Below are positions 1 to 33,311 of a DNA stretch of 33,311 bases, one piece after another. Positions within the stretch are counted from its first letter, which is position 1, and each line of letters starts with the position of its first letter. The DNA lies in assembly GCA_021298725.1 (NCBI GenBank), contig JAJTDU010000009.1, positions 1 to 33,311 of the forward strand. Reading direction: 5' to 3'. The translations under genes were made by a program, and so were the position numbers. A model generated the notes under the pieces. It ran no database searches, had not been told where the DNA came from, and saw nothing but the letters and a program-made list of their open reading frames with translations. Origin of the DNA: Verrucomicrobiaceae bacterium. GTDB lineage: Bacteria > Verrucomicrobiota > Verrucomicrobiia > Verrucomicrobiales > Verrucomicrobiaceae.

Positions 1-43
1 GATAGTATGGCGAAAGGCCATGCGAAAGTAGGACGTTGCCAGA
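1..43 (+). rRNA. rrf: 5S ribosomal RNA, 3' end (partial, truncated by window start)
   Basis: GATAGTATGGCGAAAGGCCATGCGAAAGTAGGACGTTGCCAG matches the conserved 3' part of bacterial 5S rRNA (GATGGTAGT...CATGCGAGAGTAGG..CTGCCAG) and is followed directly by a strong terminator. Confidence 0.85.
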
Positions 44-50
44 TTAAAAT

Positions 51-90
51 ACACCCCGCATCCCAAAAGATGCGGGGTGTCTTCGTTTAT
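51..90 (+). terminator. Rho-independent terminator of the rRNA operon
   Basis: Perfect 12-bp stem acaccccgcatc (51-62) / gatgcggggtgt (69-80), 6-nt loop, then a T-containing tail cttcgttt. Confidence 0.85.
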
Positions 91-259
91 AATCTCATCC
101 TCCCCACTCCAACCACCAACCTCCAGCTTCGACTGCTGACTCCAGCTTCGACTGCGCAGCCTCACGACTCTACAGCTACAATCGTGCCACCAGCTCCTCG
201 CACTCTGTCTGTGTGCGGCATAGCCTTCCCCTAATTTTCATGATGTCTATTGGAGTCAT

Positions 260-757
260 TCAACGCTCCAGCGACAGTACAAAAATAAGCCGACCATTTT
301 TCCATCTGGGGCCGCCTATGAACAGCGGGCTTCCAGATCGTAACACTGCGTCGCTTTTGACTAACACCTGCTGTTCTCTCCAGACTTGAAGATGGAGTTT
401 GATTCCACCGTTATCGGCTGGTCCATTGGAATCGATTTTCAGAAACATGTCTCGCGAAGGCACTACCCAGGATTCGTATTCACGAAAAATATCCTGCTGA
501 TGTTGGCCTAAAATTTCAAAGTGTTTGAAGGCAAACACTTTGGCTAGACGGGCATTAAACGGCCCGAGATTCGCTGGTGCTTTCTCCTGTGAGCCGGTTA
601 ATTGCGAAGCATCGTCGGTGGCGAAAATGAGCGCTCCCCAGACCTTACCCTCGGTAGCCGGTTTGACGGCAGGAAGCGGCTGTGGAGTAGCCTTTTCCTG
701 TGCGAACAGGCTCGGGACGGGCCACAAAAGCAACAAGGCTGGCAGAAGAGATTTCAT
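260..757 (-). CDS. Hypothetical secreted protein (signal peptide)
   Basis: 165-aa ORF with N-terminal signal peptide MKSLLPALLLLWPVPSLFAQ; overlaps the upstream anti-sigma gene by 4 nt. Confidence 0.7.
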   Translation of the reverse strand: MKSLLPALLLLWPVPSLFAQEKATPQPLPAVKPATEGKVWGALIFATDDASQLTGSQEKAPANLGPFNARLAKVFAFKHFEILGQHQQDIFREYESWVVPSRDMFLKIDSNGPADNGGIKLHLQVWREQQVLVKSDAVLRSGSPLFIGGPRWKNGRLIFVLSLER

Positions 758-1413
758 CCGCGAGGCGTGTTCGTTAGAAATAGCGGATGCCCGACCGCGT
801 CACGTGAAATGACGAGCAGTGGAGAGCCTGTGGCGTCAAAAAGTGTGGTCGTGGCAACTTGCGACTGGTTGTCGCTACTGTGGACACTGAGGCCGGAGAT
901 TTTATGGTCTGCGGGCACGTCTTCCAGGCCATCGAGAATGAGGACGGTCGCATCCGCTTCGATATGGTGATAGGTTCTCGCTTCGACACCGAGCCCTGGC
1001 GTGTAGGAGCTGAGAATCAGGCTGTGACCGCTGCTCGGCGTTTCCGGGCGCATCAAGACGAAGCCAAGTATGGCAAGCGCAACGGCAGCAGCAGTTGCAA
1101 ACCAAGGATGGCGCAGCCACGTGAGGAGTGGCACTGCCAAAGATTGGTTTCCAGACTCCTTTTGGTGGCTCTTATCCAGATCCATCTGAGCGATGCGCAC
1201 TTGAATCTGTGAATTGAAGAAGTCTGAATGTGGAACCTGCATCTCGGCGGGAAGATGCTCGCGGATGCCCGAGCTTAAGGCACGCAGCTCGCCAGCCTCT
1301 TTTGACAGCAAAGGATCGGCCTTGAGCCGGGCTTCAAAAGCGGCGATTTCGCTATCAGTCATCTCGCCATCTAGCCAGCGGATGAGGTCGTGGTCTTCAG
1401 AGGGTGGTTTCAT
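754..1413 (-). CDS. Anti-sigma factor-like membrane protein
   Basis: 219 aa; N-terminal anti-sigma-like region (LIRWLDGEMTDSEIAAFEARLKADP), one TM helix (WFATAAAVALAILGFVLM), immediately downstream of and overlapping an ECF sigma gene. Confidence 0.7.
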   Translation of the reverse strand: MKPPSEDHDLIRWLDGEMTDSEIAAFEARLKADPLLSKEAGELRALSSGIREHLPAEMQVPHSDFFNSQIQVRIAQMDLDKSHQKESGNQSLAVPLLTWLRHPWFATAAAVALAILGFVLMRPETPSSGHSLILSSYTPGLGVEARTYHHIEADATVLILDGLEDVPADHKISGLSVHSSDNQSQVATTTLFDATGSPLLVISRDAVGHPLFLTNTPRG

Positions 1414-2008
1414 AAACGTCTTTGAGTTGTTCCTGCAGTTTCTTACGGGCGTAAAACAATCGCGACATCACCGTGCCCAGCGAGCAGGGGATAAGTGCGG
1501 AGATTTCTTCATAGGCGAGCCCTTCGACCTCACGTAGTACAATGACCTGCCGGTGTTCAGGTGAAAGTTTGGCGACGGCCTCCTGGATTCGCTGTCCGAG
1601 TTCAGCATTGCGCATGGCGGTGTCGGGGGCGGCATCACCTTTGGGCGTTGCCTCGGCTCCGGCGGCGACGCGATGTTCGGTGCGCTCGTCGTCGAACTCA
1701 CCATCTCCCTGAATCTTCTTCTTCCGGAGCCAGTCGTAAGTCACATTGTGGGCGATGCGGTAGATCCAAGTGTAGAAGGCTGCGTCCTGCTTAAAGTTCG
1801 GGAGGGCGCGCCACGCCTTGATGAAGGCCTCTTGCGCGAGGTCCCAGGCTTCCGTCTCGTTCTGGATCAAATGGTAAGTCATGGCGTAGATCCTCCCCCG
1901 ATACTTTGTCACCAGGGTGTCAAAGGCCCGCGTGTCTCCCGCCTGGCTGCGTTTGACCAAGTCGATGTCGGAGACTTCGCCTGGGTCAGTCGCGGCTGAA
2001 GAGGGCAT
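1397..2008 (-). CDS. RNA polymerase sigma factor, ECF subfamily
   Basis: Sigma-70 region 2 (AFDTLVTKYRGRIYAMTYHLIQNETEAWDLAQEAFIKAWRALPNFK..FYTWIYRIAHN) and region 4 (LSPEHRQVIVLREVEGLAYEEISALIPCSLGTVMSRLFYARKKL). Likely start at MPSSAATDP rather than the ORF-track start at 2077. Confidence 0.92.
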   Translation of the reverse strand: MPSSAATDPGEVSDIDLVKRSQAGDTRAFDTLVTKYRGRIYAMTYHLIQNETEAWDLAQEAFIKAWRALPNFKQDAAFYTWIYRIAHNVTYDWLRKKKIQGDGEFDDERTEHRVAAGAEATPKGDAAPDTAMRNAELGQRIQEAVAKLSPEHRQVIVLREVEGLAYEEISALIPCSLGTVMSRLFYARKKLQEQLKDVYETTL

Positions 2009-2098
2009 GGCAAAGGAAAGGCGGAGGATGGACGGTCTTGAGCGAAGGAAATTCGAAGCAGAGTCGAATTGGAGCAAAAGAGTGCCCGTGTGTGAAAA

Positions 2099-2590
2099 TC
2101 ACGGGATCTTCAGGCTTTGACCAGGGCGGATCAGGTCATTCTTGAGTCCGTTGGCAGCCTTGAGTTTAGCGATGGTCGTTTTCTTCTTCAAAGCGATGCC
2201 GTAGAGAGTGTCACCCTTTGACACGGCGTAGCGGGAGCCTGAAGAAGACTTCTTGGTCGTGGATTTCGAGGGAGTTGACTTTTTCTTTGTTGGGTTGCTC
2301 GATGCTGTGGTCTTTTTCGTCGTGGGGTCAGACGAGTTGCCTGGCGACGTCTTTTTCGTGGCGTTGAAGGCGTATGGATCGGCTGGCGACTCGAGTTCCA
2401 CTGGCATCGGTGGTTTTTGGTAGGTCGGTGTCGAACTCGACGCGTAGCCGCTTTGGCCTGGATACGGATTGTAGTGGCCATCGTTGCCGTAGTTCGAGGC
2501 GTAGGGGTCGCTGCTAGTGGATTTCGTGTTTTCGCATGAAGCGAGCACGAGGCAGATGGTGGAAAGCACGAGCGTGCGGAGGGCGGTCAT
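2099..2590 (-). CDS. LysM domain lipoprotein
   Basis: Lipobox-like MTALRTLVLSTICLVLASC, Ser/Thr/Lys-rich linker and C-terminal LysM (YAVSKGDTLYGIALKKKTTIAKLKAANGLKNDLIRPGQSLKIP). Confidence 0.85.
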   Translation of the reverse strand: MTALRTLVLSTICLVLASCENTKSTSSDPYASNYGNDGHYNPYPGQSGYASSSTPTYQKPPMPVELESPADPYAFNATKKTSPGNSSDPTTKKTTASSNPTKKKSTPSKSTTKKSSSGSRYAVSKGDTLYGIALKKKTTIAKLKAANGLKNDLIRPGQSLKIP

Positions 2591-2816
2591 GAGGTGGAGG
2601 TAGTGCGGTTTTCCAACCGGAGGATGCAATGACATCGCACTAATGAAATCGGACACATCCTTTTCAATGCTTAATTTGCCGCCACCCGATCTGGCTAGCA
2701 ATTCTGCCACATCCTGGAAATAGCACTCTGTGAATCGCGTTTTGCCATCACTGGCAAATCTCCCGACACAAACCTTGCCAATTCGTCCGCCATTCCCTAG
2801 CTTGTGGTCCCACCCC

Positions 2817-3668
2817 ATGAAAATCGGCTTCAACCTCCTTCTCTACACCGGCCACGTCACCGAGGCGAACTACTCAGTCATCGAAAAACTCAAGGCCACC
2901 GGCTATGATGGCGTTGAGGTTCCGATTTTTGATGTCAGCAATCCTGCACATTTCAAAGGCATCGGCCAAGTGCTCAAGGACAACGGCCTGGAATGCACCG
3001 CCGTCACTGTGCTGCCGGATGAAGCCCATAACGCCATCAGCCCCCTCGCCAGCAATCGCCAGGGAGCCATCGATCACCTCAAACGTGTCCTCGAATGCGC
3101 TCACAACGCTGGTGTACAGACCCTTTGTGGTCCCTATTACCAGGTGCTCGGCCAGTTCACCGGTGCTTTTCCTTCCGAAGCAGAACTTGCAGGCGCTGCC
3201 GAGGTCCATCGTGCCATTGCTCCCGTGGCCGAAGCCGCAGGTGTGAAATGCGCCATCGAAGCTCTCAACCGCTTTGAGGCTCACCTCCTCAATACCATGG
3301 AGCAGGCCGCCGCTTATGTGAAGCGCGTCGATCACCCGAACTTCGGCACCATGTACGACACCTTCCACGCAAACATCGAGGAGAAGAACCCATTCGCCGC
3401 GATCGACACGGTGTTTGCTACCGGTAAGCTTAACCACGTGCACATCTCCGAAAACGACCGTGGCACACCCGGTCGCGGCCACATCAACATCACCGAGCAG
3501 ATCAAGCACCTCAAAAAAATCGGCTACGACGGCTGGATGACCATCGAGGCATTTGGCAGTGCTCTGCCAGATCTTGCCGCCGCCACTCGCGTCTGGCGCG
3601 ATTTCTTCCCCAGCACCGAGCAAGTTTACACTGAAGGCTACGCGCTCATCAAAAACGCGCTGGCTTGA
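2817..3668 (+). CDS. Sugar phosphate isomerase/epimerase, hydroxypyruvate isomerase-like (TIM barrel)
   Basis: Start at MKIGFNLLLYTGHV; motifs AIEALNRFEAHLLNT, GTMYDTFHANIEE, HVHISENDRGTPGRGHI, YDGWMTIEAFG typical of AP endonuclease 2-like TIM-barrel isomerases. Confidence 0.85.
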   Translation: MKIGFNLLLYTGHVTEANYSVIEKLKATGYDGVEVPIFDVSNPAHFKGIGQVLKDNGLECTAVTVLPDEAHNAISPLASNRQGAIDHLKRVLECAHNAGVQTLCGPYYQVLGQFTGAFPSEAELAGAAEVHRAIAPVAEAAGVKCAIEALNRFEAHLLNTMEQAAAYVKRVDHPNFGTMYDTFHANIEEKNPFAAIDTVFATGKLNHVHISENDRGTPGRGHINITEQIKHLKKIGYDGWMTIEAFGSALPDLAAATRVWRDFFPSTEQVYTEGYALIKNALA

Positions 3669-5101
3669 TGCAACGTCCAACACCCATTCCATCCATGAAC
3701 ACACCGACCACCACACCCGCAGCGGCCACCTCACGCCGCCAGTTTATCGGCACTACTGCCGCCGCCAGCGCCCTCACCGTCGCCCAATCCGCCTGGGCCG
3801 CAGGCAGCGATGAAATCAAAGTCGGCCTTATTGGCTGCGGCGGTCGCGGCACTGGTGCGGCCAGCCAGGCACTCAGCACCAACCAACCAGGCGTCACGCT
3901 CCACGCCGTCGCCGATGCATTCAAAGAAAAAGCCGATGGCGCTCTCAGCAACCTGCGAAACAAGTCTGCGGCAGTCGCGGAGAAGGTGAAGGTCGATGAC
4001 TCCCGCATCTTCGCCGGTCCAGATGCCTATCAGAAGGTCATCGAAAGCTGCGACGTCGTCATCCTGACCACGCCTCCCGGCTTCCGTCCGTATCATTTCG
4101 AAGCCGCTGTGAACGCTGGCAAACACATCTTCATGGAAAAGCCCGTTGCTGTCGATGCCCCCGGCGTGCGCAAGGTGCTCGAAATGGCCAAGGTCGCTGA
4201 CGAAAAGAACCTCAAAGTCGTCGTCGGCCTTCAGCGTCGCTACCAGAACTGCTACAAAGATGCTCTCACCCAGGTGAAAGAGCAGGGCATCATCGGCGAC
4301 ATCACCGGCGGCCAAGTTTACTGGAACGGTGGTGGCATCTGGTTCCGCGACAAGCGCCCCGATCAGTCCGAGCTCATGTACCAGATCAACAATTGGTACT
4401 TCTTCACTTGGCTCTGTGGCGATCATATCAACGAGCAGCACATCCACAACATCGACGTCGCCAACTGGTTCATCGGTGGTCATCCCGTCAGTGCCCAGGG
4501 CATGGGCGGTCGCATGCAGCGTGTGGACAAAAAGTTCGCTCAAATTTACGACCACCACTACGTCGAGTACACCTATGAAAACGGGGTTCGCATCAACAGC
4601 CAGTGCCGCCATCAGTCTGGCGTCTCCAACGCCGTGCGCGAGGAGTTCACCGGCACCAAAGGAAAGATCTACCTCGACAACAGCGGTCGCTGCTACGCCA
4701 ACAATCACAAAGGCGAAACCATCTGGAAATATCGCCCTGGCGGCAAAGACATCGGCGATGCCAAGGGCAAAGCTGCCAAACGCCTCGATCCCGATCCGTA
4801 TCAGACCGAGCACGATACCCTTCAGGCTGCCATTCGTGAAAACAAGCCGCTCAACAACGCCTACTACGGTGCCGAGAGCACCATGACCGCCATCATGGGC
4901 CGCATGGCCACCTACTCCGGCAAGGAATTGAAGTGGGATGAAGTCATGAACTCCAAAGTTCAGCACATGCCCAACATCATCTCCCTTGAGTCCGAGCCAC
5001 CCGTCAAACCAGACGCTGAAGGGCGCTACCCGGTCGCCATCCCAGGCTTTGCGGCCAAAGATTACGCGCAGCTCGGCCTCCAGGCCGTGGAGATCGTCTA
5101 A
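3665..5101 (+). CDS. Gfo/Idh/MocA family oxidoreductase with Tat-type signal
   Basis: TSRRQFIGTTAAASALTVAQSAWAA twin-arginine signal; Rossmann motif KVGLIGCGGRGTGAA; EKPVAVD motif. Overlaps the previous gene by 4 nt (ATGA). Confidence 0.9.
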   Translation: MMQRPTPIPSMNTPTTTPAAATSRRQFIGTTAAASALTVAQSAWAAGSDEIKVGLIGCGGRGTGAASQALSTNQPGVTLHAVADAFKEKADGALSNLRNKSAAVAEKVKVDDSRIFAGPDAYQKVIESCDVVILTTPPGFRPYHFEAAVNAGKHIFMEKPVAVDAPGVRKVLEMAKVADEKNLKVVVGLQRRYQNCYKDALTQVKEQGIIGDITGGQVYWNGGGIWFRDKRPDQSELMYQINNWYFFTWLCGDHINEQHIHNIDVANWFIGGHPVSAQGMGGRMQRVDKKFAQIYDHHYVEYTYENGVRINSQCRHQSGVSNAVREEFTGTKGKIYLDNSGRCYANNHKGETIWKYRPGGKDIGDAKGKAAKRLDPDPYQTEHDTLQAAIRENKPLNNAYYGAESTMTAIMGRMATYSGKELKWDEVMNSKVQHMPNIISLESEPPVKPDAEGRYPVAIPGFAAKDYAQLGLQAVEIV

Positions 5102-5126
5102 CGCTCGTTTACACCTGCCTCTCATC

Positions 5127-5160
5127 AGCCCCGGTCGCAGTCATGCGCCGGGGCTTTTTT
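5127..5160 (+). terminator. Rho-independent terminator downstream of the Gfo/Idh/MocA gene
   Basis: Stem agccccgg(t)cgca / tgcgccggggct followed by TTTTTT. Confidence 0.85.
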
Positions 5161-5184
5161 GTAGCTTCGATGGTCCATCGAAGC
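5161..5184 (+). repeat. REP-like palindrome with GTAG head
   Basis: gtag + cttcgatgg-t-ccatcgaag(c): perfect 9-bp arms around one central nucleotide. Confidence 0.6.
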
Positions 5185-5346
5185 ACCCCTGCCGACAAAA
5201 GCGAAACCCGCCTGCTTACCATCACGTCAAATCAGTGCTCAAACGTCTGGTTTTCGGGGGGATTCCGTGTGTTCCGTCGGCCAATTTGAATCACACGACC
5301 AAACCTCTTGCCAATCCGGCCTTCCATTCGCTACAACCACCGCGTC

Positions 5347-6372
5347 ATGAACTCCAACCGCCGCACCTTCCTCACCAGCTTCGCTGTCTCTGCTGCCACC
5401 ACGACCATGTTCGCCCGTGATTGGAGCGGTCAGACACCCGAACGCTACCCTGATCCCGACGTCATCGCGCTTGATCCCGCTTTTGAAAAACTCATCCAAG
5501 GCAACGCGCCGATCCGCCGCCTTCACACTGGCATGCTCTGGGCTGAAGGCCCTGCCTGGAACGGCAGCGGCAGCTACCTCGTCTGGAGCGACATCCCGAA
5601 CAACGTCCAGATGCGCTACCTGCCTGAGGACGGCCATGTCTCCGTCATGCGCAATAACGCCAACAATAGCAACGGCAACACCTTCGATCATCACGGTCGC
5701 CAGATCTCCTGCGAGCATGCGACTCGTCGTGTGGTGCGCTATGAGCTCGACGGCAAGATCACCATCCTGGCCGAAACCTTCGATGGTAAGCCTTTCAATG
5801 CCCCGAATGACGCAGTGGTGCATCCTGATGGTGGCATCTGGTTCACCGATCCTGGCTATGGCAGCATGATGGACTACGAGGGAAACAAAGGTGAGCTACT
5901 CCTCAAAGAAGCCGTCTATCGCATCGATCCCAGCGGCGAGATCACCAAAGTCACCGAGGATTTGACCAAACCCAACGGACTCTGCTTCTCACCCGACTAC
6001 CAGAAGCTCTACATCGTCGATACCGGCGCACCAAAAAACATTCGCGTTTATGACGTGGACGGTTCCAACCTGAAGAACGGCAAGGTTTTCGCCACGAACA
6101 AAGGCCAACTCGCTGACCCCAAGAGCAAGGGCAACTCCGACGGCATCCGCTGTGACATCGAAGGCAATATTTGGGCAAGCGCTGGCTGGATCGGTGATGG
6201 CTACGATGGCGTCCACGTCTTCAATCCCGAGGGCAAGCTCATCGGCTTCATCAAGCTGCCCGAAACCGCCAGCAACCTCTGCTTCGGCGGCCCCAAACGA
6301 AACCGCCTCTTCATCACCGCCAGTCAGAGCCTCTACTCGCTGTATGTGAACACACGCGGTGCACATCATTAG
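5347..6372 (+). CDS. SMP-30/gluconolactonase/LRE family protein (exported)
   Basis: Signal MNSNRRTFLTSFAVSAATTTMFA; beta-propeller motifs AEGPAWN, KPFNAPNDAVVHPDGGIWFTDPGYG, TKPNGLCFSPDYQKLYIVDT, SDGIRCDIEGNIWAS, SNLCFGGPKRNRLFITAS. Confidence 0.9.
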   Translation: MNSNRRTFLTSFAVSAATTTMFARDWSGQTPERYPDPDVIALDPAFEKLIQGNAPIRRLHTGMLWAEGPAWNGSGSYLVWSDIPNNVQMRYLPEDGHVSVMRNNANNSNGNTFDHHGRQISCEHATRRVVRYELDGKITILAETFDGKPFNAPNDAVVHPDGGIWFTDPGYGSMMDYEGNKGELLLKEAVYRIDPSGEITKVTEDLTKPNGLCFSPDYQKLYIVDTGAPKNIRVYDVDGSNLKNGKVFATNKGQLADPKSKGNSDGIRCDIEGNIWASAGWIGDGYDGVHVFNPEGKLIGFIKLPETASNLCFGGPKRNRLFITASQSLYSLYVNTRGAHH

Positions 6373-6483
6373 AGCTCGGCGGCGGCGATAGCTCTCGCCC
6401 AGGTTACAGAAGGTTTTTTTACCGATGACGTGTTCGTCCACCCTGCGCTTGGAGTTGATGGCTCGGTTGATCGCCCTCGTTCG

Positions 6484-6508
6484 GAACGAGTTGGGAAACT
6501 CGTTCTAC
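6484..6508 (-). repeat. REP-like palindrome with GTAG head, overlapping the stop codon of the c-type cytochrome gene
   Basis: Minus strand GTAG then GAACGAGTT/TCCC/AACTCGTTC hairpin (9-bp perfect arms 6484-6492 / 6497-6505). Confidence 0.6.
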
Positions 6509-9500
6509 TTCTTCAGCAAATACGCAAAGAAGTCCTTCAAGTCGGCGTCGCTCATTCCTGCTGTCAGGCCTTCTGGCATCAGGGAGATCGGTGACGCCTC
6601 CATTGTCTCGATGTCGGCCTGTTTCATGGCGGTTTTGTTGTTGGCCATGTCTTTGATGACGATGCCATTCGCGTCCTGGGCGTCCATGAGGCCAGTGAGG
6701 ACTTGGCCGCCTTTGGTTTTCACGATGTAGGCTCCGAATCCCTCGCGGATTTCGAGGCTGGGATTGAAAATGTTGTCGAGCCAGAAGTCCACGTTGGCAC
6801 GGTCATAGCCAGTGAGTTCAGGGCCGATGGCTCCGCCTTCGCCAAAGAGCTTGTGGCAGGCAAAACAACGCGCCATGAACTGAATCTTGCCCTTCTCCGC
6901 ATCGCCAAGACCGGTTTTGAGCACGGCTTTGATGCGCTCGGCTTCGCGTTTCTTCTCCGGCGTGGGTCCGGTGGCGAGGAGTCCCTTCCAGTGCTTTTCG
7001 ATGCTGGCATCAATGTCGGCATCTTGGTGGAGACTGAGCTGACGGACGATGTCGATGGTGAAATGCTTCACGGGCACTTTCCATTCGTTGACGAAGTTCA
7101 TCAGGATCTGCGCCCACTCCTTGCGACCGGCCATGACGCGCAGTGCGTCCTCGCGCAGGGCTTTATCTCCGGCGATTTGGCCTTCCCAACCGAGTAGGAG
7201 GGCCTCGGGGAGGCGTTTGTCATCAAACTTGGCTGCAGCCTGCAACATGCCGCGTTTGAGGCTCGGAGCCGTGCTGGACTTCAAAATGCCTACCATGGGC
7301 ATTACGGCCTCTTGCTTGCCCAGTTCCGCCAAAGTCTTCGCGATGGCAATTCGGGCCGTATTGGTCGCTTTGGCGTCAGAAAGCAGTTTCAGAGCCTTCG
7401 CGAGCGCATCCGCGTTTCCGCTGCGCAGCGCGAGCGTGAGGTCGCCGCCGCTTTGCTTCGCCATGTAGTCGTTTAGAGCCTTGGTGAGCGAATCCGGTAG
7501 TTTCGGCATCTCCGCGCCTTCAAACGCTGCGGCGATGCCTGCGATGAATTTGCCGCGAAGGGCTTCGTCATTCGTGAGAGCGAGCAAGTCGGCGCAAGAG
7601 TTGAGGTTTTCTTCGCCACCCGCCAGTGCAAAGCGTTTCGCGAGCTTTTCGGCGAGGTGGTCGCGGAAGAGTTTGGTCTTCAAGAAGTCTAAATGGGTCT
7701 TCAGGTAATGAAAAACGGCCTCGCGTTCCTTTTCGGCCTTCGATTCAAGCGCCCACCAAGCGAGAAGAGGAAGATGGCCGCTTTCATCCTCGGCATCGCC
7801 GCTTTGAAGCCTTGGCAGAGCCAAAACAGCAGGCAGTCGTTTCGCTGTGGCGAGGAGTTGCGCACGGACTTCGGGGTGGGTTTCACCATGAAGGTTATCC
7901 AGCGAGCAAAATGACAGTCCGTCTGCGTCTCCAACCATTTTGACGGCCCAACGGCGCAGATACGGGTCCTTGCTGTGAATCGCTTTCTCTTGGGCAGCGT
8001 AGCGAAGGTCTTGAACGGATTTGTTTTGACCTTCCAAGCTGTGATCCAGCATATCCAAGGCCCAGAGCGCTTCCAATCCATGGGGTCCGTCTAGCATGTC
8101 CGATAGCTTGGGAGCTAGCTCCGCTTGCTTCCCCCAAGCAATCTCCAGCACCGCCTGCTTCCTGAACCACTCGTTTTGATGACTGAGATAGCCGAGTAAC
8201 TCCTCGCCACTCGCTTTGCTCAAATCAAACGGCTTCAACCTCGGCGCACCGCTCGCTGGCCTCACGCGGTAGATGCGGCCGCTGGTTTTGTGCCAGTCAT
8301 CGACGGGACTCACGTGGCTGAGGCGGGTGTCATACCAGTCGGCCATGTAGAAACCGCCGTCGGGGCCGACGCCGGCCCAGACGGGGCGGAACCAGCGGTC
8401 TTTGGTGGTGATGAGTTGCTCTTCGTCCTTGGTGTGGAAGGTGGAGCCATCGGGGAGGCGCTCGCTGACATAGACGAGGTTGTGCAGGGCATTCGGCGCG
8501 ATGATTTTGCCCTCGTAGGCGCTACCGAGCAGGCCGCCTTCGTAAATCGTGAAGGCTTGAGGGAAGCGTTTGTTATCGCCTTCGTGCTTCATGTGCTCGA
8601 ACCAGCCGAAGGCATACGGATTGGTGAGCGGGCCGTGCTTGCCCCAGCCTTTGATGCCGTAGCTGCCCTGCTCGTAGTGCATGCCGCGGGTGGCGCCGTT
8701 GGTGCCGGAGAAGAGGCGGCCTTTGCTGTCAAAGTCGAGGCTGAAGGTGTTGCCGCCGCCTTCAGCATAGATTTCGAAAACTTTGCGCTTCGGATGGTAG
8801 CGCCAGATGCACTGGCCTTCCCATTTCACGTTCTTCGTGTTCGCGCTGCTGACGTTGCCGGTGGTGGTGCTGCCGTTGGCTCCGTAAAGCCAGCCGTCCA
8901 TGCCCCATTGCAGGCTGGTGGCGACGCTGTGTGTGTCTTCGAGGCCGAAGCCGCTGAGCTCGACCTCGGGATCGCCATCCGGTTTGGCATCGAAATCGGC
9001 ATCGGGATAGCTCAGGAGGTAAGGCGGATTCAGCACCCAGATGCGACCCATGCCGTGCAACGCGGCGCTGGCGATGTTGAGGCCGGTGATGACGTCTTCA
9101 TGCTTGTCGAAAAAGCCATCGCCATCGGTGTCTTCGAAGACGGTGATCTTGTCCGCGCCTTTTTCGCCACGTGGAGGTGGGAGCGGCACTTTGTCGAACT
9201 TCGCGCGGAGGTGCTGATCGTAGCTGACGATCTTCAAACCGGCAGGAAATTGATATTGGCGATACTGCGTGACCCACATGCGGCCTTTCGAGTCCCAGCT
9301 CACATAAAGTGGCTGCTCGACGACTGGCTCGGATGCCATGAGGTCGATGGCGACATCGCTGCGAGTTTTGAAGAGCTTCAATGCGTCCTGCGGCGCGGTG
9401 GGTGGGGTGTCATCGCGCATGACGCCGCGTCCGGGGCGGGTCTCCATGATCTTTTTCACTGCTTCGTTGCCGGCAATGTCATCCGCTTTGGGATTGGGGT

Positions 9501-9552
9501 CGGCAGCGAGAGCAGAGGTGCCGATCGCAAGGAGGAGAAGGCGCGATTTCAT
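6505..9552 (-). CDS. PVC-type membrane-bound dehydrogenase / HEAT-repeat / c-type cytochrome protein
   Basis: Signal peptide MKSRLLLLAIGTSALAAD; beta-propeller N-terminal part (DKITVFEDTDGDGFFDKHEDVITGL); HEAT-like middle; C-terminal haem motif FMARCFACHKLFGEGGAIGPELTGYDR. Start at 9552 preferred over 9663. Confidence 0.9.
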   Translation of the reverse strand: MKSRLLLLAIGTSALAADPNPKADDIAGNEAVKKIMETRPGRGVMRDDTPPTAPQDALKLFKTRSDVAIDLMASEPVVEQPLYVSWDSKGRMWVTQYRQYQFPAGLKIVSYDQHLRAKFDKVPLPPPRGEKGADKITVFEDTDGDGFFDKHEDVITGLNIASAALHGMGRIWVLNPPYLLSYPDADFDAKPDGDPEVELSGFGLEDTHSVATSLQWGMDGWLYGANGSTTTGNVSSANTKNVKWEGQCIWRYHPKRKVFEIYAEGGGNTFSLDFDSKGRLFSGTNGATRGMHYEQGSYGIKGWGKHGPLTNPYAFGWFEHMKHEGDNKRFPQAFTIYEGGLLGSAYEGKIIAPNALHNLVYVSERLPDGSTFHTKDEEQLITTKDRWFRPVWAGVGPDGGFYMADWYDTRLSHVSPVDDWHKTSGRIYRVRPASGAPRLKPFDLSKASGEELLGYLSHQNEWFRKQAVLEIAWGKQAELAPKLSDMLDGPHGLEALWALDMLDHSLEGQNKSVQDLRYAAQEKAIHSKDPYLRRWAVKMVGDADGLSFCSLDNLHGETHPEVRAQLLATAKRLPAVLALPRLQSGDAEDESGHLPLLAWWALESKAEKEREAVFHYLKTHLDFLKTKLFRDHLAEKLAKRFALAGGEENLNSCADLLALTNDEALRGKFIAGIAAAFEGAEMPKLPDSLTKALNDYMAKQSGGDLTLALRSGNADALAKALKLLSDAKATNTARIAIAKTLAELGKQEAVMPMVGILKSSTAPSLKRGMLQAAAKFDDKRLPEALLLGWEGQIAGDKALREDALRVMAGRKEWAQILMNFVNEWKVPVKHFTIDIVRQLSLHQDADIDASIEKHWKGLLATGPTPEKKREAERIKAVLKTGLGDAEKGKIQFMARCFACHKLFGEGGAIGPELTGYDRANVDFWLDNIFNPSLEIREGFGAYIVKTKGGQVLTGLMDAQDANGIVIKDMANNKTAMKQADIETMEASPISLMPEGLTAGMSDADLKDFFAYLLKK

Positions 9553-9723
9553 GGTGGGAAAGAACAAACCTCCCCGTTGGGGTGGTTTCTTGCGACCTTG
9601 TCGCTTGTTCCGGTATTTTCGTGCCAGCACCTGACCTGAAAGGACACCCTGCAGCTCTAACAAGAGGCCATGCAGTAGGGGCGGCCATACGAACTCGCCA
9701 TGGGTCGCCGCCGTGCGGTTTGA

Positions 9724-10755
9724 TCACATCACTCTTGCCACCGCCCGGCCCTCCATCGCCTGCCACACCGCATGCACCACGCGCATGTAGCTCAGGCCTT
9801 CGTTGAAGTCAGGCCTCGGTCGTGGTGCCGAAGGATCACGCACGGCGGCGATGAAGTCGCGCTCCACCGTCCAGCTTCGCTGCATCTCGGTCGGAATCGG
9901 CACCGACTCCAGTTTACTGCCGCGTTTGCCGAGTTGGAGGTCGTCCGTGGCGAAGTCATAGCTCAGCGTGCCTTCGGAGCCGAAGAGCCACAGCTTGTCT
10001 GTCGGCGCATGCGCGGCCACGCCGCTGAAAAGCATCGTCGCTTCAAGGCCGCTGCGAAATTTCGCCATCACGTTCATGAAATCGGGAATATCGACCTCGA
10101 CGCCCGCACGTTCGGGGATCACCACGTTTCCACGCGCCTCCACCTCGACGATGTGACCGAGCCAGCGCTGCAGCACCTCGGTGTAGATGCCTAGCGTGAG
10201 GATTTGGATGCCGCTCAGTTCCGATTGCTGCCGCCAGTGCGCGGGAGTGGTCGGGTCGAGCCAAGCGTCGTTGAAACTGTGCAGCAGCGCCTGATGCGGT
10301 GTGCCGATGGTACCTTCGGCGATCAGTTGCTTGACGAGTTCACCGCCTTTCATGCCTTGTGGGGCAGGACAGATACCCGTGACGAGTTCAGGATAACGAA
10401 TCGCCGCCTCCCACATCTGGTTTGCCTCTGCTAGCGAGGCCGCCATGCGCGCCTGCGTGAAGGCATGCTTCCCGTGCTGGAGCGCGTAGCACGTCATCTC
10501 CGCGTGCATGTAGGGATGCGTGCCGATCCACACGACATCGACTTCGGGTGACGAGGCTACCTCCTCCCAGCGTTCCACCGCCTTGGCTTCTGGCGCAAAT
10601 TCCTGGCAAAAGGCCTCGGCGCTCGCCAGGGAGCGGTTGGTCACCTGCGTGATCTGCACGTTCGGAATCGCCCGCAGGCCGGGCATGTGGCGTGATTTGA
10701 CGATGCCACCGGCGCCGATGATGCCGATGCGGATGGGTTGCTCTGGGGAGGTCAT
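9724..10755 (-). CDS. Gfo/Idh/MocA family oxidoreductase
   Basis: Start MTSPEQPIRIGIIGAGGIVKSRHMPGL; NAD-binding GxGxxG and overall family pattern. Confidence 0.88.
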   Translation of the reverse strand: MTSPEQPIRIGIIGAGGIVKSRHMPGLRAIPNVQITQVTNRSLASAEAFCQEFAPEAKAVERWEEVASSPEVDVVWIGTHPYMHAEMTCYALQHGKHAFTQARMAASLAEANQMWEAAIRYPELVTGICPAPQGMKGGELVKQLIAEGTIGTPHQALLHSFNDAWLDPTTPAHWRQQSELSGIQILTLGIYTEVLQRWLGHIVEVEARGNVVIPERAGVEVDIPDFMNVMAKFRSGLEATMLFSGVAAHAPTDKLWLFGSEGTLSYDFATDDLQLGKRGSKLESVPIPTEMQRSWTVERDFIAAVRDPSAPRPRPDFNEGLSYMRVVHAVWQAMEGRAVARVM

Positions 10756-10800
10756 AGACGTATGGATCGTGACACGTTTGCGCCAACATCCAAGCCCTGC

Positions 10801-11256
10801 ATGCAAATCCTGCACATCTACCTTTCACCCGAGCACAACTTTTACGGCCACCATGGCATGCCCGCAGGCACCGCGCCAGAGATCGAGGTGCCGGAAGCCG
10901 AGTGCGTGGCGGGCAAAGGCCTGGTGGGAGATCGTTTCTTCGGCTGGAAGGAGGACTACAAAGGCCAAGTCACTTTTTTCGAGCACGAGCAGTATGAACG
11001 GCTCTGCGAACAGTTCAGCGTCATGGGCGTGCCACCCTCCGCCTTTCGTCGCAACATCATCACGAAGGGCATCGACCTCAACACGCTCATCGGCACCGAG
11101 TTTGAGGTGCAGGGCATCCGTTTCCTCGGCACGCAGGAGGCCGCGCCATGCCATTGGATGAATCAAGCCTTCGCCGAAGGCGCGGAAGAGGCGCTCAAAG
11201 GCCACGGCGGCCTGCGTGCGAAGATTTTGAGCGATGGCATCCTCCGCAAGTCATGA
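10801..11256 (+). CDS. MOSC domain-containing protein
   Basis: MQILHIYLSPEHNFYGHHG...GKGLVGDRFFGWKEDYKGQVTFF...FRRNIITKGIDLNTLIGTEFEVQGIRFLGTQEAAPC...HGGLRAKILSDGIL. Confidence 0.85.
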   Translation: MQILHIYLSPEHNFYGHHGMPAGTAPEIEVPEAECVAGKGLVGDRFFGWKEDYKGQVTFFEHEQYERLCEQFSVMGVPPSAFRRNIITKGIDLNTLIGTEFEVQGIRFLGTQEAAPCHWMNQAFAEGAEEALKGHGGLRAKILSDGILRKS

Positions 11257-11846
11257 GCTCACCCTTTGCTGCCGTTTTGCTCGCCGGTGGTCGTTCCACC
11301 CGGATGAAGCAGGACAAGGCGCTGCTTCACTGGCATGAGCAGGCGCTGTGGCAGGTGCAGTTGCACAAACTGCTATCTCTTGGCGCTGAACGCGTGCTGC
11401 TCTCCTGCCGCAGCGAGCAAGCTTTGCTCGTGAACGACGGCGTTGAGATCATCCATGATCCCGCCGGTGTGGATGACGGCCCGCTGGGCGCGATCACGCG
11501 CTGTTTGGAGTGCGTGCAGATGCCACTGCTCGTCCTTGCCGTCGATATGCCCTGGATGACCGCTGCCTTTCTGCGTGAACAGCTCAGTGAGCATGAAAAT
11601 CCGGATCAAGGCTGGTTTTTCTGCGGCTCGTATGGTGCTGAAGCTCTCGCGGGGATGTATGTTCCCGCCATGCTGCCACACATGCGCCAGGCGCTGAGTG
11701 AAAAGAATCTCAAACTCCAGCATGTGATCAAAGCCTGCGTGCATAACGGATCAGCCCTCACTCACGAGATGAGCAGCGATCAGGCTGCCCTTTTCCACAA
11801 TGTGAACACGCCGGCGGATTTGAATGGATTGTCCGCGCTACCTTAG
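11253..11846 (+). CDS. mobA: Molybdenum cofactor guanylyltransferase
   Basis: MSSPFAAVLLAGGRSTRMKQDKALLHW signature nucleotidyltransferase motif; overlaps the MOSC gene by 4 nt (ATGA). Confidence 0.88.
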   Translation: MSSPFAAVLLAGGRSTRMKQDKALLHWHEQALWQVQLHKLLSLGAERVLLSCRSEQALLVNDGVEIIHDPAGVDDGPLGAITRCLECVQMPLLVLAVDMPWMTAAFLREQLSEHENPDQGWFFCGSYGAEALAGMYVPAMLPHMRQALSEKNLKLQHVIKACVHNGSALTHEMSSDQAALFHNVNTPADLNGLSALP

Positions 11847-12563
11847 CTCATGCCCCAAAATCGCCAGCGTGGCGATGGCGGCGGTTTCGGCACGCAACAC
11901 CAGCGCACCGAGCGTGATGGGGACAAAGCCCGCCGAGAATGCCTGCGCTTCTTCTTCGGAGGTGAAATCGCCTTCAGGACCGATCAAGACGGCGACGCTG
12001 GCTGGTTTCGATGCTGGCAGGGCTTGTTTGAGCGTGCGCGTGTGCTCACTGAGCGCGGGGATGAGTTTGCAGTCGGCCTGAATCTTCAAACTGGCTGCGA
12101 AAGCGATGGGAGCCTTCAATTCGGGCACGAAAGGCGTGTGGCACTGCTTGGCGCTCTCGATCATGTGCCTGCGCCATTTGGCGAGCTTCTTTTCCGTCTG
12201 CACGGCATCGAGATGGACGATGGTGCGCTCGGTGATGACAGGCTGCACGCTCGTAGCACCGAGTTCGACGGCTTTTTCGAGCAACCACTCGAAGGGTTCG
12301 GCTTTGATGAGGGCCGGCAGGAGATGAATCACGGTCTGAAACGGCTCGAATCGCGTTTCGGAGGTGATTTGGGCCTGCACCTCCGATTTGGAAACCTGCG
12401 TGATCTCGCAGACAGCCATACGGCCTGCGCCGTCGAAAATCTCGATCATGTCGCCGGGCTGTTTGCGCATCACACGGCTGCAATGCTGCGCTTCATCGCC
12501 AGTGAGCGTGAGATGATGCTCGCGCCACTCGAAGGTGGGGAGATGGAAGCGTGGCAGCGACAT
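11838..12563 (-). CDS. rsmE: 16S rRNA (uracil(1498)-N(3))-methyltransferase
   Basis: GDEAQHCSRVMRKQPGDMIEIFDGAG; KAEPFEWLLEKAVELGATSVQPVITERT; VLIGPEGDFTSEEEAQAFSAGFVPITLGALVLRAETAAIATLA. Confidence 0.93.
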   Translation of the reverse strand: MSLPRFHLPTFEWREHHLTLTGDEAQHCSRVMRKQPGDMIEIFDGAGRMAVCEITQVSKSEVQAQITSETRFEPFQTVIHLLPALIKAEPFEWLLEKAVELGATSVQPVITERTIVHLDAVQTEKKLAKWRRHMIESAKQCHTPFVPELKAPIAFAASLKIQADCKLIPALSEHTRTLKQALPASKPASVAVLIGPEGDFTSEEEAQAFSAGFVPITLGALVLRAETAAIATLAILGHELR

Positions 12564-12564
12564 G

Positions 12565-13854
12565 TCAGCGACTCATGAGGGCTTCAATCTCATCCGCTTC
12601 GATGGGAATATGCGCCATCAGGTCGATGTTTTCGGTTTCGCCAATGAAGAGGTTGTTTTCGAGGCGGACGCCGATTTTTTCCTCCCGGATGTAAATGCCG
12701 GGCTCGACGGTGAAGACCATGCCGGGCTGCACGGGCTTCCACATGTGGCCGACGTCATGCACGTCGATGCCGAGCGGGTGCGAGGTGCCATGTGGGAAGT
12801 ATTTTTTATACGCGGGCTTCTCGGGATCTTGCTTGGCGATGTCCTCTGGCGTGATCAAGCCGAGGCCGAGGAGTTCCTCCTGCATGAGCAGGCCAACTTG
12901 TTCTTGGTATTCGCGGATGATGACGCCGGGACGGAGCATCTGACAGCACTGTTTGAAGACGCGGAGCACAGCATCATAGACCTGACGCTGACGTGGGGTG
13001 AATTTGCCATTCACCGGGATCGTGCGGGTGAGGTCGGCGTTGTAGTTGCCGTAGTTGGCGGCCACGTCTAGCAGCAGCAGCTCACCGTCCTGGCACTGGC
13101 AGTGGTTGGTGATGTAGTGCAGCACGCAAGCGTTGCCGCCGGTGGCGATGATCGGCGTGTAGGCAAATCCACGACCACGCTGGCGGATGAACTCATGCGA
13201 TAGCTCGGCCTCGATCTCGAACTCATGCACGCCGGGCTTCACGAACTTCAGCAGCCGGTCGAAACCATCGCTGGTGATGCGGATCGCCTCGTTGAGCGCG
13301 GTGATTTCATGCGGGCTCTTGATGACACGCAGCTCGTGCATGAGCTGGGCAAGGCGGCGGTAGTCGTGCAGCGGATATTCCTGTTGGCAGCGGTGCGTGA
13401 AGCGTGTCTCGCGCGTTTCCGTCGGGATGGTGGCGCGGATGTGCTCGTTTGAGTTGAGGAAAACATGGTCCGCCTGGCACATGACGGAGCGGAAGTGTGT
13501 CTCGAATTCCGTGAGCCAATGCACGCGCTGGATGCCGCTGCGTTCGGTGGCCTGCGTTTTGGTGAGTTTTTCGCCTTCCCATACCGCGATGGTTTCATTC
13601 GTTTCGCGCACAAAGAGCATCTCGCGTTGCTTCGGGTCGGCGGCATCGGGAAAGAGAATGAGGATCGTCTCTTCCTGATCGACTCCGCTCAGGTAAAACT
13701 GATCGCTGTTCTGAATGAAGGGCAGGGAGCCATCGGCATTCGTGGGGAGCACGTCATTGGCATGCACGATGACAACCGACTGCGGCGGCAGCTTAGCGTA
13801 AAGGTGCTGGCGGTTGGAGGCGAACAGTTCGGCGGGGAGGGGCTGGTAGCGCAT
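12565..13854 (-). CDS. pepP: Xaa-Pro aminopeptidase (aminopeptidase P, M24B)
   Basis: N-terminal aminopeptidase P domain; M24 metal-ligand motifs LLLDVAANYGNYNADLTRTIPVNGKF, FPHGTSHPLGIDVHDVGH, GMVFTVEPGIYI, IGVRLENNLFI. Confidence 0.92.
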   Translation of the reverse strand: MRYQPLPAELFASNRQHLYAKLPPQSVVIVHANDVLPTNADGSLPFIQNSDQFYLSGVDQEETILILFPDAADPKQREMLFVRETNETIAVWEGEKLTKTQATERSGIQRVHWLTEFETHFRSVMCQADHVFLNSNEHIRATIPTETRETRFTHRCQQEYPLHDYRRLAQLMHELRVIKSPHEITALNEAIRITSDGFDRLLKFVKPGVHEFEIEAELSHEFIRQRGRGFAYTPIIATGGNACVLHYITNHCQCQDGELLLLDVAANYGNYNADLTRTIPVNGKFTPRQRQVYDAVLRVFKQCCQMLRPGVIIREYQEQVGLLMQEELLGLGLITPEDIAKQDPEKPAYKKYFPHGTSHPLGIDVHDVGHMWKPVQPGMVFTVEPGIYIREEKIGVRLENNLFIGETENIDLMAHIPIEADEIEALMSR

Positions 13855-13863
13855 GATTGGAAG

Positions 13864-13932
13864 GTAGAACGAATGTCCACATTCGTTGCAAGGTTCGGCG
13901 CGCGCTCAAACGAATGTGGACATTCGTTTTAC
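13864..13932. repeat. Inverted pair of REP-like palindromes (BIME-like)
   Basis: gtag+aacgaatgtccacattcgtt (13864-13887) and its exact 20-nt reverse complement aacgaatgtggacattcgtt (13909-13928) followed by ttac; each copy is itself a palindrome. Confidence 0.75.
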
Positions 13933-15044
13933 TTCACCGGCACGGCTTTCGGCGGATGGCGGTCCGCCTTGATCCACTGCTGCGCCTCGGTCCTGAACGC
14001 TTCGACGGGCAGCGCGAACGTCGTCACACGATCCACGCGGGCGATGTTGATGCCGACCACCTTGCCTTCGAGCGTGGTGACGGGCCCGCCCATGTCGCTG
14101 GGGTAGAGTGGGATGTCGTGCTGAAGGACTTCGGGGAAATTGTCGGAGCGCAGGGAAATGCCGCCGTTGGCGAAGTCCTCTCCCTCCCAGTTTTGCAGCA
14201 CTTTCGTGCGGCTGGCGAGGCGTACGCGACAGGTCTCCTCCTTGTCCTTGCGCAGGTAGCGCACTTCAATGACCTCGCCTGGCTGGCGTTTGTTCACCAG
14301 CTCATGCACGCGGCGGTACTGTGCCACGGCCTCGCCCGCGATGTTGAGCAGCACGTCGTTCTCCTGAAGGCCGGCGATCTCGGCGGGGCTTTCACTGGCG
14401 ATGCCGATGATCCGCACGCCTTTGACCTCCTTCGGCGTTTTTTCGTCCATGCGGATGCCCAGCGCGGCTCCGGTGCCGGGAATGGCACGACGAGCTGCGC
14501 TGACGATGCCGATGCGTGGCTCCTGGCCCGCGTCTGCGGTGCTGCACAGCCACTGGCCGAGGGTGAGCGGCTTCGACGCACCAAAGGAAACAACCGGCAG
14601 ACCGGTGATGCCGACCGCTTGCGCCAAAACGAGGTCAAGCCGCGCTTCGCGATGCACCTCCCGTAGCGCCGCTGTGCGGCCATCGGCGAAACGAACCCGC
14701 GCCTTGTCGAGATCGGGCACCTCGCTTGCCTTCGTCAAAACATAACCATCTGCGCCGACGATGGTGGCGGTGCAGATGGGACGCTCGAGCACGCTTTCAA
14801 TGCGGGCGGCGCAGTCGAGCGTGAGCGGCTTCAAGGGGGAAACCGCAGAGAGTGTCTGCTTGCCATTGGTGCGCTGCTCCGGCGGCAGCGTGGGAAGCGG
14901 CGTGTCCGCGAGGGCAAAAAACGGGCTGAGGAGAAGGACGGCGGAATGACGAATGACGAATTTCCGAAGGGCGAAGAAATGACGAAGCTCCAATGACGAA
15001 GTCGAGATGCCAGACAGGCGGGCGCATGTTTCAGCATTCGTCAT
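13929..15044 (-). CDS. HtrA-like trypsin-fold + PDZ protein, predicted catalytically inactive
   Basis: Trypsin-like core and PDZ (GVRIIGIASESPAEIAGLQENDVLLNIAGEAVAQYRRVHELV); GDSGGP position reads SDMGGP and TAAHV position reads TKASEV. ORF start lies in a repeat element; a TTG start further in is possible. Confidence 0.8.
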   Translation of the reverse strand: MTNAETCARLSGISTSSLELRHFFALRKFVIRHSAVLLLSPFFALADTPLPTLPPEQRTNGKQTLSAVSPLKPLTLDCAARIESVLERPICTATIVGADGYVLTKASEVPDLDKARVRFADGRTAALREVHREARLDLVLAQAVGITGLPVVSFGASKPLTLGQWLCSTADAGQEPRIGIVSAARRAIPGTGAALGIRMDEKTPKEVKGVRIIGIASESPAEIAGLQENDVLLNIAGEAVAQYRRVHELVNKRQPGEVIEVRYLRKDKEETCRVRLASRTKVLQNWEGEDFANGGISLRSDNFPEVLQHDIPLYPSDMGGPVTTLEGKVVGINIARVDRVTTFALPVEAFRTEAQQWIKADRHPPKAVPVK

Positions 15045-15048
15045 TCCG
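14942..15048. repeat. ATGACGAAT-type inverted-repeat element, copy A
   Basis: cggaatgacgaatg (14942-14955) / cattcgtcattccg (15035-15048) perfect 14-nt inverted repeat, with internal extra atgacgaa copies. Confidence 0.7.
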
Positions 15049-16036
15049 AATCCTCCTGCGGTTTTTGGGCCAGTTTGACCGCCAGCTCACGCTCTTTGCC
15101 GCCGCTGCGGAGCCTGATCTTCAAGGTGTCCCCCGCGGCCTTTGAGCGCACGGTGGCAGTGAACTGCTGCTGGTCGGTCATGGCGTCGTCATTGACGCTG
15201 AGGATGACATCGCCCGCGCGCACGCCCGCTTTTTGTGCCGGTGAGTCGTCGATCACGTCGGCCACCTCCAGCTCCACGTCGTCGCTCATGACGGTGGCGA
15301 CGCCGAGATAGCCGCCCGCGCCGACGCCCCAGACCTTGATGACCTGGGATTTCTGCATCGCCTCCCAGGAGCGAAGGAACGGGGCCATGGACACATGCAC
15401 GTTTTGATCCCGGTTTTCCCAAATCTGGCTGTGGATGCCGATCACCTCACCAGTGAAGTTGAACAGCGGCCCGCCGGAGTCGCCGCCCATCAGCACGCAG
15501 TCGGTGTGCAGGCTGTTGGCAGTCTGCTTGATGATTTTGCCCACGCGGAGCACCGGGCCGCGAGATTTGTCAAAACCGCCCGGATGCCCGAGCGCGAAGC
15601 ACCACTCGCCCGGCTGCGCCTGGATGACCTCGCGGCTCAGTTTCACGAAGGGCCAGGGCTTTTCGCGTTGCTTGAGCTGTGCCAGCGCGGCGTCGGTCGT
15701 TTTGTCCAGACCGAGTGATTTCGCGGTGGTGACACTGCCGTCCTCCAGAATGACCCGCATGTCCTTGCCTGGACCGCCAGGAACGTGCGCGGCGGTGAGC
15801 AACAGGCCATCAGCCGAAATGATCACACCGCTGGCCGTGCCGCCGCCGGTTTGGATGGCGACGAGCGCCTGACGCACCTGCGGCAGCAGCTTTTGCACGT
15901 CCGTTTGAATGCGCAGCAGCGTGGCGAGGTCGGTTTGGGGCGCTTTGGGTGCCCTAGGACGCTGCTCCTCACCACGCACCGGCCCAGCGAGCAAGATCGA
16001 GATGAGGATGAGTCTGAATGACGGGCGCGTTTGCAT
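15041..16036 (-). CDS. S1C family serine protease with PDZ domain (HtrA/DegP-like)
   Basis: LLLTAAHVPGG (His), TTDAALAQL (Asp), MGGDSGGPLFNFTGEVIGIHSQ (Ser), C-terminal PDZ VIDDSPAQKAGVRAGDVILSVNDDAMTDQQQF. Confidence 0.9.
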   Translation of the reverse strand: MQTRPSFRLILISILLAGPVRGEEQRPRAPKAPQTDLATLLRIQTDVQKLLPQVRQALVAIQTGGGTASGVIISADGLLLTAAHVPGGPGKDMRVILEDGSVTTAKSLGLDKTTDAALAQLKQREKPWPFVKLSREVIQAQPGEWCFALGHPGGFDKSRGPVLRVGKIIKQTANSLHTDCVLMGGDSGGPLFNFTGEVIGIHSQIWENRDQNVHVSMAPFLRSWEAMQKSQVIKVWGVGAGGYLGVATVMSDDVELEVADVIDDSPAQKAGVRAGDVILSVNDDAMTDQQQFTATVRSKAAGDTLKIRLRSGGKERELAVKLAQKPQEDSE

Positions 16037-16371
16037 CAGCGAGGAACCAACGGCTCAACGGCTCGAAAGTTGCCAGACGCAGGTGTTCTGCTCAAGATAA
16101 GTCTCACTCATCCCAGGCAGGATCAATGAATGCTGGAACGTAAATGGGCAGTTTTTTCTGTTCAAAGACGGTAAGCCTCAGGCCAGATCTGCCCCAGATG
16201 ATGAGAGCGCAACCTCAGTTTTGTATGACCTGGAGAATCACCCCAAGGTGCCGCATTCGACCGTTTGAGCGCCCTGCGTGGACTTGTCTCGTGGCTAGAT
16301 CAGGAGTGATGACGAAAGTTTGATGGAAAACCGGAGGGAGGGTGCGTTTGTTCATGCTCGTCCATCCGACC

Positions 16372-17934
16372 ATGAAATTAACGTCACTGACCACCCTCCT
16401 CGCCGCTCTGGCCCTCACTGCCCGTGCTGAATTGAAACTCCCCGCCATCATTGGCGACCACATGGTGCTGCAGCAGCAGCTCGCGAATCCCATCTGGGGC
16501 TGGGACACGCCTGGAACCGAGGTGACGGTGACGTTTGCCGGTCAAACCAAGAGCGGCAAGGCTGGTGCGGATGGCAAGTGGACGGTGAAACTCGACCCCG
16601 TGCCCGCCAACGCGAACCCAGCCACGATTTCCATCAAAGGCAGCAGCGCGAAGGAACTCAAGAACGTGCTCGTCGGCGAGGTTTGGATCTGCTCTGGCCA
16701 GTCAAACATGCAGTGGAGCGTGCAGAGTTCTTGGGATGCTGATTTGGAGATCGCCTCCGCGAAACATCCGAACCTGCGCCTCATCACCGTGCCAAATGTC
16801 GGCACGCAGGAGCCGCAGAGCGACTTCAAAGGCGCGTGGGCCGAGTGCTCACCGCAGAACGTTGGTGGCTTCAGCGCCGTGGGCTTCTTCTTTGGTCGCG
16901 TGCTGCACAAGACGCTCGATGTGCCCGTCGGCCTCATCAACAATGCCTGGGGCGGCAGTGCTGCTGAAGCCTGGGTGAATCGCGGCGAGCTGGAAAAAGA
17001 CCCGCGCTTCAAGCTGCTCATGGAAAACACGAAGAAGAATGAAGCTTTCCTCACTTCCGACGCCGCGAAGCAGAAATACGAAGCCGATCTTGCCGCTTGG
17101 AAGAAACAGGCCGAGGCCGCCAAGGCGGCCGGAAAGTCTTTCACCACCCGCGCTCCTGGAGCACCCGACGGCTGGCTGCGTGGCAATGCGCGTCCCGGCA
17201 ACATCTACAACGGCGCTCTTCTGCCCACCATCGGCTACGGCATCAAGGGAGCGATCTGGTATCAGGGCGAAAGCAACGCAGGCCGTGCCTACGAATACGC
17301 CAGCCTCTTCCCCTTCATGATCCAGAACTGGCGCAACGAGTGGCAGCAGGGTGATTTCCCCTTCTACTGGGTGCAGCTCGCCGACTTCATGGCCGAAAAA
17401 GCCGACGCCGAGCAGGCCACTGCCAGCCAGTGGGCCGAACTGCGCGAAAGCCAGACCAAAACACAGAGCGCCATCCAAAACGGCGGCCAAGCCGTCATCA
17501 TCGACCTCGGTGAGGCCAACGACATCCATCCCAAAAACAAGCGCGACGTGGCCGAGCGCCTCGCTCGCTGGGCGCTGGCCAAGGACTACGGCATGAAGCT
17601 GCCCTATCGCAGCCCCGAGTTCAAATCCGCCGAGTTCGTCGGTGGCAAGGCCATCGTCACGCTCGACACCTTCGGCAGCAGCCTGCGCACCGTCGATATC
17701 AATGAAGTGAAGGGCTTCGTCATCTGTGGCGAGGACAAAAAATGGACCTGGGCCACCGCCAAGATCATCGGCAAGGACAAAATCGAAATCAGCGCCGCGT
17801 CCGTTGCCAATCCCGTCGCTGTTCGCTACGCCTGGTCGGACAATCCCGTGTGCAACCTCTTCAGTGTTGAAGGTCTTCCCGTCACTCCCTTCCGCAGCGA
17901 CGACTTCGAGATGCTCACCAAGCCGAAGCCATAA
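16372..17934 (+). CDS. Sialate O-acetylesterase
   Basis: Signal peptide MKLTSLTTLLAALALTARA; LPAIIGDHMVLQQQ; VWICSGQSNMQW (SGNH block I), IWYQGESNAGRA, LGEANDIHPKNKRDVAERLARWAL. Confidence 0.93.
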   Translation: MKLTSLTTLLAALALTARAELKLPAIIGDHMVLQQQLANPIWGWDTPGTEVTVTFAGQTKSGKAGADGKWTVKLDPVPANANPATISIKGSSAKELKNVLVGEVWICSGQSNMQWSVQSSWDADLEIASAKHPNLRLITVPNVGTQEPQSDFKGAWAECSPQNVGGFSAVGFFFGRVLHKTLDVPVGLINNAWGGSAAEAWVNRGELEKDPRFKLLMENTKKNEAFLTSDAAKQKYEADLAAWKKQAEAAKAAGKSFTTRAPGAPDGWLRGNARPGNIYNGALLPTIGYGIKGAIWYQGESNAGRAYEYASLFPFMIQNWRNEWQQGDFPFYWVQLADFMAEKADAEQATASQWAELRESQTKTQSAIQNGGQAVIIDLGEANDIHPKNKRDVAERLARWALAKDYGMKLPYRSPEFKSAEFVGGKAIVTLDTFGSSLRTVDINEVKGFVICGEDKKWTWATAKIIGKDKIEISAASVANPVAVRYAWSDNPVCNLFSVEGLPVTPFRSDDFEMLTKPKP

Positions 17935-17960
17935 CGAGTCGATACAAAGCCATCAAAACA

Positions 17961-17991
17961 AAAGGCACGACCTTCCGGTCGTGCCTTTTTC
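17961..17991. terminator. Bidirectional terminator between convergent genes
   Basis: aaaggcacgacc / ggtcgtgccttt perfect 12-bp stem (17961-17972 / 17977-17988) with 4-nt loop, then T-rich. Confidence 0.85.
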
Positions 17992-18016
17992 GTTGGGAAC
18001 TTGTGAGATCAGTCGA

Positions 18017-18607
18017 TCACTTCGGCTGCGTGGCCGGTGCCGCAGGAGCCGGGGCTGGGGCTGGCGTTGTGGATGGAGCAGGTGCCGGAGTCGTCGGAGC
18101 CGCAGCTGCGGGTTTTGGTGCTTCAGGAGCCTTAGCAGGGGCGGGTGTCACAGTAGCAGGAGCGGGTGTCGCGGCAGCAGGGGCAGCTTTGGGAGTTTCA
18201 ACGGCGTTGGCTGGCTTGCCAGCCTTCGCAGTCTCGGCTTTGACAGCGTCTTGGATTTTCTCGAGCACTTTGGCGGCTCCGGCGTCCGGTGCGGCAGCCG
18301 CAGGGGCTGCGGGGGCTGCGGGGGCGGGTTTGGCGTCGCCGAAGATTTTTTCGGTCTTGCCGCTGGTGTGGGTGCGGCTGACGAGCACGGCCAGCAGCAG
18401 GGTCAGGCCAAAGAGGATCACGGCGAGCCAGACGGTGAATTTTTGCAGCACGTTGGTGGTTTGCGCTCCCCAGACTTGGCTGGCGGCGGCGTCGCCGAAG
18501 GAGGCACCGAGGCCTTCCTGACGAGGGCGCTGCATGAGCACGACGAGAATGAGCAGAAGGCTGACGATGACTTCCACTGCGGTGAGGATTCCAATGAAGA
18601 TGTCCAT
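18017..18607 (-). CDS. secG: Preprotein translocase subunit SecG with extended Ala/Pro-rich C-terminal tail
   Basis: LLILVVLMQRPRQEGLGASFGDAAASQVWGAQTTNVLQKFTVWLAVILFGLTLLLAVL typical SecG two-TM pattern; residues after ~95 are low-complexity A/P/T/K. Confidence 0.88.
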   Translation of the reverse strand: MDIFIGILTAVEVIVSLLLILVVLMQRPRQEGLGASFGDAAASQVWGAQTTNVLQKFTVWLAVILFGLTLLLAVLVSRTHTSGKTEKIFGDAKPAPAAPAAPAAAAPDAGAAKVLEKIQDAVKAETAKAGKPANAVETPKAAPAAATPAPATVTPAPAKAPEAPKPAAAAPTTPAPAPSTTPAPAPAPAAPATQPK

Positions 18608-18753
18608 AAAAGGGGCGAGAATATGAGGGCACTTCTCAAGTTGGCAAGGGGTAGTTCAGCCTCTTCCAAAGCCCACGCTGGCTTCCCATTTGGCGGCAAT
18701 GGGGCCAGAAATGAGGTTGAAGGCGGCTCAGGCGGCTCCAAGTGTCACGTTTC

Positions 18754-19638
18754 ATGTCCGACCTCAAAGAACACCTCACCCTGCGCTGCCAGATCGTGGA
18801 CGCGGCGCTCGAACGTTTCATCCCGAGCGCGGAAACACGCCCCGTGACGCTTCACAAGGCGATGCGGCACAGTGTTTTTGCGGGGGGCAAGCGACTGCGG
18901 CCCATTTTGTGCCTCGCGGCAGCAGAAGCCTGCGGCGGGGCGGTGGATGACGCGATTTTCAATGCCTGCGCGACGGAATGCCTGCACACCTACTCGCTCA
19001 TTCACGATGACCTGCCCTGCATGGACGACGACGACATGCGCCGCGGCGTGCCGACCTGCCATAAGGTTTATGGCGAGGCGATGGCGCTGCTCGCGGGCGA
19101 CGCGCTTCAGGCGCTGGCCTTTGAACTGGTGACGAAAACCCCTGCCACGGCGAATCACACCACGGCCTCGATGGTTCTCGAACTCGCTAGGACCGCAGGG
19201 AGCCTTCATCTCGTGGGCGGACAAGTGGCCGATCTCGAAGGCGAGGGTAAACGACTGCCGCTGGACGACCTGCGCTTCATTCACGAAGGTAAAACGGCCG
19301 CGCTGCTCACCGCCAGCGTGAAACTCGGCGCAATGAGTGCAAACGCGAACGTGGCACAGATGCAGGCGCTGCATGATTTTGGCATGGCGACGGGTCTGGC
19401 TTTCCAAATCATCGACGACATCCTCGACGTGACGCAGACGAGCGAAAAACTCGGCAAAAGCGCCGGGAAAGACCTCGCCGCAGAAAAAAGCACCTATCCG
19501 GCGCTGATGGGCCTGGAAGCCTCACGCACCGAGGCGCATCGGCTCACTGAGGTCTCGCACCGGGCGCTGGATGTGTTTGGCGAGGCTTCTTCACGGCTGC
19601 GTCAGCTTTCGGATTATCTTCTGAACCGGGATTATTGA
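18754..19638 (+). CDS. Polyprenyl synthetase (farnesyl/geranylgeranyl diphosphate synthase)
   Basis: GGKRLRPILCLAAAEACGG, FARM LIHDDLPCMDDDDMRRG, SARM-region IIDDILDVTQTSEKLGKSAGKDLAAEKSTYP. Confidence 0.93.
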   Translation: MSDLKEHLTLRCQIVDAALERFIPSAETRPVTLHKAMRHSVFAGGKRLRPILCLAAAEACGGAVDDAIFNACATECLHTYSLIHDDLPCMDDDDMRRGVPTCHKVYGEAMALLAGDALQALAFELVTKTPATANHTTASMVLELARTAGSLHLVGGQVADLEGEGKRLPLDDLRFIHEGKTAALLTASVKLGAMSANANVAQMQALHDFGMATGLAFQIIDDILDVTQTSEKLGKSAGKDLAAEKSTYPALMGLEASRTEAHRLTEVSHRALDVFGEASSRLRQLSDYLLNRDY

Positions 19639-20270
19639 GCCTCAACCCGAAACAGCTTCTCCACATCCGCACCCGGTTTCTCCGGCGGGCCGAAGTTCAT
19701 CAGCAGCGTTGATCCATCGCCCTGCACGATGCGGAAGCCGAGGAGGCGCTTGCCGCCCGGTTCGATCTGCATGTCGAGCTGTTTGAGGTATTTCTTGATG
19801 AGCAGAGGTCGAGGGATCATCGCGACGGTGACGAAGGTCTTCTCCTGCTGCGTGACCTTGAGTGTGAAGTTCTGCGTGAGCGATTCGGCGTCCATCTCCC
19901 GACCGCTCAGAAATTTCATCCACATGCGCACGCGGCTGTCGTCTGGCTTCAAGGTCTGCCAGGGGGCGGTGGTGTCTTCTTTGAGGCGCACCGTTGCCTG
20001 GTCAAAGATGAGGATCATCGTGGCGGGGTTTCCCAGTTCCCAGCGAAAGCGACCATCCGCCATCCGCCAGAACTGGCCGCTTGAGGCCACGGCCTCTTTG
20101 AGCGCAGGCGTGGTGCGCGTCTGCTTGAAGGCGACTCGCATGCTGCCAGCGTCCTTTTGCGCCGCTATCCAATCTCTAAACACCGGTGGAATCGACGATG
20201 CTTCCGGCGCTGCTTGAGCTGAGAGCAAAAGACAGGCGGCGAGCGCGATGAAAAGCAACGAACGAATCAC
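19632..20270 (-). CDS. LolA-like outer membrane lipoprotein carrier protein
   Basis: Signal peptide plus FKQTRTTPALKEAVASSGQFWRMADGRFRWELGNPATMILIFD and C-terminal pattern of the LolA family. Confidence 0.75.
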   Translation of the reverse strand: MIRSLLFIALAACLLLSAQAAPEASSIPPVFRDWIAAQKDAGSMRVAFKQTRTTPALKEAVASSGQFWRMADGRFRWELGNPATMILIFDQATVRLKEDTTAPWQTLKPDDSRVRMWMKFLSGREMDAESLTQNFTLKVTQQEKTFVTVAMIPRPLLIKKYLKQLDMQIEPGGKRLLGFRIVQGDGSTLLMNFGPPEKPGADVEKLFRVEAQ

Positions 20271-20400
20271 GGTTACACCCAGAGACCAGAATCGATGAAG
20301 TCACAAGTGCTGTGGCAAAGGCCGTTGCCATGTTTTCCCTTGCCCCTCTGAGCAAACCGTGTTCTCTCAACTTTCAAATCAACCCACCAATTCACATACA

Positions 20401-21601
20401 ATGAGCGAGCGTCGCGTCGTCATCACCGGCATGGGAGTCGTCTCCCCGAACGGCAATACCAAGGAGGAGTTCTGGAAGAGGCTCGTGGCCGGTAAGAGCG
20501 GAATCCGCCGCCTCCAGTCGATGGACACGGAGAAGTACGACTGCAAGATCGGCGGTGAGGTGGTGGACTTTGACCCCACCAAGTTTTTCAACAACCACAA
20601 GGACGCGCGGCGTGCTGACCGCTACTTCCAGTTTGCCATGGCTGCCTCGAAAATGGCCGCAAAGGACGCTGGATTGAACCCGGACAGCCTCGACCCGCAC
20701 CGTGTTGGCGTCATGGTCGGCAGTGGCATCGGTGGTCTGAGCACGATTGAGGCGCAGTATGAGATTTTGCTGACGAAATCGCCCTCCCGCGTGTCGCCGT
20801 TTCTCATCCCGATGATGATCACCAATATCGCCAGCGGCATGATCGCGGCGGAATACGGCTTCATGGGACCGAACATTCATTAAGTTTGGCGATGCCGACG
20901 CGATGATTTGCGGCGGTGCCGAAGCCTCCATCCGTCCCTGCGGTCTGGCCGGATTTGCCAACATGAAGGCACTCAGCCTGCGCAATGACGAGCCTGAGCG
21001 TGCCTCTCGCCCTTGGGATAAGGATCGTGATGGCTTCGTCATGGGTGAAGGTGCTGGTGTAGTCGTGATCGAGGAGTTGGAGCACGCCAAGAAGCGCGGT
21101 GCGACGATTTATGCCGAACTGGCCGGTTACGGTGCCACCGCTGATGCCTACCACCTCACTTCTCCGCATCCCGAAGGTTTGGGTGCAGCCAAGTGCATGG
21201 AAATGGCCCTGCGTCATGCCAAGCTGAACACCACGGACGTGCAATACATCAACGCACACGCCACCTCGACTCCAGTCGGTGATTTGTGTGAACTGCGTGC
21301 CATCAAGCGCGTGTTTGGCGACTACGCGAAGAGCGGTAACGGACTGCTTGTCTCCGGCACCAAGTCGATGACCGGACACCTGCTTGGTGCCGCCGGTGGC
21401 ATTGAACTCGTCGCCTGCATTCAAGCCATCCAAGACCAGATTGTTCCGCCCACCATCAACGTCGAAAATCTCGATCCCGAAGTCGATGTGGACGTTGTGC
21501 CGAACACCGCTCGTCCCGCCAAGGTGAACGCTGCACTCAGCAACTCCTTCGGCTTCGGCGGTCACAACGCCGCGCTGCTGATCAAGAAGTTCGAGGGTTG
21601 A
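20401..21601 (+). pseudogene. fabF: beta-ketoacyl-ACP synthase II, disrupted by an out-of-frame deletion at ~20880
   Basis: 5' part VVITGMGVVSPNGN...[12 protein letters not shown] (stop 20881-20883); 3' part continues +1 shifted with [25 protein letters not shown]...[11 protein letters not shown]...[13 protein letters not shown]...[13 protein letters not shown]. The segment carrying the catalytic Cys (TAC.S motif) is absent. Confidence 0.88.
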
Positions 21602-21622
21602 TCATTGGATCTTTGAAGGCTG

Positions 21623-22819
21623 TTAACGCGAGACCTGGAGTTCCAGGCTCTGAGCGTTCTCACCGATCTCTAGGCTCCAGTCACCCGCGCCGGGCTTTTG
21701 CTCTTTGGTTGTCACCGTTCCATCTGCGCTTTCGAGGCCGGGGACATCCGCAGCGCTGTAGCTGACGGTGAGCTTCACTTTGCCGATCATGGGACCGGTT
21801 TTTTCGTCGAGCTTGAAGCTGCCGCGCATCACGCGAGCACAGGCGATGGGCGCGAAGGGATCTTCGGGAGTGAAGATCACGCTGCCCCAGCTCACGGGGG
21901 TGCCGTTGACGGTGACTTTGCCGTTGATGGCGGTGCGTTTCACCGGCTTAAGGAAGCCTTGATTGCGCAGCCAGTCGCGCAGATGGCCGCTCCAGGTGCC
22001 GAGCACGGGATCTCCGAGGTAAAGGCCGACGCCGTGGGGGCCGGGCTGGTAGATGTGCAGTTCGGCGGGGACCTTGTGTTTGCGGCAGGCGAGGTAGAGC
22101 GCCACGGGATTCTCGGCGGGCACGACGGTGTCTTCGTCGGTGTGGAAGATGAAAATCGGTGGCGTGTTCGTAGTGACGCGTGTCTCGGTGCTGACGTGCT
22201 TGGCGAGTTCGTCGTTGTCATTCGGTCCAAGAAGGTTTTTGCGCGAGCCTTTGTGGCCGAAGTCCTGGATCATGGAAATCACCGGATACGTTGGCGCGGC
22301 GACATCAGGACGGGCGCTGACTTGATCGACAGCATCGTTGGTCATGCCTGCGGGCTTTTCATCGAACATCGTGGCCGCCATGGAGGTGAGATGACCGCCG
22401 GCGGAGAAACCGATGATGCCGATGCGGTTCGGATCGATGCCATACTGCTGCGCATTCGCACGCACATGCCGGATGGCGCGCTGCACGTCGATGAGTTGCG
22501 TGGGAAAGTGATAGCCGCTCGTGCCGAGACGATAATGCAGCACGAAGGCCGAGACGCCGAGGCCGTTGAACCACTTGGCGACCTGAATGCCTTCATGATC
22601 CGCTGCCAGACCACCATAGCCACCGCCTGGGCACACGACGAAGGCCGCGCCATTGGCTTTGTCCTTCGCCGCAGGCCAGACATTGATGAAAGGCTGGTCT
22701 TTGTCCGTGTCACCCTTCGCGCCGGGAGCGCCTTCCGGCCAGAGGCGCACCTTGGCGGGTTCAGCTTGGGCGATGGCGGTTAAAAAGAGCGCGGCAGCGA
22801 AAAGAGAAAGCTTGTTCAT
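21623..22819 (-). CDS. Alpha/beta hydrolase (acetylesterase-like) with C-terminal beta-sandwich/transthyretin-like extension
   Basis: Signal peptide; AFVVCPGGGYGGLAADHEG, IGIIGFSAGGHLTSM (GxSxG), FIFHTDEDTVVPAEN, GPHGVGLY; C-terminal ~100 aa begins INGKVTVNGTPVSWGSVIFTPED. Confidence 0.87.
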   Translation of the reverse strand: MNKLSLFAAALFLTAIAQAEPAKVRLWPEGAPGAKGDTDKDQPFINVWPAAKDKANGAAFVVCPGGGYGGLAADHEGIQVAKWFNGLGVSAFVLHYRLGTSGYHFPTQLIDVQRAIRHVRANAQQYGIDPNRIGIIGFSAGGHLTSMAATMFDEKPAGMTNDAVDQVSARPDVAAPTYPVISMIQDFGHKGSRKNLLGPNDNDELAKHVSTETRVTTNTPPIFIFHTDEDTVVPAENPVALYLACRKHKVPAELHIYQPGPHGVGLYLGDPVLGTWSGHLRDWLRNQGFLKPVKRTAINGKVTVNGTPVSWGSVIFTPEDPFAPIACARVMRGSFKLDEKTGPMIGKVKLTVSYSAADVPGLESADGTVTTKEQKPGAGDWSLEIGENAQSLELQVSR

Positions 22820-22870
22820 GAGGTTGGAAGTCTGTTAATCCTGTGATTCCAACTCGTTCTTTCACCCGCC

Positions 22871-23785
22871 ATGATCTCACGTCGTCATTTTCTCTCTACC
22901 AGCTTCGGTGCGCTTACTGTCACCTCGCTTCCGGCCATTGAACCGATCAAGCGCCCCGGCAAAAGCCGCATGCAGCTCGGCGTCGCGGCCTACAGCTTCC
23001 GCGAATACTTCCAGTGGATGCGTTACAAGGAGCAGAAGCCGAAGGGCGACCGTCCGCATTGGAGCATTCTCGATTTCATCGACTGGTGCGGCGAGAACAA
23101 TGTGCCTGGAGCCGAGGTGACGAGCTACTTCTTCCCGCCGGAAGTCGATGAAGCCTTCCTGCTTGAGGTGAAGCGCCGTGCTTACCTGCGCGGCGTGCAG
23201 ATCGCCGGCACCGCAGTCGGCAACAACTTCGCACTCCCAAAGGGCGAGAAGCTGAGCGAGCAGATCGCTTACACAAAGAAGTGGATCGACCACTCTGCGG
23301 TGATGGGAGCACCGCACATCCGCGTGTTTGCCGGGGCGAAGCCCAAAGACCTCACGGAGGAGGAAGCCGTCGCCCATTGTCAGGAAGCTTATCAAGAGTG
23401 CCTCGATTACGCAGGCAAGAAGGGTGTCTTCCTCGGCCTCGAAAACCACGGCGGCATCGTCGCGCTGCCGGACAACCTCATCAAAATGGTGCAGGCCGCG
23501 AAAAGCCCTTGGGCCGGCATCAACCTCGACAGCGGTAACTTCCACACCGCCGATCCGTATGCCGACCTCGCCAAGATCGCGCCCTACGCGGTCAATGTGC
23601 AGCTCAAGATGGAGATCAAACGTGAAGGCGCGAAGGAAGCCGAGGCCAGCGATGTGAAACGCGTGATCCAGATCATGCGTGATGCGAACTACCAGGGCTG
23701 GTTCACGCTCGAATTTGAGACCAAGGAAGACCCGTTTGTGAAGGTGCCGGAGATCTGTGAGATGCTAAGGCCTTTGCTGGGTTGA
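22871..23785 (+). CDS. Sugar phosphate isomerase/epimerase (TIM barrel), exported
   Basis: MISRRHFLSTSFGALTVTSLPA signal; GVAAYSFREYF, LGLENHGGIVA, GINLDSGNFHTADPYADLAKIAPYAVNVQLKMEI, GWFTLEFE. Confidence 0.87.
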   Translation: MISRRHFLSTSFGALTVTSLPAIEPIKRPGKSRMQLGVAAYSFREYFQWMRYKEQKPKGDRPHWSILDFIDWCGENNVPGAEVTSYFFPPEVDEAFLLEVKRRAYLRGVQIAGTAVGNNFALPKGEKLSEQIAYTKKWIDHSAVMGAPHIRVFAGAKPKDLTEEEAVAHCQEAYQECLDYAGKKGVFLGLENHGGIVALPDNLIKMVQAAKSPWAGINLDSGNFHTADPYADLAKIAPYAVNVQLKMEIKREGAKEAEASDVKRVIQIMRDANYQGWFTLEFETKEDPFVKVPEICEMLRPLLG

Positions 23786-23791
23786 GGAGGG

Positions 23792-23831
23792 AGTTGACGG
23801 TAGTTTACTGTGGTTGACGATGGTTGACCGT
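23792..23831 (-). repeat. Left decamer block (4 x 10 bp, inverted orientation)
   Basis: agttgacggt agtttactgt ggttgacgat ggttgaccgt. Confidence 0.8.
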
Positions 23832-23866
23832 TGTTTCAGAACGGCGAAGCCGCTGGCTCGGAAACG

Positions 23867-23906
23867 ACAGTCAACAATTCTAAACAACCGTCAACCATCG
23901 TAAACC
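23867..23906 (+). repeat. Middle decamer block (4 x 10 bp) ending 2 nt before the ATG
   Basis: acagtcaaca attctaaaca accgtcaacc atcgtaaacc. Confidence 0.8.
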
Positions 23907-23908
23907 CC

Positions 23909-24286
23909 ATGAGAAAACAGTTTCCCTTCGAGAAGCTCGAAGTTTGGCAAGACGCGCGAAAGCTCGTGGGCGGCGTGTATCAATGTTCACGGAGCTTTCC
24001 GCGTGAGGAACGCTTTGGCCTAACCAGCCAGATGACACGCGCAGCCGTCTCGGTCGCCAACAACCTCGCAGAAGGTTGTGGCAGGTCGAGCTTCAAGGAT
24101 CAGGCGCATTTCTCGAACCAGACGCACGGTTCGCTCATGGAAACCGCGTCAGACTTGATCATCGCCACCGATCTTGGCTTTGCATCTGCTGAAACCACTG
24201 ACCTGCTTCTTGATCAGGCTTATGACTTGGCCGTGCGCATCCACAATCTCCGCGACTCCCAACTGCGCCGCTCGGAAGCTCTTTGA
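23909..24286 (+). CDS. Four helix bundle protein (S23 / 23S rRNA intervening-sequence-type)
   Basis: MRKQFPFEKLEVWQDARKLVGGVYQCSRSFPREERFGLTSQMTRAAVSVANNLAEGCGRSSFKDQAHFSNQTHGSLMETASDLIIATDLGF: classic KLxVWQxA...FGLxxQxRRAAxSxxxNIAEG pattern. Confidence 0.92.
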   Translation: MRKQFPFEKLEVWQDARKLVGGVYQCSRSFPREERFGLTSQMTRAAVSVANNLAEGCGRSSFKDQAHFSNQTHGSLMETASDLIIATDLGFASAETTDLLLDQAYDLAVRIHNLRDSQLRRSEAL

Positions 24287-24291
24287 AAACC

Positions 24292-24331
24292 ACCGTCAAC
24301 CACTGTAAACAACCGTCAACCACCGCAAACA
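24292..24331 (+). repeat. Right decamer block (4 x 10 bp)
   Basis: accgtcaacc actgtaaaca accgtcaacc accgcaaaca, ending 7 nt before the glgE ATG. Confidence 0.8.
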
Positions 24332-24338
24332 TCTCCCA

Positions 24339-26294
24339 ATGTCCGCCACCCACGCTCCCACGGTCGTCATCGAGAATTTCTACCCCTGCCTCGAAGGCGG
24401 ACGTCATCCGGTCAAGCGGGTCATCGACGAGCCGCTGGATGTGTGGTGCGACATCTTCAAGGACGGGCACGATGTGATGACCGCAGTGCTGCGCTGGCGG
24501 CTGGCGGGCACGCGGCGCTGGTTTGAGGTGCGGATGAAGCCGCTGGAGAATGACCGCTGGCAGGGACAGTGCTTTTTTGAAAAAGCCGGGCGCTGGGAGT
24601 ATGTGGTCGAGGCTTGGGGAGACACGTTCCGTTCGTGGAAAAAGACCTTCGCCGTGCGGGTGCAGGCCAAAGATCCCGATGTGCCGATTGAAGCCCAAGA
24701 AGGCGCTAGGTTGTTGCGCGAGGCAGGCAAACGTGCCCGCGCCGCCGGAGTCGCCCTGGCGGCGACGCAGCTCGAGGACTGCGCGGATCTGCTCACCTCG
24801 ATGAAGCCGGGCGATATCATGGACGTGCTGCTGTCCGACGAGATGCAAAGCCTGATGGATCAGTATCCTGACCGCGATCAGTCCACCACCTCGGATACGC
24901 TGCGCGTGATCGTCGAGCGTGAACGCGCTCGGTTCTCAGCGTGGTATGAATTCTTCCCGCGTGGTGCCGAAGGCCGTGCAGACAAGCATTCCACGTTTCG
25001 TGACTGTCTGGGCCGCCTCGATCATGCGGCGCACATGGGTTTCGATGTGATCTACTTTCCGCCGATCCATCCGATCGGCATCACGGCCCGCAAAGGCAAA
25101 AACAACACCCTCACCGCCCAGTCCGGCGATGTCGGCAGGCCGTGGGCCATCGGTGGCCCTGCGGGCGGACATCGTGCGATTGAGCCAGCGCTCGGCACCG
25201 AGAAAGATTTCGTGTGGTTGATCCAAGAAGCAAAGAAGCGCGGCCTTGAGATCGCCCTCGACTTCGCCATCAACTGCTCGCCGGATCATCCGTATGTCAA
25301 AGATCACCCTGAGTGGTTCTACAAGCGGCCCGACGGCAGCATTCGTTATGCGGAGAACCCGCCGAAGAAATATCAAGACATCTACCCCATCAATTTCCAC
25401 TGCGATGATTGGCGTAATCTCTGGAAGGAGTTGATCGACGTGGTGCAGCACTGGGTCGATCTCGGCGTGAAGATCTTCCGCGTTGATAATCCACACACGA
25501 AACCCGTCGCGTTCTGGGAAGAGCTCATCGCCACGATCCAGCGCAAAGACCCTGACGTGCTGTTCCTCGCGGAAGCCTTCACGAAGCCGAAAATGATGCA
25601 GGTGCTTGGCAAAATCGGCTTCACGCAGAGCTACACTTACTTCACTTGGCGGGAGGATCGCCACGCGCTCACCGAATACGCCACCGAACTCACGCGCAGC
25701 GACATGCGCTGGTATTATCGCGCCAATTTCTGGCCGAACACGCCGGACATCCTGCCTGGCCATCTGCAAAACGCCGGGCCGCAGATGTTCCGCATCCGCG
25801 CCGCTTTGGCCGCTACCCTGTCATCGACCTGGGGCATGTATTCGGGCTACGAGCTGTGCGAAAACGATCCGTATCCCGGCAAGGAGGAGTACAACCACAG
25901 CGAGAAGTATGAGCTCAAGCAGCGCGACTACAACAAGCCGGGCAACCTCACGGCCTTCATTCGCATGCTGAACCTGATCCGCCGGGACAACCCGGCGCTG
26001 CATCTCTACGACAATCTCAGATTCCACGGCTCCGACCACGACCAGATCCTCTGCTACAGCAAAGCCACGCCTGACTTCAGCAACCGCATCCTCTGCGTGA
26101 TCAGTCATGACCCGCATCATCCCGCTGGTGGCATGGTGCACCTGGATCTCGCCGTGCTGGGCCTGGATGGCAGCCGTCCTTTTAAAGTTACCGACCTTCT
26201 GCACAACCAGAGCTACGAATGGAAAGGCGCAGACAATTACGTCGGCCTCAATCCGCACGGCACCTCGATGCATCTCTTCAAAGTGGAGCCGTGA
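24339..26294 (+). CDS. glgE: Alpha-1,4-glucan:maltose-1-phosphate maltosyltransferase (GH13)
   Basis: N-terminal GlgE domain (VVIENFYPCLEGGRHPVKRVIDEPLDVWCDIFKDGHD), WYEFFPR, MGFDVIYFPPIHPIGITARKGKNNTL, LDFAINCSPDHPYVKDHPEWF, GVKIFRVDNPHTKPVAFWE, LFLAEAFTKPKMM. Confidence 0.93.
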   Translation: MSATHAPTVVIENFYPCLEGGRHPVKRVIDEPLDVWCDIFKDGHDVMTAVLRWRLAGTRRWFEVRMKPLENDRWQGQCFFEKAGRWEYVVEAWGDTFRSWKKTFAVRVQAKDPDVPIEAQEGARLLREAGKRARAAGVALAATQLEDCADLLTSMKPGDIMDVLLSDEMQSLMDQYPDRDQSTTSDTLRVIVERERARFSAWYEFFPRGAEGRADKHSTFRDCLGRLDHAAHMGFDVIYFPPIHPIGITARKGKNNTLTAQSGDVGRPWAIGGPAGGHRAIEPALGTEKDFVWLIQEAKKRGLEIALDFAINCSPDHPYVKDHPEWFYKRPDGSIRYAENPPKKYQDIYPINFHCDDWRNLWKELIDVVQHWVDLGVKIFRVDNPHTKPVAFWEELIATIQRKDPDVLFLAEAFTKPKMMQVLGKIGFTQSYTYFTWREDRHALTEYATELTRSDMRWYYRANFWPNTPDILPGHLQNAGPQMFRIRAALAATLSSTWGMYSGYELCENDPYPGKEEYNHSEKYELKQRDYNKPGNLTAFIRMLNLIRRDNPALHLYDNLRFHGSDHDQILCYSKATPDFSNRILCVISHDPHHPAGGMVHLDLAVLGLDGSRPFKVTDLLHNQSYEWKGADNYVGLNPHGTSMHLFKVEP

Positions 26295-26479
26295 CGTTCG
26301 GAGTCCCGCGTTCAGGCGTAAACGCTGCGTCTTTTTTGCGAGTGAGATTTTGTCCGACAGCGCCGCATTGGCGGTGTCTGTGGATGTTCTGACCGCGTTT
26401 CCGGTAACAGCCGGGTCTCCGAACACGCCGAGTGTGAAATCCCAAGTGAGATGAGGTCGATTGAGTACGTTCGGGAAGC

Positions 26480-27742
26480 ATGCGCCCAACCGTTTTCTGC
26501 TTACTTGCTCTCGGATTGATTCAAAACGCCCAAGCCCAGGAGCTGAAGTGGTTCAAGGGCAATACGCACACGCATTCGCTGTGGAGCGATGGGAATGATT
26601 TCCCGGAGATGATCACGGACTGGTACAAGCAGAAGGGCTACGACTTTCTGGCGATCTCCGATCACAACGTGCTGCAGGCGAAAGAGGTGTGGATGGGGGT
26701 TCCGGCGGTCGAAAAGCGACGCAAGGCGCTGGGGAAGACGACGATGGACAAGTATCGCGCCCGGTTTGGAGGCGAATGGGTGACGACACGAGACCAGGAC
26801 GGCGTGACCGAGGTGCGGCTGAAGAAACTGGAGGAATACCGGCCCCAATTTGAGGAGCCGGGCAAGTTTTTGATCGTGCAGGCGGAGGAGATCAGCGCGG
26901 GGCTGGGCAAGGCGCCGGTCCACATGAACGCGGTGAACTTGCGGGAGGAGATCAAGCCGATCAAAGACTTGGGCAGCATCCAGGAGGTGCTGCGGGCCAA
27001 TTTTAAGCTGGTGAACGAGCAGTCTGCACGGCTGGGCGTGCCGATGTTCACCCACATCAATCATCCGAACTTCCGCTGGGCCTTCACGGCGGAGGACATG
27101 GCAGCGGTGCTGGAGGAGAACTTCTGGGAGATCTACAACGGCCACCCAGGCATCAATTGGCATGGCGATGAGACGCGCGTGGGGCATGAAAAGCTGTGGG
27201 ACATCGCGAACACACTGCGCATCGCGCAGTTCAAGGCAGCGCCGCTGTATGGCGTGGGCACGGACGACTCGCATCACTACCATGGCGAGGAAAGCAGCCC
27301 AGGACGCGGCTGGGTGATGGTGCGGGCGGCGAAGCTGGATGCCGATGAGATCGTGCAGGCGATGAAGGCGGGCGATTTTTATGCGTCTTCCGGCGTCACC
27401 CTGGATGACGTGAACTTCACCGACGGCACGTTGCGCATTCGGATTCACGCGGAACCGGGTGTGAAATACATCACGGAGATTCGCGGCACCTTGCAGGGCT
27501 ACGACACGGCCACGAGAGAGGTGCAAACACCCGCAGGCGACACTTATCCGACACGGAAACTTTACTCGGCTGACGTGGGCAAGACGCTGGCGACACTGGA
27601 AGGCGCTGAGATCGTCTGGAAGCCGACGGGCAAGGAGCTGTACTTCCGCGCAACGATTGGGTCATCGAAGCCGCATCCGAATCCGTCGTTCGAGGGCCAG
27701 ACGGAGACCGCGTGGACGCAGCCGATGGGTTGGGAAAAGTAG
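26480..27742 (+). CDS. PHP-domain-like / CehA-McbA-type metallo-phosphohydrolase (exported)
   Basis: Signal peptide; WFKGNTHTHSLWSDGNDFPEMITDWYKQKGYDFLAISDHN PHP motifs, THINHPN, GVGTDDSHHY. Confidence 0.85.
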   Translation: MRPTVFCLLALGLIQNAQAQELKWFKGNTHTHSLWSDGNDFPEMITDWYKQKGYDFLAISDHNVLQAKEVWMGVPAVEKRRKALGKTTMDKYRARFGGEWVTTRDQDGVTEVRLKKLEEYRPQFEEPGKFLIVQAEEISAGLGKAPVHMNAVNLREEIKPIKDLGSIQEVLRANFKLVNEQSARLGVPMFTHINHPNFRWAFTAEDMAAVLEENFWEIYNGHPGINWHGDETRVGHEKLWDIANTLRIAQFKAAPLYGVGTDDSHHYHGEESSPGRGWVMVRAAKLDADEIVQAMKAGDFYASSGVTLDDVNFTDGTLRIRIHAEPGVKYITEIRGTLQGYDTATREVQTPAGDTYPTRKLYSADVGKTLATLEGAEIVWKPTGKELYFRATIGSSKPHPNPSFEGQTETAWTQPMGWEK

Positions 27743-27795
27743 TTTCGAGCTTCAGCTCGTTTCGAAGCCTCCAACGAGCTAAAGCTCGGGACTAC
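27739..27795. repeat. Inverted pair of GTAG-headed REP-like palindromes (BIME-like) between convergent genes
   Basis: gtagtttcgagcttcagctcgtt (27739-27761) and inverse aacgagctaaagctcgggactac (27773-27795); each has core cgagct-NN-agctcg and both start GTAG on their own strand. Confidence 0.75.
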
Positions 27796-27796
27796 T

Positions 27797-28396
27797 CTAC
27801 CGTATCCGCATCCCCTGCATCCGCGCCTGCATGCCTTCGAGCATGGGGGCCATTTCGAGTTTCATGGAGAGCGGAGCCTCCTTGAAGAAGGTGCCCATGT
27901 CCTGCGTGAAGGTCTTTTCGAAGTTGGCGGCGTCCTGATCGAGGAGAAGCTGCATTTCGGGGTTGTTGGCGGACCTCTTTTTCATCTCGCGCTGAATGCC
28001 GCCGATGATGCGTCGGCGGTCTTCCGCCGGCAGCTTTTCGAGACCCTTCATGACGGCCTTGAGGTTTTCCTCGACGGTGCGGCTGATGTATGTGCCCTTT
28101 TCTTCGTCGGTGAGGGATTTGAAGAAGCGGTCCATGGCCTCCAGACCGTCTTCACGCAGGGTGCTGCGCTGGTTGAAGTCGAGCTTGATGACGGAGGTGA
28201 TGACGTGGTCGAGATGCTGCTGGCGCTGCGTTGAATCAAGGTCTGCATCGCCCAACCAGGGGGCCTGCTCCATCAGAGCGAGCGTCTTTTCCGGTGAGAA
28301 GACCGCATCTTCCGTGATCCACATGACCGCTGCCACCCCAGCCCAGACGAGGGCGAGGAAGGCGGCGACTTGGAGCCAGAGACGTTGGACCGGCAT
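27797..28396 (-). CDS. Hypothetical membrane-anchored protein
   Basis: 199 aa, one N-terminal TM helix, predicted helical remainder; 6 bp downstream of murJ, same strand. Confidence 0.7.
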   Translation of the reverse strand: MPVQRLWLQVAAFLALVWAGVAAVMWITEDAVFSPEKTLALMEQAPWLGDADLDSTQRQQHLDHVITSVIKLDFNQRSTLREDGLEAMDRFFKSLTDEEKGTYISRTVEENLKAVMKGLEKLPAEDRRRIIGGIQREMKKRSANNPEMQLLLDQDAANFEKTFTQDMGTFFKEAPLSMKLEMAPMLEGMQARMQGMRIR

Positions 28397-28402
28397 GCGC
28401 TG

Positions 28403-30019
28403 CTATCTTTTGCCAAATCGGCGGCCAAGCAACGACAGGAATTCGCCGGATTCCTCGACTTTGAGCTTCTTCGTGACCGCGAAGTAGGCGATGGCGGCGA
28501 TGCCGATGCTCAATGCAAGTGTGGCGCTACGCAGCATGAAATTCAGGTGTGCCCAGTCGGCCATGATCGTGAATTTGGCCGCCAGACAGATGCCGGACAT
28601 CGCGGCGATGCCGATGATGAGCTTGATGAGCGCTTGCATGAGCGAACGCGTTTCAAGGCCGCTGGCGAACTTGCGCATGCAGAGGTAGAGCGTGAAGAAA
28701 TTGAGCGCCAAACCGACGGCGGTGGCCCAGGCGAGCGCGGTGTGATCCCAATGGAAGACGAAGACGGTGATCGAGTTTACCGTCGCGGTGAACGCGATGA
28801 TGCCCAGGCTGACGATCATTGGGATGAAACGGCGGTCGATGGTGTAGAACGCCGGTTGGAGCACCTTGATGGCAGCGTAGAAGATGAGGCCGAACGCGTA
28901 GGCTTGCAGAGGTGCGGCGGTGTTGGCGACGTCGTGCGCGGTGAACTTGCCGTGTTCGAAGATGACGGAGATGATCTCCTGCGACAGCAGCGAGAGGCCG
29001 ACGGCGCAGGGCAGCGTGAGGAAGAGCACGAGGCGCAAGCCTTTGGCCAGAGCGCCGCGAAAAGCGGGCGTCATGCCCTCGGTGGCGAGGCGGGAAAGCA
29101 TCGGCAGCGTGACCGTGGCGACAGCGACGCCGAACAGGCCGAGAGGGAGCTGCTGGAGGCGCTGGGCGTTCGCCAGCCAGGCCAGAGACGATTCTTTGCC
29201 AGCGGTGTAGGACGCGAAGATGGAATTGAGCAGCACGGCGACTTGGGTGCCGCTAGCGGCGAGCATGGAAGGCCACATGAGGTGCAGCACTTCCTTCACG
29301 GCAGGATCTTTGCAGCCGAAGTCGAAACGGAAACGGAAACCGACGCGACGCAGTGAGGGGAGCTGCACGGCGAGCTGCAGCACACCACCGATCAGGGTGC
29401 CGATGGCGAAGCCGGTGAGGCCTTTTTCACTGACGTTGCCGTGACGGAAGCCGGGATCGATGATCCAGGCGAGCACCACGCCACCAACGATGCAGCCGAG
29501 ATTGAAGAAGGCGGAGGCGACGGCGGGAATGAAGAAGACTTTTTTCGAGTTCAGCATGCCCATGACGAGCGCTGTGACGGACACGAGCGCGATGAAGGGG
29601 TACATGATCTGCGCGAGCGAAGTGCCGAGCACTTTGGCCTCCTCACTGAGACCGGGCGTGAGAATGCGGAACAGAATCGGAGCCAGAGCCACGCCGGCGA
29701 TGGCGACGAGGGTCATGAACCACATCGACAGCGAGATCATCTTCCGCCCGAGCGCCCAAGCGGCTTCGTCGCCCTCGGTTTTCATCTTTTTCGAGAACGT
29801 GGTGACGAAAGCGGTGGAGAGTGCGCCTTCGGCGAACAAGTCGCGCAGCATGTTCGGCGTGCGGAAGGCGGCGGTGAAGATGCCGGTGAAGGCGGAGCCG
29901 AAGAAGCCGTTCAGCATCTGGTCACGCACGAGTCCGAGGACGCGGCTGCAGAGGATGGCGATGGAGACGATCCCGGTGGACCGTGCTTGGGAGGAGGAGT
30001 CTTTCTTTTCGGCGCTCAT
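28403..30019 (-). CDS. murJ: Lipid II flippase MurJ (murein biosynthesis integral membrane protein)
   Basis: 538 aa polytopic; SIAILCSRVLGLVRDQMLNGFFGSAFTGIFTAAFRTPNMLRDLFAEGALSTAFVTTFS is a MurJ/MviN hallmark. Confidence 0.94.
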   Translation of the reverse strand: MSAEKKDSSSQARSTGIVSIAILCSRVLGLVRDQMLNGFFGSAFTGIFTAAFRTPNMLRDLFAEGALSTAFVTTFSKKMKTEGDEAAWALGRKMISLSMWFMTLVAIAGVALAPILFRILTPGLSEEAKVLGTSLAQIMYPFIALVSVTALVMGMLNSKKVFFIPAVASAFFNLGCIVGGVVLAWIIDPGFRHGNVSEKGLTGFAIGTLIGGVLQLAVQLPSLRRVGFRFRFDFGCKDPAVKEVLHLMWPSMLAASGTQVAVLLNSIFASYTAGKESSLAWLANAQRLQQLPLGLFGVAVATVTLPMLSRLATEGMTPAFRGALAKGLRLVLFLTLPCAVGLSLLSQEIISVIFEHGKFTAHDVANTAAPLQAYAFGLIFYAAIKVLQPAFYTIDRRFIPMIVSLGIIAFTATVNSITVFVFHWDHTALAWATAVGLALNFFTLYLCMRKFASGLETRSLMQALIKLIIGIAAMSGICLAAKFTIMADWAHLNFMLRSATLALSIGIAAIAYFAVTKKLKVEESGEFLSLLGRRFGKR

Positions 30020-30981
30020 GATGCGTAGCGGACACTGGCGCGCCGCAGTTTGTCCATCATGGCAATTCCCATGCCGTGTTCATGCAACGGTTCCGCAATG
30101 ATTTCATCGACGCCGAGCCGGTCGAGCGCACGCAGGACGTAAAAGAAACGCACGGCGGCCTCGGGGAGCTTGCCGTTGCCGGGGCTGAGCATCATGACTT
30201 CTTCCCACTCGGTGAGATTGAGGTAACCGTCTTTTTCTTCGCCGCGATAGCTCATGAGGGCGTAGCGCTTGCCTTCCTCAGGAATGAAATCGGACGGGCG
30301 TTCCAGCAGGCGCAGCGGGGTCTTGGGTGCGTAATGCGAGGCGAGCTGGCCGGGAGAATCGGCGGGGCCATCCAAAACGCTGCGAGTGGCGACCTTGACT
30401 TTGCCGTAAAGCTTCAAGTCGTCCGGCGTAAGCGGTCCGGGACGCACGATGGTGATGAGCGGCTTGGGCGAGCCAGCTTCGATCTTGATGATGGTCGATT
30501 CGAGGCCGTAGAGGCTGGCACCGGCATCGACGATGAGGTGAATGCGGCCATCGAGCTCGGAAAGTACGGCGCTCGCACTGGTGGGGCTGATGGAGCCAAA
30601 GCGGTTCGCGCTGGGTGCGGTGACGATGTCGGGAACGATGGGCTTTTTCGGCAGCAGGATGGTCAGCGGGCCGGGCCAGAAGCGTTCAATGAGTTTTTTC
30701 AGCGTCGGGGCGATGGCCTCTGGAACCTCGGCGACGAGATCGAGCTGATCCTTATTCGCCAGGTGAACGATGAGCGGGTCAAAGGTTGGGCGCTCCTTGG
30801 CCTCGAAGATTTTCGTGACCGCAGCAGGATCGAGCGCGTTGGCGGCGAGGCCATAGACGGTTTCCGTCGGTAGGGCGACGACCTCGCCCTCACGCAAGAG
30901 GCGCACGGCCTCCTCGACGGCCTGATGCATCAGATTGGGCTCATCGGTGCGGAGAACGGCAGTGACGTGGGTGGCAGACAT
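30016..30981 (-). CDS. L-threonylcarbamoyladenylate synthase (Sua5/YciO/YrdC)
   Basis: LREGEVVALPTETVYGLAANALDPAAVTKIFEAKERPTFDPLIVHL; WPGPLTILLPKKPIVPDIVTA; C-terminal Sua5 domain. Overlaps murJ by 4 nt. Confidence 0.93.
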   Translation of the reverse strand: MSATHVTAVLRTDEPNLMHQAVEEAVRLLREGEVVALPTETVYGLAANALDPAAVTKIFEAKERPTFDPLIVHLANKDQLDLVAEVPEAIAPTLKKLIERFWPGPLTILLPKKPIVPDIVTAPSANRFGSISPTSASAVLSELDGRIHLIVDAGASLYGLESTIIKIEAGSPKPLITIVRPGPLTPDDLKLYGKVKVATRSVLDGPADSPGQLASHYAPKTPLRLLERPSDFIPEEGKRYALMSYRGEEKDGYLNLTEWEEVMMLSPGNGKLPEAAVRFFYVLRALDRLGVDEIIAEPLHEHGMGIAMMDKLRRASVRYAS

Positions 30982-31003
30982 GAAGATGATTGGCGTGGGC
31001 CTT

Positions 31004-31147
31004 AAATGACGAGTGACGGATTTCTAAATGACGAATGAATGACCAAGCATGAATGACGAAAGGCCATGAAGGCAGGCGCAAGGCCGCGCATTTCGACATT
31101 GGGCATCAGAGCTTCATTCGTCATTCGGATTTAGTCACTCGTCATTT
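31004..31147. repeat. ATGACGAAT-type inverted-repeat element, copy B
   Basis: Outer arms aaatgacgagtgac (31004-31017) / gtcactcgtcattt (31134-31147) perfect 14 nt; inner arms aatgacgaatgaa (31027-31039) / ttcattcgtcatt (31113-31125) perfect 13 nt. Confidence 0.75.
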
Positions 31148-31925
31148 CTGCGTGGCTCTCAATCACTGCCCAGGCGTTGTGATTGTGGATGGATTCGTAG
31201 TTTTCGGCTTCAACGCGGAACCAGGTGATGTGTGAATGCGCCTTGGCCTTCACGGCAACGTTGCGCACGAGGTCTTCGACGAAGACCGGATTGTCGTAGG
31301 CAGCTTCAGTGACGAATTTTTCGTCGGGACGCTTCAAAATGCTATACAGCTCGCTGCTGGCGCTGGTCTCGACGAGTTCGAGGAGATCCTCGATCCAGAC
31401 CGGTTCGCTGAAGCGGACGGAGAGTGTGACAGTACCGCGCTGATTGTGGGCACCACGGGCACTGATGGCCTTGGAGCACGGACAAAGCGTGGCGACGGGT
31501 ACTTCGACGGTGAGCACGAAGTCGGTCTTGTCAGCGTCCGCATTCACGTCAAAGACGACGCCGTAGTCGAGCAGGCCTTCAGCGCCTGAAACGGGTGCTT
31601 TTTTGGCGCGGAAGTAGGGAAAGCGCATCTCGACATGCGCTTTGTCGGCATGAAGCTTTTTCATCAGCTCACGCGGCATGGCAACGATATTGGAAACGGT
31701 CAGTTCGGTGCCGTGAGCGTGCAGGATCTCGACGAAACGGCTCATGTGGGTGCCTTTGAACTGGTGCGGCAGGTCAACGGCGAGGGAAACGGTGGTGACT
31801 GTGTGCTGCACGGCGGCATCACGGTCGCGGATGCGCATGGGGAAGCGCAGGCTGCGGACGCCGACGCGGTCGATGGGCAGACGGCGGTCGTCGCGTTCGC
31901 TTTGCGTATCTTGGAGGGCGGACAT
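31131..31925 (-). CDS. folE2: GTP cyclohydrolase IB (FolE2 type)
   Basis: Pattern of FolE2: HGTELTVSNIVAMPRELMKKLHADKAHVEMRFPYFRAKKAPVSGAEGLLDY, VPVATLCPCSKAISARGAHNQRGTVTLSVRF, NPVFVEDLVRNVA. Confidence 0.93.
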   Translation of the reverse strand: MSALQDTQSERDDRRLPIDRVGVRSLRFPMRIRDRDAAVQHTVTTVSLAVDLPHQFKGTHMSRFVEILHAHGTELTVSNIVAMPRELMKKLHADKAHVEMRFPYFRAKKAPVSGAEGLLDYGVVFDVNADADKTDFVLTVEVPVATLCPCSKAISARGAHNQRGTVTLSVRFSEPVWIEDLLELVETSASSELYSILKRPDEKFVTEAAYDNPVFVEDLVRNVAVKAKAHSHITWFRVEAENYESIHNHNAWAVIESHAEMTSD

Positions 31926-31938
31926 GGCTGGAAATGAA

Positions 31939-31973
31939 ACTTCCCACTGCCGCGTGCTGCAACAGTGGGAAGT
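31939..31973 (-). terminator. Hairpin between rpsR and folE2 (possible terminator or 5' leader structure)
   Basis: acttcccactg (31939-31949) / cagtgggaagt (31963-31973) perfect 11-bp arms; minus-strand 3' side reads ttcattt. Confidence 0.5.
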
Positions 31974-32008
31974 GGATCAATAGAAACCCTTCACGGGTGG
32001 TCTGCGAA

Positions 32009-32248
32009 TCAAGGCAGGAGGTTCACAGCGCGGGAGCGCTTGATCTCACGAACCACCTTGCGGTGCAGCCAAGCAGGAAGACCGGTGATGCGGCGGGGGA
32101 TGAGCTTGCCAGATTCGGTGGTGAAACGGGAAAGGATCTCAGGATTGGTGTAAACGATCTTTTCCACGGGGATGTCCACCCGGCGGCGCGGCATCTTGCG
32201 ATTGGCGCGGCGGAAGTTGGACATGCGTTCTTTGGTCTTCGGTTGCAT
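32009..32248 (-). CDS. rpsR: 30S ribosomal protein S18 (Cys-less form)
   Basis: VDIPVEKIVYTNPEILSRFTTESGKLIPRRITGLPAWLHRKVVREIKRSRAVNLLP matches the bS18 core. Confidence 0.92.
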   Translation of the reverse strand: MQPKTKERMSNFRRANRKMPRRRVDIPVEKIVYTNPEILSRFTTESGKLIPRRITGLPAWLHRKVVREIKRSRAVNLLP

Positions 32249-32265
32249 GGCAGTCTGGGTAAAAA

Positions 32266-32439
32266 TTAGCGGGTTTCGCGGTGAAGGGTGCGCTTTTTCA
32301 TGAAGTGATTGAACTTCACCTTCTCAAGACGGCCCGGCGTGCGGACGCTTTTCTTGTTACGTGTGGTCACATAACGTGAAGGGGGCATTCCTGCGGCCTT
32401 CGCTTCAGTGCATTCAAGGGTGATGATTTCTCGCGGCAT
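32266..32439 (-). CDS. rpmG: 50S ribosomal protein L33 (57 aa; below the ORF-track cutoff)
   Basis: Manual translation: [57 protein letters not shown], bL33 pattern ([13 protein letters not shown]......HRE). Confidence 0.92.
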
Positions 32440-32462
32440 AAATTTGGGGCGCAGAGGCTAGG

Positions 32463-33311
32463 TCACTCTTTGGAGAAGTCAAGTGATTCGCCGGAGTTGT
32501 TATTATTCGAGGATGGCGCGGCGTCATCCTCATCCTTGTCGTCGTCTGCGGCGTCGTCCGCGTTGTCGAGGCCGAAGAGGGAGTGGACGGGACGGCTCCA
32601 GCGTCCGCTCATCTGGCTGCGCTCGATTTTTTCCTGATAAGTCACGGAGTATCGGGCGAAGGGCATGGCTTCGAGGCGTTCCTCGGGGATTTGGACTCCC
32701 GTGCCTTCGCAGAGGCCGTAGGTGCCGGTTTCGATGCGCTTGAGCGCTTCGTTGATCTCGTAAAGCGCGTCCTGCTCCTTGCCGAGGAGGCTGAGGGCGA
32801 AGTCGCGGTCATAGGCGTCGCTGCCTGCATCGGCCTGATGCATGCCGAAGGCGGAGGAGTCGCCGCCTTCATTGCGGATGGTTTCGCTGGCGACACCTTG
32901 GATGGAGTTCAGGTAGGCGTCACGCAGCTCGACGAGGCGCTGCTTCTGCTTCTTGAGGAAAGGGGTCATTTTCACTGGCCCCTTGGCGATCTCGATGGTG
33001 ATGCCTTCTTCTTCGCGGTTGGTACGACCGCGAGGTGTGCCAGAAGTGGAAATAGAGGTGCGTCCTTTCGCCGCGAGTGGCGGCGGGGTGGATTTGGAAG
33101 GCTTGGACGGAGCAGCGGTCGGCTTGGTGACCACCGCTTTCACAGGAGCCGGGGCTGGGGCAGGCGCTGGTGTGGCAGGCTTGGCCGCAGGTTTCGCGGC
33201 TTTCGCGGGTGCGCTGGCTTTCGCCGGTGCGCTGGCTTTCGCCGGTGCGCTGGCTTTCGCCGGTGCGCTGGCTTTCGCCGGTGCGCTGGCTTTCGCAGGT
33301 GCGCTGGCTTT
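32463..33311 (-). CDS. TraR/DksA-family protein with K/A/P-rich N-terminal extension (5' end beyond window)
   Basis: DksA-like coiled coil and LKRIETGTYGLCEGTGVQIPEERLEAMPFARYSVTYQEKIERSQ. Frame stays open upstream of 33143 to the window edge through KASAPA repeats, so 33143 is probably not the real start. Confidence 0.85.
   Translation of the reverse strand, partial: KASAPAKASAPAKASAPAKASAPAKASAPAKASAPAKAAKPAAKPATPAPAPAPAPVKAVVTKPTAAPSKPSKSTPPPLAAKGRTSISTSGTPRGRTNREEEGITIEIAKGPVKMTPFLKKQKQRLVELRDAYLNSIQGVASETIRNEGGDSSAFGMHQADAGSDAYDRDFALSLLGKEQDALYEINEALKRIETGTYGLCEGTGVQIPEERLEAMPFARYSVTYQEKIERSQMSGRWSRPVHSLFGLDNADDAADDDKDEDDAAPSSNNNNSGESLDFSKE
33198..33311 (-). repeat. 18-bp coding tandem repeat (KASAPA units)
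   Basis: ggctttcgcNggtgcgct x 6 full copies (33198-33305) plus partial copy at the window edge; the central four units are identical. Confidence 0.95.

Follow-up and report, generated by a model that had tools for sequence, protein, structure and literature searches.

An S23 four-helix-bundle gene enclosed by inverted short tandem repeats, and a possible partnership between S23 proteins and bacterial repeat arrays

The window analysed here, 33,311 nt of Verrucomicrobiaceae DNA (contig C160; the assembly comprises 3.49 Mb in 289 contigs and is 82% complete), holds a small gene for an S23-type protein. The gene sits outside any rRNA, between an isomerase gene and glgE, and is enclosed by complementary repeats made of 10-bp units. 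What kind of unit is this, and what, if anything, ties the gene to its repeats?

The S23 unit between the isomerase and glgE genes

The S23 gene occupies positions 23909–24286 of the forward strand and encodes 125 amino acids. Upstream lies a gene for a xylose-isomerase-like TIM-barrel protein (22871–23785, +; PF01261), which forms the conserved left boundary of the junction, and downstream the gene for a GlgE maltosyltransferase (24339–26294, +; PF11896 and PF21702), whose position is taken by another gene in some relatives. With the isomerase stop at 23785 and the glgE start at 24339, the S23 unit fills the intergenic space, as a preliminary description of this DNA had proposed. That description had also seen near-perfect inverted repeats of about 33 bp and three blocks of decamers (left, inverted; before the ATG, direct; after the stop, direct), and both were borne out. 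The arms (23793–23825 and 24288–24320) are 33 nt each, are complementary at 30 of 33 positions (91%) and form the longest and best inverted pair no more than 700 bp apart in the whole window. A scan with the consensus GTMAACNAYN found the three tandem blocks, of 4–5 units each: a left, outer array of five inverted units (23789–23838, −), which contains the left arm; an inner, direct array (23860–23909, +), which ends at the S23 start codon; and a right, outer array of five direct units (24285–24334, +), which contains the right arm. In the predicted RNA fold (z = −5.1), which closes the unit, the left array has two partners: its outer portion base-pairs with the right array, enclosing the whole gene, and its inner portion with the array preceding the ATG. 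No Rfam match was found at 23600–24500, and PADLOC returned no match, which leaves membership in a defence system unsupported. Elsewhere in the window we noted a separate palindromic element at 13864–13932, with 24-nt arms (96% complementary, 21 nt apart) around CGAATGTCCACATTCG, and a tandem (ASAPAK)n repeat at 33143–33311, in the N-terminal part of a protein (32463–33311, −) that is cut by the contig end.

The S23 protein matched PF05635 (23S_rRNA_IVP; E = 4e-31, 107.8 bits, curated cut-off 33.8) and TIGR02436 (four helix bundle protein; E = 6e-28, 97.3 bits, cut-off 24), in agreement with the earlier recognition of an S23/IVS-type four-helix-bundle gene outside rRNA. PF05635 was the sole Pfam family above its cut-off for this product, and no Y1 (HUH) RAYT transposase was seen in it. 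The AlphaFold model is a four-helix bundle (pLDDT 97). When the model was searched with Foldseek, the best PDB match was 2gsc (TM 0.89), with 2rld at TM 0.77 and Avd and DGR ribonucleoprotein chains as remote matches at TM 0.64–0.75. The structure 2gsc is that of the S23 protein XCC0516 from X. campestris. Comparison with related genomes, where dS could be estimated, showed that the gene is under strong purifying selection (dN/dS 0.01–0.07). The S23 query gave no match among 50,697 phage records, so carriage by phage is unsupported.

Dispersed arrays in the genome and its relatives

A 26-nt decamer pattern matched 22 times in the 3.49 Mb assembly, compared with no match for a reversed-pattern control, and the decamer array is therefore present beyond chance. 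The arrays are mostly intergenic and are often hairpins that lack an ORF. Sites other than the S23 unit lie at gene boundaries on contigs C97, C208 (twice), C221, C227, C233 and C163, and on reading no S23 gene adjoins them. Several consist of two arrays that face each other as a hairpin, among them one on C221 that folds with z = −5.6; on C97 a prepilin gene has the hairpin in frame among its first codons. A second repeat family accompanies another S23 gene of this genome. The copy on contig C20 is flanked, in inverted orientation, by a TTCGTCA-type heptamer, which matched 106 times in the genome against none for the control and forms two hairpins within the window. One of these, a TTCGTCA/TGACGAA hairpin at 14942–15048, overlaps the 5' end of gene 13929–15044 (−), so that its heptamer units are probably translated in the N-terminus of that protein; the other, at 31008–31147, lies at the 3' end of gene 31131–31925 (−). 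Paralogues on C38 and C45 had no clear flank on reading, the one on C45 scoring under the family cut-off. Both the decamer and the heptamer thus occur in scattered intergenic arrays built of short tandem units, as repeats of the STRR type do. Because these decamers also occur at scattered sites and other S23 genes have flanks of this sort, the element is not solitary, and in this the first description has to be corrected.

S23 matches occur in 58 of the 68 genomes of the family. Among related genomes, approximately 24 orthologues are flanked by arrays, and most of these genes sit after the same isomerase gene; the decamers that were to be sought around related four-helix-bundle genes are thus present at orthologues. 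The flanking unit varies by lineage, being a GTMAAC decamer, a GCMAAC decamer or an 11-mer, with longer units in more distant genera. Conservation of one decamer among orthologues was considered as the whole story and was rejected, the unit changing between lineages. Dispersed arrays were compared with flank types in draft genomes that are not independent of one another, so that correlations are confounded by phylogeny, and flank typing and remnant classes were partly by eye; among 20 such genomes, 11-mer arrays were found only in the three with an 11-mer-flanked S23 gene (G018, G033 and G057) and in G064, and in none of the 16 others, while CTCAAC arrays were found in six of the seven genomes with a CTCAAC-flanked S23 gene and in none of nine others. 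Agreement between flanking and dispersed arrays for the T-type and C-type patterns was weak (p 0.03). The richest genome for the T-type pattern is G005, where 20 fetched sites proved to be facing pairs about 35–55 nt apart or solo arrays, mostly of 4–5 units. Several of its solo arrays (among L252–L271) have common extra flanking sequence (e.g. atccggctcaatccgactggatccgacct), as if they were part of a larger dispersed repeat.

The junction after the isomerase gene takes several forms. Besides intact versions there are internal-deletion remnants, in which array sequence and the final S23 codons survive (G002, G012, G021, G027, G029, G030 and G070), a left-array remnant (G004), degenerate S23 genes (G034 and G076) and S23-free junctions (G007, G068, G075 and G008); rearranged junctions form a further class. 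Junctions lacking the unit had been suggested as something to look for, and internally deleted and S23-free versions were found. With arms that are 91% complementary at a variable junction, the notion of a cassette with its own complementary ends holds. With the junction variable and orthologues flanked by decamers, neither of the two observations named beforehand as telling against the preliminary description (an invariant junction, unconserved decamers) was made. For the window copy, the idea of a non-autonomous mobile element was not supported: S23 stays after the isomerase gene in most of the approximately 24 relatives and is under purifying selection. The window S23 copy occupies a single junction, which is inherited vertically, and within the genus it seems to remain in place.

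What shifts position between genomes is the ORF-less arrays and hairpins, not the S23 copy. In the prepilin gene the array is present in 10 genomes, including the window's own, and absent in eight; when filled and empty sites were compared by reading, no obvious target-site duplication was seen. In one genome (G013, L213) the decamer array in this gene is expanded to several near-identical GGTTTGCACT units within the coding sequence. The junction between an araC-like gene and prfB carries a decamer hairpin in eight genomes, a different S23 gene with GCTGGAT-type flanks in six (L237–L241 and L248, in G013, G027, G070, G030, G012 and G015) and a GCTGGAT-type hairpin without a gene in one. These three occupants indicate that different S23/repeat systems can use one junction.

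Pattern counts were obtained for 35 genomes of the genus, grouped by the state of S23. Each of the 17 genomes with an intact S23 gene has at least 7 hits, the eight with S23 remnants have 2 to 84, and six with no S23 trace have 0; G008 is the exception, with 40 hits, and three genomes were unclassified. Arrays are thus present in 25 of 25 genus genomes with intact or remnant S23 and in one of seven without (Fisher p 8e-6, for classes read by eye and a threshold of 2 hits picked afterwards). Because G008 has 40 hits without a junction trace and remnant genomes keep many arrays, intact S23 is dispensable for array persistence.

Inverted flanks of S23 genes across phyla

The 80 S23 loci closest to the query in a scan of genome contigs span Verrucomicrobiota, Planctomycetota, Bacteroidota, Acidobacteriota, Patescibacteria, Pseudomonadota and other phyla. 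Flanks were scored at the 78 loci with 120 nt on both sides, against a threshold set at the 95th percentile of 322 control ORFs, a small set taken from the same loci as the S23 genes. Complementary inverted flanks exceeded this threshold at 63 of the 78 loci; the other 15 gave no flank signal within 120 nt. The median inverted score was 35. Control ORFs had a median of 15, and the median was 14 both when flanks of different S23 loci were mispaired and when flanks were compared in direct orientation (Mann-Whitney p about 1e-29). The arms have a median length of 29 nt, starting a median of 8 nt past the stop codon and ending a median of 15 nt ahead of the start codon. Their strand polarity is fixed, with C exceeding G in the downstream arm at 62 of 63 loci. 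The usual unit is 7–8 bp and differs between loci, with a period of 7 in 33 loci and of 8 in 11.

Further paralogues of the family exceeded the same threshold in 15 of 20 cases, and S23 genes on plasmids in 10 of 15. The plasmid genes are mostly cyanobacterial, several have heptamer units, and no Xanthomonas record was among the plasmid matches. On cyanobacterial plasmids S23 genes lie inside operons, between cas6 and cas4, between cmr2 and cmr3, and between the beta and alpha genes of ribonucleotide reductase (L293, L295, L298 and L303). PMC3936711 describes S23 genes in cas loci, and a CRISPR-association screen also reported them (PMC10910872). Both reports fit the insertion habit observed on these plasmids, and S23 cassettes inside cas, cmr and ribonucleotide-reductase operons may offer a simple explanation for the reported CRISPR association.

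S23 proteins and their repeats: readings and known systems

The window unit may be an IVS-like, hairpin-enclosed cassette whose S23 protein forms a specific partnership with its repeat family, in the manner of RAYT and REP though free of transposase; we put the chances of this at about even. The likeness to IVS and to REP/RAYT, the four-helix protein and the fact that no dedicated reverse transcriptase would be needed lead us to favour it. The window unit would be the source or partner locus of the genome-wide array family. The S23 protein would specifically recognise its cognate repeat, most likely as a folded hairpin of RNA or single-stranded DNA, and recognition would preserve the repeats, hold them to one sequence and allow copies to reach new intergenic sites, as a RAYT protein does for REP sequences, with host enzymes cutting and joining the strands. 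ORF-less hairpins and solo arrays could be non-autonomous copies, and 23S rRNA intervening sequences could be S23 cassettes that landed in rRNA. Of this picture, the architecture and its generality, the matching of units to lineages, their dispersal, the variable occupancy and the survival of arrays after S23 decay are observed; repeat binding, a part for S23 in spreading and the work of host enzymes are inferred. What counts for a role of S23 as repeat partner is the excess of complementary flanks, their fixed polarity, their recurrence at paralogues and on plasmids, the dispersal of the units, the cognate matching, the co-occurrence of S23 traces with arrays, the polymorphic occupancy and the purifying selection. 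Counting against it are the persistence of arrays without intact S23 (in G008 and the remnant genomes), an S23 copy that is static within the genus, the 15 of 78 loci without flank signal, the phylogenetic confounding, the weak T/C-type match and the failure to see a clear target-site duplication.

The main rival is regulatory. S23 would be an RNA-binding regulator and the hairpin arrays its sites in untranslated regions, including those of its own mRNA, with ordinary recombination spreading the arrays and usefulness keeping them. Arrays at gene boundaries with strong folds (z = −5.6 and −5.1) and strong purifying selection on S23 are consistent with such a role; the fixed polarity relative to the gene would suit a transcript structure, and S23 resembles Avd, a component of the DGR ribonucleoprotein. 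However, occupancy varies among close relatives, one insertion lies within the prepilin coding sequence and arrays abut unrelated genes, and we consider a regulatory role possible but rather unlikely. It is improbable that tandem-repeat hairpins form and spread alone, with S23 genes inserted or retained without any functional relation to them. Six genus genomes without an S23 trace (with a different or S23-free junction) have no arrays, the units match the S23 lineage, and a fixed polarity of the arms relative to the ORF is not expected of a chance passenger, even though the araC–prfB hairpin occurs with or without an S23 gene and with differing repeat types, and arrays outlast intact S23. S23 might also work as Avd does, together with a reverse transcriptase supplied in trans, and the cassette would then spread through an RNA copy. 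The Foldseek matches to Avd and DGR ribonucleoprotein chains (TM 0.64–0.75) point this way, but a search for RVT_1 (reverse transcriptase) gave no match in any of four genomes, the window's own, G002, G008 and G005 (99% complete, with 159 array hits), which makes this very unlikely. Least credible of all are microsatellites produced by polymerase slippage, or an artefact of sequencing or assembly, for although the units are short and tandem and the G013 prepilin copy is clearly expanded by repeated units, units vary within arrays, which are mostly of 4–5 units, both arms change together, the pattern recurs in many genomes and on complete plasmids, and arms at S23 loci are more alike than the flanks of other genes.

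The reading of S23 as repeat partner can be set beside known systems. Like the Avd proteins of DGRs (4dwl, 8ub7), S23 has a four-helix-bundle fold, oligomeric relatives and an RNA-associated context; unlike in DGRs, no reverse transcriptase was found in the window's genome (82% complete), and the similarity is remote. The 23S rRNA IVS of Coxiella burnetii, 428 nt long, carries an S23 ORF in a 28-bp terminal stem and is excised by RNase III, and the origin of such elements is unclear (PMC4990558). The window unit shares with it an S23-family ORF inside complementary termini, with arms of 29–33 nt here against the 28-bp stem, and at about 550 bp is of similar size. It differs in lying between protein genes, in arms built of tandem short units and in the dispersal of those units as ORF-less hairpins and solo arrays. 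REP/RAYT systems combine one conserved gene with many dispersed repeats. Here too one conserved gene lies between repeats that also form hairpins scattered through intergenic DNA, and gene and repeats co-occur and match by lineage, but S23, a small four-helix bundle, is not related to the RAYT transposases, and its repeats are tandem 7–11-mers rather than 20–40-bp REP palindromes.

The closest parallel on the side of the repeats is the STRR heptamers, which occur in cyanobacteria and include TAACTGA in Beggiatoaceae (PMC4679880) as well as two described in PMC4692102, GGGAATC from Xanthomonas and GGGGA(C/T)T from Nostoc. For X. campestris, 186 GGGAATC arrays are reported, four units being the commonest size, and 70 inverted pairs (PMC4692102). 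The arrays described here are alike in being intergenic, in forming inverted pairs, in lying near stop codons and in their number of units, four being typical in Xanthomonas, and cyanobacterial plasmid S23 genes are flanked by heptamers; unlike here, where a gene family is tied to the arrays, the available parts of PMC4679880 and PMC4692102 describe no protein partner. A search of literature outside subscription journals returned no paper connecting PF05635/S23 genes with flanking short repeats. The same S23-plus-matching-repeat layout in many phyla, with a different repeat each time, suggests that S23 is the partner of a long-known class of bacterial repeats. We tentatively propose, at somewhat less than even confidence, that S23 proteins are dedicated sequence-specific partners of bacterial short-tandem-repeat arrays generally, from heptamers to 11-mers in many phyla, and form a transposase-free class of repeat-spreading systems of which the 23S rRNA IVS would be the rRNA-inserted members. 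Two old puzzles then seem to merge: what S23 proteins do, a question as old as their finding in rRNA IVS, and where the intergenic heptamer arrays of cyanobacteria, Beggiatoaceae and Xanthomonas come from. The lineage-matched link between S23 and repeat gives both sides a testable partner and predicts the target repeat of each S23 protein.
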